Assembly (NCBI RefSeq): GCF_001005215.1
Contig: NZ_LBNQ01000013.1
Span: 1 to 64,000, forward strand
Length of the DNA stretch: 64,000 nucleotides
DNA from: Lampropedia cohaerens
GTDB taxonomy: Bacteria > Pseudomonadota > Gammaproteobacteria > Burkholderiales > Burkholderiaceae_C
Reading direction: 5' to 3'
Under the pieces are notes generated by a model that was given only the letters and a program-made list of their open reading frames with translations, was not told where the DNA came from and did no database searches. Below, one piece after another: positions 1 through 64,000 of the stretch (the stretch's first letter is position 1; the number at the start of each line of letters is the position of its first letter). Both the position numbers and the translations under genes were made by a program.

Positions 1-429
1 CGCATCGGCGACGCGCCGATGCTGCCTGAGCTGCTGACGCAGATCCCGGCGACTGAAGCCGTGGCGACGGTGAGCGGCGATGGTGCCTATGACACCAAGG
101 CCTGTCATGCCGCGATTGCGGCACGCGGAGCCGCCGCCGTGATCCCGACCCGCAAGAATGCGCAGACCTGGAAAGGCAGCAGCGCGGGCGTCGAGGCTCG
201 CAACGAAACCTTGCGATCAACCCGGCACCTGGGCCGGACGATCTGGAAGAAATGGAGTGGTTACCACCGGCGCAGCCTGGTGGAAACCAAGATGGGTTGC
301 TTCAAGTTGCTGGGCGAGCGGGTCATGGCCCGAGATTTCGACCGCCAGGTGACGGAGCTTCAGGTGCGCGCGGCGATCCTGAACCAGTTCACGCGCTTGG
401 GCACGCCACACACGATACGTGTGTCCTGA
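1..429 (+). mobile_element. IS5-family transposase, 3' part (5' end outside window)
   Basis: This is the C-terminal 142 codons of a DDE transposase; the reading frame is already open at base 1, so the true start lies upstream. The sequence shows SGDGAYDTKACH, which fits the second catalytic Asp region of IS5-family transposases, then a YHRRSLVETKMGCFKLLG segment carrying the catalytic Glu in the family's Y-x2-R-x3-E arrangement. The C-terminus (LNQFTRLGTPHT) is also typical. The element would cut and paste DNA between its terminal inverted repeats. A candidate right terminal region lies around 440-490, but the other end is not in the window, so the boundary cannot be fixed. There is no frameshift in the visible part. 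Confidence 0.85.
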
Positions 430-587
430 GCAGACTGGGGAAAGGGGTAGCTGCGCTCAGTGGGGCAATTGCGCAACAGCGCCCCCGGTAGTGAAAGATT
501 GCAATGGGCGCTGCGCGGCAGGCCCCGTGCATCTGCCCCCCATTGTGCGACAAAGACGGTGACATCGGCGTTTGCGACAATAGCGGC
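430..587. other. Intergenic region with probable right end of the IS element
   Basis: This non-coding stretch lies between the transposase and the ModE-like gene. It contains GGGGCAATTGCGCAACAGCG, which resembles IS5-type terminal repeat sequence, but the exact end cannot be assigned without the left end. No convincing promoter is seen. Confidence 0.4.
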
Positions 588-935
588 ATGCCTGTCTCCG
601 TCAAGTTTCGCCTGCGCGTCTACCGTGACGACACCATTGCCATCGGCCCCGGCAAGGTGGCGCTGCTGGAAGCCATTCATGCGGCCGGTTCTATCTCTGG
701 TGCGGCACGGCGTCTGGGCATGTCGTACCGACGTGCCTGGCTGCTGCTCGACGAGCTCAATGGCGCGCTGGCACAGCCAGCGGTCGTCACCGCAGCCGGA
801 GGCGCGCACGGTGGCGGGGCGCGGCTGACCGAAGTGGGCGTGCAGATCATTGCCGCCTATCGTGGCGCCGAAGCCCATGCGGCCCAGGCTGCCGCCAAAG
901 AGCTGGCACTGCTGCAAGGGCTGCTCAAGCCCTGA
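588..935 (+). CDS. ModE N-terminal-type winged-helix DNA-binding protein
   Basis: This 115-residue protein resembles the DNA-binding half of the molybdate regulator ModE. The segment [37 protein letters not shown] matches the ModE LysR-like helix-turn-helix, followed by a short wing ([14 protein letters not shown]) and a closing helix. No molybdate-binding MOP domains follow, so it is a stand-alone DNA-binding module; direct molybdate sensing is unlikely from this chain alone. I chose the ATG at 588 because the family homology begins there; an upstream in-frame start at 504 would add unrelated residues. The stop overlaps an ATG at 935 of the mnmE frame. A role in molybdenum homeostasis is inferred from family only. 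Confidence 0.8.
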
Positions 936-967
936 TGGCGCCTCCCTTCTCCCTATCTCTTCTCGCC

Positions 968-2401
968 ATGCCTGTCAGTGATTCCCACCCCATCGCCGCC
1001 ATTGCCACCGCCAGCGGGCGTGGCGCCGTGGGCATTGTGCGCGTCTCGGGCAAAGGCCTGGCGGCCTGGGCTGAACACTGGCTGGGTCAGCCCCTCAGGC
1101 CGCGCCATGCGCACTATTTGCCGTTTCCTGACGCGCATGGCAGGCCCATCGACCATGGCCTGGCACTGTTCTTTCCGGCGCCGCACTCGTATACCGGCGA
1201 GGACGTGCTGGAGCTGCAGGCGCACGGCGGCCCCATCGTGCTGCAGATGCTGCTGGCGCGCTGCCTGGAGGTTGCCGCTGCAACCAATCCGGCCACCAGT
1301 CAGCCATGGCTGCCGGGCCTGCGGCTGGCGGAACCGGGCGAATTCACCCGCCGCGCCTTTCTCAACGACAAGATGGATCTGGCCCAGGCCGAGGCAGTGG
1401 CTGATCTGATCGACGCCAGCACCGAAAGCGCCGCGCGCAGCGCCAGCCTGTCGCTCAGCGGCGCGTTCTCGCAGGCCATCCACACCTTGCGCGACGGCTT
1501 CATCCACCTGCGCATGCTGGTCGAAGCCACGCTGGATTTTCCGGAAGAAGACATTGACTTCCTGCAGGCTGCCAACGCACGCGGTCAGCTCGCGGACTTG
1601 CGCGCCCAGCTCACTGCCATTGGCCAACGTGCCCGCCAGGGCGCGCTGCTGCGCGAGGGCCTGCGCGTGGTCATCGCCGGGCAGCCCAATGCGGGCAAAA
1701 GCTCGCTGCTCAATGCGCTGGCGGGCGCAGAACTGGCCATCGTCACCCCCATTGCCGGTACCACGCGGGACAAGGTGGAACAGACCATCCAGATCGAGGG
1801 CGTGCCGCTGCACATCATCGACACAGCTGGGCTGCGCGAGACCGACGACGAAGTCGAAAAAATCGGCGTACAGCGCGCCTGGCAGGCTGCCGAGCAGGCC
1901 CACGTTGTGCTGTTCCTGCACGACCTGACGCAGCACGGCAACTCTGTGCACCAAGCACAGGATGCCGCCATTCTCGCGCGCCTGCAAACCCTGGGCGTGC
2001 CCATCCTGCACGTGTGGAACAAGCGCGATGCCGCCGCGCCCGAAGCCGCGGCCAGCGTTGCAGCTGGCAGTGCAGATGAAGCCCCTGCGCGCACCCTGCT
2101 GCTCTCGGCCAAAAACGGCGACGGCCTGCCCGCATTGCGCCAGGCCTTGCTGCAGGCCGCCGGCCACGAAACCGTCGCCGAGGACGTCTTTACCGCCCGC
2201 GCCCGCCATCTGGAAGCACTGGCGCAAGTCGAGCACCACCTCTCCCAGGCCGAAGCCCTGCTGGACGGCCCCGCCCCCGCACTGGACCTGCTCGCCGAAG
2301 AATTGCGCCTGGCTCAGCTCGCCCTCAACCGCATCACCGGCGAATTCGGCGCGGATGATTTGCTGGGGGTGATCTTTTCCAGCTTCTGCATCGGGAAATA
2401 A
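968..2401 (+). CDS. mnmE: tRNA modification GTPase MnmE (TrmE)
   Basis: MnmE works with MnmG (GidA) to add the carboxymethylaminomethyl group to the wobble uridine of certain tRNAs. The N-terminal tetrahydrofolate-binding domain begins [24 protein letters not shown]. The inserted G domain has the P-loop GQPNAGKS, the switch region and DTAG, and an NKRD guanine-specificity motif. The chain ends in FCIGK, the conserved C-terminal motif with the catalytic Cys. The start at 968 is chosen because family members begin directly before the DPIAAIAT-like motif; a start at 935 would overlap the previous gene and add 11 unconserved residues. Length (477 aa) is normal. No sign of disruption. Confidence 0.97.
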
Positions 2402-2581
2402 CCCAACCCCTTCGCCACTGCCGCGCATTTCAGCCAGTCATGCTCTGCCGCTGATGGCGCGCTGCTGGTGACAAAATGTCAACCAACGCCCAGGGCAGGG
2501 TTTGCCCCGCATTCCTTGGGCTGGAACGCGCCGGCGGACGAGTCCTGCGCATGACCAACGTCTTTCGCGTTACGCCAAACC

Positions 2582-4294
2582 ATGAAACCCATTGAACAAG
2601 CATTCTTCAACGATCTGGAAAAGAAGCTCTGGACCGCCGCCGACAAGCTGCGCTCCAACCTCGACGCCGCCGTGTACAAGCACGTCGTGCTCGGGCTGAT
2701 CTTCCTCAAGTACGTCTCCGATGCCTTCGAGGAGCGGCAGCGCGAACTGCGCGAGCAGTTCACCAATCCAGACCATGACTACTACATGGACCCAGCCGAC
2801 TACGGCGGCGCAGGCACTGCAGAGTACGAAGAAAACATCGTCTACGAGCTGGAGCAGCGCGACTACTACACCGAGAAGAACGTCTTCTGGGTGCCGGTGG
2901 AAGCGCGCTGGCAGACCCTGCGCGATTGCGCGCAACTGCCACCCGGCGCAGAACTACCCTGGAGCGCACCGGGCAAGACCACGCCCGAGAAAATGCGCGC
3001 CGTCGGCTGGCTGATCGACAACGCCATGGAAGCTGTCGAGCGCGAGAATCCGCCGCTCAAGGACGTGCTCAACAAAGACTTCGCACGCACCCAGATCGCC
3101 TCGGAAAAGCTGGCCGAGCTCATCGCCCTGTTTTCCGACACCGACTTTGCCGCCAAAGCCTACAAAGGCCAGCCCCTCAAGCTTGACGCCAAGGACATCC
3201 TCGGCCACGTCTACGAGTACTTTCTTGGCCAGTTCGCCCTGGCCGAAGGCAAGAAGGGCGGCCAGTACTACACGCCCAAGAGCATCGTCACCCTCATCGT
3301 CGAAATGCTGCAGCCCTTCAAGGGCCGCATCTACGACCCGGCCATGGGCTCCGGCGGCTTCTTCGTGCAAAGCGAAGCCTTCATCGAACGCCACGCCGGG
3401 CAGATCAAGAATGGCAAGCGCGACATCAGCGTCTACGGGCAGGAAAGCAACCCCACCACCTGGCGACTGGCCGCGATGAACATGGCCATCCGCGGCATCG
3501 ACTTCAACTTCGGCGGTGGCCCGGCAGATACCCTGCTCAACGACCTGCACCCGGACCTGCGCGCCGACTACGTGATGGCCAACCCACCGTTCAACATGAA
3601 GGAATGGTGGAACGAAAAACTGGCGGGCGACCCCCGCTGGATCGCTGGTACGCCGCCGCAGGGCAACGCCAACTTCGCCTGGTTGCAGCACATGCTCTGG
3701 CACCTGGCGCCCACCGGCAGCATGGCGCTGCTGCTGGCCAACGGCTCCATGAGTTCCAACACCGGTGGCGAAGGCGAAATCCGCAAGCGGCTGATCGAGG
3801 ACGACTATGTCGAGTGCATGGTCGCGCTACCGGGCCAGTTGTTCACCAACACCCAGATTCCGGCCTGCATCTGGTTCCTGACCCGCGACAAGCAGAACGG
3901 CTTTGCGCTGGACAAGAAGAAGCGCGACCGGCGCGGCGAATTCCTGTTCATCGACGCCCGCCAGATGGGCTACATGAAAGACCGAGTGCTGCGCGACTTC
4001 ACGCCTGACGACATCCGGAAAATCGCCGAGACCTTCCATGCCTGGCAGCAGGGCGAGGGATATGAGGATGTGCCCGGTTTTTGCCATTCCGCCAAGCTGG
4101 ACGACATCCGCAAGCATGAGCATGTGCTGACGCCGGGGCGGTACGTGGGCGCGGCAGAGCAGGAAGACGACGGCGAACCCTTTGCCGAGAAGATGCAGCG
4201 ACTGACCGCGCAGCTGGCTGAGCAGTTTGCGGAAAGTGCGAAGCTGGAAGCGGAGATCAGGAAGAATTTGGCGGGGTTGGGGTATGCGCTCTGA
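2582..4294 (+). CDS. hsdM: Type I restriction-modification system methyltransferase subunit HsdM
   Basis: HsdM is the DNA adenine methyltransferase subunit of a type I R-M enzyme; two copies join HsdS for modification and add HsdR for cleavage. The N-terminal helical domain (FFNDLEKKLWTAADKLRSN) is typical of HsdM. The AdoMet-binding motif I appears as DPAMGSGGF and the catalytic motif IV as NPPF. Length (570 aa) is normal for the EcoR124-like family. It opens the R-M operon and overlaps hsdS by 11 bp, which suggests translational coupling. The 180-bp gap upstream (2402-2581) must hold the operon promoter, but no clear boxes were found. Confidence 0.97.
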   Translation: MKPIEQAFFNDLEKKLWTAADKLRSNLDAAVYKHVVLGLIFLKYVSDAFEERQRELREQFTNPDHDYYMDPADYGGAGTAEYEENIVYELEQRDYYTEKNVFWVPVEARWQTLRDCAQLPPGAELPWSAPGKTTPEKMRAVGWLIDNAMEAVERENPPLKDVLNKDFARTQIASEKLAELIALFSDTDFAAKAYKGQPLKLDAKDILGHVYEYFLGQFALAEGKKGGQYYTPKSIVTLIVEMLQPFKGRIYDPAMGSGGFFVQSEAFIERHAGQIKNGKRDISVYGQESNPTTWRLAAMNMAIRGIDFNFGGGPADTLLNDLHPDLRADYVMANPPFNMKEWWNEKLAGDPRWIAGTPPQGNANFAWLQHMLWHLAPTGSMALLLANGSMSSNTGGEGEIRKRLIEDDYVECMVALPGQLFTNTQIPACIWFLTRDKQNGFALDKKKRDRRGEFLFIDARQMGYMKDRVLRDFTPDDIRKIAETFHAWQQGEGYEDVPGFCHSAKLDDIRKHEHVLTPGRYVGAAEQEDDGEPFAEKMQRLTAQLAEQFAESAKLEAEIRKNLAGLGYAL

Positions 4295-5591
4295 TTGGAT
4301 AGATACGACGCTTGGGGATTTTGCTCCGTTTAATTATGGAAAAGCACTTCCCGAACGAGACCGAGTTCCGGGCGATGTTCCTGTTATCAGCTCGGCGGGA
4401 GTGACTGGAGTACACGCTGAGGCTTTCGTGCAGAGCGCGGGTATCGTAATCGGCCGTAAGGGAACTGTAGGGCGCATCACACTGTGTATGACGCCATTCT
4501 GGCCTATTGATACCGCCTTCTATATTCACGATGAACCTCAAAAAAGAGATATTCGCTTCACGTATTATTTGCTCCAGACGCTCGGACTGGATCAAATGAA
4601 TTCTGACAGTGCCGTTCCTGGGTTAAATCGCGATAATGCGCACGCGTTACCTATTAGTATTCCGGCAACAGTGAAAGAACAATCTCAAATATCCAACATT
4701 CTTTCTACCCTGGATGAGAAAATCGACCTCAACCGCCGCATCAACCAAACCCTTGAAGCCATGGCGCAAGCCATCTTCAAATCCTGGTTTGTCGATTTCG
4801 ACCCGGTAAAGGCCAAGATCGCTGCCATCGAACAAGGCCAGGACCCACTGCGCGCCGCCATGCGCGCCATCAGCGGCAAGACCGACGCCGAACTCGACCA
4901 GATGCCCCGCGAGCACCACGACCAACTCGCCGCCACCGCCGCGCTGTTTCCTGATGCCATGCAGGATTCGGAGTTGGGGGAGATTCCGAAGGGGTGGGCA
5001 GTTGGAACATTGGCCGACCTGTGTCATTTGAACCCTGAAAGCTGGAGTGCTAGAACCCTGCCCGATATAGTTCGGTATGTGGATTTAGCCAATGCTAAAG
5101 GAGGAGAAATTTCAGAGGTAAAAAGCATTGGAGGAAAAGACATTCCAAGCCGAGCCAGGAGAATCTTGCGGTATGGGGACACCATTGTCGGTACGGTACG
5201 GCCGGGCAACCGATCTTTTGCCTTGATTGGTGAAGATGGTTTGACGGGAAGCACAGGGTTTGCTGTGCTACGACCAAAGTCAGCGCATTGGCTAGAGTTT
5301 GTTCATCTTGTAGCAACCTCCGAAGCCAATATTGAGCGCTTGGCTCATTTGGCAGATGGTGGTGCATATCCTGCTGTACGCCCTGAAATTGTGATTCAGG
5401 AAGATGTGGTAATTCCTGCGGAATCTATCGTACAAGCATTTAGTCAAAACGTAAAACCGCTGTTTGCCAAAATTCAAAAAAATAGAAAAAGTGCAATATC
5501 TCTCGCCGAGCTCCGCGACACCCTCCTCCCCAAACTCCTTTCCGGTGAGCTGTTGGTAGCTGATCTCGATAAGGGGGCTTTGGTGCCATGA
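4284..5591 (+). CDS. hsdS: Type I restriction-modification specificity subunit HsdS
   Basis: HsdS sets the DNA sequence recognised by the type I enzyme. Two target recognition domains are visible: TRD1 from about residue 1 to 135 and TRD2 from about 240 to 410, each followed by a conserved helical spacer. The first spacer contains NILSTLDEKIDLNRRINQTLEAMAQAIFKSWFVDF and the C-terminal one ends LRDTLLPKLLSGELLV. I chose the ATG at 4284, inside the end of hsdM, because the homology starts MRSDWIDTTLGDF. The TRD-coding DNA is clearly more AT-rich than the conserved spacer and than hsdM, as expected where TRDs are exchanged by recombination. Its stop overlaps the next start (ATGA). Confidence 0.95.
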   Translation: MRSDWIDTTLGDFAPFNYGKALPERDRVPGDVPVISSAGVTGVHAEAFVQSAGIVIGRKGTVGRITLCMTPFWPIDTAFYIHDEPQKRDIRFTYYLLQTLGLDQMNSDSAVPGLNRDNAHALPISIPATVKEQSQISNILSTLDEKIDLNRRINQTLEAMAQAIFKSWFVDFDPVKAKIAAIEQGQDPLRAAMRAISGKTDAELDQMPREHHDQLAATAALFPDAMQDSELGEIPKGWAVGTLADLCHLNPESWSARTLPDIVRYVDLANAKGGEISEVKSIGGKDIPSRARRILRYGDTIVGTVRPGNRSFALIGEDGLTGSTGFAVLRPKSAHWLEFVHLVATSEANIERLAHLADGGAYPAVRPEIVIQEDVVIPAESIVQAFSQNVKPLFAKIQKNRKSAISLAELRDTLLPKLLSGELLVADLDKGALVP

Positions 5592-7003
5592 CCATTACGC
5601 CCGAGCAAATCGACCTTTGGCGCAGCAGTGCTTCGGAGACTCAGAATCTGGAGTTCAAAGAAGCCAAGAATCAGTACGACACCAAAAAGTTGTGCCGCTA
5701 TTGCGTGGCCATTGCCAATGAAGGTGGCGGGCATCTGGTTCTGGGGGTGGCTGATAGGCCGCCGCGTGCCGTAGTCGGCAGCGAGGCTTTTCCCGATACA
5801 CAGGATATTGCCGAGAAGCTGTTCCAGTGGCTGGGTTTTCGTGTGGATGTGGAGGCGGTGACGCATCCCGATGGGCGGGTGGTGGTGTTCATCATTCCCG
5901 CGCGGCCCAAAGGCACTGCCTATCACTATGATGGCGCCTATCTGATGCGTTCCGGCGAGGATTTGGTTCCGATGAGTGAGGACCAGTTACGCCGTATCTT
6001 TGCCGAAGGGCAACCTGACTGGCTGGAGTTTCCTGCACTCCAAAATGTGTCAGCACAGGATGTGGTGCAGTTGTTGGATACCCAGACGTTCTTCGATCTG
6101 CTGCAGTTGCCCTACCCCACCGACCAGACAGGCGTGTTGGCGCGATTGCTGGGTGAACGGCTGATTGTGCGCAATAGCCATGGGCCGGGTTTCGACATCC
6201 TCAACATGGGCGCGGTCTTGCTGGCCAAGAGCTTGCGCAGCTTTTCTGGCATCAGTCGCAAGGCGGCGCGAGTCATTGTCTACGCGGGTGAATCCAAGCT
6301 ACAGACTTTGTCCGATGTGACGGGTGAGAAAGGCTATGCCGTCGGGTTTGCGGGCTTGGTTCAGTATGTGATGGGCAGGTTGCCGCAGAACGAGGTGATT
6401 GAGGGGGCGCTCCGAAAGGAGGTCAAGCTTGTGCCGGAGGTGGTGATCCGCGAGTTGTTGGCCAATGCCTTGATCCATCAGGACTTCGAGGTGGGGGGCG
6501 CATCACCAACGGTGGAGGTGTTCTCCAATCGCGTGGAGATTGCCAACCCTGGCGAGCCGGTTGTACCGGTCGAGCGGTTCATCGATGGTTACCAGTCACG
6601 CAATGAGCGGTTGGCCGATCTGATGCGCCGGTTCGGTGTGTGCGAGGAGAAAAGCAGTGGCATTGATCGGGTGATTGAGGCAGCGGAGCTGATGCAGTTG
6701 CCCGCGCCAGAGTTCCTGACCGGTCACAAGCGAACCATTGTGGTGATCCATGGACCGCGCTCGTTTCGTGACATGAATGGCAGTGATCGCGTGCGGGCGT
6801 GCTATCAGCATTGTGTGCTGCAGTACGTGCTGCGCAAGCAGATGACCAATCAGTCCTTGCGCGGGCGATTCGGTTTGTCCGAGGGGAGCAGCAATACGGT
6901 ATCGCAGATCATCACCGCGACCATCGAGCAAGGATTGATCAAGAACGACCCCAACGCCCCGGACTCGCGGCGTTATGCCAGGTACATTCCGGCATGGGCT
7001 TGA
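5588..7003 (+). CDS. AlbA_2 (Schlafen-like) DNA-binding and ATPase-like C-terminal domain protein
   Basis: This 471-residue protein has an N-terminal AlbA_2/Schlafen-type domain (ETQNLEFKEAKNQYDTKKLCRYCVAIANEGGGHLVLGV), a central region, and a C-terminal GHKL/HATPase_c_4-like segment (VVIRELLANALIHQDF and VEVFSNRVEIANPGEP). A winged-helix-like tail follows. Proteins of this architecture are annotated as ATP-binding transcriptional regulators and often sit in type I R-M and other defence loci; their precise function there is not established. It starts within the stop of hsdS (ATGA overlap), so it is part of the hsd operon. A regulatory or accessory defence role is inference from position. Confidence 0.85.
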   Translation: MTITPEQIDLWRSSASETQNLEFKEAKNQYDTKKLCRYCVAIANEGGGHLVLGVADRPPRAVVGSEAFPDTQDIAEKLFQWLGFRVDVEAVTHPDGRVVVFIIPARPKGTAYHYDGAYLMRSGEDLVPMSEDQLRRIFAEGQPDWLEFPALQNVSAQDVVQLLDTQTFFDLLQLPYPTDQTGVLARLLGERLIVRNSHGPGFDILNMGAVLLAKSLRSFSGISRKAARVIVYAGESKLQTLSDVTGEKGYAVGFAGLVQYVMGRLPQNEVIEGALRKEVKLVPEVVIRELLANALIHQDFEVGGASPTVEVFSNRVEIANPGEPVVPVERFIDGYQSRNERLADLMRRFGVCEEKSSGIDRVIEAAELMQLPAPEFLTGHKRTIVVIHGPRSFRDMNGSDRVRACYQHCVLQYVLRKQMTNQSLRGRFGLSEGSSNTVSQIITATIEQGLIKNDPNAPDSRRYARYIPAWA

Positions 7004-7190
7004 GCTATTTCACCGCAAACGGATTCATGCACCAAAGCCGTGAGTATGTCATTGATTTAAAAAGAATTTTTCATTTCATCGCAAATCGAAGATGGCGACG
7101 TCAGGCTGTCCGAATGAACGGAAGTTCCTGCATGCTGCTGCACAACGGATGCGCTGCTGGTGAATCCAGTTATAGGTCTATGAGATATCC
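7004..7190. other. Gap inside the hsd gene cluster, AT-rich core
   Basis: These 187 bp separate the AlbA_2 gene from the RhuM-like gene. The segment around 7045-7085 is AT-rich against a GC-rich background and could hold a secondary promoter (a TTGATT is visible), but I see no -10 box at good spacing. No gene is supported here. Confidence 0.4.
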
Positions 7191-7871
7191 ATGAGCCAAC
7201 TCAACTTCTTCGAACAAGCCAACCAGCCAGTGGAAGTCCGGCTGGAAGGCGAAACTGTCTGGCTGAGCCAGGCACAGATGGCCGAACTGTTCGACACCTC
7301 AACAGACAACATCAGTCTGCACCTGAAAAACATCTATCGAGACGGGGAGTTGGGGGAATCAGCAACCACCGAGGATTTCTCGGTAGTTCGTCAGGAAGGC
7401 TCCCGTCACGTGCGGCGCAAGCTCAAGCATTACAACCTTGATGCCATCATTTCTGTTGGCTATCGCGTCAGCTCCACCAGGGCCACGCGCTTTCGCCAAT
7501 GGGCCACCCGCGTACTGCGCCAGCATCTGGTGGAAGGCTACACGCTCAACCAGATGCGCCTGCAGGAGCGCGGCATTGAGTTCGAGCAGGCGGTCGCCTT
7601 GCTGTCGCGCACACTGCAGAACCAGCAACTGGTGACGGACGAAGGCCGTGCCGTGCTGCAGGTCATCGGCGACTACGCCCGCAGCTGGAGCCTGCTGCAG
7701 GCCTACGACGAGCAGCGCCTGGCCGAGCAGACGGCACGCCAGCAGGGGATGCAGCCACTGGCGTTGGACGATGTGCCGGTGGCCGAGAGCCTGCCTGCGC
7801 AGAAAGATCGGATGGTGCGGCTGATTGAGCATTTCGTGCTGCTCAAGGCCGATGAAGGAGCAATGCAATGA
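7191..7871 (+). CDS. RhuM-family protein, short form lacking a Fic/Doc-like C-terminus
   Basis: The N-terminal 120 residues match the RhuM family: a helix-turn-helix-like start ([32 protein letters not shown]), the [23 protein letters not shown] core, and [20 protein letters not shown]. Many RhuM proteins are over 300 residues long and carry a Fic/Doc-like C-terminal module; this one has 226 residues and ends in a short helical region with no HPFxxGNKR-like Fic motif. Its stop overlaps the hsdR start (ATGA), so it is co-translated with hsdR. RhuM homologues are common inside type I R-M operons, where their role is unknown. It may be a DNA-binding accessory protein. Confidence 0.8.
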
Positions 7872-10800
7872 GTATCACGGAACAGCAGCTGGAAACCGCC
7901 GCCATCGGCTGGTTCGGTGAACTGGGCTGGCAGTATGCCAACGGCCCGGACATCGCACCCGACAGCGACCACCCCGCCCGTACCGATTACCGCCAGGTAG
8001 TGCTGCGCGAACACCTGCTGGCAGCGCTTGCGCACATCAATCCGCAGATTCCCGCTGCGGCGCTCGAACAGGCCGCGCATGAGCTACTGACAATCAGCGA
8101 GCCGTTGCTGATCGCCCGCAACCGGCGCATGCATCGGCTGCTGCTATCCGGTGTGACGGTGGAGTTTGCTGAAGGTGAAGGCAAGAAAACCGATCTGGTG
8201 CAGTTCATCGACTTTGCCAACCCGGCGAACAATGACTTCCTGCTGATCAGCCAGTTCACCGTAACCGGCACCAAGCAGCCACGCCGCCCGGATCTGGTGG
8301 CTTTCGTCAACGGCCTGCCGCTAGCGGTGATTGAGCTAAAGAATCCGGCCAACGAACAGACCGACATCTGGGATGCCTTCAACCAGATTCAGACCTACAA
8401 GGACGAAATCGGCGACCTGTTCAACACCAATGTGGCCGTGGTGGTCAGCGATGGGTTCACGGCGCGGCTGGGTTCGCTCACGGCCAACCAGGAACGCATG
8501 ATGCCCTGGCGGGCGATTGCCAATGAGGACGACCGCCCATTGCTGGAGCTAGAGCTGGAAACCTTGGTGCGCGGTTTCTTCGCGCCGGCGCTGTTTCTCG
8601 ACTATGTGCGCCACTTCGTGCTGTTCGAGCAGGATGGCGGCCAGATCATCAAGAAAATTGCCGGTTACCACCAGTTCCATGCCGTGCGCGAGGCGGTCAG
8701 GGCCACGGTGATTGCTGCCAGCACGCCGAGCAAGGGCGTGCTGGAGGTGCAGGAGCCACGCGCCACCTATGGCAAGGAGGTGCAGCCCGGCAGCCGCAAG
8801 GCCGGTGTGGTGTGGCATACGCAGGGCTCGGGCAAGAGCATTACCATGGCCTGCTATGCGGGCAAGCTGTTGCAGCAGCCAGAGATGAAGAACCCCACGC
8901 TGGTGGTCGTGACCGACCGCAACGATCTGGATGGGCAGTTGTTCGCCACCTTCTGCGCCGCCGAGGACCTGCTGCGGCAGACGCCGGTGCAGGCCGGCAG
9001 CCGCGAGGAACTGCGGCAAATGCTCGCCTCGCGCGAGGCGGGCGGCATCATCTTCACCACGGTGCAGAAGTTTGCTTTGCTGGAGGATGAGGCGCAGCAC
9101 CCACTGCTGTCGGATCGCAGCAATATCGTGGTGATCTCCGACGAGGCGCACCGCAGCCAATACGGCATGAAGGGGCGGCTGGACACCAAGACCGGCAAGT
9201 ACGTCTTCGGCTATGCCAAGCACCTGCGCGATGCCCTGGCCAATGCCACCTTCATCGGCTTTACCGGCACGCCGATTGCGCTGGAAGACAAGGACACGCG
9301 CGCGGTGTTTGGCGATTACGTCAGCATCTACGACATCCAGGATGCAGTTCATGACGGCGCCACGGTGCCCATTCTGTATGAAAGCCGCCTGGCCAAGCTG
9401 GACGTGAACCAGGCCGAGATCGATGCCCTCAATGCCAAGGTCGAGGAGATCGTCGAGGACGAGGAAGACCTCAGCGCCCGTGAGAAAACCAAGAGCGACT
9501 GGGCGCAGCTGGCCCGTCTGGTTGGCGCCAAGCCGCGCATCGAGCAGGTGGCCGCCGATCTGGTGCAGCATTTCGAGACGCGCACCGCCACGCTGGAAGG
9601 CAAGGCAATGATCGTCTGCATGAGCCGCGACATCTGCGCCGAGCTGTACAACGCCATCGTCGCGTTGCGCCCGGACTGGCACGATGCCGACCCGGAAAAA
9701 GGTGCCATCAAGGTGGTCATGACCGGTTCGGCCGCGGACAAGCCCTTGCTGCAGCCGCACCTGTACAGCCAGCAGGTGAAGAAACGCCTGGAAAAGCGCT
9801 TCAAGGACCCGGACGACCCATTGAAGCTGGTGATCGTGCGCGACATGTGGCTCACCGGTTTCGACGCGCCTTGCTGCCACACCATGTACATCGACAAACC
9901 GATGAAAGGGCACAACCTGATGCAGGCCATTGCGCGCGTCAACCGGGTGTTTCGCGACAAACCGGGCGGGCTGGTGGTGGACTACATTGGCATCGGCAAT
10001 GAACTGAAAGCAGCGCTCAAGACTTACGCCGAATCCAAAGGCCGGGGTGAGCCGGTACACGATGCCGGCGAAGCCCTAGCCGTGCTGCTCGAAAAGCTGG
10101 ACATCGTGCGCGGGCTGATGCACGGCTTTGATTACAGCGCCTTCGAGACCCATGCCATGCAACTGCTGGTGCCGGTGGCCAACCATCTTCTGGGCTTGAA
10201 GGATGGCAAGCAGCGCTTTCTCGATGCCATGCTGGGCGTGAGCAAGGCGTTTGCGCTGTGCAGCACGCTGGACGAGGCGGCGGCGCTGCGCACCGAGATC
10301 GCGTTCTTTTCCGCAGTGCGCGCGGCCATCGTCAAGTCCACCACGGTGGACCGCAAGCGTGCCGATGCGCACAAGCACAGCGCACTCAAGCAGATTCTCG
10401 ACAACGCCATCGTGGCAGACGGCGTGGCGGACGTCTTCGCCCTCGCTGGCTTGGACAAGCCCAACATCGGCCTGCTTTCAGACGAGTTTCTGGAAGATGT
10501 GCGGCAGATGAAGAGCCGAAACCTGGCGGTGGAACTGCTGGAAAAACTGCTGCGCGACGAGATCAAGGCCCGCGTGCGCGGCAACGTGGTGCAGGAGAAG
10601 AAATACGGCGACCGCCTGCTGGAAACCCTGCGCAAGTACCACAACCGGGCGGTGGAAACCGCGCAGGTCATCGAAGAACTCATCCAGATGGCCAAGGACT
10701 TCCAGGCCGCGCTGCAACGCGACGCCGCGCTGGGCCTGAACCCCGATGAGATCGCCTTCTACGATGCCCTGGCCAACAACGAAAGCGCGGTGCGCGAACT

Positions 10801-11020
10801 GGGCGACGATACCCTGAAGAAGATCGCCGTCGAGATCACCGAGAAGCTGCGCAATAGCACCACAGTGGATTGGCAACAGCGCGCGAGCGTGCGTGCCAAG
10901 CTGCGGATTCTGGTGCGGCGCACGCTGCAGAAATGGAAATACCCGCCCGACAAGCAACCGGATGCCGTGGAGCTGGTGCTCAAGCAGGCCGAGGCGTTGT
11001 CGGATGCGTGGACGCGGTGA
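7868..11020 (+). CDS. hsdR: Type I restriction endonuclease subunit HsdR
   Basis: HsdR is the motor and nuclease subunit that translocates and cuts unmodified DNA in the presence of the HsdM/HsdS core. The N-terminal PD-(D/E)xK nuclease is visible as [23 protein letters not shown]. The superfamily 2 helicase motor follows with Walker A HTQGSGKS (about residue 317), the DEAH box (about residue 421), FTGTP, and motif [10 protein letters not shown]. Length (1050 aa) is full. The gene starts inside the stop of the RhuM-like gene. With intact hsdM and hsdS upstream, the system looks complete. Confidence 0.96.
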
Positions 11021-11120
11021 TCAGCATTGAGAGCAGGAACATGCGGTGCCGGCCAGCGCTGCGCGAAATCGTTCGGGGACCTGTGAGGGGGCGACTGTGT
11101 GGCCATGTCGGCGTGGCCTT

Positions 11121-11708
11121 TTAGTGCTGCACGGCAATGACCTTGTAATACGCCTTGGACCCGCCAAGCAAAGAGGGGTAGCTGCGCCATTGCGCCTGCG
11201 CCGGATCACCGATGGCGACGGATGGATCGACGCTGTTCTTGGCAATCTGGATGTGACCAACCGATCTGCCATGTGTGTCAAAGCACCACCTGCCATCTCT
11301 TTCGGCCATGCGATTATTGGTGGGACTGCGCCCGCGAGATGCGATGCAGTAGGTGCGTTGCACGGAGACGATCTGGTCCATGGCGGGACCACGCATCCAG
11401 GCCATCAGGCGGTCCGCTGCCATCAGCAACAGCAGGCAGGCCAGCAGCGTGCATACGGGTTGGGCCCAATGCAGAAACTTCTGCAATTGTGCAGCGTCAC
11501 TGGCGCGTTGCAATAGATGGCGGCTGCGAACCCCGGCATAGGCCAGTCCACCGAGTCCTCCCAGAATGAGCGCCACCGGCCAGGGAGCCGCCAGCCACCA
11601 TCGGCTGGTGCTCATTGGCAGCAGTTCGCAAATGGCCCATGCAGACAGCATGGCGGGCATCCAGAATCTGTGCAGGTGCTCGGGAAGCTTCATGGCCATT
11701 TGGGGCAT
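11121..11708 (-). CDS. Hypothetical membrane protein
   Basis: This is a 195-residue protein I do not recognise. It has two or three hydrophobic segments: around residues 33-58 (WWLAAPWPVALILGGLGGLA) and around 85-105 (VCTLLACLLLLMAADRLMAW), followed by a soluble C-terminal part with two Cys residues. It lies on the same strand downstream of hemL, with a gap of 47 bp, so co-transcription with hemL is possible. No functional motif is seen. Start choice among the three nearby Met codons is uncertain. Confidence 0.6.
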   Translation of the reverse strand: MPQMAMKLPEHLHRFWMPAMLSAWAICELLPMSTSRWWLAAPWPVALILGGLGGLAYAGVRSRHLLQRASDAAQLQKFLHWAQPVCTLLACLLLLMAADRLMAWMRGPAMDQIVSVQRTYCIASRGRSPTNNRMAERDGRWCFDTHGRSVGHIQIAKNSVDPSVAIGDPAQAQWRSYPSLLGGSKAYYKVIAVQH

Positions 11709-11755
11709 GGTGGGTGCAACGGAATCGTTGGACGAGCCACGAACCGCAAGGCATG

Positions 11756-13057
<1,302 letters not shown>

Positions 13058-13332
13058 GGAGGGAGACTGGTTGCTGGCCGCCACTTGCGGCACGGTGGTG
13101 TGAAACAGGTTCTGAAATCTGTATGTCGCATTATCTTGCGCTCGCCAGTGATCTGCTGCGCCGCATGCCGGTGAAGCTTTCCCGAGCGTTTTACACCGAT
13201 CGCGTTGGCAATCGGGCGCGAAGCTGATACAAATGCATACAATCGTTGCGATGTCGGCGTAAGACGCGGAAATTGCTAGGGTCCACCGCTGCGCAGGATG
13301 GGGCGGCGACAATGGCGTTTTGAGGCAACGCG
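13058..13332. promoter_or_regulatory. Divergent intergenic region between hemL and rubredoxin
   Basis: The 275-bp region must hold promoters for both divergent genes. Around 13180-13260 it is less GC-rich than the flanks. I could not assign -35/-10 pairs with confidence and see no riboswitch-like structure. Confidence 0.4.
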
Positions 13333-13521
13333 ATGACCGAGATGGAGAATGTGGAGTTTTCGACCTGGATGTGCCTGTCCTGCGGCTGGATTTATGACGA
13401 GGCGGCGGGAGATCCCGAGCACGGCCTGCCACCTGGCACGCGCTGGGCGGATGTGCCCATGAACTGGACATGCCCGGAGTGTGGCGCGCGCAAGGATGAT
13501 TTTGAGATGGTGGCAATTTGA
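13333..13521 (+). CDS. Rubredoxin
   Basis: This small (62 aa) iron-sulfur electron carrier has two metal-binding knuckles: [13 protein letters not shown] and [11 protein letters not shown], the four Cys ligands of a single Fe atom. [15 protein letters not shown] between them is the family's conserved core. A GAGGCAACGCG segment before the ATG includes a plausible ribosome binding site. In betaproteobacteria a rubredoxin gene commonly sits between hemL and pilG, as here. The electron partner is not visible. Confidence 0.96.
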
Positions 13522-13620
13522 TAGGCAGATCGTGAGGCTGCCGGTGGCGCGAGCGGGTTTGCGGTGATCGGCAGACCGTGCGCCGCCTGAGGCTCGCGCC
13601 ATTTGCAACAAGGTAATGAC

Positions 13621-14007
13621 ATGAATGACCGCGCAAATGCCACCAGGGTGCTGGTGGTGGACGACAGCAACACCATTCGCCGCAGTGCCGAGATTTTTCT
13701 CAAGCAGGGTGGCTATGAGGTATTGCTGGCCGAGGATGGTTTCGACGCCCTGTCCAAGGTCAACGACTATGAGCCGGACCTGATTTTCTGCGACATCCTG
13801 ATGCCCAAGCTGGATGGCTACCAGACCTGCGCCATCATCAAGCGCAATCCCAAGTTTTCCAACACGCCGGTCATCATGCTCTCGTCCAAGGATGGATTCT
13901 TCGACAAGGCGCGCGGGCGCATGGTTGGCAGTGAGGACTACCTCACCAAACCGTTTACCAAGGACCAGTTGCTCAAGGCGGTGCAGGCATTCATTGCCAC
14001 GACTTGA
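13621..14007 (+). CDS. pilG: Twitching motility response regulator PilG
   Basis: PilG is a single-domain CheY-like receiver of the Pil-Chp system that promotes type IV pilus extension. The receiver fold shows VLVVDDSN with the acidic pair, the phosphoacceptor Asp58 in [12 protein letters not shown], and the conserved Lys110 in YLTKPF. Length is 128 aa. I chose the ATG at 13621; an upstream Met at 13603 lacks conservation. It is the first gene of the pilG-pilH-pilI-pilJ-chpA run, 31 bp before pilH. Confidence 0.95.
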
Positions 14008-14038
14008 TCCCTGGCCCACAATCGATTGAGGCAGAACA

Positions 14039-14416
14039 ATGACGATCCAAAAAGTGCTGGTGGTGGACGATTCGCGCACCGAACAGGTTTATCTGACCGA
14101 GCTGCTGCAGCGCCAGGGCATGCAGGTGCGCACCGCCAGCAACGCGGAGGAAGCGCTGCAGATTCTGGCGCAGGAGCGCCCGGACCTGATCCTGATGGAC
14201 GTGGTCATGCCCGGCAAGAACGGCTTTCAGCTCACGCGCACCATCACCCGCAATCCCGCATACGCAGACATTCCCATCATCATGTGTACCAGCAAGGGCC
14301 AGGAGACTGACAAAGTCTGGGGCCTGCGCCAGGGCGCGCGCGGCTACCTGGTCAAGCCCGTCAACCCCCAGGATCTGCAGAGCGTCATCGGCACGCTGGC
14401 CGAGGGGCAGGTGTGA
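14039..14416 (+). CDS. pilH: Twitching motility response regulator PilH
   Basis: PilH is the second stand-alone receiver of the Pil-Chp system and is associated with pilus retraction or phosphate flow away from ChpA. Visible motifs are VLVVDDSRTEQ, phosphoacceptor Asp54 in ILMDVVMPGKNGFQ, and Lys in YLVKPVNPQD. The length (125 aa) is that of a bare receiver. The stop overlaps the GTG start of pilI by 4 bp, so translation is probably coupled. Confidence 0.95.
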   Translation: MTIQKVLVVDDSRTEQVYLTELLQRQGMQVRTASNAEEALQILAQERPDLILMDVVMPGKNGFQLTRTITRNPAYADIPIIMCTSKGQETDKVWGLRQGARGYLVKPVNPQDLQSVIGTLAEGQV

Positions 14417-14973
14417 GCACGACCGAGACCGCAGCCGCAGCCGCGCCGACGCCGGATGACGCGCACCTGCAGGCGCGCCTGGCCAAGCGCCTGCGCGAAG
14501 TCGACCGTGGCGAGCGCGCCATCGCAGCGTGGATGGGGGTGCGGATTGGCGCGCGGACGCTGCTGATCCCGCTCAGCCATGCTTCGGAGCTGATGCCGGG
14601 CCAGCGTCCGACGCCCGTGCCCTACACGCAACCGTGGTTTCTGGGGCTGGTGAACTGTCGCGGCGAACTGGCGGGCGTGATCGATCTGGCGGCTTACATC
14701 GACCCCGAGACGCCGCCGCGGCACGCCCAATCTTTTGGCCAGACGCGGCTGCTGACCTTCAATCCTGCGCTGGAGATCAACGCGGCACTGGTGATTGACC
14801 ACATGGCTGGCCTCAAGAGCCAAGGCGACTTCGTGCAGGCCTATGCGCCGCGCTCGGACAACCCCTGGCCATTTCTCGGCAACTTCTACATTGACCGGGA
14901 TGGCACGACCTGGCAGGAGCTGAACTTGCAGCGCCTGAGTGAGGATCCGCGTTTCATCTCCATCGGCCTTTGA
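14413..14973 (+). CDS. pilI: CheW-like adaptor PilI
   Basis: PilI couples the chemoreceptor PilJ to the kinase ChpA. The CheW fold is recognisable from ARTLLIPLSHASELMPG, the PWFLGLVNCRGELAGVIDLAAYI core, and the strand LLTFNPALEINAALVIDHMAGL. Length is 186 aa. Translation starts at a GTG within the pilH stop region. It is followed 17 bp later by pilJ. Confidence 0.92.
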   Translation: MSTTETAAAAAPTPDDAHLQARLAKRLREVDRGERAIAAWMGVRIGARTLLIPLSHASELMPGQRPTPVPYTQPWFLGLVNCRGELAGVIDLAAYIDPETPPRHAQSFGQTRLLTFNPALEINAALVIDHMAGLKSQGDFVQAYAPRSDNPWPFLGNFYIDRDGTTWQELNLQRLSEDPRFISIGL

Positions 14974-14990
14974 ATGCTGGAACCACGTGA

Positions 14991-17111
14991 ATGACAAACC
15001 TTTCAACAACCGTGAGCGATAGCGCCAATTCCTTGTTGGCGCAGGCCGTGCAGCGCGAGCCGGCGGACACTGCTGCACGCCAGGCCAGCAGCCAGGACCC
15101 CGCCGCCGAGGACGCCCAGCAACCGGTAGCCCTGCCCCTGCTCGGTACTGCTGCGCTTAGCACACATGTGCTGCGCATGCGCCTGACGTTGCTGCTGGGT
15201 GTGGTGCTGCTCGTGCTGGGCGCGGCGCTGGGCATCTGGCAATCCCAGCGTGTGGGCAGTCTGTACGAGGCGGGCACAGAGGCGGCCATGCAGGCGCATC
15301 GCGTCTCGACGGCGGCGGCGCAGGCCTTGCAGGGCCATGCGCCGGCGGTGCCGGAGACGGTCACGCACGCACAGGCACTGGCGCAGCAGCTCGATGTGCT
15401 CGCCCAGGCGGATGCCGACGAGGGCGGGCTGGCTGCCGTGGCCCAGCGCGGCGCGCAGATCCGCTCGCTGGCGCAGGTGCTGCAGCAGCATCGCAGCGCA
15501 TTGCTGGCGCGCGATGCGGCGTTTGCCAAGCTCCAGCAGGCGGCAGCCGACGCGCAGCCAGCGCTGCAGCAGGGCGCGGGCGGCGACGCTGCGCCAGGCG
15601 AGCTGCTGCAGTTGCAGCTTGCGCTGCAGGCCACAGGAGGCGCTGCCCAGCGCCTGGCGCAGGCGCACACCCTGATGCCGGAAGATTTCCCGCCCATGCT
15701 GGCCGCACTTGCGACCGCCGAGCAGGCGGCAGCCCAGCTCAGCCAGCGCGCGGGCACTGCGCAACTGCGCGAACTGGCGACGCAGCTGCGTCCGCAGCTT
15801 GAGGACGCGCGGCTGGCCATGCTGGCGCTGCAGGAAGGGGTGCAGGAGCCCAATCTTGCCCGCGATGCGCTGCAGAAGCTGCATGACCAGGCGCAGGGCC
15901 TGGTGCAGCCCTTGCAGGCAGCCAAGGATGCGCTGGTCGCAAGGCTTGGCTGGCAATGGTGGCAGATCGCACTGAGCCTGGCCGGCGTTGCACTGATGGC
16001 GTTGGCCGGCTGGCTGCTGGCGCTGGCCTACATCCGCAGCAGCCAGGCCGGGCTGGCGCAGGCGCGCCAGCTGCAGGCGGCCACGCAGACGCGCGAGCAG
16101 GATGCCAAGCGCCTCAACGATGCCAACCAGGCGGCGATTCTGCGCCTGATGAACGAGCTGCTGCTGATCGCCGAAGGCGACCTGACGCAGGAGGCCACGG
16201 TGACCGAGGACATCACTGGTGCCATTGCCGACTCGGTCAACTACACCATCGAGGAGCTGCGCCAGCTGGTTGCCAGCGTGCAGGAGTCGGCCAACCGGGT
16301 CACCCGCACAACCATGGCAGTGGATGCGACCTCCACCGAGCTGTTGGCCGCGTCGACCGAGCAGCTGCGCGAAATCCGCGACACTGGCAACGCCATTCTG
16401 GAGATGGCGCGTCGCATCAACGCGATTTCCGACCAGGCGCAGCGCTCGGCCCAGGTGGCGCAGCAGTCGCGCGAGGCGGCCTCGGCAGGTCTGCAGGCTG
16501 TGCAGGACTCCATCGGCGGTATGAACGCCATCCGCACGCAAATCCAGGACTCCTCCAAGCGCATCAAGCGGCTGGGTGAGTCGTCGCAGGAGATTGGTGA
16601 GATCACCGAGCTGATTTCCGACATCACCGAACAGACCAACGTGCTGGCACTCAATGCCGCCATTCAGGCCGCGTCCGCCGGCGAGGCCGGGCGGGGCTTC
16701 TCCGTCGTGGCGGAGGAGGTGCAACGGTTGGCCGAGCGCTCGGCCGATGCCACCCGCAAGATTGCCGAGCTGGTGCGCACCATTCAGAGCGACACGCAGG
16801 ATGCTGTGGTGGCCATGGAGCGCTCCACCGAAGGCGTGGTGGAAGGCGCCTCGCTGGCCGACCGCGCCGGCGCGCAGCTGACCGAGATTGATGCCATCTC
16901 GCGTCAGCTGGCCCAGCAAGTCGAGGCGATCTCGGCCGTGGCCGTCAATGAGGCGCAGCAGGCCAACCGCGTGGCCGAGAACATCCAGCACATCTTCGCC
17001 GTGACCGAGCAGACCAGCGATGGCACGCGCAACACGGCCCAGCAGGTGCGTGAGCTCTCCAAGATTGCGCAGGAGCTGCTGCAATCGATTTCACGCTTCA
17101 AAATCCAATAG
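14991..17111 (+). CDS. pilJ: Methyl-accepting chemotaxis protein PilJ
   Basis: PilJ is the inner-membrane chemoreceptor of the Pil-Chp system. Two membrane segments frame a periplasmic domain: about residues 63-85 ([19 protein letters not shown]) and about 322-348 ([19 protein letters not shown]). A long cytoplasmic coiled coil follows, with the signalling hairpin tip around [20 protein letters not shown]. The periplasmic part is rich in Ala and Gln, with many 'AQ' pairs. Length is 706 aa. It is followed by chpA after 49 bp. Confidence 0.93.
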
Positions 17112-17160
17112 GGCGCCATGCGTGCGGGCTGCCCGCATGCAGGCGCGACGAGCCTGAGCC

Positions 17161-20100
17161 ATGAACACTACACCGCGTAGCAACGACTCCCTTCAGGAGC
17201 AGGACCTGGGACCGCTGGCCTGGGTGCAGGGCGAAATGCGCCAGACCTACGGTCAGGCCGTCGATGTGCTGGCCGCGTTCGCCGCAGGCACGGCGGACGC
17301 TGCGGGGGCGGATGCGCCTGACGGGCTGAGCGAGCAGGCCCAGGAGTTCGCGCGCGCCAGGACGTTGATTCACCAGACCACCGGGGCGCTGGAGATGGTC
17401 GGGGCGTTCGTTCCCGCGTACGTGCTGCGCCAGGCCGAACAGGCCGTAGCCCGCATGGCCCAGCATCCGCAGCTGTGCACGCCCGAGGCAGTGGCCGCGC
17501 TGCGCGCAGGTGGCATGGCGGTGGCCGACTATCTGCAGAATCTGATGCAGGACCCGGCGCTCTCGCCCGTGCTGCTGTTTCCCGCCTACCAGGGCCTGTA
17601 TGACCTGACCGGCGCCTCCCAGCCAGCCAGTCCTGCCGATCTCTGGCACCTGGATGGCGACCTGCGTGAACCGGAGCTGGAGTTGCCTCAGCGCGCCATT
17701 GCGCCCAGCAACCGCGTGCGGCAGCTGCTCGACCATGCCATCCTGTGCATTGTCCAGGGCCACAACGAGGCCGGTGCCGGCGAGGATCTGGTCAAGCTGT
17801 GCCTGGGTCTGGCGGCGCACCATCGGGCTTTTCGCGAGCGTACCTTCTGGAAGGTGGCAGCAGGGTTCTTCCAGGGCATCGCCATCGGCGCAATTCGCAA
17901 CGATATCTACGTGCGCCGGGCCGCCACCCGCGTGCTGGTGCAGTACGCCTCGCTCATTCAGGGGGATACCCACATCACGGCGCGCTGGATGCAGGACCTG
18001 CTGTTCTTTTGCAGCCAGTCCGGCAGTGTTGACGCAGCCCGCGCCCCCGTGCTGGCAGCGGTGCGCCAGGCGTTCCGGCTGGAGCGCTTCCAGCCGGTCG
18101 ACTACGACACCAACCTCTTTGGCGCCATCGCACCGGAAGACAAGCAGGCCCTGCAGCAGCTGCTCAAGGAACTGGCCGATGGCTGGGGCAGCGTCGTCGA
18201 TGGCGCGCTCGCCCAGCTGGCGGCTGTGACCGCGCAGTTCGAGGCCCTGCAGCAGCGCCTGCCGCAGCATTTTCCCGGCGCCGAGGCGCTGACGGCCACG
18301 TTGGTGCAGGTGGCGCAGGCCTTGCACAAGAAGCAGGCCAAGCCCTCGCCCGAGCTGGCCATGGAAGTCGCCACCACCGTTCTCTACCTGCAGGCCATGC
18401 TTGCCGATGCGCGCATCCGCTCGGAGCAGCTGCCGCAGCGTCTTGGCGAGCTGACGCAGCGCCTGCGTGCCGCCGCGGGCGAGGGCCACAGCGAACCGCT
18501 GCCTGGCTGGATGGAGGACTTGTACAGCCGCGTCACCGATGCCGACACCATCGGCAACGTAGTGGGGGAGCTGCGCGCGCAGCTGGCCGAGGCGGAAAAC
18601 CATCTGGATCGGTTCTTTCGAGATCCAACGGATGCGGCGTCCCTTTCACAGGTGCCGGGCATTCTCTCGCGAGCACGCGGCGTGCTGGCCGTGCTCGGGC
18701 TGGTTGCTGCCACCAAGGCCATCGCACAGATCAACAGCGATATCCAGCAGCTCATTGATGCCGGCGAGCACGGCCAGTGGAAGGCCGATGATCCGCGCTT
18801 TGAAAAAATCGGCAGCAACCTCGGTGCGCTCAGCCTGCAGGTCGACATGCTGGCCTACCAGCCCGCGCTGGCCAGGGATCTGTTCGTGTTCGACAGCGCG
18901 GCAGGTCGCCTGCAGCCATTGATGGGGCGCCTGAAGGTCTACGAAATCGGCGGACGCGATATCTTCGATCAGGTGCAGGAGTCCAGTGTCACGCCCGGCG
19001 AGCGCGAGCTCGACCCTGCCTACGGCGATGACCTGCCGGCCGCGGCCACGATCGAGGTCGCGCCTGCGCCTGCCGCGCAGGCCAGGCAGCCCCTGCCGCC
19101 TGCCGCCGCGGCGGCCGATGCGCAGGAGGAGGATGACGATCTGCTTGCCATCTTTCTTGAAGAAGCCGAGGAAGTCCTGCAGAACGGGCAGGGGGCGCTG
19201 GCTGCCCTGGCGAGCACGCCCGCCGATGTGGCGCAACAGACTACGCTGCGCCGCGCCTTTCACACCCTCAAAGGCAGCTCGCGCATGGTCGGACTCAAGG
19301 AGTTTGGCGAGGCCGCCTGGGCGATGGAGCAATTGCTCAACAGCTGGCTGGCGGAGCAGAAAGCCTTTCATCCCGACATCCACTTGCTCTGCACCCAGGC
19401 GCTGACCCAGCTGCAGCAGTGGACACAGGCCATTGCCGCGCAGCAGCCAATCGACCGATGGCAGGCACAAGACTTTGCGCACAGTGCCAGGGCCATGCGC
19501 GAGGAGGGCCAGTACATCCCGCTGGCAGCCGACGACACACACGCATCGCCAGCTGCGCCAGAGCAGGCGCAGGACGATGACCTGCGCACAGCCGTGGCCC
19601 AGCTTGACGACGGCGACACCCAACTGGAGCAGGCCATCTCCGCGCAACAAGCGCAGCCTGCGCACGCCGCCTCCGAGGCCGCGGCTACCGAGCCCTTGCA
19701 GCTGCCCGATGCCTTCGAGCAGCCCGCCTCTGCGGCCGACGACGATCTGGCGGCCACGCATACCTTGCTGGGAGCGCTGGAAGACAGCCTGGCCGAGTCG
19801 GAAGAAGCGGCCGAGCGCTGGGGCCTGGCCTTCAAGGACACGGAGATCGTCAGTGACGAACTCTTCGCCGAGGATGCCGTGCCCGCTGCACCGCAGGTGG
19901 ACTTTTCCGGCGACGCCAGCCTCCTGGAAGACCTGGACGCGCTGGCCGCATTGCCTGTGCCGCACATCGACATACCGCTGGCAGAATCTCTGCCAGAGCA
20001 GCCAGAGCAGCCAGAGCAGCCAGAGCAGCCAGAGCAGCCAGAGTCTGCGCCCGCACCAGAATCACAGGCTGAAGCGCGGCCGGATGAGGTCGATGCGGAG

Positions 20101-22959
20101 GAACCTGTTTTCCAGGCGTATCAGCCCGCAAACGCAGGTGCCGACAGGGATGCCGAGGCGGACGAGACGACGGACCGCCTGCTGCAGGCGCTGCAACTGG
20201 CGCAGGAGCTTGAGCAGGGCGTGCAGAACGCGGCAGGCGCGTTGCCGGTACCCATGGTGGCGCGGGCCCATGCCCTGGCGGCCGTTGGCGCCGCTATCGC
20301 TGCGGCGCCACGCTTTCATGCGTTGCTGCAGGCGCTGCAGGCCGCCATCACGCAACTTGCTGCACAGGCGCCGGCGGCCGAGCAGCAGGCCCATCAGGTG
20401 CTCGCAGAGGCCTTGCAAGAGGTGCAGTCGGTGCTTGATGGGATCGTGGCGCGCACCAGCCGTGGCGACGAGGTGCCCGATGCGCTGATCGCGCAACTGC
20501 AGGCGCTGGCCATGCCCACGGCCGATGCGTTGGACGAGCGCGGCGCGGCGGAGCCGACCCACGAGAGAGTTTCTTCGCGGGCCGAGGCTGCGCCTGTCCC
20601 GCTGGAGCCGGTGGACCTGGACCTGTTTCCGATCTTCGAGGAAGAGGCGCTGGAGCTGCTGCCCCGGCTGGATGCTGCGCTGCACCGATGGGTGGAGGCG
20701 CCCGCAGCCTTCGACGCGCGGGCCGAAGCCCTGCGTGTGCTGCACACCCTCAAGGGCAGCGCCCGGCTGGCTGGCGCCAACACCATCGGTGAACTGGCGC
20801 ACCGTTTTGAATCCGACATCGAGGCCATCGAGCCCAGCGCCGGTGCCGCAACGCTGCTGACGGAGCTGTTGACCCGCCTGGGTGAACTGCGGGCCCGCTT
20901 TGACGCGCTGCGCCAGTCCCTGCTGGCTGGCACCGAGCGTGTGCCGGCCGTGGCCACACCCTTTGTCGCGCCGGTCAACGTCGCCGTCTCCCGACCTGCG
21001 GCACCCGCGCCAGAGGCCGCCCAGCCTGCAGTGCCGGAGATGGGCCAGCCGTTCACCGATGGCATCCCAGGCCCAGTGCCGCTGGTGGTGCAGCACGGCA
21101 GCAAGCGGCAGGACACGGTGCGCGTGCGCAGCAGCCACATCAACCAGCTCATCAACCAGGCGGGGGAGCTGCAGATCTCACGCAGCCGTGCCGAATCGCG
21201 GCTGCGCCAGCTCAACGCCGCCCTGGAGGGCATGACGGTCGATCTGGACCGCCTGCGCCAGCAGCTGCGCGAGCTGGAAGTGCAGACCGAGACGCAAATG
21301 CAGTCGCGGCTGGCCCAGGGCCGTGAGGATGACAGTTTCGACCCGCTGGAGCTTGACCGCTTCACCCGTGTGCAGGAGCTCACCCGCATGATGGCCGAGA
21401 CCGTCAACGACGTCGCCACCGTGCAGCGCAGCCTGCAGGCGGCCATGCTGGGAACGGAAGATGACCTGCTGGCGCAGGAGCGCAAGGGCCGGGAGCTGCA
21501 GCGCGATCTGCTGCGCACCCGCATGGTGGAGTTCGACAGCATTACCGAGCGCCTGCAGGCCGTGGTGCGGCAGGCCGCCGCGGACAGCGGCAAGCAGGCC
21601 GAGCTGGTCGTCGAGAACGGCAGCATCGAGATGGACCGGGTGCTGCTTGAGCGGATGATGGGCAGCTTCGAGCACATTCTGCGTAACTGTGTCGGCCACG
21701 GTATCGAGCCGCCCGCGCTGCGCGAGCGCCGCGCCAAGCCTCCAGTGGGCCGCATCACGTTGCGCATTGAGCAGGAAGGCAACGATGTGGCGATCTCCTG
21801 CAGCGACGATGGCGCCGGGCTGGACTTCGAGGCCATCCGCCGCAAGGGCGTCGAGCGCGGGCTGATCGGTGCGGGGCAGATCGTCTCCAACAAAGAGCTG
21901 GCCAACCTCATCTTCATGCCTGGCTTTACCACCGCCAGTGCACTGACGGGCCTGTCGGGCCGTGGCATCGGCATGGATGTCGTGCGGGTGGACGTGGCGG
22001 CGCTTGGCGGCCGCGTGGAGACCAGCAGCGAGCCGGGTGTGGGCACCACCTTCCGCCTTGTGATGCCGCTGACGACGGCAGTGACCCAGGTCATGCTGGT
22101 GCGCGCCGGCAAGCTCACCGTGGGGGTGCCCGCCAACCTGGTCGATGGCATCGAACGCATCGACGTGCAGGCGCTTGATGACGCCTATTCACGTGGGCAA
22201 ATCAGCCTGGATGGCCGGCGGGTGCCGTTTTTCTGGGCCGGCGCCATCCTGCAGCACAGCCCGCGTTCGCAGGAGCTGGACGGCAAGACCGCCTCCGTCG
22301 TGCTCGTGCGCAGCGCGGCGCAGCTGGTGGCCATCCATGTCGACGAGGTGCTGGGCAACCAGGAAGTGGTGGTCAAGAATCTGGGGCCGCAGCTGTCGAC
22401 CCTGCCGGGCCTGGCGGGCATGTCCGTGCTGGCCTCGGGCGCGGTGCTGCTGGTCTACAACTTCATCGCACTGGCCAGCGTCTATGGTGAGACCGCCCTG
22501 CAGCTGCAGCGGCAGCAGACGGGCGAGGGCGCGGCGAGGCTGCCGATCGATGACAGCGAAGGCCATTCAGACGTGCCGTTGGTGCTGGTGGTGGACGACT
22601 CCATCACCGTGCGGCGCGTCACGCAGCGCCTGCTCAAGCGTGAAGGCTACCGCGTGGCGCTGGCCGCGCATGGCGGGCAGGCCCTCGAGGCATTGCGGCA
22701 GGAGCGTCCGGTGGTGGTACTCTCGGACATCGAGATGCCACAGATGGACGGCTTCACCTTGCTGCAGCACATCCGCAGCGATCCGGCGCTGGTGGACCTG
22801 CCGGTGGTGATGATCACCTCACGCACGGCGCAGAAGCACCGCGAGCACGCCCGCGCGCTGGGCGCCAACCACTATCTGGGCAAACCCTACGCCGATGCCG
22901 AACTGCTCGCACTGGTGCGCAAGTATGCCGAGGTGGCGCGAGTCCAGGAGAAGGTCTGA
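17161..22959 (+). CDS. chpA: Hybrid chemotaxis histidine kinase ChpA (PilL)
   Basis: ChpA is the CheA-like kinase of the twitching chemosensory pathway that phosphorylates PilG and PilH. The 1932-residue chain has a long helical N-terminus, a canonical HPt site at His701 in HTLKGSSRMVGL, a second at His1195 in HTLKGSARLAGA, a HATPase region (ILRNCVGHGIEPPALR, DDGAGLDFEAIR, GRGIGMDVVR), a CheW-like domain (VTQVMLVRAGKLTVGVPANL), and a C-terminal receiver with Asp1856 in LSDIEMPQMDGF. Pseudomonas ChpA carries more phosphotransfer domains, so two canonical sites is a reduced set. Between the HPt domains lies an acidic, low-complexity linker with a PEQ tandem repeat. Confidence 0.94.
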   Translation: MNTTPRSNDSLQEQDLGPLAWVQGEMRQTYGQAVDVLAAFAAGTADAAGADAPDGLSEQAQEFARARTLIHQTTGALEMVGAFVPAYVLRQAEQAVARMAQHPQLCTPEAVAALRAGGMAVADYLQNLMQDPALSPVLLFPAYQGLYDLTGASQPASPADLWHLDGDLREPELELPQRAIAPSNRVRQLLDHAILCIVQGHNEAGAGEDLVKLCLGLAAHHRAFRERTFWKVAAGFFQGIAIGAIRNDIYVRRAATRVLVQYASLIQGDTHITARWMQDLLFFCSQSGSVDAARAPVLAAVRQAFRLERFQPVDYDTNLFGAIAPEDKQALQQLLKELADGWGSVVDGALAQLAAVTAQFEALQQRLPQHFPGAEALTATLVQVAQALHKKQAKPSPELAMEVATTVLYLQAMLADARIRSEQLPQRLGELTQRLRAAAGEGHSEPLPGWMEDLYSRVTDADTIGNVVGELRAQLAEAENHLDRFFRDPTDAASLSQVPGILSRARGVLAVLGLVAATKAIAQINSDIQQLIDAGEHGQWKADDPRFEKIGSNLGALSLQVDMLAYQPALARDLFVFDSAAGRLQPLMGRLKVYEIGGRDIFDQVQESSVTPGERELDPAYGDDLPAAATIEVAPAPAAQARQPLPPAAAAADAQEEDDDLLAIFLEEAEEVLQNGQGALAALASTPADVAQQTTLRRAFHTLKGSSRMVGLKEFGEAAWAMEQLLNSWLAEQKAFHPDIHLLCTQALTQLQQWTQAIAAQQPIDRWQAQDFAHSARAMREEGQYIPLAADDTHASPAAPEQAQDDDLRTAVAQLDDGDTQLEQAISAQQAQPAHAASEAAATEPLQLPDAFEQPASAADDDLAATHTLLGALEDSLAESEEAAERWGLAFKDTEIVSDELFAEDAVPAAPQVDFSGDASLLEDLDALAALPVPHIDIPLAESLPEQPEQPEQPEQPEQPESAPAPESQAEARPDEVDAEEPVFQAYQPANAGADRDAEADETTDRLLQALQLAQELEQGVQNAAGALPVPMVARAHALAAVGAAIAAAPRFHALLQALQAAITQLAAQAPAAEQQAHQVLAEALQEVQSVLDGIVARTSRGDEVPDALIAQLQALAMPTADALDERGAAEPTHERVSSRAEAAPVPLEPVDLDLFPIFEEEALELLPRLDAALHRWVEAPAAFDARAEALRVLHTLKGSARLAGANTIGELAHRFESDIEAIEPSAGAATLLTELLTRLGELRARFDALRQSLLAGTERVPAVATPFVAPVNVAVSRPAAPAPEAAQPAVPEMGQPFTDGIPGPVPLVVQHGSKRQDTVRVRSSHINQLINQAGELQISRSRAESRLRQLNAALEGMTVDLDRLRQQLRELEVQTETQMQSRLAQGREDDSFDPLELDRFTRVQELTRMMAETVNDVATVQRSLQAAMLGTEDDLLAQERKGRELQRDLLRTRMVEFDSITERLQAVVRQAAADSGKQAELVVENGSIEMDRVLLERMMGSFEHILRNCVGHGIEPPALRERRAKPPVGRITLRIEQEGNDVAISCSDDGAGLDFEAIRRKGVERGLIGAGQIVSNKELANLIFMPGFTTASALTGLSGRGIGMDVVRVDVAALGGRVETSSEPGVGTTFRLVMPLTTAVTQVMLVRAGKLTVGVPANLVDGIERIDVQALDDAYSRGQISLDGRRVPFFWAGAILQHSPRSQELDGKTASVVLVRSAAQLVAIHVDEVLGNQEVVVKNLGPQLSTLPGLAGMSVLASGAVLLVYNFIALASVYGETALQLQRQQTGEGAARLPIDDSEGHSDVPLVLVVDDSITVRRVTQRLLKREGYRVALAAHGGQALEALRQERPVVVLSDIEMPQMDGFTLLQHIRSDPALVDLPVVMITSRTAQKHREHARALGANHYLGKPYADAELLALVRKYAEVARVQEKV
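19993..20043 (+). repeat. 9-bp tandem repeat in chpA (Pro-Glu-Gln units)
   Basis: Five perfect copies of CCAGAGCAG plus six more bases are arranged head to tail, in frame. They encode a run of Pro-Glu-Gln units in the linker between the two phosphotransfer domains. Because the unit is a multiple of three, copy number can change without breaking the frame, which would alter linker length. Confidence 0.9.
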
Positions 22960-23397
22960 ATGTTTCAACCCAGCCAGGAAGAGGTGCGCAGGTTCTTCTG
23001 CAGTGTCTACGCAAAGGCGCAGGCCGGCGCGCCGATGGAGGCCATCGAGACGCTGGCCAGCCTGTGGATCGCCGAGCATCCCGAGTACCACGCCGATCTG
23101 GCCGATGCCGATGCGGCAGTGGCCCGGCACTATGACGCTTCGGCGGATGGCCGCAGCAATCCGTTTCTGCACCTGTCCATGCACCTGTCGATCAGTGAGC
23201 AGTGCAGCATCGACCAGCCCGCCGGCATCCGTCAGGCGGTGGAACTGCTGGCCAGTCGCCTCGATTCCCTGCACGAAGCGCACCACGCCGTCATGGAGTG
23301 CCTGCAGGAGATGCTGTGGCAAAGCCAGGTCCACCAGCGCCCGCCAGATGGGGCCGCCTACGTGGAAGCGGTGCAGCGCCGCGCCACGAGGTTCTAG
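22960..23397 (+). CDS. DUF1841 family protein
   Basis: This 145-residue protein belongs to the DUF1841 family, of unknown function. The family signature is clear: MFQPSQEEVRRFFC at the start, LASLWIAEHPEYHADL, NPFLHLSMHLSISEQCSIDQPAGIR, and HHAVMECLQEML. Its start directly abuts the chpA stop, so it may be co-transcribed with the chemosensory operon. No membrane segment is present. The many His residues (HLSMHLS, EAHHAVME) could be metal-binding, but that is speculation. Confidence 0.88.
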   Translation: MFQPSQEEVRRFFCSVYAKAQAGAPMEAIETLASLWIAEHPEYHADLADADAAVARHYDASADGRSNPFLHLSMHLSISEQCSIDQPAGIRQAVELLASRLDSLHEAHHAVMECLQEMLWQSQVHQRPPDGAAYVEAVQRRATRF

Positions 23398-23861
23398 GTG
23401 CCGTTTCGCGCGTCCAGCAGGTAATCTACCGCACCGGCTTGCCGGATTACCACCGGAGCGGCCCTGCGCAGGCTCTGCTTGTCGCGCAGCCACACCACAT
23501 CAAAGATGTCGATGCCCAGTTGCGCGGGCGCCTGTGTGGCCAGGAACCGCTCGACCTCCTGCTGTGAGGAGGCATGTAGCGTCAGCGGAGCGTAAAGACG
23601 CACCAGAAGAACGGCCTGGTCATTGCCAGAGGGCATGACCCAGATCCGATAGCCCAGATTCAGCGCGCCGGTGCGGACCATGGCCTCGGCAAAAAGGCCG
23701 GTCAAAGCCTTGCGCTTGTCCTCCCAGCTGGCGTCGGCGGCAATCTGGGACGCCGAATGGGTGCCAGCGTCCGCGCTGCCCGAGAAAGGGTGCCAGAGTT
23801 CAGTCTTGCACCATAGCGCAATAAGGGATCGAGACAAAAAGGAAGTGGCGTTCCAGCGCAT
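23394..23861 (-). CDS. Hypothetical protein
   Basis: I do not recognise this protein. It converges with the DUF1841 gene, with overlapping stops. The conserved-looking part begins near the SGSADAGTHSASQIAADASWED segment and continues with an alpha/beta-like region to LLDARNGT. No signal peptide or motif is evident. The ATG at 23861 is one option; the frame is open upstream to 23924 and neither start has a good ribosome binding site. Confidence 0.5.
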   Translation of the reverse strand: MRWNATSFLSRSLIALWCKTELWHPFSGSADAGTHSASQIAADASWEDKRKALTGLFAEAMVRTGALNLGYRIWVMPSGNDQAVLLVRLYAPLTLHASSQQEVERFLATQAPAQLGIDIFDVVWLRDKQSLRRAAPVVIRQAGAVDYLLDARNGT

Positions 23862-24025
23862 AGACTGCAGGCGAATCAGGACGGCGAACTGCAACACCGC
23901 TGGCAACGCATGGCAAACGGTCAAGCAACTTTGTCAAACATTGTGACATTTTCCGTGCCGCTTCGCAGCAACGGCGGAAAAACGTGCTTGCCAGCAGGGC
24001 TCTGCTACCACGCTGGGGAGACGCC

Positions 24026-25255
24026 TCAGCCTTGCTGTGCGGAGGGAGTGGCCCAGCGCCGCTGGCTCAGCAGCAGGCCCAGCCAGACCGCGCCGAGCAG
24101 GCCGTTGACGGCAAAAACGCCCGCTGCGCCCCATTGCGTCATCAGCAGGCCGCCGGCAAATCCCCCTGTGAAAAGGCCCAGGGACTGCAGTGTGCTGTAC
24201 GCGCCCATGGCAGAGCCGCGTGACTGCGTGCGCGCCAACCGCGAGACCAGACTGGGCTGCAGCGCTTCCAGCGCATTGAAGCCGCAGAAGAACAGAAACA
24301 ACAGAACGCCTAGCATGACCAGCGTCGACAGTCCGGCCGATATTCCGGCGTGACTGACTGCGGCCAGGGCCAGCTGTGAGACCACCAGTAACGCGACACC
24401 CAGCAGCAATGCCCATTGCACCCGGCCGCGTCGCTCCAGCGAGAAAACTGCGCCAAAGCACACGACCGAGGCGGCAATCGTTGGCAAATACAGTTGCCAG
24501 TGCGCAGTGGCAGCCAAACCCGCCTCTACCAACAGCAGCGGAACGGCACTCCACATCGCCATCTGCATGGCATGCAGGATGAATACCCCCGCCTGCAGCC
24601 GCCACAGCGCGCCGGCAGTGCCGGCAACAGGAGGGCGTTGCAGCGCCTGCGACGCAGCCGAAGGCACGGCATGGTCCGGTCCGTCCTCATGCGTGGCAGG
24701 CGCTTGCGGCACCAGCCACGTCAGCACCGCAATACCCAGCAGTGCCAGCACGGCAATCAGCCAGAACAGCCCCGCCAATCCGATGCGTGCGCCCAGCCAC
24801 GGTCCCAGCACCAGCGCCAGGGAGAACGTGGCACCGATGCTGATACCCACCAGCGCCATGGCCTTGGTGCGCACCTGCTCCCGCGTGTGATCGGCCAGCA
24901 GCGCCGTCACGGCCGCCGAAACCGCTCCGGCGCCCTGGAAGGCCCGACCGATGACTAGGCCCCAGACCGAATCGGCCAACGCCGCCATCACGCTGCCGGT
25001 GGCGAACACCAGCATGCCAAACACGATCACACGCTTGCGCCCGAACCGGTCAGACGCCAGTCCCATCGGCCACTGCAAGGCAGCCTGCGTCAACCCATAA
25101 ATGCCCATCGCCAGTCCGATAAGCCGGGCGTCATCGCCGCCGCGATAGTCCGCAGCAGCCAGCGTGAATACCGGCAACACCAGGAACAGGCCCAGCATTC
25201 GCAACGCATAGATCGACGCCAGCGCCCCGCTGGCGCGGCGCTCGTTGGCAGTCAT
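24026..25255 (-). CDS. MFS transporter (drug-exporter type)
   Basis: A 12-helix major facilitator superfamily exporter of about 409 residues. The loop 2-3 signature is visible as MGLASDRFGRKRVIV, and IGRAFQGAGAVSAAVTALLAD is the motif typical of drug/H+ antiporters of the YajR-like type. The protein ends soon after the last membrane helix, without the extra C-terminal domain of YajR. I chose the ATG at 25255; a TTG at 25276 would add seven residues. It lies on the minus strand directly downstream of the leader-distal end of the CRISPR array. Confidence 0.88.
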   Translation of the reverse strand: MTANERRASGALASIYALRMLGLFLVLPVFTLAAADYRGGDDARLIGLAMGIYGLTQAALQWPMGLASDRFGRKRVIVFGMLVFATGSVMAALADSVWGLVIGRAFQGAGAVSAAVTALLADHTREQVRTKAMALVGISIGATFSLALVLGPWLGARIGLAGLFWLIAVLALLGIAVLTWLVPQAPATHEDGPDHAVPSAASQALQRPPVAGTAGALWRLQAGVFILHAMQMAMWSAVPLLLVEAGLAATAHWQLYLPTIAASVVCFGAVFSLERRGRVQWALLLGVALLVVSQLALAAVSHAGISAGLSTLVMLGVLLFLFFCGFNALEALQPSLVSRLARTQSRGSAMGAYSTLQSLGLFTGGFAGGLLMTQWGAAGVFAVNGLLGAVWLGLLLSQRRWATPSAQQG

Positions 25256-25298
25256 GGCAGTGGAGGAGGGATGCAAGGCTCAGCTCGATTCATGGAAA

Positions 25299-25319
25299 GT
25301 GCGCATTCTAGGAGCGCAC
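25299..25319 (-). terminator. Possible weak terminator at the distal end of the CRISPR array
   Basis: On the minus strand, GTGCGC and GCGCAC form a 6-bp stem with a 9-base loop, followed by TTTCC. This is 77 bp beyond the last repeat and could end the long array transcript before the MFS gene. The T-tract is short, so this is only a candidate. Confidence 0.35.
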
Positions 25320-25395
25320 AGAAAAAAGCGGGAGAAGCCAACGCAGCCAATGCTGCAATGAGCGTGGAGACGACACCGATGCGGACGGAGACGAC

Positions 25396-28300
25396 CTTCT
25401 GAGCTGCCTGTGCGGCAGGTCACGAACTGTTTGCCAAAAACCGCGCCCCATTAGATTTCTGAGCTGCCTGTGCGGCAGGTCACACTGAAGGAGGCGATAC
25501 AGGGTTTCGCTGACGTTTCTGAGCTGCCTGTGCGGCAGGTCACGCGCAGGCTCATTGCTTCCCCCTTGCTCTGATTTTCTGAGCTGCCTGTGCGGCAGGT
25601 CACTGATCCTGCGGCACGGCTTCACCCTTTCGGTATTTCTGAGCTGCCTGTGCGGCAGGTCACCCAGACATCCTCATAGAAAGCGGCCTGCACATTTTCT
25701 GAGCTGCCTGTGCGGCAGGTCACGTAGGTCAAGCCAGCGTATTTGATCTGGTAGTTTTCTGAGCTGCCTGTGCGGCAGGTCACTCGGAAGAGCCCACGCC
25801 GGATTACTGGCCGTGTTTCTGAGCTGCCTGTGCGGCAGGTCACAGCATCATGCGCGCCCAGGCGTGGAACAAAACTTTCTGAGCTGCCTGTGCGGCAGGT
25901 CACGCGGCTATGTTGCGCACGATGCTCGATCAGATTTTCTGAGCTGCCTGTGCGGCAGGTCACAGCGAGCGGCGCTACATGTTCCGGCTCGATGCTTTCT
26001 GAGCTGCCTGTGCGGCAGGTCACATGACGGCTGTTCGGGCAATGATGTTTGCCGATTTCTGAGCTGCCTGTGCGGCAGGTCACCTGGAATGCTCAAGGAG
26101 ATCACGACCCCATACTTTCTGAGCTGCCTGTGCGGCAGGTCACAGCTGATCGGCACGGCCACCCGGACGGCCATGTTTCTGAGCTGCCTGTGCGGCAGGT
26201 CACCTTTCTTACATGAGCACTCTTCAGGACCGCATTTTCTGAGCTGCCTGTGCGGCAGGTCACTGACCGAGCGCGTGGAGAAGGCGAACGGCGAGTTTCT
26301 GAGCTGCCTGTGCGGCAGGTCACGATGGCGGAGCACCACGCGCAGAGGCCCGCGATTTCTGAGCTGCCTGTGCGGCAGGTCACAACAAGAGGCGACATTC
26401 AAGAAGTATCGACTCTTTCTGAGCTGCCTGTGCGGCAGGTCACGCGATCAGATTTCCGCCCCATGCTGGCACACTTTTCTGAGCTGCCTGTGCGGCAGGT
26501 CACAGGCCGCTGATCCTGCTGACGAACCTGGGCATTTTCTGAGCTGCCTGTGCGGCAGGTCACCTCTGCCGATGATCCTGTCGCCTTCTTCCAGTTTTCT
26601 GAGCTGCCTGTGCGGCAGGTCACGCTGGCGGCGCGGCCAATATCGCATCCGCTCGTTTCTGAGCTGCCTGTGCGGCAGGTCACAACGCCCGGCCCGCACC
26701 GATAACCGAGATACATTTCTGAGCTGCCTGTGCGGCAGGTCACCATGCGGTCATCCACCACGTCGCGCTCTTGCATTTCTGAGCTGCCTGTGCGGCAGAT
26801 CACAGGCCTGACTTCGGCGGGCTTGCCCGCCGCTTTTTCTGAGCTGCCTGTGCGGCAGGTCACACCAGAAGTCGAACCCGACCACCACGCGCCCATTTCT
26901 GAGCTGCCTGTGCGGCAGGTCACCTGCCACAATCCCCCCCATGCCCTCCCGAGAATTTCTGAGCTGCCTGTGCGGCAGGTCACATCTCATCCGCGACGTG
27001 GCGGAGGCTCGCGATTTTCTGAGCTGCCTGTGCGGCAGGTCACGGGTCCTGAGTAAATTTGCCCCCGGCATCTGATTTCTGAGCTGCCTGTGCGGCAGGT
27101 CACCAGGACAACCGCCCGCGAGGCGGTTTTTTAATTTTCTGAGCTGCCTGTGCGGCAGGTCACCTCCGCGCTGGTCGGCGATGAGGTGTCGATACTTTCT
27201 GAGCTGCCTGTGCGGCAGGTCACGCAACAGGCGTTGCCAGGGTTCGTCTACTGGCTTTCTGAGCTGCCTGTGCGGCAGGTCACCAATCCGAACCCTTATC
27301 TCGAAGCCCTCTACTTTTCTGAGCTGCCTGTGCGGCAGGTCACGCTGATGACCCGTTCTACGACCGCCAGGTGGATTTCTGAGCTGCCTGTGCGGCAGGT
27401 CACCTGCGCTGTCATGACTTCTCTCCTTGGGATAGTTTCTGAGCTGCCTGTGCGGCAGGTCACCACGAAAAGATCGGAGAAATCTGCCGCGCAGTTTTCT
27501 GAGCTGCCTGTGCGGCAGGTCACCTTTGTCCGCGGCTCGGTCATGATTCGTCCAATTTCTGAGCTGCCTGTGCGGCAGGTCACATTGCCGCTACATTGTG
27601 TATGTCGATGAAAGTTTTCTGAGCTGCCTGTGCGGCAGGTCACAGTGCAAATCATGATCTGCGGCGTTCCATGCCTTTCTGAGCTGCCTGTGCGGCAGGT
27701 CACATCTACGTCAAGTAGCAATGCCACCTTGCGCTTTTCTGAGCTGCCTGTGCGGCAGGTCACGCTTTGACGGTTTCGACGGCAAGCCGTGGCTTTTTCT
27801 GAGCTGCCTGTGCGGCAGGTCACTGTACTGACTGCTCATGGCCCCATTCCTTACGTTTCTGAGCTGCCTGTGCGGCAGGTCACTTCAGGAGAAGGCGAGC
27901 GGCGCAAGCAGGATTTTTCTGAGCTGCCTGTGCGGCAGGTCACCAATTGAGACTGTTTCAATCGAGTATCAGCCCTTTCTGAGCTGCCTGTGCGGCAGGT
28001 CACAGGCAATCAAACGATCATCATGACAGAGTGAATTTCTGAGCTGCCTGTGCGGCAGGTCACACATCCACACCATTAACTTGACCAAGGGTGTGTTTCT
28101 GAGCTGCCTGTGCGGCAGGTCACGAATACGGTGAATTCGTCGAAGCTGAAGATTATTTCTGAGCTGCCTGTGCGGCAGGTCACGACAATCCAATGGATCT
28201 GGTCTACAGCCTGCTTTTCTGAGCTGCCTGTGCGGCAGGTCACTGTACGCCGATCTGATCGAAACGCCTGTTGATTTTCTGAGCTGCCTGTGCGGCAGGT

Positions 28301-31300
28301 CACGTTGCGCACGGCGCTGAGTAATTGCAGGAAGTTTTCTGAGCTGCCTGTGCGGCAGGTCACGATGCCACTGCAACTGCTGCAATCGATTCATCGTTTC
28401 TGAGCTGCCTGTGCGGCAGGTCACATCCTCGCCTGCAATGACCCTAAGGTCAGCCATTTCTGAGCTGCCTGTGCGGCAGGTCACGGCGCATCCTGGCAGG
28501 TCTCCGCGTGATCGCATTTCTGAGCTGCCTGTGCGGCAGGTCACTCTAGGTGGCCTTGACGGCTATTCTTCGGCATTTTCTGAGCTGCCTGTGCGGCAGG
28601 TCACGCAGAGCTGCGCCGCCAGTCCGATGCGCTGCATTTCTGAGCTGCCTGTGCGGCAGGTCACATTGCAGCGCTGCGCCGCGATCTCGCGCATGCTTTC
28701 TGAGCTGCCTGTGCGGCAGGTCACTGGGCACGTGGCCTGGCGTGGGTTTCGCCCGTTTTCTGAGCTGCCTGTGCGGCAGGTCACGGACGACGTGCTCTCA
28801 GAGGAGCCCGCCCAGTTTTCTGAGCTGCCTGTGCGGCAGGTCACCAGACGCTGTTTTTTGGCACATCCCCTAGCGTTTTCTGAGCTGCCTGTGCGGCAGG
28901 TCACGGGCGTAGCGTCAAACCCTCCTGATCGTTGCATTTCTGAGCTGCCTGTGCGGCAGGTCACAACGATGGAACCGCCGCGCACACACCAACAAGTTTC
29001 TGAGCTGCCTGTGCGGCAGGTCACATTGCGCAGATGACCGCTGCTGGCCCGGTGCATTTCTGAGCTGCCTGTGCGGCAGGTCACATCGCCCGGCCAATCA
29101 ACTGGTCGTGCCCGATTTTCTGAGCTGCCTGTGCGGCAGGTCACTGCTAGAGCAGGGTCGCGTGCGCATGCCTGGATTTCTGAGCTGCCTGTGCGGCAGG
29201 TCACTACCCGACGCGGTCATGATGGCATTAGTCGAATTTCTGAGCTGCCTGTGCGGCAGGTCACAACATCGGGGAATTCACGCTGCGCGGCCAGCATTTC
29301 TGAGCTGCCTGTGCGGCAGGTCACCGCAGACGTGCGCGCAGCGTCTCGGGATGAATTTTCTGAGCTGCCTGTGCGGCAGGTCACGGCGGCCAGAAGTGTT
29401 GTTTGCAGTCGTTGAATTTCTGAGCTGCCTGTGCGGCAGGTCACTGCCAGAAGGCCAAGCGCACTGTCCGCATCGATTTCTGAGCTGCCTGTGCGGCAGG
29501 TCACGATTTCATGCTCATGGAGTACAACATGATCGTTTTCTGAGCTGCCTGTGCGGCAGGTCACCGGAATCCCCGCGCGCGCAGTTGCTCGGTCACTTTC
29601 TGAGCTGCCTGTGCGGCAGGTCACCCGGTACAGTCGATCAAGACGGCCAGTGAGAATTTCTGAGCTGCCTGTGCGGCAGGTCACCCACCGATACCTGTCA
29701 ACCTCGGGACGGTGGATTTCTGAGCTGCCTGTGCGGCAGGTCACACTCTTTGCCGCCATCCAAGCAGCACCAACCATTTCTGAGCTGCCTGTGCGGCAGG
29801 TCACGCTGCGGTGCAGGCCCGACTGGATGCGTTGGATTTCTGAGCTGCCTGTGCGGCAGGTCACCCGGATGAGCGGCGTGAGCATCGTGCTGCTGCTTTC
29901 TGAGCTGCCTGTGCGGCAGGTCACACGGTGGCCGCGCCCGCGCCGCCCTATCCCAATTTCTGAGCTGCCTGTGCGGCAGGTCACGCCACGGCGGAACATT
30001 CATCATCACAGCCAACTTTCTGAGCTGCCTGTGCGGCAGGTCACATTCTGACATTTTCCGACGCGATTCCTCTGATTTTCTGAGCTGCCTGTGCGGCAGG
30101 TCACCGCCGCGTGTGGACGAAACTGAGCCGGGCCAATTTCTGAGCTGCCTGTGCGGCAGGTCACACGCCGAGCGACGTGTACTACATGGGTGCGCATTTC
30201 TGAGCTGCCTGTGCGGCAGGTCACGCCGCTGCGGCCTGGACGTACTGATCGACGTTTTTCTGAGCTGCCTGTGCGGCAGGTCACTGCTTGTCGCAAATAA
30301 GCAGGCAGTCCGGTATTTTCTGAGCTGCCTGTGCGGCAGGTCACGCCACGTGGCTGCATCCTCAATCGTTTCCAGCTTTCTGAGCTGCCTGTGCGGCAGG
30401 TCACTGCATCGGTGGGCGTGGGGTCAATGTGATGCTTTTCTGAGCTGCCTGTGCGGCAGGTCACCGGCAAGGCCCACACCGAAAAAAACAAAACGTTTTC
30501 TGAGCTGCCTGTGCGGCAGGTCACGACCCGCAGGCCATCGCACGCGCGGTGCGGCATTTCTGAGCTGCCTGTGCGGCAGGTCACTCTGCAAACCAAAGTC
30601 ACCACGAATAGACGCATTTCTGAGCTGCCTGTGCGGCAGGTCACGCCCGTTTTGTGGCGGTCCTGCGTCTATTCGTTTTCTGAGCTGCCTGTGCGGCAGG
30701 TCACGAGTCGCAAAGGGATTAATGGCTGCTCCTGCTTTTCTGAGCTGCCTGTGCGGCAGGTCACGTTTTGCCCGCGCCAGGCGAGCCGGTGATGATTTTC
30801 TGAGCTGCCTGTGCGGCAGGTCACCAGAGCAAGCCGGGTAGTTTGCGCTTGGTCTTTTTCTGAGCTGCCTGTGCGGCAGGTCACAGTACAAGCGCACGAT
30901 CTACACCAACATCAACTTTCTGAGCTGCCTGTGCGGCAGGTCACAAACATCTCCGCACTTGCGAGCGGCCCCAAATTTTCTGAGCTGCCTGTGCGGCAGG
31001 TCACACCTGTTCAATCTGTTCTTGATCGGCGGCGGTTTTCTGAGCTGCCTGTGCGGCAGGTCACACGGGCTACGTCATCCGCGAGGCGCTGGGCGATTTC
31101 TGAGCTGCCTGTGCGGCAGGTCACGGCCTCATCTGCTGCGATGGGGCGCGCGTCAGTTTCTGAGCTGCCTGTGCGGCAGGTCACTCGTTGAGCGCCGCGC
31201 GGGAGGAGGTGACCATTTTCTGAGCTGCCTGTGCGGCAGGTCACCCTGGGCGACGGCATCATGGCCACCGCAGACTTTTCTGAGCTGCCTGTGCGGCAGG

Positions 31301-34245
31301 TCACAGGAGGGACTGTGGCATTGGCAGCTGCCGTTATTTCTGAGCTGCCTGTGCGGCAGGTCACGGCATCCTGCACGCTGACGGCACCGCCGATCATTTC
31401 TGAGCTGCCTGTGCGGCAGGTCACAATGAGCGAGCCGCGCTAATCGTTGAGCTGCTTTTCTGAGCTGCCTGTGCGGCAGGTCACCCAGGCCATCAACTGG
31501 CAAATCACCCTCTAAATTTCTGAGCTGCCTGTGCGGCAGGTCACCGATGGTCGCGCCAGATACCGAAGGCCGCCAATTTCTGAGCTGCCTGTGCGGCAGG
31601 TCACAGCCTCACCCTGCGCGAGGAACGCTCCGACGATTTCTGAGCTGCCTGTGCGGCAGGTCACGACGCCGCCGCAGCCGCCGAGGAACAGGGCCATTTC
31701 TGAGCTGCCTGTGCGGCAGGTCACTCGGCGACGACCTGACCTACGACGAGCAAAACTTTCTGAGCTGCCTGTGCGGCAGGTCACGCTTGTCCGGCATGGT
31801 GGGCGCCACGTCGCATTTTCTGAGCTGCCTGTGCGGCAGGTCACTTTCGACGGCAAGCCGTGGCTTGGTCTTGATATTTCTGAGCTGCCTGTGCGGCAGG
31901 TCACGTTTTGCTCATTGCATCAATGGCCTTGCCATATTTCTGAGCTGCCTGTGCGGCAGGTCACATAGATAATCAGCAGCAGGCCGCCAGCTATGATTTC
32001 TGAGCTGCCTGTGCGGCAGGTCACACAAGCAACGTGGCTACGTCAGCATCCCTGAATTTCTGAGCTGCCTGTGCGGCAGGTCACAACGTCCAGCGCGTGT
32101 CGGCCCCTTCCAACATTTTCTGAGCTGCCTGTGCGGCAGGTCACGTGCGCTTGTACTCTGCGCCGGTATCAGGATCTTTCTGAGCTGCCTGTGCGGCAGG
32201 TCACGATGGCATTAGTCGAAGGCTGCGCATCGATGCTTTCTGAGCTGCCTGTGCGGCAGGTCACGATCTGGCGGGCCTTTGTGCACGATCGGCAGCTTTC
32301 TGAGCTGCCTGTGCGGCAGGTCACCAGAGCAAGCCGGGTAGTTTGCGCTTGGTCTTTTTCTGAGCTGCCTGTGCGGCAGGTCACTCCATCTGGTGCACCA
32401 CATCCGTAAACCGCCGGTTTCTGAGCTGCCTGTGCGGCAGGTCACCGAATGCGCGGGCCATGGCCGCAGTGCGGTCATTTCTGAGCTGCCTGTGCGGCAG
32501 GTCACTCTTTTGGTGCGAATTGGTGCTGAACGGCATCTTTCTGAGCTGCCTGTGCGGCAGGTCACGGCATGTACTACCAGCGCAATCAGCAGAAAAATTT
32601 CTGAGCTGCCTGTGCGGCAGGTCACAGTGGGGGTGACGGCATCCATGTCGGCCCTGGTTTCTGAGCTGCCTGTGCGGCAGGTCACGGGCTCTTGTGCGGT
32701 GGGTGGAACGTGGACACTTTCTGAGCTGCCTGTGCGGCAGGTCACTGCGTGCGCTTTAGTCAACGTTCCGGGCTTGATTTCTGAGCTGCCTGTGCGGCAG
32801 GTCACTTGCAAAATCTGAAGTTCCGCTTCCCGTGTCATTTCTGAGCTGCCTGTGCGGCAGGTCACGATGTTGGTCATCAGCGCCTGCATCTCCAGCTTTT
32901 CTGAGCTGCCTGTGCGGCAGGTCACGATAGATCCGCGTTCCACGCGCCCCGCTCGCATTTCTGAGCTGCCTGTGCGGCAGGTCACCAAGTTGCGCCTCAG
33001 ATCGGCTTGACTGCAGATTTCTGAGCTGCCTGTGCGGCAGGTCACTCATCAAACGATTTTCCGTGCGCCTCGATCGCTTTCTGAGCTGCCTGTGCGGCAG
33101 GTCACGGGGATAGGCGCTTGGTCATGCCATCTCCGTATTTCTGAGCTGCCTGTGCGGCAGGTCACCAGGATTTGGTCTTCCAGGGTTTGCAGGTATTTTT
33201 CTGAGCTGCCTGTGCGGCAGGTCACTGGCGATGATATGGCAGCAAAAATGTCTGACATTTCTGAGCTGCCTGTGCGGCAGGTCACCATCACCCCCGCCGA
33301 TGGCCAGGCCATCACATTTTCTGAGCTGCCTGTGCGGCAGGTCACTATCGACGGTCGAGCTGGTCAGAGAAACAGATTTTCTGAGCTGCCTGTGCGGCAG
33401 GTCACTTGCATTACTCATCGTTTGCGCTCCCGGTGATTTTCTGAGCTGCCTGTGCGGCAGGTCACCAGCAGCAGATGTCGTTCTACCTCGAATCGATTTT
33501 CTGAGCTGCCTGTGCGGCAGGTCACTCCAGGCGGTCTGTTTTCGGCCAGTATTTGTATTTCTGAGCTGCCTGTGCGGCAGGTCACATCAATTCGGAGAGA
33601 CTCGGAAACTCTATATCTTTCTGAGCTGCCTGTGCGGCAGGTCACCGCAATAAAGCGCGGGCCAACGCCCTGCGCGTTTTCTGAGCTGCCTGTGCGGCAG
33701 GTCACGCTATCTGGATACTCCGTTTAGTTCCCCATCCTTTCTGAGCTGCCTGTGCGGCAGGTCACTTCCTGCATGAGGCCAGGACTTACAGCTACAATTT
33801 CTGAGCTGCCTGTGCGGCAGGTCACAAGCAATTTTTGCGCTTCCTCGACCATCTCTATTTCTGAGCTGCCTGTGCGGCAGGTCACCGCATCATCTCGCGG
33901 TACGAATGCGACCACATTTTCTGAGCTGCCTGTGCGGCAGGTCACATTGTCCTTCTGATTGGTTTGTTTCTGGATCTTTTCTGAGCTGCCTGTGCGGCAG
34001 GTCACAGTGGGATGTTGGTATCTGGATGAAGAATGCATTTCTGAGCTGCCTGTGCGGCAGGTCACGGCATGGTCGCGGCGCACGGCATGCCGGATGATTT
34101 CTGAGCTGCCTGTGCGGCAGGTCACCCGGGTGGCCGAGTTTGAGCCGAATTCTGATTTTTCTGAGCTGCCTGTGCGGCAGGTCACGAAGCGGTTGCTACC
34201 ACTTTAACGCCCCTGGTTTTCTGAGCTGCCTGTGCGGCAGGTCAC
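25396..34245 (-). CRISPR. Type I-F CRISPR array, 148 repeats and 147 spacers
   Basis: A 28-bp repeat recurs every 60 bp. In transcript orientation it starts GTGAC, has the palindrome CTGCCGCACAGGCAG (5-bp stem, GCACA loop) and ends CTCAGAAA, the expected 8-nt 5' handle after Cas6f cleavage. I counted 148 repeats from the register: starts run from 25396 to 28336, 28397 to 32357, and 32418 to 34218, each in 60-bp steps. All spacers are 32 nt except two of 33 nt (28364-28396 and 32385-32417). Only two repeats vary: the terminal one at 25396 (first base, plus strand) and one at 26776-26803 (G to A at base 24). The leader and cas genes are at the high-coordinate end, so the array is transcribed leftward and the newest spacers lie near 34200. 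Confidence 0.99.
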
Positions 34246-34261
34246 TAGATTGTAAGTCGCT

Positions 34262-34274
34262 CAATCCATTGATT
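34262..34274 (-). promoter_or_regulatory. IHF site, leader-proximal
   Basis: The minus strand reads AATCAATGGATTG, a perfect match to WATCAANNNNTTR. It ends 16 bp from the first repeat. Confidence 0.8.
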
Positions 34275-34299
34275 TTTAAAGAACAAGTCCAATGACCAG

Positions 34300-34328
34300 G
34301 CAAAGCACCCAAATACTTGGGTGTTTGC
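34300..34328. repeat. Inverted repeat in the leader
   Basis: CACCCAA, a 4-base loop and TTGGGTG form a perfect 7-bp stem (34306-34323), extended by GCAAA/TTTGC with one bulged base. It sits between the two IHF sites. Confidence 0.75.
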
Positions 34329-34341
34329 TAAGTGCTTGATT
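34329..34341 (-). promoter_or_regulatory. IHF site, leader-distal
   Basis: The minus strand reads AATCAAGCACTTA, again a perfect match to WATCAANNNNTTR, 67 bp upstream of the proximal site. Confidence 0.75.
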
Positions 34342-34375
34342 TTGCTGGATGCTCAGATGGCATCAGGAAAAAGGG

Positions 34376-34942
34376 TCAAAACCACGGCACGGTAGCGGTG
34401 GCGCTGAGTCCGTACGTGTTGAAGGTGCCGCCAACGGCTTGAGATGTTGGCGCGCTGACTTTCACAAAGAGTTGGAATGACTGACCGGTGCTGCTGCTGC
34501 GAATGTGCACGAACGGCAAATCGGGCTTGCGTTCGATGTCATCCGGTATGGCTGCGGCGGCCTGGTCGGCGGTTTCGCCCTTGCGTTTGATGCGGCGGCG
34601 GCGCAGGCGCTCTGCGCTGGTTTTGAACTGGCGGCGCTGTACGGTGCAGTGCTTGGCATCGGCGGGAGCGGCTTGCATGGGGCTGAGGCGCACGTGATCG
34701 CGCATGCCGGCGAGCCAGTTGCTGCCCATCAATGCATCCAGTGCAGCGGCGCTGCCGTGCAGGCGCAATACCGGGCCTATGGCGCGCGGTATGCGGCTGT
34801 AGTGTGGAAAGCTCACGCCGATGTCACCAGCGGCCCTTTGCACCAGCGCGCGGTGCAGCTTGGTGTAGAGCGCTCCCATGAGCATGCTTTCGGCAAATTC
34901 CGGATCCGGCAGCACGCGGATGTCGATGTAATGCGTGGTCAT
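34376..34942 (-). CDS. cas6f: CRISPR endoribonuclease Cas6f (Csy4)
   Basis: Cas6f binds the repeat hairpin and cuts at its 3' base to release crRNAs, staying bound to the 3' handle. The family start is HYIDIRVLPDPEF, the catalytic His is in LYTKLHRAL (His30 with this start), and the C-terminal motif GTFNTYGLSATATVPWF fits Csy4. A basic stretch, AERLRRRRIKRKG, corresponds to the arginine-rich RNA-binding helix. An upstream Met at 34960 gives an ATGA overlap with csy3, but homology supports 34942. It is the last cas gene before the leader. Confidence 0.95.
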   Translation of the reverse strand: MTTHYIDIRVLPDPEFAESMLMGALYTKLHRALVQRAAGDIGVSFPHYSRIPRAIGPVLRLHGSAAALDALMGSNWLAGMRDHVRLSPMQAAPADAKHCTVQRRQFKTSAERLRRRRIKRKGETADQAAAAIPDDIERKPDLPFVHIRSSSTGQSFQLFVKVSAPTSQAVGGTFNTYGLSATATVPWF

Positions 34943-34956
34943 GGCGCTGACCTCGC

Positions 34957-35976
34957 TCAATTGCCTGCATCGCCAAACACACCGCCACGGATGAGTACGG
35001 CCATGACGAAGTGTTGCTGCTCCAGCGGTGCTACTTTGTCCTTCAGGATCCAGTCGTCCAGCAGGTTGTAGAAGTCCAGCTTTTGCTTGGGCTGCCGATA
35101 GGCCCTTCCCTGCGTGGTGACGGAGCCGTAGGGTTCCACTGCAATGGGGCCCAGTTCACTGGCGCCTTCGTACCAGTCATCAATGCTGCGGATGGCATTG
35201 CCCAGCTTTTGTGAATGGATGGCAGCCACGTCACCCACGTGGTAGAGCGTTTTGCTCTTATCCCCGCGGCCGCGCTCCAGAATCAGCTCCTGCGATGGGA
35301 AGACTTCCTGCCCTTTTCCTAAGCGGGCGTAGGCGGTGATTTGCAGCAGCACGTGCTGTTCACCGGCCAGCCCTTGTGCGATGAGAGCGGCCAGCGCGTC
35401 ACGGTCACCGCTGGCGCTGCCGGCGTCGAAGTTGCGCAGGCTCAGTTGCAGCGCATCAAAGGTCCAGCTTTGTGTGGCCTTGCCTTTTTCGAGTCGTTCA
35501 ATGGTCACTTGCACCTGTTCGGCGCCCACGCGGTTGCGCCACAAAAAGCGGCCATTGGCCAGGTTGTGTGCGTAGCGCTTGGCCAGCTCGCCAAAGCCGT
35601 TGGCTTGCACATAGCTGGCAACCGTGGCCACCAGCTTGGCCTGGTAGTCGGCGTTGTTGCAGGCCGATGGCGTGCCTGTGCCTGGCAGCACGCGCAAGGT
35701 GAAGCTGACTTTCAGCGTATCGGCATCGGCAGGCAATGTGGCGACATCCACCGTTTGCAGGTTGGGGTTTTCAATTGCGGCATCCAGTTTGGCGGGGTCC
35801 TGGTCTTTGGTTTTCAGGCGGTTGGAGATGGTGCCGCGTACCGATTTCTCGCGCAGGCCGATGGCTGCCCATTGCGCGGTTTGTTCCCTTGCCTCCCATT
35901 GGCCTGCGTACATCAGGGCATCGGATGGATCGAGTTTGCGTTCAAAGGCGAGGACGGAAGCGGTTTTCAAAGACAT
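34957..35976 (-). CDS. csy3: Type I-F Cascade backbone subunit Csy3 (Cas7f)
   Basis: Csy3 forms the six-subunit backbone that holds the crRNA spacer, one subunit per 6 nt. The 339-residue sequence starts [20 protein letters not shown], and [10 protein letters not shown] and [12 protein letters not shown] are recognisable family segments. An AAAGGAAC ribosome binding site precedes the ATG. It lies 30 bp after csy2 and overlaps the upstream cas6f Met codon. Confidence 0.96.
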
Positions 35977-36006
35977 GGTGGTTCCTTTCGGTTCAGCAAT
36001 TTCAAG

Positions 36007-37107
36007 TCAATGTGGTGCGATGGGTGATGGGTTATCCGCAGTCGATTCCGTTGCCGCACTGCCATACGGCGCAAGGGCTGCTTCCGGCGCGTCATGCTCA
36101 GGTTCCGGTGGCACGTAGCCGCTGCGCGCTCGGTACAGGCCGCGCTCGGGCTGGCTGTCCGCCCACCACAGCAAATCACTGATGTCGCGCATGCGGTGCG
36201 GGCTCACCCACTGGCCTACCGAATACAAGCTCTCCACAAACCGGAATGGCGTTGTGCGATCTCTGGCGTTGGCGACCAGCCCGGGCGCGTACAGTTCAGA
36301 CAGCGCGCCATACCCTACTGGGATGGGCACCAGCCAGCCAGAGCCTTGGGGGCGATCATGGGACCAGACGATCTTGGGTTGGCCGTTTGCCTGCTCCTCC
36401 TCATGGCTGCGCCAGTTGAAGCGGGCCAGATCCAGCCAGGCATCCAGGGCTGTGGCATTGGCATCCTGCGCTTGCAGCTTGGCCAAGCGCTTGACCAGCA
36501 GGTCATCACGGCCCACCAGCGCAAAACCGGGTAGCAGGCGGCGGCGCAGCAGGCGGAACTGTCCGGCGCGTTTCTCTGCATCGGCCTCCATCAAAATGAG
36601 CGACGGCGTGATGGATTGGCCCGGCTGTGGCCTGTGGTGGATGACTGAGCCACCCGCAATGCGCATGGTGCTAAGTAATTCTCGAATCTTCCACGCCAAG
36701 GCTTGGCGCGCCGCTGCATCGGTCGTGAAGGGGTTGTCGGCAGCTTCCTGATCGACGCCGACCTGGAACACCAACGAGATATCCAGGTGAATGCGGCCTT
36801 CCTCGACGATGGCTGCGGTGCTGCCGTCTTTCTCAACCGGGTTGCGCGTCAAACGGAAGGTCTTGACATAGCCATCGTTGACCTGCTCCTCGTGCCAGTG
36901 GCAGACCACGCCTACCTTCTCAAAAAACAGACAGTCGGTTCCCGCTTCCACCAGCTTGCGCTCCAGCGCCCATTGCAGACCCAGAAACGCCGTGATGGAG
37001 GGAAAGCCATGCGTGAGGGGGCTGGAAATCGCATTAGCGTTTTGCACGCGCAGGTGCGGAATCACCAGCAGCCATTTGTTTGCCATAGCATGCAAGTCCT
37101 GTGTCAT
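36007..37107 (-). CDS. csy2: Type I-F Cascade subunit Csy2 (Cas5f)
   Basis: Csy2 caps the crRNA 5' handle together with Csy1. The 366-residue protein contains WLLVIPHLRVQNANAISSPLTHGFPSITAFLG, the typical N-terminal RAMP region, and IAGGSVIHHRP further on. The ATG at 37107 overlaps the csy1 stop (ATGA); a second Met seven codons later (37086) is nearer to the family start. The C-terminus is rich in Pro and Ala. Confidence 0.95.
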   Translation of the reverse strand: MTQDLHAMANKWLLVIPHLRVQNANAISSPLTHGFPSITAFLGLQWALERKLVEAGTDCLFFEKVGVVCHWHEEQVNDGYVKTFRLTRNPVEKDGSTAAIVEEGRIHLDISLVFQVGVDQEAADNPFTTDAAARQALAWKIRELLSTMRIAGGSVIHHRPQPGQSITPSLILMEADAEKRAGQFRLLRRRLLPGFALVGRDDLLVKRLAKLQAQDANATALDAWLDLARFNWRSHEEEQANGQPKIVWSHDRPQGSGWLVPIPVGYGALSELYAPGLVANARDRTTPFRFVESLYSVGQWVSPHRMRDISDLLWWADSQPERGLYRARSGYVPPEPEHDAPEAALAPYGSAATESTADNPSPIAPH

Positions 37108-38474
37108 GGTGCATTTCCTTTGCGGCTGGGGATGTACTGCGGCGCGGCATTGGCAGTGCGCGCACTGTGCAGGGTGCTGGCCCAGCCGCCCTCGCCCTCA
37201 TCAAGCAACAACTCTTTCTGCCACTGGCGGTGCTCTGCCTCGCCCACTGGTAGCTTGCCTGCCAGTTGGGCATTGAGCCAGTTGCCAAAGCGATGGCCGA
37301 TTTGCGCCGGCCAATCCATGGCCTGCCACTGCGCGTTGAATTCCTCGTCGTGCTGCGCGCGTTGCGGGTTCAGCCAGAGTTGCTCGGCAGCCACCAGCTT
37401 GCAACGCGCATCGGCCGTCCAGGTTTCGCCATAGGCTTGAGCCCATTCGCGCTGAAGTTCAGCGGCCATCAGTACCAAGTCATCAATCAAGCCGGCCACA
37501 TGCTCATCCACCTGACGGCGCGTCTCCGTGTTGGCTGGCGGGTCGGTCAGCAAGAAATCCAGCAAGGCTTGGATGCCAGCCCTGACGCCCTCGCGATGCA
37601 GCAGCACCTCATCAATCACCGAACGAATGCCCCAGGGCGCACGCAGACGGCTGCGCCAGCTTGGCGGCAGGGACGCCAGCAGGTAGTTGTTGCCACCGCG
37701 CTCGCTGTTGAGCTGCGAAATATTCTGTGGCTTGGTGCCTCCCAGCTTCTGCACGGCCAGCTGGGGGTAGTCACGAAAGACGCCATCGTGCATCTTTCCT
37801 TCGCGTCTGGCGGCGCGGGCCTGCTTGTTGGCTTCACCAAAACGCGCCTCTTGCACGTCCTGGTACACGGCATGGGCCAGCGAGGTGGCATACAGCGGTG
37901 CCAGCAGGTGGTAGTCCTCATCGGCACTGGCGTCGCTGCCAACCATCCAGTAGAGCTGTTTGGCGCGGGCGTGGCTACTGATGCCCGCGCCTCGCTCCTG
38001 AGTGAGGCTGATAAAAGCGCTGGCCCATTCCTTTGCTTGCTGCTCGTCATCACTCAACGCGTGCAACGCCGCGTCATCACCTGCAAGCAACAGATCAAGC
38101 AAGCTGATGCCATCAATGTCAATTTTCAGGAATTTATAGACATCAAGTGCAGCGGCATTGCCCACGACGTCGCTGGAGAAGTTACCCGCTAGTGAATGAC
38201 TGCCGACCAGCTCGTGCTGAGGCAACTGTGTGGGCGTTCTGTATAGGTTCGTGCCGCGCGCATCCGGATGAATTGGCTTGAGTGCGTGCGTGACGGCCTG
38301 AATCTGTTTCACGCGGCGGGCAGCATCCTGTAGCCAGGTGGCCGGCTGAAACTGTGCCTCCAATGCAACGCGTTTGGGATCGTCGATTGCAAGCTTGCTC
38401 AGTTTGTCCTGCAAACGGTCATGCAAGAACGTCTGAATGGCGCTACGAACGCGGAGAGTCTGTTCCGTAGGCAT
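37104..38474 (-). CDS. csy1: Type I-F Cascade large subunit Csy1 (Cas8f)
   Basis: Csy1 recognises the PAM and the crRNA 5' handle and recruits Cas2-3. Family regions seen include AVTHALKPIHPDARGTNLY, ALDVYKFLKIDIDG and KPQNISQLNSERGGNNYLLASLPPSW. I chose the ATG at 38474 because a strong GGAAGGAA Shine-Dalgarno lies five bases upstream; the open frame extends to a GTG at 38534 that has no good site. With this start the protein has 456 residues. It heads the csy1-csy2-csy3-cas6f operon and is preceded by its own promoter, so effector genes can be regulated apart from cas1-cas2-3. Confidence 0.95.
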   Translation of the reverse strand: MPTEQTLRVRSAIQTFLHDRLQDKLSKLAIDDPKRVALEAQFQPATWLQDAARRVKQIQAVTHALKPIHPDARGTNLYRTPTQLPQHELVGSHSLAGNFSSDVVGNAAALDVYKFLKIDIDGISLLDLLLAGDDAALHALSDDEQQAKEWASAFISLTQERGAGISSHARAKQLYWMVGSDASADEDYHLLAPLYATSLAHAVYQDVQEARFGEANKQARAARREGKMHDGVFRDYPQLAVQKLGGTKPQNISQLNSERGGNNYLLASLPPSWRSRLRAPWGIRSVIDEVLLHREGVRAGIQALLDFLLTDPPANTETRRQVDEHVAGLIDDLVLMAAELQREWAQAYGETWTADARCKLVAAEQLWLNPQRAQHDEEFNAQWQAMDWPAQIGHRFGNWLNAQLAGKLPVGEAEHRQWQKELLLDEGEGGWASTLHSARTANAAPQYIPSRKGNAP

Positions 38475-38590
38475 GGGGATTCCTTCCGAGGAATTGAAGA
38501 ACTGTAGAGTTCCGGAGCGGCGCTGCTGTGGCACTCGGACGAGACGGAGTAATTACCTCACGCGTTGACGCGCCGTCCTGATTGAGCTCG

Positions 38591-38619
38591 ATTCTATGGA
38601 GATTTGTAACCGAAATCAA
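38591..38619 (-). promoter_or_regulatory. Promoter of csy1-csy2-csy3-cas6f
   Basis: On the minus strand TTGATT (38614-38619) and TAGAAT (38591-38596) are separated by exactly 17 bp, four and five matches of six to the sigma-70 consensus. The predicted start near 38584 gives a leader of about 110 nt before the csy1 ATG. The -35 box begins two bases from the CC that flanks the mini-CRISPR target. Confidence 0.7.
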
Positions 38620-38623
38620 TTCC

Positions 38624-38649
38624 AGTAAACTATCACTTTAAAATCTAAA
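38624..38649 (+). promoter_or_regulatory. Predicted self-target of the mini-CRISPR spacer in the csy promoter
   Basis: The plus strand has CC at 38622-38623 followed by AGTAAACTATCACTTTAA. The mini-array spacer begins AGTAAGCGATCGCTTTAA. Fifteen of these 18 bases match; mismatches are at 6, 8 and 12. The last eight bases match poorly (17 of 26 overall). CC 5' of the protospacer is the type I-F PAM. Cascade bound here would cover the area just upstream of, and adjoining, the -35 box. Confidence 0.65.
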
Positions 38650-38733
38650 ATTTCACCTCCCTTTCTCCTTCTGTAGAGGGTGCCCATACTGAGTTCAGAA
38701 ACTGCGGGTAACGATCCCTCACGCCTCCGCGCT

Positions 38734-38815
38734 GTGACCTGCCGCACAGGCAGCTCAGAAAAGTAAGCGATCGCTTTAACTTGCAGTGTTACCTGCCGCA
38801 CAGGCAGCTCGATTG
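38734..38815 (+). CRISPR. Divergent mini-CRISPR: two repeats, one 26-nt spacer
   Basis: Repeat 1 (38734-38761) is identical to the array consensus but lies on the plus strand, opposite to the main array. Repeat 2 (38788-38815) keeps CTGCCGCACAGGCAG but has one change at base 3 and a different sequence in the last five bases. The spacer (38762-38787) is 26 nt, six shorter than in the array. A plus-strand transcript cut by Cas6f would yield a crRNA with a normal 5' handle (CTCAGAAA), the short spacer and a normal 3' hairpin. The bases lost from repeat 2 lie 3' of the cleavage point and are not needed. It sits between the cas2-3 stop and the csy1 promoter. Confidence 0.9.
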
Positions 38816-38818
38816 CGG

Positions 38819-41800
38819 CTATTTCGCAGCAGTAAACCCCAGCGCCGGATGCCACCGCCAGCCCTGCGTGCTTGCGCGCAGGCTGAGGGTGGCATAGCGT
38901 TCGGCAAAGTCCTGGATAGCCAAGCCCATCGCCTCGGCTTGTGCCTGCATGGCGTGCCAGAAGTCGGCATGCCCATTGCCCGCTCCCCACGGTGCAATGC
39001 CGGGGCCGTTGACGGCACTGTCGGAAATGCGCTCCAGCAATGGACCGTCGACCAGCACATAGAGCTGCTCCCATTTTTTGTCGCCTTCAGCCACGCGGTA
39101 GAGCAGGTAGCCGTCCTCATCCTCGTTGGGGCGCAGCACCAGATCAACGTATTCGGTGTGGTCCTGTCGGAACACCTGGCTTTGTTGCATGGCGCCGCTC
39201 AGTTGCACCGTTGGCCAATGCCAGAAGGTGCTGGCGTTGAGTTCTGCAGGCGGAGCCGGGATCTGCATGGTGGATGCGGCTGCGGGTACTGGTGTCGCAG
39301 CGGATCGATTCTTGCGCCGGTGGCCTGTTGCGGCCGCAGGCGCCGGGGGCAGCATTTGCCGTTCCATGCGGATGTGTTCCAGATCCACCAGATTGCCGCT
39401 GGGGCTGCGCTGATCGGCCGGGCGTGGCAGGATGCGGGGCCTGGCATCGACCACCAGGCGCTGCTTGGCATCCAGCAGGTTTGCCAGCAGCGCTTGCAGC
39501 TGGTGCGGCTTGAGCGGGAAATCCGCGCTCTCAAAGCCCGGGCGACAGAAGGCCGGCTTGCCGGGTTGCTGGAAATGGCGCAGATTGGTGTCGCAGATCA
39601 GGATGTTGGGCGTGGCTACCGGCTTGTTGGTGCGGTGGCGCAGCACGCGGCCAGCCAGTTGAATGAGCGAGCGCATGGACGATGGCTCCACCACGGCCCA
39701 GTCGTAGTCGTGATCGCGGCCGACCTCTGTCACGGGACTGCCCAGCACGATGAAGAGCTGATCGGCCGCAACGTTCGCATCAATGGCTTGCCGAATCTCT
39801 GGAAGATCAAAGACGGCGTTTTCGTCGCGGCGATTGAGCGCTGCATCCAGACGCTGCTCCATGGCCGAGCGCGCAAACAGCGGGAACTGTGAGTGGTACA
39901 CGCACAGATGCATGCGCACCCCTTGTGGCGCGCCCAGCGAAAACATGGCCAGGGCCACTTCGTACAAAGGCGCAATGTTGGCCATGCGTATCAGGCCGAA
40001 GCTGATGCGCTTGGAACTGGCGGGGTCGAGACTGTGATGCTCGCGGTGTAGCGCCAACGCCGCATCGCGCAGGTGCTGCGCAAAGCGCTGGTGGCGTTGT
40101 GGTTCGGTCAGCTCGTGGAAGCCGTCTGGCATCGGCAAGAGCTGCGCCCATTTGCGTGGGTGGGTTTGCACTTGTGCGGCGAGTTTGGCGCTGCGCCTGG
40201 CCACGAAAGAGGCATGTGCGGCCGCAAAGCTGCCGGCATCGGCGCATTCGGCGTCATGCTGCTGGAATTCATCCACCCACAGGCAGGCAATGCGTGGGGC
40301 TTCAAGTGGGCGGGCGCTGCGGTTGTGCTGGTAGTGCTTGCGCCCGGCGCAATAGGCTTGAAACAAACCTTCCACCAGTGCAGGCGGCAAGGTGGCCGAT
40401 GACAGCAGCACGCGCGCGCCCAGCAAGCCTGCCCAATGCACCAGCCGTGTCAGTGCGGGCAAGTCGGCGATGTCAAAGTCGTCGGGCTCATCCAGCACCA
40501 GATCCCCGCTCATCAAGCGCAGCATGGGGACGATTTGCTTGCCGCCCCGCAGGCTTTCGGTGGCGGGCGTCAAGTGATCGACGGTGCAGACCAATAGCGG
40601 CGCCGCCAACAGCTTGCGCGCCGCGTGGTCATGGCTCAGGTGGTGCAGGATGGGGTGTTGGTCGTTGCCTTCAAATACGACATGGCTGCTCTCGTCGGCC
40701 AAGTCTTGGCGCGAGGCCGAACCGCTCTGCTCGGCCTGCGTTTCGTAGTATTCAAACAACTCCCGGCTGGCCGCGCCGCCGACTTGAATGGCCAGATCGT
40801 CATCGCCCAGCCCCAGGTCTTGCTGAAAGCTGCGGCCAGTCTGCAAAGTCAGCGTGCGCAGCCCCATTGCGAAGGCGCAGCGCAAGCCCTGCTGCGGGTT
40901 GGCCAGTGCGTTCATGATCCGGGCGTTGCCCAAGGTCTTGCCGCACCCGGTTGATGCCATGTTGACGATGAATGCGCCGTGCTCCGCAGCGTGCGTGCGC
41001 ACGCTGGCGGCCAGATCGGACGCTTTGTCTTGCCAGCGAAAGCGGGCGACTTCGCTGCGTTTTTTCAGGCCCCGGTGGTTGCGCAAATGCGCCAGTTGGC
41101 GATTCAAGCTGGGGAAGGTGTGCACCAACTGGCTGGCGTGGTGCTCCACACCCAGCAGGTGTTCATCCAGCGCTTGCAGACGTTGGCCGGTCTTGCGATC
41201 GGTGTTGGCAAACAGCGGGTAGTTCTCCTCGCCTGTCACGCGCAAGCCGGTGTCCTCAAGGCCGGAATAGTAATGGTCGGCCAGCATCAACGCCAGGCGC
41301 GAGAGGTGCATGACGTACGGATTGGTCAAGCACATTGCTGCCGGTTCACTGCAGAGGCGCGTTGGGCTTGCAGCGCTTTCACCGCTGGTGGAGGCCGTGG
41401 TCTGCCGAAGCATGGCCTGGGCAGCACGTGCGGCGCGCCTTCGCCAGGCATCGGTGCTGACAGGCAGGCCGTTGGAGAAGCGCCAGTAACTCGCAACGGC
41501 CGCCATATCGCGGGCATGAAAGGGCTCGTTCCACTCGGCATTCAGGCGCTGGAGCAATTGGTGCAGATCGGCGGGCTGCACGCTGAACTGGCGGCCATGG
41601 TAGAGCCGCGTGTTTGCGTCCACCATTTCGGTGGCGCTGTATGGCGCGGCAGGCAGGCGGTGGTGCGTCAAGACCAGCCATGCCACGGCCTGTGCCAGTG
41701 GTGGCAGTACGGCAAAAGGGTTGTGTGCTGCGGTGATCTTCGCATCCAGGCCATCGCGCAGCAGATACTCCTGGCCTAACCATCGGTCACGCCAGGCATC

Positions 41801-42352
41801 GGCATGTTCGATGGTTCCAGCATGGGCCAGAGCGTGCAGCCATGCATGGTCGTCCTCCAGCCCGCAGGAGGTGACAAAGGCCTGAAACAAGCGTACCGAA
41901 GCCCATTCATGGCGGTACAGATTCTTTGTCTTCAGCTCGCCTTTGAGGCGGCTTTGAAAAGCATCGCTGGCCTTGCCCAGGTCGTGCATCAACGCGGCCA
42001 GCGCCGTGAGCTGTTGCATCAAACGCAGGCTGTTCCAACTGTTTTCATCATCGGCACGCAGCACATCACTTTCGGTACTGTTGGTGGGCACCGTTCCTTC
42101 TTCGTTGAATTGGCGCGCGTCTCCCACGATCCACAGCAGCTCGCTGTGGTTCTTGCCGCCAATGCGGTGGCAGGCCACGGCGGTGTTTTTGCGGGCGGTC
42201 TGGCGCAACAGTTTGCGCAAAGTGTCCAGCCCGGCCTGGGTGATAGGGGTCTGCCAGGTGCGCTCGCCCTTGCGTTCGGCAAATTGATCGAGGATGCGGC
42301 GGGTTTCGGTCAATGCCCGTTTGCTGCATTGGGAGATCAGCATTACGTTCAT
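38819..42352 (-). CDS. cas3: Type I-F fused Cas2-Cas3 nuclease-helicase
   Basis: In type I-F, Cas2 and Cas3 are one chain that acts both in spacer integration with Cas1 and in target DNA degradation. The N-terminal Cas2-like domain covers about residues 1-95 (MNVMLISQCSKRALTETRRI). The HD nuclease shows His123-Asp124 in ALMHDLGKASDAF. The helicase has Walker A STGCGKT (467-473), a DEPD box (621-624), SAT (about 652-654) and LIQLAGRVLRHR. The length (1177 aa) is a little above the usual 1,050-1,100. The start overlaps the cas1 stop (ATGA). The stop lies four bases from the degenerate repeat of the mini-CRISPR. Confidence 0.96.
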   Translation of the reverse strand: MNVMLISQCSKRALTETRRILDQFAERKGERTWQTPITQAGLDTLRKLLRQTARKNTAVACHRIGGKNHSELLWIVGDARQFNEEGTVPTNSTESDVLRADDENSWNSLRLMQQLTALAALMHDLGKASDAFQSRLKGELKTKNLYRHEWASVRLFQAFVTSCGLEDDHAWLHALAHAGTIEHADAWRDRWLGQEYLLRDGLDAKITAAHNPFAVLPPLAQAVAWLVLTHHRLPAAPYSATEMVDANTRLYHGRQFSVQPADLHQLLQRLNAEWNEPFHARDMAAVASYWRFSNGLPVSTDAWRRRAARAAQAMLRQTTASTSGESAASPTRLCSEPAAMCLTNPYVMHLSRLALMLADHYYSGLEDTGLRVTGEENYPLFANTDRKTGQRLQALDEHLLGVEHHASQLVHTFPSLNRQLAHLRNHRGLKKRSEVARFRWQDKASDLAASVRTHAAEHGAFIVNMASTGCGKTLGNARIMNALANPQQGLRCAFAMGLRTLTLQTGRSFQQDLGLGDDDLAIQVGGAASRELFEYYETQAEQSGSASRQDLADESSHVVFEGNDQHPILHHLSHDHAARKLLAAPLLVCTVDHLTPATESLRGGKQIVPMLRLMSGDLVLDEPDDFDIADLPALTRLVHWAGLLGARVLLSSATLPPALVEGLFQAYCAGRKHYQHNRSARPLEAPRIACLWVDEFQQHDAECADAGSFAAAHASFVARRSAKLAAQVQTHPRKWAQLLPMPDGFHELTEPQRHQRFAQHLRDAALALHREHHSLDPASSKRISFGLIRMANIAPLYEVALAMFSLGAPQGVRMHLCVYHSQFPLFARSAMEQRLDAALNRRDENAVFDLPEIRQAIDANVAADQLFIVLGSPVTEVGRDHDYDWAVVEPSSMRSLIQLAGRVLRHRTNKPVATPNILICDTNLRHFQQPGKPAFCRPGFESADFPLKPHQLQALLANLLDAKQRLVVDARPRILPRPADQRSPSGNLVDLEHIRMERQMLPPAPAAATGHRRKNRSAATPVPAAASTMQIPAPPAELNASTFWHWPTVQLSGAMQQSQVFRQDHTEYVDLVLRPNEDEDGYLLYRVAEGDKKWEQLYVLVDGPLLERISDSAVNGPGIAPWGAGNGHADFWHAMQAQAEAMGLAIQDFAERYATLSLRASTQGWRWHPALGFTAAK

Positions 42353-43353
42353 GGCTTGGCCTCTGCATGGGCGCTGTCGACCAGCCGGGCGGTGCGCATG
42401 GCAATGTCCTTGGTGCTGTCGATCATGAAATCCAGTGATTCGCTGCGCGTCAGCGCTTCAATACAGTTGCGGCGAAATTGCTGCTCATCATCGCCGCGCA
42501 TGGCCGAGAGAAAGGCCTGCGGCAGGATGGCGGCGTCCTTCACCAAGTCCGCCACATCAAACACCAGTCCGCCGCGCCGCGTTTTGCCGTGCAGCACTGC
42601 CAGTCCGTGCGGCAGGCCGAGTACCCAGCAGCAGGTGGCCCCCAGGCCGTAAGCCAGGTAGTTGCCATGGTCCAGAAAGCGGTTGGCAGGATCGGTGCCG
42701 GTGCCCCGCTTGGCACGGGTGAAGTCACCATAGCCTGTGGCATCGACGGCAAGTTTGAATAGTGCTTTGGTCAGCCGCGCCTCCTCAGTGAGCAGGGCCG
42801 TGGTGTCCTCGGCGCGCGCTATCTCGCGTTGTGTGCGGGCGATGAGTTCTTCCAGCCTGGCGGTGTCTGCATCAAAACCGGCGTCCTTCAAACTGCGGTG
42901 GCTCCACTCCATTTGGAGCCGCTGCATGCGGGCGGTTTGCAGGGCCTTGGCAGCCATCAGGCGCAGTTCATCGTCAAACCAGAAACGCACCCACGCCTGC
43001 AGGTATTCGGTGGGGCGGTACTCGCTTTGCGGTGTGAGCCAGGCCACCTCCACATCCACTTCATTGGCACTGAACAATGGCGTGCCGCCCCCGCCGCAAA
43101 AACCCACCAATACGCCCGCCTTGGCCAGCTCGCGCATCGCCGCCTGGGTGATCGAGGTGCCGGTGCCCAGCAGGATGCTGGTGGTGTTGGCAATAGGAAT
43201 GTTCCAGTACAACTGGCGCTTGCCGGCGTCGGTGACGTATTCCACACGTCCGCCATTGACCAGTACCCGGCAGTGCTCCAGGTAGTAGATGTTGGCCCGC
43301 TTGGAGTGGAGGATGGTCTTGAGGTCGGAGGCGGCAATGTCGGTGTGGGCCAT
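42349..43353 (-). CDS. cas1: CRISPR integrase Cas1 (type I-F)
   Basis: Cas1 catalyses spacer integration in complex with Cas2-3. The 334-residue sequence starts DLKTILHSKRANIYYLEHCRVLVNGGRVEY, as in Cas1f. Likely metal ligands are Glu190/191 in LLTEEARLTK, His255 in GLAVLHGKTRRGG, and Asp266/Asp269 in FDVADLVKD. A GAGGAA ribosome binding site precedes the ATG. It follows the MarR-family gene after only 15 bp, so the two are probably in one transcript. Confidence 0.97.
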   Translation of the reverse strand: MAHTDIAASDLKTILHSKRANIYYLEHCRVLVNGGRVEYVTDAGKRQLYWNIPIANTTSILLGTGTSITQAAMRELAKAGVLVGFCGGGGTPLFSANEVDVEVAWLTPQSEYRPTEYLQAWVRFWFDDELRLMAAKALQTARMQRLQMEWSHRSLKDAGFDADTARLEELIARTQREIARAEDTTALLTEEARLTKALFKLAVDATGYGDFTRAKRGTGTDPANRFLDHGNYLAYGLGATCCWVLGLPHGLAVLHGKTRRGGLVFDVADLVKDAAILPQAFLSAMRGDDEQQFRRNCIEALTRSESLDFMIDSTKDIAMRTARLVDSAHAEAKP

Positions 43354-43368
43354 GGGAATTCCTCGATC

Positions 43369-43908
43369 TCAGGCGCCGCCGGCATAGCCTTCCAGGCCGA
43401 GGCGCACAATGGTGGCGATGTCGTCGCCGACGGCTTCGCGGAACTCGGCTTCGGCCTGCTCGACGGCAGATTTGAAGGCCTGCAGCCACAGCAGGCCGTC
43501 GGCGGTGAAGGTTACGCGGATGGCGCGGCGGTCGGCGCTGTCGCGCTGGCGTTGCACCAGGCCCCAGGCTTCGCACTGGTCGATCAGGTCGGCCATGGCC
43601 TGCTTGCTCATGCCCGCGCGGTGGGCCAGGGTGGTGATGCGATCGCCCCGCAGCGACAGGTGGCGGGTGACGTGGATGTGGGCGGCGCTGACTTTGTTGC
43701 GCGCGGCCAGGTTGGACAGCGCCAGTGGCACGTTCACATCGTGCGCCATCAGCGTCAGCACACGCTCGTCAAAGCGGCGCAGCGCGTGGCCCATCAGCCG
43801 GCCCAGATGGGTCTGGCGCCAGGCATCTTCAGGAGGCGGCACGCCACTGCTGGTGACGTCCTCCTCCCACGGGTCGGCATCGTGTCGCTCCTGCATGGCA
43901 GGCATCAT
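43369..43908 (-). CDS. MarR-family transcriptional regulator next to cas1
   Basis: A 179-residue winged-helix regulator. The DNA-binding region is GDRITTLAHRAGMSKQAMADLIDQCEAWGLVQRQRDSADRRAIRVTFTADG, with the DxRxxxV/L-type wing (DRRAIRVTFT) typical of MarR. Helices before and after would form the dimer interface. Its stop is 15 bp upstream of cas1, so it may be the first gene of a regulator-cas1-cas2-3 operon. An imperfect 16-bp palindrome upstream (43953-43968) is a candidate operator for autoregulation. A link to CRISPR control is inferred from location only; it could be an unrelated neighbour. Confidence 0.88.
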   Translation of the reverse strand: MMPAMQERHDADPWEEDVTSSGVPPPEDAWRQTHLGRLMGHALRRFDERVLTLMAHDVNVPLALSNLAARNKVSAAHIHVTRHLSLRGDRITTLAHRAGMSKQAMADLIDQCEAWGLVQRQRDSADRRAIRVTFTADGLLWLQAFKSAVEQAEAEFREAVGDDIATIVRLGLEGYAGGA

Positions 43909-43952
43909 ACAAAGTGTGCCGGCACGTAACAGCCTATTGGACAGGGAAACTG

Positions 43953-43968
43953 ACCATTAATTGATGGT
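43953..43968. promoter_or_regulatory. Candidate MarR operator between marR-like gene and recA
   Basis: ACCATTAATTGATGGT is a 16-bp imperfect palindrome with two symmetric mismatches, of the size MarR proteins bind. It is in the divergent region between the MarR-family gene and recA. A perfect 10-bp palindrome GTGCCGGCAC is also present at 43916-43925. Confidence 0.5.
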
Positions 43969-44047
43969 TTTTCCAGATATCCCTGCCTAAACTTGCATCC
44001 ATGTTGCTGGTGTGCCAGCTGTAACCCCGCTATTGAGGAGTTTCCCC

Positions 44048-45115
<1,068 letters not shown>

Positions 45116-45117
45116 GC

Positions 45118-45648
45118 GTGACAGAAGAAGGGGATGATGCCCTGCCGGCCAGCCGCCGCGTGGGCGCGCGCCGTGGCGCGACGGCCCCTTCGCTGCTGGC
45201 GCGCGGCTTGCAGGCGCTGGCGCGGCGCGAATATGCGCGCGCCGAATTGGCACGCAAGCTCGCACCCCATGCCGAAAGCGCGCAGGCCTTGGAGGCGGTG
45301 CTCGACCAGCTGCAGGCCAAGGGCTTTCTGAGCGATGCGCGCGCCGCCGAGGCGCTGGTCAGGCAGAAGGCAGCGCGATTTGGCGCGGTGCGTATCCGGC
45401 ACGATCTGCAGGCCCGGGGGCTGGACAAGGAGCTGGTGGATGCGGCGCTGGCGCCACTGGAAGACGATGAATTTGAACGCGCGCGGCAAGTCTGGGGCGC
45501 CAAGTTTGGCGGGCAGGATCTGCAGGCGCTTGACTGGCAGGCACGCCAGAAGGAGCGCGCGCGCCAGATGCGCTTCCTGGCCGCACGGGGCTTTTGCGCC
45601 GACGTCGTGCGCAAGGTCATGCGCGCGGCGGATGGGGCGGAGGATTGA
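45118..45648 (+). CDS. recX: Regulatory protein RecX
   Basis: RecX inhibits RecA filament growth. The sequence has the three-helix repeats of the family: ARGLQALARREYARAELARKL, VLDQLQAKGFLSDARAAEALVRQKAARFGAVRIRHDLQARGLDKEL, and MRFLAARGFCADVVRKVM. I chose the GTG at 45118 because GGAGG lies seven bases upstream. The recA stop is two bases before it, so recA and recX are almost certainly co-transcribed. Confidence 0.93.
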   Translation: MTEEGDDALPASRRVGARRGATAPSLLARGLQALARREYARAELARKLAPHAESAQALEAVLDQLQAKGFLSDARAAEALVRQKAARFGAVRIRHDLQARGLDKELVDAALAPLEDDEFERARQVWGAKFGGQDLQALDWQARQKERARQMRFLAARGFCADVVRKVMRAADGAED

Positions 45649-45674
45649 TGCGCATCCCGTCATTGCGAGTGCCG

Positions 45675-45771
45675 TAGGGCGCAACAGCGAAGCGTATTTT
45701 CGCCTTCCGTTTCTGCCGCTGTGGTGTCTGTTTCGGCGATGGCGCGTTATGCCTTTGGCTAACCCGCCCTA
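45675..45771. repeat. REP/MITE-like palindromic element
   Basis: This 97-bp intergenic element is bounded by TAGGGCG and its complement CGCCCTA. Its right half folds into an imperfect hairpin (GGCGCGTTATGCC against GGCTAACCCGCC). This resembles the dispersed 'GGGTTAGC...' repeats found between genes in many proteobacteria. It lies between recX and marC, which converge. Confidence 0.6.
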
Positions 45772-45822
45772 ACGCTGCTCAATCGACGGTCCACAGCGTT
45801 ATCACGTGCCCTCACGGCGCCG

Positions 45823-46521
45823 CTATACCGGGTGGATTCCGGCACGGATTGCATTGGTGAGCAAATTTCCCGCGCCATCCCAGAAAATCTGGATGCCCAG
45901 GCACAGCAGGATGAAGGCCGACAGGCGCAGAAACACCACGGTGCCGGTCTCGCCCAGCAGCCGCAGCAGGTATTCCGCGTAGCGGTAGCTGATGAAGATC
46001 AGCAACGCGATCAGCAGCAGACCCAGAATGGCGCCTGCGGTGCGCACGATCGACAGCGTCAGCGTTGGCGAGGCCAGACTGACCCCCACGGTGATGGCGG
46101 CGGAAATCGTGCCGGGCCCGCAGGTGATCGGGAAGGACAGCGGAAAAAACGCCTGCATGCGCACCATCTCCGGCGTGAAGTTCTCGGCGATCTTGGCCGC
46201 GCGCGGTGATTCGGCACTGTTGGTGGTCAGCAATCGCCAGCCGATGCTGATGACGATCAGTCCACCTGCGGTGCGCACGATGTCCAGCGAGATGCCGAAG
46301 ATGTCCAGCACGAACGAGCCCAGCAGCGTGGCGCCCACCATCAGCAGGAAGACGTTGCGCGCCACCTTGCGCGCCAGCTCGTGGCGCGTCTTGTCCGATG
46401 CGCCCTCGGTCAGCGAGAGAAAGATCGGCGCGGAACTGGTCGGATTGGAAATGGGCAGCAGCGTGGCCACTGCAAGCAATGCGCTGGCACCAAAGGCTGC
46501 GGCGTAGCTGAAGAAGTCCAT
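45823..46521 (-). CDS. MarC-family integral membrane protein
   Basis: A 232-residue membrane protein of the MarC/UPF0056 family with about six hydrophobic segments. Family features include LLPISNPTSSAPIFLSLTEG near the start, LNGGLIVISIGWRLL-like AGGLIVISIGWRLL, and FFPLSFPITCGPGTISAAIT in the middle. The family's transport substrate is unknown, and a role in antibiotic resistance is not established. It is followed on the same strand by argC upstream (32 bp), so the two may be co-transcribed. Confidence 0.9.
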   Translation of the reverse strand: MDFFSYAAAFGASALLAVATLLPISNPTSSAPIFLSLTEGASDKTRHELARKVARNVFLLMVGATLLGSFVLDIFGISLDIVRTAGGLIVISIGWRLLTTNSAESPRAAKIAENFTPEMVRMQAFFPLSFPITCGPGTISAAITVGVSLASPTLTLSIVRTAGAILGLLLIALLIFISYRYAEYLLRLLGETGTVVFLRLSAFILLCLGIQIFWDGAGNLLTNAIRAGIHPV

Positions 46522-46553
46522 GACGGCGCGAAGGGAGCCGGCTCGTTCGTTGA

Positions 46554-47501
46554 TTACTGATCCGGCAGGCCCAGCATCAGCTTGATGTTTTGCACGGCAG
46601 CGCCGCTAGCACCCTTGCCCAGGTTGTCCAGCCGCGCCACGACCACGGCTTGCCGATGGGCCTCGTTGCCGAAGACACGGATTTCCAGTGTGTTGGTGCC
46701 GTTGAGCGCCAGCGCATCGAGCTTGCCATCGGGCTCTGCGGGCAGCACTTTGACGTAGTTGGCGGGCGTATTGGTCCGCGCGTAGTGGGCCGCCAGCGCG
46801 TCGCGCAGGTCGGCCAGGCGCGGGCGGCCCGGCAGGCTGTCGAGCTGCAGCGGCAGTTGCACCAGCATGCCCTGTTCGAAGTTGCCGACAGAGGGCGTGA
46901 ACAGGGGCCGTGCGGTCAGGCCGGTGCAGGCCATGATCTCAGGAATGTGCTTGTGGGCCAGGCCCAGCGCATACAGCTCGAAGGCTGGCGCGCTGCCACT
47001 GCGGTAAGCCTCGATCATCGCGCGGCCACCACCGGAGTAGCCACTGACGGCAGGCAGATGCACGGGAAAGTCGGCCGGCAGCAACCCCGCGTCCACCAGC
47101 GGGCGCAGCATGGCGATGGCGCCGGTGGCGTAGCAGCCTGGATTGCTCACGCGCTGGGCCGATCGAATGCGCTCGGCTTGGCCTTCGCACAGCTCGGGAA
47201 AGCCGTAGACCCAGCCCGGCGCCACGCGGTGCGAGGTGGAAGCATCCACGATGCGGATGCTGCGGCCGGTTTCCCGCGCGATGGCTTCGACCAGGGCCAC
47301 GGTTTCCCGCGCTGCATCGTCGTGCAGGCACAGCACGACCAGGTCGACCTGCGCAATCAGGTCGCGCTTGGCCTGCGGGTCCTTGCGCCGCTCGGCCGCG
47401 ATGCTGACGACTTCGATTGCGGCTTCGCGCGCCAGCCGCTCGCGGATCTGCAAGCCGGTCGTGCCGGCTTCGCCATCGATGAAAAGCTTGGTCATGGGCA
47501 T
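46554..47501 (-). CDS. argC: N-acetyl-gamma-glutamyl-phosphate reductase, type 2
   Basis: ArgC reduces N-acetylglutamyl phosphate to the semialdehyde in arginine synthesis, using NADPH. The N-terminus has the Rossmann start [19 protein letters not shown]. The catalytic Cys is in [12 protein letters not shown], and [16 protein letters not shown] follows. The length (315 aa) and sequence fit the shorter type 2 enzymes rather than the 340-residue E. coli type. Two close Met codons make the start ambiguous by two residues. Confidence 0.95.
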
Positions 47502-47844
47502 CTCTAAGTGTTTACCCTTAATTTGCGTTGACGTGACCGCTGGCGGCGGTGTGCGAAACGTGCGAAAAATCTACAAGGCGTTGTCGTACAAGCATAATTG
47601 CTGGGCAGCGTGCGGCTTGGCAACGCAGCGCCCAGTGCATTGCGCGCTGCAACAGGGCAACGTTACAATGCGCCCGCCTGTCCGGCTACCAGCAGGTACA
47701 CCGCATCCGTGGACGCCGATGCGGCGGGTGTGCCGGGCATGATACATGACCTGCTCAGGCTGCCTTGCTCCACGGGAGCGGCACATTGTCGCCGTGTGAT
47801 CGGGCCGCTTTCTTCCAATCCTTCCCCTCCCAGAGAGATTCCTC
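47502..47844 (+). promoter_or_regulatory. Upstream region of sucCD
   Basis: A 343-bp gap between divergent argC and sucC. It has no supported ORF. The region near 47550-47610 is AT-richer and could hold the sucCD promoter, but no box pair is convincing. Confidence 0.4.
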
Positions 47845-49008
47845 ATGAAGATTCACGAGTACCAAGGCAAGGAAATCTTGCGCAAGTTCGGGGTGCCTGT
47901 GCCCCGTGGCATCCCCGCCTTCACCGTGCAGGAAGCCGTGGAAGCGGCGCAGAAGCTGGGCGGCCCGGTCTGGGTGGTCAAGGCGCAGATCCATGCCGGC
48001 GGCCGTGGCAAGGGTGGTGGCGTGAAGGTCGCCAAGAGCATTGATGAGGTCAAGACGCTGGCCGAGCAAATCCTGGGCATGCAGCTGGTCACGCACCAGA
48101 CCGGCCCGGAAGGCCAGAAGGTGCGCCGCCTCTACATCGAGGAAGGTGCCGACATCCAGAAGGAATATTACATTTCGGTAGTCACTGACCGTGCCACCCA
48201 GAAGGTGGCCTTCATTGCCTCCAGCGAAGGCGGCATGGACATCGAGGAAGTGGCACACAGCACGCCCGAGAAGATTGTCAAAGTGTTTGTCGATCCGCTG
48301 GTTGGCATGACCGACGAGCAGGCCAGGGAGCTGGCGCAGGGCATCAACCTGCCGGCTGACTCCGAGGCGCAGTTCATCGACCTGGCCAAGAAGCTCTACC
48401 AGTGCTACATGGAGACCGACGCCTCGCTGGTCGAGATCAACCCGCTCAACCGCGACAGCCAGGGCAACCTCATTGCGCTGGACGCCAAGTTCAACTTTGA
48501 CTCCAACGCGCTGTTTCGCCATCCCGAGATCGTGGCGCTGCGCGACCTGGACGAGGAAGACCCGGCCGAAGTCGAAGCCTCCAAGTACGACCTGGCGTAC
48601 ATCAGCCTGGACGGCAACATCGGCTGCCTGGTCAACGGCGCGGGTCTGGCCATGGCGACGATGGACACCATCAAGCTGTTTGGCGGCGAGCCGGCCAACT
48701 TCCTTGACGTGGGCGGTGGTGCCACGCCCGAGAAGGTGACCGAGGCCTTCAAGATCATGCTGCAAAACCCCAAGGTCGAGGCGATTCTGGTCAACATCTT
48801 CGGTGGCATCATGAAGTGCGACACCATTGCCACCGGCGTCATTACCGCCAGCAAGGCCGTGAACCTGAAAGTGCCACTGGTGGTGCGCATGAAGGGTACG
48901 AACGAGGAACTGGGCAAAAAAATGCTGGCCGAATCCGGCCTTCCCATCATCAGTGCCGACACGATGGCCGAAGCCGCCGAAAAAGTCGTCGCCGCGGTCA
49001 AGAAGTAA
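47845..49008 (+). CDS. sucC: Succinyl-CoA synthetase beta subunit
   Basis: SucC binds ADP/GDP and succinate and, with SucD, makes ATP or GTP in the TCA cycle. The ATP-grasp start [22 protein letters not shown] is conserved, as are [16 protein letters not shown] and the C-terminal [17 protein letters not shown]. Length (387 aa) is standard. The ATG follows an AGAGAT ribosome binding site region. sucD follows 9 bp after the stop. Confidence 0.98.
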
Positions 49009-49017
49009 GGAATCGCC

Positions 49018-49911
49018 ATGTCCATCTACATCAATAAAGACACCAAAGTCATCACCCAAGGCATCACCGGCAAGACGGGCCAGTTCCACACCGAAAAGTG
49101 CATCGAGTACGCCAACGGCAAGAACTGCTTTGTCGCTGGCGTCAACCCCAAGAAGGCGGGCGAGAAGATCTTTGACGTGCCGATCTACGCCTCGGTCAAG
49201 GAAGCCGCAGGCGAAACCGGCGCTACCGTGTCGGTGATCTACGTGCCGCCGGCAGGCGCTGCTGCTGCCATCTGGGAGGCTGTCGAAGCCGATCTGGATC
49301 TGGTCATCTGTATTACCGAGGGCATCCCTGTGCGCGACATGCTGATCGTGCGCAACAAGATGAAGCAGAAGGAAGCCGCTGGCGGCAAGAAGACGCTGCT
49401 GCTCGGCCCCAACTGCCCCGGTCTGATCACCCCTGAGGAGATCAAGATCGGCATCATGCCCGGCCACATTCACAAGAAGGGCCGCGTCGGCGTGGTCTCC
49501 CGCTCGGGCACGCTGACCTATGAAGCCGTGGCGCAGCTGACCGAACTGGGCATTGGCCAGTCGTCGGCCGTGGGCATTGGCGGCGATCCGATCAACGGCC
49601 TCAAGCACATCGACGTGATGAAGGCCTTCAATGACGACCCGGACACTGACGCTGTCATCATGATCGGCGAGATCGGTGGGCCCGATGAGGCCGATGCCGC
49701 ACGCTGGTGCAAGGAACACATGAAAAAGCCCGTGGTCGGCTTCATCGCCGGCGTCACCGCTCCTGCGGGCAAGCGCATGGGCCATGCTGGCGCCTTGATC
49801 TCTGGCGGCGAGGACACGGCCGAGGCCAAGCTCGCCGTGATGGAGGAGTGCGGCTTTACCGTCACCCGCAACCCTTCCGAAATGGGCCGCTTGCTCAAGA
49901 AGCTGCTGTAA
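49018..49911 (+). CDS. sucD: Succinyl-CoA synthetase alpha subunit
   Basis: SucD carries the CoA site and the His that is phosphorylated during catalysis. Visible features: [16 protein letters not shown] at the CoA-binding Rossmann domain, [20 protein letters not shown], and the active-site His in [13 protein letters not shown]. Length is 297 aa. It forms an operon with sucC and ends just before a strong terminator. Confidence 0.98.
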
Positions 49912-49943
49912 CGCACACAGGCACGCTGCGCAGTCAGAAAGAA

Positions 49944-49976
49944 GCCCCGCACGGCAGCAGCCGGCGGGGTTTTTTT
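49944..49976 (+). terminator. Rho-independent terminator of sucCD
   Basis: GCCCCGC and GCGGGGT pair around an inner CGGC/GCCG stem, followed by seven T residues. It is 33 bp after the sucD stop. Confidence 0.92.
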
Positions 49977-50153
49977 ACTAGCCCTGTGGTTCAGCCCGAT
50001 GCCCCAGCGGGTGCGGGCATTGCGACGCATGAACCGATCGCAAACGGCTTCTTGGCAATGTGCGCCTGTCCCACAGCGTGCGCGTTGACGGGTCAAGCGC
50101 CTTTGCGCGGAGACTCATGCCTGGGCCTCCGCGCAGAGGCTAGTCGACGACTG

Positions 50154-52073
50154 TCACTCTCCGGCGGCCGGGCCGATGAAGCGCTTGGTGCTGTAGAGGT
50201 CAGCATCAAGCTTGCGCAGGATCGGCAGGCCGGTGCCAGGATCGGCAGGCTGTTTCTGAAGATACTGGAAGAACACGTCTGAGTCGAGCACGCCGATATC
50301 CAGCACCCGCTCGGCCGGCACATTGGCGAGGGTTTCATAGCCATCACCACCATTGGCATTGAAGCTCAGCACGGCCAGCTTGTAGGTCTTGCTGGGATTG
50401 AGCGGCTCCCATAGGCCTGTGGTGGCATTGCGAACTTCCAGCGCGCTGGCGCGTTGGCCCTTGGGCTGGGTGGCGTCCACCTCAAAACGCAGCCCACCCG
50501 TGTACGGGTATGGGCCGGTGGAGCCGTTTGGTCGGAACACTGCGTCCAGGCCATCTTCGATCATGCCTTTGACTTCTGTGCCAGTGATTTCCATGGAATA
50601 CAGCATGTTGCCAAAGGGCAGAACGGCAATCGCATCGGCGGCAGTGACACGGCCTGGCAGCAGCGGAACCCGCACGCCCCCGCCGCTTTGCAGCGAGATG
50701 TCGGCGCCGCCGTAGACGTCCTGTGCTATCTCAAGATAGGCCTGCGCGGCAATCTGCTGGATGTCGCCCCCGCGCGCATTGACCTCGCCAAGTGCGTTGC
50801 AGCTTTCGCTGGAGCGGCTGTAGTCGACACTGCCCGGCCCACCCGGTACCCGGCGCGAGCAGAGCTCTTCCTGTACCAGCGCTACCTCGGTGGTGTTGAA
50901 GACTTCCAGCTTCTCGGCAAAAGGCGCCAACGTCTGCGCCGCCTGCACATCTTCGCTGGTGATGCGCAGGAAGCCGCTGGCGTTCACGTCGGCCTGGACT
51001 GCGGCGAATTCGCCGGCGGTCAGCGCGCGGCCATCGTCGTGGGCGAAATCCTCGCCAATCAGCACGTGGGGGGTGCCTTCGCAGGCGGTGACGATGCCCG
51101 CTTCATCGAAGGAGACGTGCAGCTCGCCGACGATCTGGCTGTACTCCCAGGCCTGTACCACGCAGACAGGATCGCCGTCGGCGTTGGTCAGCTGCGTCGG
51201 ATAGGGGCCGGCCGGAGAGCCGATGTCATAGGCGCGCATGCTGTCTGGACCCAGCAGGGTGTGCGAGTCACCCCCCACGATCACGTCCACGCCGCGCAGC
51301 TGGCTGGCTAGCTGCAGGTCATAGCCATAGCCGATGTGCGATTGCACGATGATCTTGTTGATGCCCTCGGCGCTGAGTCGGTCGATCTCGCGCTGCGCGG
51401 CGGCCAGCTCGTCCTCGAATTGGGTGTCGGGGTCGGGGCTGGAAGCGGTCTTGGTCTTGCCGGCAATGGTCAGGCCCACCAGGCCGATCCGCTGGCCAGC
51501 GCGCTCGATCACGGTGGAGGGCTTGACGTACTCCGGCGCGCGGCTGGGGTGCAGCGCCGAGTTGGCGCCGAACTGAACGTTGGCGCTGAGCACCTGTGTC
51601 TCGCAGGGGCCACCGCGCAGCATGTCCAGGAAATTCTTCAATCCCGTGTCGCCCTTGTCGAACTCGTGGTTGCCCAGGGTGAACGTATCAAAGCACACAG
51701 TGTTCATCAGCGCCGCGTCGGCCTCGCCGTCGGCGCCGGCGCGGTTGAAGTAGAGTGTGCCGGTCAGCGCATCGCCAGCATGGATCTTGATGACATTGTC
51801 CGACTGCTTGTCCAACTCCCGCAGCGCCTGTGCAACCCGCGCAAAGCCCGCGGCGGAGACGCTGATTTCGGCACGCTCGGCTGCGCCCGTATCAAGCAGC
51901 AGGCTGCGCGACTTGCCAGCGAGGTTGGAGTGGTGGTCGTTGATGTGCAGGATGGTCAGGTCCAGCGGTTCGGCAAGCGGCGTGTCGTCGTCGCTGCCGC
52001 CACAGGCGGCCAGCAGGCCGACGACGCAGACGCAAAGCGCCAGCCGGGCAAAAGGTGGGGCAAAAGAGGCCAT
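50154..52073 (-). CDS. Lipoprotein 5'-nucleotidase (UshA/metallophosphoesterase family)
   Basis: A secreted nucleotidase of 639 residues that probably removes phosphate from nucleotides in the periplasm. The signal peptide ends in the lipobox LLAACGG, so it should be a lipoprotein. The metallophosphoesterase motifs are LTILHINDHHSN, HAGDALTG, LGNHEFDKGD and VGGDSHT. The C-terminal 5'-nucleotidase domain contains NGGDGYETLANVP. I chose the ATG at 52073, which starts the signal peptide; the frame extends 21 codons upstream without a signal. Substrate specificity (5'-nucleotides or 2',3'-cyclic nucleotides) cannot be told. Confidence 0.9.
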   Translation of the reverse strand: MASFAPPFARLALCVCVVGLLAACGGSDDDTPLAEPLDLTILHINDHHSNLAGKSRSLLLDTGAAERAEISVSAAGFARVAQALRELDKQSDNVIKIHAGDALTGTLYFNRAGADGEADAALMNTVCFDTFTLGNHEFDKGDTGLKNFLDMLRGGPCETQVLSANVQFGANSALHPSRAPEYVKPSTVIERAGQRIGLVGLTIAGKTKTASSPDPDTQFEDELAAAQREIDRLSAEGINKIIVQSHIGYGYDLQLASQLRGVDVIVGGDSHTLLGPDSMRAYDIGSPAGPYPTQLTNADGDPVCVVQAWEYSQIVGELHVSFDEAGIVTACEGTPHVLIGEDFAHDDGRALTAGEFAAVQADVNASGFLRITSEDVQAAQTLAPFAEKLEVFNTTEVALVQEELCSRRVPGGPGSVDYSRSSESCNALGEVNARGGDIQQIAAQAYLEIAQDVYGGADISLQSGGGVRVPLLPGRVTAADAIAVLPFGNMLYSMEITGTEVKGMIEDGLDAVFRPNGSTGPYPYTGGLRFEVDATQPKGQRASALEVRNATTGLWEPLNPSKTYKLAVLSFNANGGDGYETLANVPAERVLDIGVLDSDVFFQYLQKQPADPGTGLPILRKLDADLYSTKRFIGPAAGE

Positions 52074-52178
52074 GGTTGCTATGCTCGCGAGCAGTTTGAA
52101 AACTGTAAGTTTCCAAACTGACCATGACGCGGCCATGACAGCCCCGCGTGATGGTGGCCTCTGCGTCGCAAGGTCGCA

Positions 52179-53336
52179 CTACAGCCGCCGCAGCCGCTCC
52201 AGCGCGGTGCGCAGTGTCTGCTCCTGCTTGGCAAAGCAAAAGCGCACGGTGCACTGGTTGAAACCATCGCCATAGAAGGCCGATGTCGGGATGGCCGCCA
52301 CGCCGATCTCGCGCGTCAGCCATTGGCAGAACTCGGCTTCGGGCAGGTCGCTGATGGCCGAGTAATCCACGGTCTGGAAATAAGTGCCCCTGCACTCGAG
52401 CAGCTTCAGGCGCGTGTCTGCCAGCCCGGCGCGGAAGAAGTCGCGCTTGGCCTGGTAGAACGCCGGCAACCCGAGATACGGCGCCGGGTCCTGCAGGTAG
52501 CGGGCCAGCCCGATCTGCATCGGGGTATTCACCGTGAAGACGTTGAACTGGTGGATCTTGCGGAACTCCGCCATCAGCGCGGCCGGCGCGGCCACCGTGC
52601 CGACCTTCCAGCCCGTGACGTGGAAGGTCTTGCCGAAGCTGGAGACGACAAAGCTGCGTGCGGCCAGCTGCGGGTAGCGCGAGACGCTCTCGTGCCGCAG
52701 GCCGTCATAGACCATGTGCTCGTAGACCTCATCGCTGAGCAGCAGCACGTTGGTGGGCGCCAGCAGCTCCTGCAGCGTCAGCATCTCGGACTGCGTCCAC
52801 ACCGTGCCACTGGGGTTGTGCGGCGAATTGATGATGAGCAGCCGCGTGCGCGGCGTGATGGCCGCGGCAATGCGATCGAAATCCGGGCGGAAGCTGCCGG
52901 CGGTCAGGGCCACGCGCACCGGTACGGCGCCGGCCATGCGCACGGCCGGTACATAGCTGTCGTAGCTGGGGTCGAGCACGATGACTTCATCGCCCGGTTG
53001 CACTACCGCGAGGATGGCCGTCAGCAGCGCCTGCGTGGCACCGGCCGTGACGGTGATCTCGCTGGCCGCGTCATAACGGTGGCCGTACAGTGATGCAATC
53101 TTGGCTGCGACCGCCTCACGTAGCGGCGCGGCACCTGCCATCGGCGGGTACTGGTTGTGGCCCTGTGCCATGGCCTCTGAGACAGCCTGGGTCAGCGCCG
53201 GATCACAGTGGAAGTCCGGAAAGCCCTGTCCGAGGTTGACGGCCTGGTGCTCGGCCGCCAGTGCGGACATGGTGGTGAAGATCGTGGTGCCGACGTCAGG
53301 CAGCCGGCTCTGGATTGCGGGTGAAGGGTAGGCCAT
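52179..53336 (-). CDS. Methionine/kynurenine-type aminotransferase (class I/II, PLP)
   Basis: A fold-type I PLP aminotransferase of 385 residues close to YbdL-type methionine aminotransferases. It has VNLGQGFPDFHCDPAL, NQYPPMAGAAPLREAVA, SPHNPSGTVW, and the PLP Lys in SSFGKTFHVTGWKVG. The start at 53336 is chosen at MAYPSP. In methionine salvage, such enzymes transaminate 2-oxo-4-methylthiobutanoate, but kynurenine activity is also common, so the substrate is left open. Confidence 0.9.
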   Translation of the reverse strand: MAYPSPAIQSRLPDVGTTIFTTMSALAAEHQAVNLGQGFPDFHCDPALTQAVSEAMAQGHNQYPPMAGAAPLREAVAAKIASLYGHRYDAASEITVTAGATQALLTAILAVVQPGDEVIVLDPSYDSYVPAVRMAGAVPVRVALTAGSFRPDFDRIAAAITPRTRLLIINSPHNPSGTVWTQSEMLTLQELLAPTNVLLLSDEVYEHMVYDGLRHESVSRYPQLAARSFVVSSFGKTFHVTGWKVGTVAAPAALMAEFRKIHQFNVFTVNTPMQIGLARYLQDPAPYLGLPAFYQAKRDFFRAGLADTRLKLLECRGTYFQTVDYSAISDLPEAEFCQWLTREIGVAAIPTSAFYGDGFNQCTVRFCFAKQEQTLRTALERLRRL

Positions 53337-53438
53337 GGAAGCGGGTGGGACGAAAAAAGTAGGCGCAAGCAACGGCTGTGCCCGCGTGGGCGCAGCGCAC
53401 GGAAGAACCGTGCACAGGGCCGAAGCTTACGCCGACTT

Positions 53439-53651
53439 TCAGCAGCAGCGCACCGGCCGCCCCTTGCCGCCGCCATAGCGCGCGTCGATGCGGTTGCGGA
53501 AGAACTCCTCATAGCTCATGTAAGGCTGGCCAGGATGGTTTTCCTCCATGTGCCGCACGTAGGTGCCGTAGTCCGGCATGCCCACCAGCATGCGCGCGGC
53601 CTGACCCAGGTAGCTGCCCGTCTCGCGCAGTTTCACCAGTTTGCTGAACAT
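53439..53651 (-). CDS. YbdD/YjiX family small protein
   Basis: This 70-residue protein of the YbdD/YjiX (DUF466) family has [42 protein letters not shown], the family core. It lies 27 bp downstream of cstA, as in many bacteria, and is likely a partner or regulator of that transporter. The end RCC is unusual. Confidence 0.9.
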
Positions 53652-53678
53652 CGGGATGACTCCTTGCGCGTTGTTGTC

Positions 53679-55757
53679 TTACGCGCTCGCTGCCGGAATC
53701 GGCTGGAAGGGCGTTTCCTGGTCGCTGCGCTGTGGATTGCGCCAGCCGGCAATTCCGACCTTCACCGCGTAGAACAGAATGCTGTAGACCACCAGCAGGA
53801 ACAGCGCCGTCAGCACCGTATTGGTCCAGGCGTTGAAGACGATGTGCTGCATCTGCTCCATGGACTTGGCTGGCGCGAGAAGCTCGCCCGAAGCCATGGC
53901 CGCGCTGTACTTGTTGGCCAGGGCGATGAAGCCCACGGTAGGATCGGAATCGAACAGCTTGATCAGGCTGGCCGCGGTGGTGCAGATGACCAGCCACAGC
54001 GCAGGCAAGGCGGTGACCCAGGCGTAGCGCTGGCGCTTCATCTTGATGATGACGACCGTGGCCAGCATCAGCGCGATCGCCGCCAGCATCTGGTTGGAGA
54101 TGCCAAACAGCGGCCACAGCGTGTTGATGCCGCCGAGCGGATCGACCACACCCTGATACAGCAGCCAGCCCCACAGCGCCACGCAGCCGCCGGTGCCGAT
54201 GATGTTGGCGCCCCAGGAATCGGTCCTGCGCAGCGCGGGGATGAAGTTGCCCAGCAGGTCCTGCAGCATGAAGCGGCCAGCGCGCGTGCCGGCATCCACG
54301 GCAGTCAGGATGAACAAGGCTTCAAACAGGATGGCAAAGTGGTACCAGAAGGCCATCGTCCCGTCACCGGGCAGCACCTGGTGCAGGATGTAGGCAATGC
54401 CCACGGCCAGCGTAGGCGCGCCACCAGCGCGCGCCAGGATGGTGTTCTCGCCGACGTCCACGGCTGTCTGCGAAAGTTGCTCAGGCGTGATGGTAAAGCC
54501 CCAGGAACTGACGGTGGCGGCCACGGTGTGCACGTCCGAGCCGACCAGCGCGGCCGGACTGTTCATGGCGAAGTAGATGCCTGGTTCGATGACCGAGGCG
54601 GCCACCATGGCCATGATGGCCACGAAGGACTCCATCAGCATGCCACCGTAGCCGATGTAGCGGGCATGCGGTTCGCGCTCAAGCAGCTTGGGCGTCGTGC
54701 CCGAGGAGATCAGTGCGTGAAAGCCCGAGACGGCACCACACGCGATCGTGATGAACAGGAATGGGAACAGACTGCCTTTCCACACCGGGCCTGTGCCGTC
54801 GATGAACTGGGTCAGCGCAGGCATCTTCAGCTCAGGGCTGACGAATACGATGCCCAGCGCCAGGCCCAGGATCGTGCCGATCTTCAGGAAGGTCGACAGA
54901 TAGTCGCGCGGCGCCAGCAGCAGCCACACGGGCAGGACCGAGGCAATCGCGCCATAGGCGATCAGCATCCAGGTGATCTGCACGCCGGTAAAGGTGAAGG
55001 CTGCCGCCCACGCGGGATGCTGGGCAACCCAGCCACCGGCCCAGATCGATGCCAGCAGCAGCACCAGGCCAATGACGGAAATCTCGCCAATGCGCCCGGG
55101 ACGGATGAAGCGCATGTACACGCCCATGAACAGGGCGATCGGGATGGTTGCCAGCACCGTGAACATGCCCCAGGGGCTTTCAGCCAGCGCCTTCACGACG
55201 ATCAGCGCCAGCACCGCCAGGATGATGATCATGATGAGAAACGCGCCGAACAGCGCAATGGTGCCAGGGATCTGCCCCATCTCCTCACGCACCAGCTCGC
55301 CCAGCGAGCGGCCGTTGCGGCGCGAGGAAATGAACAGCACCATGAAGTCCTGCACGGCACCGGCCAGCACCACGCCGGCAATCAGCCACAGCGTGCCCGG
55401 CAGATAGCCCATCTGCGCGGCCAGCACCGGCCCGACCAGTGGCCCCGCGCCGGCGATGGCCGCGAAGTGATGGCCAAACAGGATGTGCTTGTTGGTGGGC
55501 ACGTAATCGAGCCCATCATTGTTCAGTACCGCAGGCGTTGCGCGGTTCGGATCCAGCCCCATTACCTTGTTGGCAATGAACAGGCTGTAATAGCGATAGG
55601 CCACCAGATAAATGGAGACGGCAGCAACGACGATCCACAGCGCGTTGATGGGCTCGCCACGACGCAGGGCCACCACGCCCAGCGCTGCGGCGCCCAGCAG
55701 GGACAGGGCAATCCATCCAAGATGCTGCAGCCAGTTTGTAGAGCTAGTGCGACTCAT
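53679..55757 (-). CDS. cstA: Carbon starvation protein A (pyruvate/peptide transporter)
   Basis: A large (692 aa) inner-membrane protein with many hydrophobic helices. Family features: FGHHFAAIAGAGPLVGPVLAAQMGYLPG near the N-terminus, and GFHALISSGTTPKLLEREPHARYIGYGGMLMESFVAIMA. CstA/BtsT proteins take up pyruvate or peptides under carbon limitation. The start is taken at the ATG at 55757; a TTG at 55766 is also possible. It is followed by the ybdD-like gene. Confidence 0.94.
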   Translation of the reverse strand: MSRTSSTNWLQHLGWIALSLLGAAALGVVALRRGEPINALWIVVAAVSIYLVAYRYYSLFIANKVMGLDPNRATPAVLNNDGLDYVPTNKHILFGHHFAAIAGAGPLVGPVLAAQMGYLPGTLWLIAGVVLAGAVQDFMVLFISSRRNGRSLGELVREEMGQIPGTIALFGAFLIMIIILAVLALIVVKALAESPWGMFTVLATIPIALFMGVYMRFIRPGRIGEISVIGLVLLLASIWAGGWVAQHPAWAAAFTFTGVQITWMLIAYGAIASVLPVWLLLAPRDYLSTFLKIGTILGLALGIVFVSPELKMPALTQFIDGTGPVWKGSLFPFLFITIACGAVSGFHALISSGTTPKLLEREPHARYIGYGGMLMESFVAIMAMVAASVIEPGIYFAMNSPAALVGSDVHTVAATVSSWGFTITPEQLSQTAVDVGENTILARAGGAPTLAVGIAYILHQVLPGDGTMAFWYHFAILFEALFILTAVDAGTRAGRFMLQDLLGNFIPALRRTDSWGANIIGTGGCVALWGWLLYQGVVDPLGGINTLWPLFGISNQMLAAIALMLATVVIIKMKRQRYAWVTALPALWLVICTTAASLIKLFDSDPTVGFIALANKYSAAMASGELLAPAKSMEQMQHIVFNAWTNTVLTALFLLVVYSILFYAVKVGIAGWRNPQRSDQETPFQPIPAASA

Positions 55758-56218
55758 ACTGAACAACCATAAGTAGGGAATTAAACGGCCGACTGTTTCT
55801 GCGGGCAGCTGGCCAGCGAGGCCTCAGATTCTGCGCGCTTGAGCGCCAAGCTGAGCGGGCAAATTGCCGAAAATGGCAGGTTTGCGCCTGATTGCCTAGG
55901 GAGAACAAGGGAAAACACCTAGAGGCGGCGCCGAATTTTCGCGAGGTTAAAGCGCTGCGCGCTCGCCCTGTTCAGCCACTTTTTATGCCTGGCATGCAAG
56001 ATTGCGCGCAGCCTACGGCCGTTACCGCGGCGTTGCATGAGTGCCTGGCGTTGACCGCCAGGGGGGGCGACGCAAACCGGGCCGTCTGCCGGGCGTATGA
56101 AAGTTTCTGATCAGGTTCGTTGGTGTCAACGAGATGGCAATGCAGCGGCATGCCTTGTGCGCTGCCTGTAGGGCAGATGCGGGCCGGCGCTTATCCTGGA
56201 TAGTGAGTGCCGTTTCCC
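55758..56218. other. Gene-free region upstream of cstA
   Basis: This 461-bp stretch lies between cstA (leftward) and the end of the CysB-like gene. One short open frame (55892-56110) has no recognisable features and is not supported. The part next to cstA should hold its promoter; no box pair is convincing. Confidence 0.5.
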
Positions 56219-57160
56219 CTACAGCTCGTAATTGCTCTCTCGCCCGGCCAGCGCGAGCTTGACCTGTTCGCGGCTCAGGCGCGGGCTGATCAGCTCGGCG
56301 AAGCGGTAGACGAACTGGCGCATGTAGGCTCCGCGCTTGAAAGCCACGCGTGCGACGTTCATGCCGAACAGATCGCCCATGGGCCGCACTTCCAGATTGC
56401 CGCGCAGCTCGCCCTGCACGGCCATCTCCGCCACGATGCCAATGCCAAGGCCCAGCTTCACATAAGTGCGAATCACGTCGGAGTCGATCGCCTCAAGAAT
56501 GATGTTGGGCTTGAGTTCGCGGCGCGCAAAGGCGCGGTCAACGCGGCCGCGCCCGGTGAATGACGGGTGGTACGTAATCAGCGGCTCGCTGGTGATATCC
56601 TCCAGCGAGATGCGCGCCTTGCCAGCCAGCGGATGGCTGGGCGGGAAAATCAGTACATGCTGCCATTCGTAGCAGGGCAGCGTCACCAGTTCTGGGTATT
56701 CGGCCAGCGACTCGGTGGCCATGCCGATGTCAGCGACTTCTGTGAGCACCATGTCCGCCACTTCGTGCGGCGTGGCCTGATGCAGGCTGATGTTGACCTT
56801 TGGGTACTCGCCGCGAAACCGCGCCACCGGTTCGGGCAGCACGTAACGCGCCTGGGTGTGGGTGGTGGCAATCGACAGGGTGCCATTGTCCTGCGCGGAA
56901 AAATCACTGCCGATGCGTTTGAGGTTGCCCACCTCGCGCAGAATGATCTCGATGCTTGCGAGCACGTGCTGGCCCGGCTCGGTGACCCTTTTCAGGCGCT
57001 TGCCATGGCGTGCAAAAATTTCGACGCCCAGCTCGTCTTCCAGCTCGATGATGGCTTTGGAGACGCCTGGCTGCGACGTGTGCAAGGCCTTGGCGGCCTC
57101 GGTCAGGTTCAGGTTGCGTCGCACCGCCTCCTGCACGAAACGAAACTGGTGGAGGTTCAT
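56219..57160 (-). CDS. cysB: CysB/Cbl-type LysR regulator
   Basis: A LysR-type regulator of sulfur metabolism, 313 residues. The N-terminus MNLHQFRFVQEAVRRNLNLTEAAKALHTSQPGVSKAIIELEDELGVEIF is typical of CysB and Cbl. The effector domain contains IATTHTQARYVLPEPVARFR and PSFTGRGRVDRAFA, the sulfate/APS-binding region. I chose the ATG at 57160; the frame goes on upstream without homology. CysB normally responds to N-acetylserine and activates sulfate assimilation genes. CysB and Cbl cannot be told apart here. Confidence 0.88.
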   Translation of the reverse strand: MNLHQFRFVQEAVRRNLNLTEAAKALHTSQPGVSKAIIELEDELGVEIFARHGKRLKRVTEPGQHVLASIEIILREVGNLKRIGSDFSAQDNGTLSIATTHTQARYVLPEPVARFRGEYPKVNISLHQATPHEVADMVLTEVADIGMATESLAEYPELVTLPCYEWQHVLIFPPSHPLAGKARISLEDITSEPLITYHPSFTGRGRVDRAFARRELKPNIILEAIDSDVIRTYVKLGLGIGIVAEMAVQGELRGNLEVRPMGDLFGMNVARVAFKRGAYMRQFVYRFAELISPRLSREQVKLALAGRESNYEL

Positions 57161-57300
57161 ATATAACCGTATCGTCTGATGGATCGAGTCAATATTATCT
57201 ATTATCGATAACTTCGCTGCCACGTGCGCAGGTTCTCATGCGATGGCCTGGCCGCATGCACGTGCCATATGTCCCGGATGGGCGAGGGATTGAGATAGAG

Positions 57301-57338
57301 ATACCCAAAATGGGTTTAATTCAACCCAATAAGGGTAT
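57301..57338. repeat. Four-part GGGT/ACCC palindromic site A
   Basis: This 38-bp site starts ATACCC, has TGGGTT and AACCCA around a central TAATTC, and ends GGGTAT. Inverted ACCC/GGGT half-sites occur four times. It is about 140-180 bp upstream of the cysB-like start and beyond the end of the next LysR gene. A related 38-bp site (28 of 38 identical) lies at 61593-61630. Confidence 0.75.
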
Positions 57339-57380
57339 CCTGTCCGGCGAAATGTTCATGAAGGGGCGGCGAGGTCGCCA

Positions 57381-58361
57381 TCAAACGGTGTGCAACCGTT
57401 GCGCCTGCGTGCGGATACAGTGCTTGAACGCGTCCACAATGGCCGGTGCCTGCACGCCTTGTCGCACCACCATGCCGTAAGGCTCGGCACTGGCGCGGAT
57501 GGGCAGCGCCAGCCGTCGCAGGCTGCCAGTCTTCTCGAAAAAATCCACCGTCTCGCGCGACATGAGGGCCACCAGCTCCGGGCTTTTGTTGAGCAGCAGC
57601 GCCGTCGCGAAGGTCGAGGCGGTTTCGATGGGCCTGCACTGCAGCCGCACATTCAGGCTGGCGGCTTCGCGCTCAAGCAGCGTGCGCAAGGGCATGTGAC
57701 CGGGAAACAGGATCCACGGGTACTGCGCAGCCTGTGCCAGCGTCACCTGCTTGCACGGTGCCAGCGGGTGGACGGGGGAGACCGCCACGCGCACTTCCTC
57801 GTCGCACAGCCACTCGAACTGGAACAGCTCCGACCGCGTCGCCACGGAGGTGCGACACAGCGCGATGTCCAGCGTGCCGCTTTGCAAGCCTTCCAGCAGA
57901 TGTGCGCTGGTGCCCTCGTGCAGGTCGACGACCACATCCGGGTGCTGTTTGTGAAACACCAGTAGCGCGTCGGCCATTACAGCGGCCAGCGCGCCGGCAA
58001 TGGTGCCTACCGAAATGCGCACGCCCGCAGCCCGCGACAGCGCCGCCATCTCATTGTGCATGTGCGCCAGGCTGGAGAGCATCAGGCGCGCATGGCGGAT
58101 CACGCAGTGGCCCATGTCGGTGGCTACCAGGCCCTGTGGCGTGCGCGCAAACAGGATTGCACCCAGTGTCTCCTCAATTTCCTTGAGGGCTTTGCTCACG
58201 CCCGGTTGCGACATGTGCAGCAGGCTGGCGGCCTGATGCACCGAGCCCATGTCCTGCACCGCGATCAGCAGCTTGAAGTGGCGGAACTTCAAACGTGCAT
58301 TTACCGCATGCAGCGTGGCCAGCTGCGGGTTTTCCTGACCGGGTTTTTGCGGAGATTCCAT
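57381..58361 (-). CDS. LysR-family regulator, divergent from FAH/SDR/MFS operon
   Basis: A 326-residue LysR regulator with the helix-turn-helix FKLLIAVQDMGSVHQAASLLHMSQPGVSKALKEIEETLG. The effector domain follows from about residue 100. Its start is 90 bp from the divergent FAH gene, the usual arrangement for a LysR protein controlling a catabolic operon and itself. The ligand would be an intermediate of that pathway, which is unknown. Confidence 0.9.
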   Translation of the reverse strand: MESPQKPGQENPQLATLHAVNARLKFRHFKLLIAVQDMGSVHQAASLLHMSQPGVSKALKEIEETLGAILFARTPQGLVATDMGHCVIRHARLMLSSLAHMHNEMAALSRAAGVRISVGTIAGALAAVMADALLVFHKQHPDVVVDLHEGTSAHLLEGLQSGTLDIALCRTSVATRSELFQFEWLCDEEVRVAVSPVHPLAPCKQVTLAQAAQYPWILFPGHMPLRTLLEREAASLNVRLQCRPIETASTFATALLLNKSPELVALMSRETVDFFEKTGSLRRLALPIRASAEPYGMVVRQGVQAPAIVDAFKHCIRTQAQRLHTV

Positions 58362-58451
58362 TTCGTAGATTGCTGGCGATCAAGTCGCATCGGTGCAGGG
58401 CGAAAAACTTTCTAAGCTGCAGGCACTTTTCAACAACTGCGAGAGCTTGCC

Positions 58452-59297
58452 ATGAAATTCTTGAGATATGGCCCCATGGGGCAGGAAAGGCCTGCCGTTC
58501 TGGATGCGCAAGGCCGGCTGCGCGACCTCAGTGCGTGGACCCGTGACATTGACGGCGACTTTCTTGCCGGTCCGCTGGTGCAGGCGCTCAAAAGCCAGGA
58601 TCTTGGGCAATTGCCTCTGGTGCCGGGCCAGCCGCGCATTGGCGCCTGTGTGGGGCAGATCGGCAAGTTTATCTGCATCGGATTGAACTATGCCGACCAC
58701 GCGGCCGAGTCGAACATGCCGATACCGGCCGAACCGGTGGTGTTTGCCAAGTGGACCTCGGCCGTGGTCGGTCCCAACGACGACGTGCGGATTCCACGCG
58801 GTTCGAGCAAGACCGACTGGGAAGTCGAGCTTGGCGTGGTGATTGGCAAAGCCGCTTCCTACGTCGATGAGAGCACCGCGATGGAGCACGTGGCGGGCTA
58901 CTGCGTGATCAACGATGTTTCCGAGCGCGCCTATCAGCTTGAGCGTGGCGGGACGTGGGACAAGGGCAAGGGCTGCGACACCTTCGGTCCCACCGGACCG
59001 TGGCTGGTCACGCCCGACGAGGTGCCCGATCCCCACCAGCTCAACCTGTGGCTGGAAGTCGATGGCACGCGCTACCAGGATGGCAACACCGCGACCATGA
59101 TCTTCAAGGTCCCCCAGATCATCGCCTACCTCAGCCAGTTCATGACGCTACACCCCGGCGACGTGATCTCGACCGGCACGCCGCCGGGCGTGGGCATGGG
59201 CATCAAGCCCGAGCCGGTCTTCCTGCGCGCAGGCCAGACCATGCGTCTGGGCATTGACGGCCTGGGGCAGCAGCAGCAAAAAGTCGTCGCCGCCTGA
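58452..59297 (+). CDS. Fumarylacetoacetate hydrolase family protein (diketo-acid hydrolase)
   Basis: A 281-residue FAH-family enzyme. The N-terminal lid MKFLRYGPMGQERPAVLDAQG is followed by the core: ICIGLNYADHAAESNMPIPAEPVVFAKWTSAVVGPND, the metal ligands around DWEVELGVVIGK, and ISTGTPPGVGMG near the end. This subgroup includes hydrolases of 2,4-diketo-3-deoxy sugar acids (rhamnonate/fuconate pathways). The SDR downstream supports that role: the SDR would form the diketo acid and this enzyme would split it. The substrate is inferred. Confidence 0.85.
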   Translation: MKFLRYGPMGQERPAVLDAQGRLRDLSAWTRDIDGDFLAGPLVQALKSQDLGQLPLVPGQPRIGACVGQIGKFICIGLNYADHAAESNMPIPAEPVVFAKWTSAVVGPNDDVRIPRGSSKTDWEVELGVVIGKAASYVDESTAMEHVAGYCVINDVSERAYQLERGGTWDKGKGCDTFGPTGPWLVTPDEVPDPHQLNLWLEVDGTRYQDGNTATMIFKVPQIIAYLSQFMTLHPGDVISTGTPPGVGMGIKPEPVFLRAGQTMRLGIDGLGQQQQKVVAA

Positions 59298-59308
59298 AGG
59301 AGTCCACC

Positions 59309-60061
59309 ATGAATACCTACGACTTCAAGAATCAGGTGGCAGTGGTCACCGGCGGCGCCCAAGGCATCGGGCTGGCGGTAGTGGAGCGCCTGCTCGCTGG
59401 CGGCGCGGCGGTGGCAATCTGGGACCGCGACGCACAGGCGCTGACCGATGCCAGCCAGCGGCTGGGCGCGCTGGGGACCGTGGTGACCTGTGAGGTTGAC
59501 ATCGTCAACCTCGCGTCGGTGCAGCAGGCCTACCAACAGACCGTGCAGGCGCTGGGCAACGTCACGATCCTTGTGAACAGCGCCGGCATTGCAGGCACCA
59601 ACGCACCGGTGGTGGAGTACCCGCAGGATGAGTGGAGCCGGGTCGTGGACATCAACCTCAACGGCACCTTCCACGTCAACCAGGTGGTGGTGAAGGGGAT
59701 GATCGCTGGCGGCTATGGGCGCGTGGTGAATGTCGCCTCCATCGCAGGCAAGGAGGGCAACCCCAATGCCTCTGCCTACAGCGCCTCGAAGGCTGCCGTG
59801 ATTGCGCTGACCAAGAGTCTTGGCAAGGAAACCGCAGGCTATGACATTGCGGTCAACGCGATCACCCCGGCAGCGGCCAAAACCCGGATCTTCGAGCAGA
59901 TGGCGCAGCAGCACATCGATTACATGCTCTCAAAGATTCCGCGCGGGCGTTTCGTGCAGGTCCGCGAAATCGCCTCCATGGTGGCATGGCTGGTGAGTGC
60001 CGAAAACTCGTTCACGACCGGGGCGGTCTTCGACCTCTCGGGCGGCAGGGCCACCTACTGA
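59309..60061 (+). CDS. Short-chain dehydrogenase/reductase (probable 2-keto-3-deoxy sugar acid dehydrogenase)
   Basis: A classical SDR of 250 residues. The cofactor motif is TGGAQGIG, followed by NSAGIAG, and the catalytic Ser (VASIAG) with Tyr-xxx-Lys in SAYSASKAAV. The C-terminus is FDLSGGRATY. It begins 11 bp after the FAH gene. With FAH and a carboxylate transporter it fits a sugar-acid catabolic module in which it oxidises the 4-hydroxyl of a 2-keto-3-deoxy acid. This is inference by context. Confidence 0.88.
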   Translation: MNTYDFKNQVAVVTGGAQGIGLAVVERLLAGGAAVAIWDRDAQALTDASQRLGALGTVVTCEVDIVNLASVQQAYQQTVQALGNVTILVNSAGIAGTNAPVVEYPQDEWSRVVDINLNGTFHVNQVVVKGMIAGGYGRVVNVASIAGKEGNPNASAYSASKAAVIALTKSLGKETAGYDIAVNAITPAAAKTRIFEQMAQQHIDYMLSKIPRGRFVQVREIASMVAWLVSAENSFTTGAVFDLSGGRATY

Positions 60062-60178
60062 CAGCTACCACGTATCAAGTACCGCCCGCGCGGGCGGGCC
60101 ATGCGCCAACACACCTTCTCTTCTGCCTCGCGCAGGGCGCGCATGGAAAGCATCACTACAAGTACAAGGAGACAGTTC

Positions 60179-61504
60179 ATGAGTGTCAATGCAAGCATTG
60201 GTGTCGCAGGCGTTGCCGGGCGCGCCGCGGTGGCGCGCGAGCAGCAGGTCTATGGCAAGGTTTTCTGGCGTTTCATACCGCTGTTGGTGGTGTGCTGGGT
60301 GATTGCCTATCTGGACCGCGTCAACATCAGCTTCGCGAAACTGCAGATGCAAAGCGATCTGGGATTTTCTGACGCGGTGTACGGGCTGGGTGCCAGCGTG
60401 TTCTTCATCGGCTACTTTCTGTTCGAGGTGCCGAGCAACATGATCTTGCATCGTGTGGGCGCACGCGTGTGGATCATGCGCATCATGGTGACGTGGGGCA
60501 TTGCTTCGGCGTGCACGATGTTCGTGACCAGCGAGATGGGCTTTTACGTGATTCGCTTTCTCGTCGGTGCGCTGGAGGCTGGCTTCGTGCCAGGGGCGCT
60601 GTACTTCTTCACCAAGTGGTTTCCCGCAGCGCGCAGGGCGCGCATCAACACCATCTTCATGTCCGGCATCGCCTTCTGCGGCATCATCGGCGGGCCGATC
60701 TCTGGCGGCATCATGAAATACACCGATGGCCTGCTGGAGCTGGCCGGCTGGCAATGGCTGTTTCTGCTCGAAGGGATTCCGGCCGTGATCCTCGGGGTGG
60801 TGGTGTGGAAATTCCTGGATGACGAGATTGCCGATGCCCGGTGGTTGAGCCAGGACGACAAGGCCTTCTGGCATGCGCAGGTCAATCGCGATGCCAAGGA
60901 AGCGCAGGCCCACAACTTTCTCGCAGCGCTCAGGGAGCCTGCCACCTACACGCTTTCGTTCATCTACATGTGTCTTGCTGGCGGCATCTATGGTCTGGTG
61001 TTTTGGATGCCCCAGCTCATCCGCACCGCAGGCACGCAGGATACGTTCGTCATCGGACTGATTTCCGCCTTGCCCTATCTGATGGCGGGTATCGGGATGA
61101 TCCTGCTTGGCAAGAATTCGGACCGTACCGGCGAGCGGCGCTGGCATCTGGCCCTGACTGTGCTGGCTGGCGGCATTGGCTACTTCCTGTGCGGTGCCTA
61201 CAGCAGCAGCACGGTGGCGTTGCTGTTCGGACTCACGGTTGCGGCCACGGGCATCATCTCGGCCATCGGGCTGTTCTGGGTGTTCCCGCAGCGCTTTCTC
61301 AGTGGCATGGCCGCCGCTGCCGGCATCGCGCTGATCAACTCCATCGGCCAGCTTGGAGGCATCATCAGCCCCTATATGGTCGGCAAGGTCCGCGACGTGA
61401 CGGGCAGTGCCACACTGGGGCTGTACGCGTTATCGGCGGCATGTCTGGTGGCGTTCGTGCTGGTGGCCTGGGGCCTGCCGCGGCGCCTTTACCAGAAGGT
61501 GTGA
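60179..61504 (+). CDS. MFS transporter, anion:cation symporter (sugar acid/tartrate-type)
   Basis: An MFS permease of 441 residues with 12 membrane segments. The sequence VCWVIAYLDRVNISFAKLQMQSDLGFSDAVYGLGASVFFIGYFLFEVPSNMILHRVGARVWI is the signature of the ACS family, which imports organic anions such as phthalate, tartrate and hexuronates. I chose the ATG at 60179, preceded by AAGGAG; the frame begins further upstream without homology. It is third in the FAH-SDR-MFS operon and probably imports the pathway substrate. Confidence 0.9.
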   Translation: MSVNASIGVAGVAGRAAVAREQQVYGKVFWRFIPLLVVCWVIAYLDRVNISFAKLQMQSDLGFSDAVYGLGASVFFIGYFLFEVPSNMILHRVGARVWIMRIMVTWGIASACTMFVTSEMGFYVIRFLVGALEAGFVPGALYFFTKWFPAARRARINTIFMSGIAFCGIIGGPISGGIMKYTDGLLELAGWQWLFLLEGIPAVILGVVVWKFLDDEIADARWLSQDDKAFWHAQVNRDAKEAQAHNFLAALREPATYTLSFIYMCLAGGIYGLVFWMPQLIRTAGTQDTFVIGLISALPYLMAGIGMILLGKNSDRTGERRWHLALTVLAGGIGYFLCGAYSSSTVALLFGLTVAATGIISAIGLFWVFPQRFLSGMAAAAGIALINSIGQLGGIISPYMVGKVRDVTGSATLGLYALSAACLVAFVLVAWGLPRRLYQKV

Positions 61505-61592
61505 GGCTTCTGCTCCGCGGGCCAGGAGGAGCTTGCGATGTGTGGTTGCGCTGACAAAGCCCTTGCGCTGGCCGCCGACACGCATCGGATGC

Positions 61593-61630
61593 ATACCCAA
61601 AGAAGGTATGATCCAACCCACATTGGGTAT
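61593..61630. promoter_or_regulatory. Four-part GGGT/ACCC palindromic site B, candidate operator
   Basis: This 38-bp site begins ATACCC, includes AACCCA and ends GGGTAT, with the same layout as site A at 57301-57338. It contains a TATGAT -10-like box (61607-61612) and ends 14 bp before the HTH-nucleotidyltransferase ATG, so a bound repressor would block this gene's promoter. Confidence 0.65.
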
Positions 61631-61644
61631 TTTCTCAACCTGCG

Positions 61645-62277
61645 ATGCCTTCACGCACATCCGGACTGGCCAGTGCCCTGTTCAACCAAACACAGCAACG
61701 CGTCATTGGGTTGCTGTTCGGGCAGCCCTCGCGCAGCTTCTACAGCGCTGAAGTGATTGCCACCACGCATGGCGGCAGTGGTGCCATCCAGCGTGAGCTG
61801 GCGCGCCTGGCCGAAGCGGGCCTGCTGACGGTCGAGCGGCGTGGCCATCAGAAGCATTACCGCGCCAACCCGCAGTCGCCCATCTTTGAGGAGCTGTGCG
61901 GCATTGCGCGCAAAACCATGGGGTTTGCTGAGCCGCTGCGCATGGCGTTGCAGCCCCTGGCCGATCGCATACAGGCGGCATTCATCTATGGCTCGGTCGC
62001 CAAGGGGCAGGACACCAGCCAGAGTGACATCGACCTGCTGGTGCTGGCCGACGATATCGGCTACGCGGACCTGTTCGATTTGCTGGAGCCACTCAACACG
62101 CAATGGCAACGCAGCATCAATCCCAGCATCTACAGCACCGAGCAGTGGCGGCAACGCCTGCTGCGCGGCGACGCATTTGCGAGCCGCGTGTGGCAGCAGC
62201 CCAAAATCTGGGTGCTGGGCGATGCGCAGGCCATGGCCGCGGAGATAGGTACGCTGGGCGAAGGGCCGCAGCCATGA
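61645..62277 (+). CDS. HTH-nucleotidyltransferase (MNT-type antitoxin-like)
   Basis: A 210-residue two-domain protein. Residues 1-75 form a winged helix-turn-helix (RVIGLLFGQPSRSFYSAEVIATTHGGSGAIQRELARLAEAGLLTVERRGHQKHYRAN). A minimal nucleotidyltransferase follows, with the GS...DxD motif in YGSVAKGQDTSQSDIDLLVL (Asp pair). MNT proteins of this type act as antitoxins for HEPN ribonucleases, in known pairs by adding AMP groups to the toxin. The HTH suggests autoregulation at site B. Its stop overlaps the HEPN start (ATGA). Confidence 0.85.
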   Translation: MPSRTSGLASALFNQTQQRVIGLLFGQPSRSFYSAEVIATTHGGSGAIQRELARLAEAGLLTVERRGHQKHYRANPQSPIFEELCGIARKTMGFAEPLRMALQPLADRIQAAFIYGSVAKGQDTSQSDIDLLVLADDIGYADLFDLLEPLNTQWQRSINPSIYSTEQWRQRLLRGDAFASRVWQQPKIWVLGDAQAMAAEIGTLGEGPQP

Positions 62278-62723
62278 CCACCTCTGACCGTGCCTTCGTC
62301 AACCTCAGCGGTCCGGGCAAGCCGCTGCGCGCTGAGCCGCCCGATGCGGCGGAGTTCGCCGGTCTTGTTAAATCCGCCATGGCGCGACTGTCCGATGCCG
62401 ACAACGCCCAGCTTTCGCTGGAGAGTCGCTTCGATCTCGCCTACAACGCCGCCCACGCCCTGTGTCTTGCGGCCCTGCGCTGGCACGGCTGGCGCTCGTC
62501 CAACCGCTACATCGTCTTCCAGCTGTTGCCCAGCACCCTGGGCCTGGGCCCGGCCGTGTGGCGCGTGCTCGCCAAGTGCCATGACATCCGCAACCTGGGC
62601 GAATACGAGGGCCACCTCAACATCGACGCGCGCATCACCTCCGACCTTCTCAGGGCCTGTCACGCGGTGGCAGAAAAAGTGCAGGCGCTGCCGCCGATTG
62701 CGAACCCGACTGGTCGGCGCTAA
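62274..62723 (+). CDS. HEPN-domain protein (toxin-like partner)
   Basis: A small helical protein of 149 residues. It resembles HEPN proteins paired with MNT genes: LSLESRFDLAYNAAHALCLAALRWHGWRSSNRY and AKCHDIRNLGEYEGHLNIDARI. The usual RNase motif RX4-6H is not clean; the nearest is RNLGEYEGH, with Arg and His eight residues apart. The start overlaps the nucleotidyltransferase stop, so the two are translated together. Toxicity is inferred from pairing. Confidence 0.75.
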   Translation: MTTSDRAFVNLSGPGKPLRAEPPDAAEFAGLVKSAMARLSDADNAQLSLESRFDLAYNAAHALCLAALRWHGWRSSNRYIVFQLLPSTLGLGPAVWRVLAKCHDIRNLGEYEGHLNIDARITSDLLRACHAVAEKVQALPPIANPTGRR

Positions 62724-62997
62724 CTGTATGCGCGGCGCAGGCAGCGGCTGGACTGCTGCGCCACCTGTCTTCGCGAGGCCTGCCTAGCTGCAATTCCCGT
62801 ACTGGCACGGGCCCGCGCGCTTTTTGCAGCGCATTCCCGCGGACACTTTTTCGAATTGTCACAACTTCCATATTCAGCCATAAGCCCGCCATGCGTCGGC
62901 CATAATCGCCGATTTCTCGCGTCGGCTTGATCGACTGGTGCCTGCTGAAATGGCGGCAACAGTAAGGACTTGTCGACTTTTTCCGCAGGAGCTTTCC

Positions 62998-63690
62998 GTG
63001 TTCGCTTCTATTTTCGTCCGCGCAGCGGCAATCGCAGTGCCGCTGCTGCTGGCTGCCTGCAGCACCACTGAACAATCTCGCAGCCTGAGCATTCCGCAAA
63101 CGGTCGCCGCCGAGACGGCCCGCCAGTATCAGGGCCCGCGCATGCCTGTTTCGATCGGCAAGTTCGACAACCGCACCAATTACCAGCGCGGGGTGTTCTC
63201 CGACGGCGTGGATCGCCTGGGTGGCCAGGCGCAGACGATCCTCACCGCCCATCTGCAGCGCAGTGGCCGTTTTGCGGTACTGGATCGCCAAAATCTGAGT
63301 GAGACTGGCCAGGAGGCGGCAATCCTGGGGCAGGCCCAACAGTTGCGTGGCGCCAACTTTGTCATTACCGGTGATGTCAGTGAATTCGGTCGCAAGGATG
63401 TGGGCGACCGGCAACTGTTCGGCGTGCTGGGGCGTGGCAAGACCCAGGTCGCCTACGCCAAGGTGAACCTCAATGTCGTGGACGTCGCCACCAATGAGGT
63501 GGTGTATGCCGCACAGGGCGCTGGCGAGTACACGCTCTCGGCGCGCGAGGTGCTGGGCTTTGGCAGTACCGCCAGCTATGACGCCACCCTCAACGGCAAG
63601 GTACTGGACCTGGCAGTTCGTGATGCGGTTGACCAACTGGTGGCAGGGCTGGAGCAGGGCGCCTGGCCTGCTGCGCCGGTTCAGCCATGA
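62998..63690 (+). CDS. CsgG/HfaB-family outer-membrane lipoprotein
   Basis: A 230-residue lipoprotein. The signal peptide MFASIFVRAAAIAVPLLLAACSTTEQ ends with the lipobox LLAAC. The body has the CsgG-like features PVSIGKFDNRTNYQRGVF, LTAHLQRSGRFAVLDRQNL and LRGANFVITGDVSEFG. CsgG family members include curli secretion channels and periplasmic lipoproteins. I chose a GTG at 62998 because GGAG lies upstream and the signal peptide starts there. It begins a small operon with the DUF4810 gene. Confidence 0.85.
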   Translation: MFASIFVRAAAIAVPLLLAACSTTEQSRSLSIPQTVAAETARQYQGPRMPVSIGKFDNRTNYQRGVFSDGVDRLGGQAQTILTAHLQRSGRFAVLDRQNLSETGQEAAILGQAQQLRGANFVITGDVSEFGRKDVGDRQLFGVLGRGKTQVAYAKVNLNVVDVATNEVVYAAQGAGEYTLSAREVLGFGSTASYDATLNGKVLDLAVRDAVDQLVAGLEQGAWPAAPVQP

Positions 63691-64000
63691 TGCAGCGGAA
63701 CAGGCCCATGAGCCGATCGAAGCCCCTGTTGGTCATCTTTGCACTGGCGGCTGCGGTACTGGCTGGCTGCGCCAGCCGCACGCCCATGCTCTATGGTTGG
63801 TATGACTACCAGACCCAGCTGTATGCCTACTTGCAGAGCGGCAACGGCAACTGGCAGGAGCAGCTCGCCGCGCTGGAGCAAATGCAGGAGCAGCTGCGTG
63901 CAGCGGACCAGGCGCCGCCACCCGGCTTTCATGCGCAGTTGGGCCTGCTCTACAGCAGGACCGGCCAGATGCCGCTGGCCAGGGAACATTTCGAGCGCGA
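63687..64000 (+). CDS. DUF4810-family lipoprotein (3' end outside window)
   Basis: The N-terminal 104 residues are seen. The signal peptide ends in the lipobox LAGCAS, and the mature part starts RTPMLYGWYDYQTQLYAYLQSG. Proteins of this family follow CsgG-like lipoproteins and commonly precede a DUF799 lipoprotein, which would be just past the window end. The first ATG overlaps the upstream stop; a second Met lies seven codons later at 63708. Function unknown. Confidence 0.8.
   Translation, partial: MMQRNRPMSRSKPLLVIFALAAAVLAGCASRTPMLYGWYDYQTQLYAYLQSGNGNWQEQLAALEQMQEQLRAADQAPPPGFHAQLGLLYSRTGQMPLAREHFER

Follow-up and report, generated by a model that had tools for sequence, protein, structure and literature searches.

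Cas autorepression is known from CreR (Liu et al. 2023, Cell Host Microbe), where it is relieved by crRNA abundance and by anti-CRISPRs, as given in the available portions of PMC13131331, PMC12737573 and PMC12948488. The locus described here lies in a 64-kb (64,000-nucleotide) stretch of Lampropedia cohaerens DNA, hereafter the window, and resembles CreR in that a mini-CRISPR-like RNA has a partial match to a cas promoter. It differs in that the available text of PMC13131331 names types I-B, I-E and V-A, whereas the window has a type I-F system with signs of a lost toxin gene.

In the type I-F CreTA module of Acinetobacter, according to the accessible sections of PMC10097628, CreA represses through a Csy-loaded, partially matching guide with mismatches at positions 6, 11 and 18; positions 10, 12, 19 and 20 are tolerant, and mutations at 2–5, 7–9 and 13–17 abolish function. 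The window shares with that module, so far as those sections describe it, the place between cas3 and csy1, the two repeat-like sequences, the CC-flanked partial target, the mismatch at 6 and the divergent orientation. Unlike it, the window has no SD-preceded mini-ORF and its target is upstream of the −35 box, whereas that of Acinetobacter is downstream of PcreT. In archaeal type I-B CreTA, the CreA guide pairs at 1–5 and 7–11, skipping 6, and CreT uses rare codons; the window differs in subtype and PAM, and the archaeal module has its toxin (PMC8501985, as excerpted). That a CreA guide skips position 6 is already in print in these two sources (PMC8501985, PMC10097628).

A CreR-type mechanism is already known; what is less expected is that the locus looks like a conversion from CreTA to CreR, with both states among close relatives. 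No publication on such a conversion was found in a search that stopped short of the primary CreR and regulatory mini-array papers, so novelty is claimed neither for the conversion nor for the 6/12/18 rule described below. Regulatory mini-arrays partially matching cas promoters, that of cas8 above all, were reportedly described by Shmakov et al. in 2023 (NAR, gkad495), one I-F1 mini-array having been tested, and the window element would fit that description. Workman et al. in 2021 are said to have found Cas9 autoregulated by a natural single-guide RNA, the effector being turned on its own promoter; unlike the window, that system is type II, with a different RNA and effector. The window mini-array is probably a CreTA module reduced to a CreR-type autorepressor of the csy operon, acting through a partial-match guide.

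The type I-F locus and its divergent mini-array

A complete type I-F CRISPR-Cas system occupies the minus strand of the window in the order cas1f, cas2-3, csy1, csy2, csy3, cas6f and then the array, with matches over curated cut-offs. The main array repeat is present on the minus strand of the 64-kb window in 146 exact copies, or 148 if up to 4 substitutions are allowed. The cas genes are as follows.

42349..43353, minus strand: cas1f (family match)
38819..42352, minus strand: cas2-3 (cas3f), with 3 bases between its stop codon and the mini-array (family match)
37104..38474, minus strand: csy1 (cas8f), the predicted regulated gene (family match; start set by likeness to relatives)
36007..37107, minus strand: csy2 (family match)
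34957..35976, minus strand: csy3 (family match)
34376..34960, minus strand: cas6f/csy4, which would mature the guide (family match)

The csy genes of type I-F systems may also be transcribed by read-through from cas1-cas2-3, so csy expression may depend only in part on the csy1 promoter.

Between cas2-3 and csy1 is a gap of 344 bases that holds the mini-array, which runs on the strand opposite to the cas genes and diverges from csy1.

38734..38761, plus strand: first repeat, all 28 nt as in the main-array repeat; source of the 5′ handle CTCAGAAA
38762..38787, plus strand: 26-nt CreR/CreA-like guide (spacer), AGTAAGCGATCGCTTTAACTTGCAGT (sequence and comparison with relatives)
38788..38815, plus strand: second repeat by sequence, hairpin intact and last 8 nt diverged; the putative 3′ hairpin after Cas6f cleavage

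Repeat-like elements around a short guide near cas genes are as in CreR, and a creA-like mini-array in the cas3–csy1 gap with a CC-flanked target is as in type I-F CreTA. The spacer is 26 nt long versus 32 in the main array, and the two nearest module-bearing relatives also have a 26-nt guide (repeat spacing 54). Cas6f cleavage would release a short crRNA-like RNA composed of an 8-nt handle, the 26-nt guide and a 20-nt hairpin, about 54 nt in all, with the predicted 5′ start CTCAGAAAAGTAAG. No consensus promoter for the mini-array was found in a search of 38450–38850. The guide contains a 12-base palindrome, AAGCGATCGCTT (38765–38776).

Guide–target pairing in the window and among relatives

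The target abuts the predicted csy1 promoter.

38624..38641, plus strand: target site, matching 15/18 guide bases with mismatches at 6, 8 and 12 (guide–target alignment)
38622..38623, plus strand: CC, the type I-F PAM (sequence; PAM identity per the available part of PMC10097628)
38614..38619, minus strand: −35 box TTGATT of the csy1 promoter (consensus match)
38591..38596, minus strand: −10 box TAGAAT of the csy1 promoter (consensus match)

A first-pass annotation had reported the site at 38624–38641 as matching 15 of the first 18 spacer bases directly after CC, with mismatches at 6, 8 and 12, and the sequence bears this out: guide and target pair at 1–5, 7, 9–11 and 13–18, and the last eight spacer bases, described there as a poor match, agree at only 2/8. 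The site with its CC is two bases from the −35 box, again as reported, and the TTGATT-17-TAGAAT promoter said to read towards csy1 is the sole promoter-like site found in 38450–38850 (shuffles: mean 0.2). As in CreR, the match is partial, PAM-flanked and at a cas promoter, here a promoter by consensus. The reading of CC as the type I-F PAM agrees with the available part of PMC10097628.

Csy1 (TIGR02564) was matched in 15 of the 199 genomes of the relatives search, the own genome included, 13 of them over the cut-off; within the genus it is present in 4 of 10 genomes, again counting the own. The nearest relatives by Csy1 identity are Corticibacter populi (81%), with guide AGTAAGTACTGGATCTGATT and target CC-AGTAAtTAtTGaATCTGtTT, and Lampropedia aestuarii (75%), with guide AGTAAGTATTAACTTGTCTT and target CC-AGTAAaTATTAAaCTTGTaTT. 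Ungapped pairing in L. aestuarii stops at 12 because of one extra target base at 12/13. Covariation of spacer and promoter, which the annotation had proposed as a check, is seen between the window and Corticibacter populi, in which guide and target have changed alike at 7, 11, 13, 15 and 17 such that pairing is kept; the unpaired position is 8 in the window versus 9 in Corticibacter. This co-change comes from three closely related genomes, and a guide copied from its target could also yield it. In the first mini-array repeat of L. aestuarii (L025) both stem arms are changed together (CTACC/GGTAG). Lampropedia hyalina (L026) has csy1, and no module was detected in its locus.

For a wider survey, 95 csy1 loci were assembled (L009–L023 from the relatives search and L024–L103, the best 80 of 583 confirmed stretches in a scan of named genomes, which is no census). 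L023, a weak partial match, was left out, and L010 and L012–L015 were dropped as copies of L026, L024, L025, L048 and L064, giving 89 loci that include the window (L011) and one copy pair (L016/L081, both without a module). The detector required a stem and handle resembling the repeat, a CC, and no fewer than 9/10 matches at guide positions 1–5 and 7–11. It found a module at the same place in 42/89 csy1 loci, the window and one duplicated locus counted and the best 80 of 583 stretches included, and in 1 of 1,780 shuffled regions. Some modules are missed, e.g. Melaminivora L035, which has a paired, toxin-less module and is counted as having none. A stricter hairpin detector, positive in 31/89 loci, was superseded; its L037 and L103 looked false by eye.

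Positions 13–17, which are outside the detection criteria, match in 37, 29, 33, 32 and 28 of the 42 modules, where letter make-up expects 13.0, 11.0, 17.1, 15.3 and 13.9. Matches at positions 6, 12 and 18 number 5, 12 and 9 of 42 (6.4, 8.3 and 11.3 expected), which is chance level; among the 42 modules in the loci listed these are the only positions within 1–18 at that level, and from position 20 on matching is near chance. For position 6 the 5 matches compare with 6.4 expected from the skewed letters or 10.5 from equal letters; the rows being related, this count is not read as selection for a mismatch. Every sixth guide base is flipped out in type I complexes, and the chance-level matching at 6/12/18 fits this; the earlier statement that mismatches at 6 and 12 cost little is in keeping with the same counts. 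The survey indicates that natural Csy-guide pairing is free at 6, 12 and 18 and mostly kept between. Pairing of this kind spans beta- and gammaproteobacterial I-F modules (e.g. L017, L020, L045, L068, L102). At each of positions 6 and 12 the target base is A in 30/42 modules, and the guide base at 6 is G in 22/42. Zoogloea ramigera L045 has guide–target mismatches at 6, 8 and 12 (and 18–20), and its mini-ORF is still present.

Two module classes and apparent toxin-gene loss in the window

An SD-preceded mini-ORF of 6–14 codons lies between target and csy1 in 29 of the 42 modules, including those of both nearest relatives. Such a mini-ORF is present in all 29 modules whose CC is at least 187 bases from csy1 (383/5,800 shuffled leaders), and 23/29 contain tandem rare codons (AGA/AGG pairs, ATA-ATA, TTA-TTA), as do 246/8,700 shuffled ORFs. 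A stable hairpin follows the mini-ORF in most of the 29, a count made without a shuffled control. These long-leader modules are called CreTA by likeness, because their plan matches that of CreT in the available text of PMC8501985 and PMC10097628; the guide in such relatives of the window seems to serve for silencing a small toxin gene. Tandem AGA-AGA, ATA-ATA or TTA-TTA codons are found in, e.g., L009, L025, L073 and L102, and the CreT-like toxins of long-leader loci may exploit three different rare tRNAs.

The other 13 modules, all at 147 bases or less from csy1 (147 in the window), are without a mini-ORF; ten of their leaders are only 29–76 bases long, with little or no room for one. Survey distances run to the first aligned Csy1 residue, or to the first Met for relatives-search loci, which is not always the true start (the 147 of the window is to the ATG), and they shift with the start chosen (112 instead of 136 for L062, 22 instead of 52 for L055). 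Positions 13–17 match in 45/65 cells of the toxin-less modules and 114/145 of the mini-ORF modules, with 33% expected from letter make-up, so pairing is retained without the toxin. The mean number of core positions matched, out of 10, is 9.77 in toxin-less versus 9.62 in toxin-bearing modules, both inflated as these are detection positions.

In the window, by comparison with its relatives, the CreT-like toxin gene appears to have been lost.

38551..38579, minus strand: site of a net 84–86 base loss versus relatives, by anchor distances, where the anchor AGGACGGC (38572–38579) is joined to the remnant of the creT mini-ORF end, GCGTCAACGCGTGAGGTAATT (38551–38571)
38504..38541, minus strand: weakened counterpart, at −9.4 kcal/mol, of the hairpin behind the creT of relatives, which has −21.3 and −21.4 there

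The deletion is read from anchor distances because MAFFT misaligned the leaders. In the window, Corticibacter and L. aestuarii respectively, the distance from PAM to AGGACGGC is 44, 46 and 47 bases and that from the mini-ORF stop block to the csy1 ATG is 86, 88 and 87, with 14, 100 and 98 bases between these anchors. Both relatives have an SD and the mini-ORF MRRKRKRRR; the deletion removed one 5′ hairpin arm, the ribosome site (SD) and most of the mini-ORF with its start codon, and the promoter, PAM and pairing were kept. No SD-preceded mini-ORF as in CreTA is present downstream of the window target, which, as in CreR, leaves no such toxin gene between target and cas gene.

In a Csy1 tree of 88 rows (L022 left out) the window and Corticibacter are sisters (99/92), and L. 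aestuarii branches outside them (100/100). Given this placement and the mini-ORF shared by both relatives, loss on the window branch is the simplest account. Over the whole tree the starred branches force at least 10 changes of the toxin-less label, and none of the three labels clusters beyond what shuffling gives (246, 232 and 391 of 500 shuffles were as low for toxin-less, toxin-bearing and no module). Module and csy1 may therefore have separate histories, and the branch-specific loss is based on the local three-species comparison; at the scale of the whole tree, gain, loss, exchange and missed modules appear inseparable from these sequences.

Guide and target could be the functionless, decaying remnant of a module that lost creT, with divergence still to come, which we consider unlikely. 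The start codon and ribosome site of creT have disappeared, the hairpin that follows is weaker than in the relatives, and position 8 is mismatched; this last is the main counterpoint to a working guide since single mutations at 7–9 of Acinetobacter CreA abolish repression (PMC10097628, in its available part), but Zoogloea ramigera L045 is mismatched at 8 too in a module that retains its mini-ORF. Against decay, the window matches throughout 13–18, the first mini-array repeat shows no difference from the main one, and the 13 toxin-less modules, scattered over the tree, pair as well as the toxin-bearing ones. In this one genome the pairing may predate the deletion and be decaying now.

It is very unlikely that the module is still a CreTA with its toxin in another form, e.g. 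a toxic RNA that lacks a normal start, or the short frame GTG AGG TAA, of two codons, that the remnant contains. The rare AGG before the stop is retained from the ...CGG AGG TAA of Corticibacter, but GTG AGG TAA has no ribosome site and lacks the mini-ORF features common to all 29 long-leader modules, and the 5′ hairpin has lost one arm and the ORF most of its length.

Predicted autorepression and the fate of the toxin

In the autorepressor that we favour, the creT mini-ORF between promoter and csy1 would have been deleted on the window branch with guide, PAM, target and promoter remaining, so that the former antitoxin would now act on the csy operon only. We infer that the mini-array is expressed and that a guide-loaded Csy complex would bind the CC-flanked site at 1–5, 7, 9–11 and 13–18 beside the csy1 −35 box and lower csy1-csy2-csy3-cas6f transcription. 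No cutting would be expected, since pairing ends at about 18 of 26 bases; the pairing to 18, the intact CC, both Cas6f hairpins and the position of the site by the −35 box together point to binding without cleavage and to lower csy1 transcription. When free Csy complex falls, through many crRNAs or anti-CRISPRs, the csy1 promoter would open. The first-pass annotation had interpreted the site as such a feedback loop, an interpretation that gains from the covariation and from the tolerance at 6/12/18; it overlooked the ancestry in a CreTA that lost its toxin as well as the prior publication of the idea, the autorepression mechanism being a restatement of known CreR.

The site is rare. A CC-flanked site with at least 15/18 matches occurs in 4 of 100,000 Markov-shuffled intergenic regions. 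A whole-genome search with the pattern CCAGTAANCGATCNCTTTAA, in which 6 and 12 are N, and a tolerance of 3 mismatches finds two sites only: the target, at 1 mismatch, and the mini-array, at 2, both in the CC. The same pattern written backward gives 3 forward and 3 reverse matches at up to 3 mismatches, so a 3-mismatch match is uninformative and a 1-mismatch match informative. In the 64-kb window, the first 18 guide bases have, besides the mini-array and the target, one further site with at least 13 matches (13/18, not CC-flanked). An exact 19-nt pattern joining the repeat end to the guide start has no match in viral contigs, a query of guide-strand context only that does not extend to phage targets.

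It is very unlikely that the guide acts mainly elsewhere, e.g. on the mini-array's own promoter or a phage gene, with the csy1 site secondary; mini-array and csy1 do read divergently from one short region, but there is no second genomic site within 3 mismatches, and the 19-nt pattern is absent from viral contigs within the scope just given. That this is an ordinary immune mini-array whose promoter match is accidental or self-acquired can be dismissed as highly improbable, for although its first repeat is identical to that of the immune array, the match probability of 4/100,000, the 26-nt versus 32-nt spacer, the same place in relatives and the linked guide–target changes all speak against it.

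CreTA and CreR can tentatively be viewed, at a little short of an even chance, as two states of one module, in which the antitoxin guide already restrains csy and repeated loss of the RNA toxin leaves a pure autorepressor. The window, Corticibacter populi and L. aestuarii form a natural comparison: all three retain guide, target and promoter, and the toxin gene is absent from the window and present in the other two. It makes testable whether the CreA guides of CreTA autoregulate cas, and whether addiction modules feed CRISPR self-regulation.

Several loci have protein toxin–antitoxin genes behind the mini-array and on its strand: HigBA-like in L028, L035, L048, L055, L071 and L080, BrnT-like in L064, and HicAB-like in L084 and L086. 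Pfam identifies the L048 pair as HigB-like and HTH_3, the L064 protein as BrnT and one L084 protein as HicB; the small protein next to this HicB has no Pfam match and is HicA by position only. With five toxin–antitoxin proteins as tblastn queries, taken from toxin-less loci and hence favouring that class, matches were found in 8/13 toxin-less, 2/29 mini-ORF (HigA only) and 10/47 no-module loci of the 89, one of the last ten (L035) being a missed toxin-less module. The L028 HigB was matched in two pieces, and the window had no match to the five queries. These counts hint that replacement of the RNA toxin by a protein toxin, as opposed to simple loss, has been frequent. Six Halomonas/Vreelandella loci (L079, L083, L088, L093, L095, L098) have a 251-base cas3–csy1 gap in which no module was detected, and each has a partial HicB-like tblastn match of 54–59 residues upstream of csy1.
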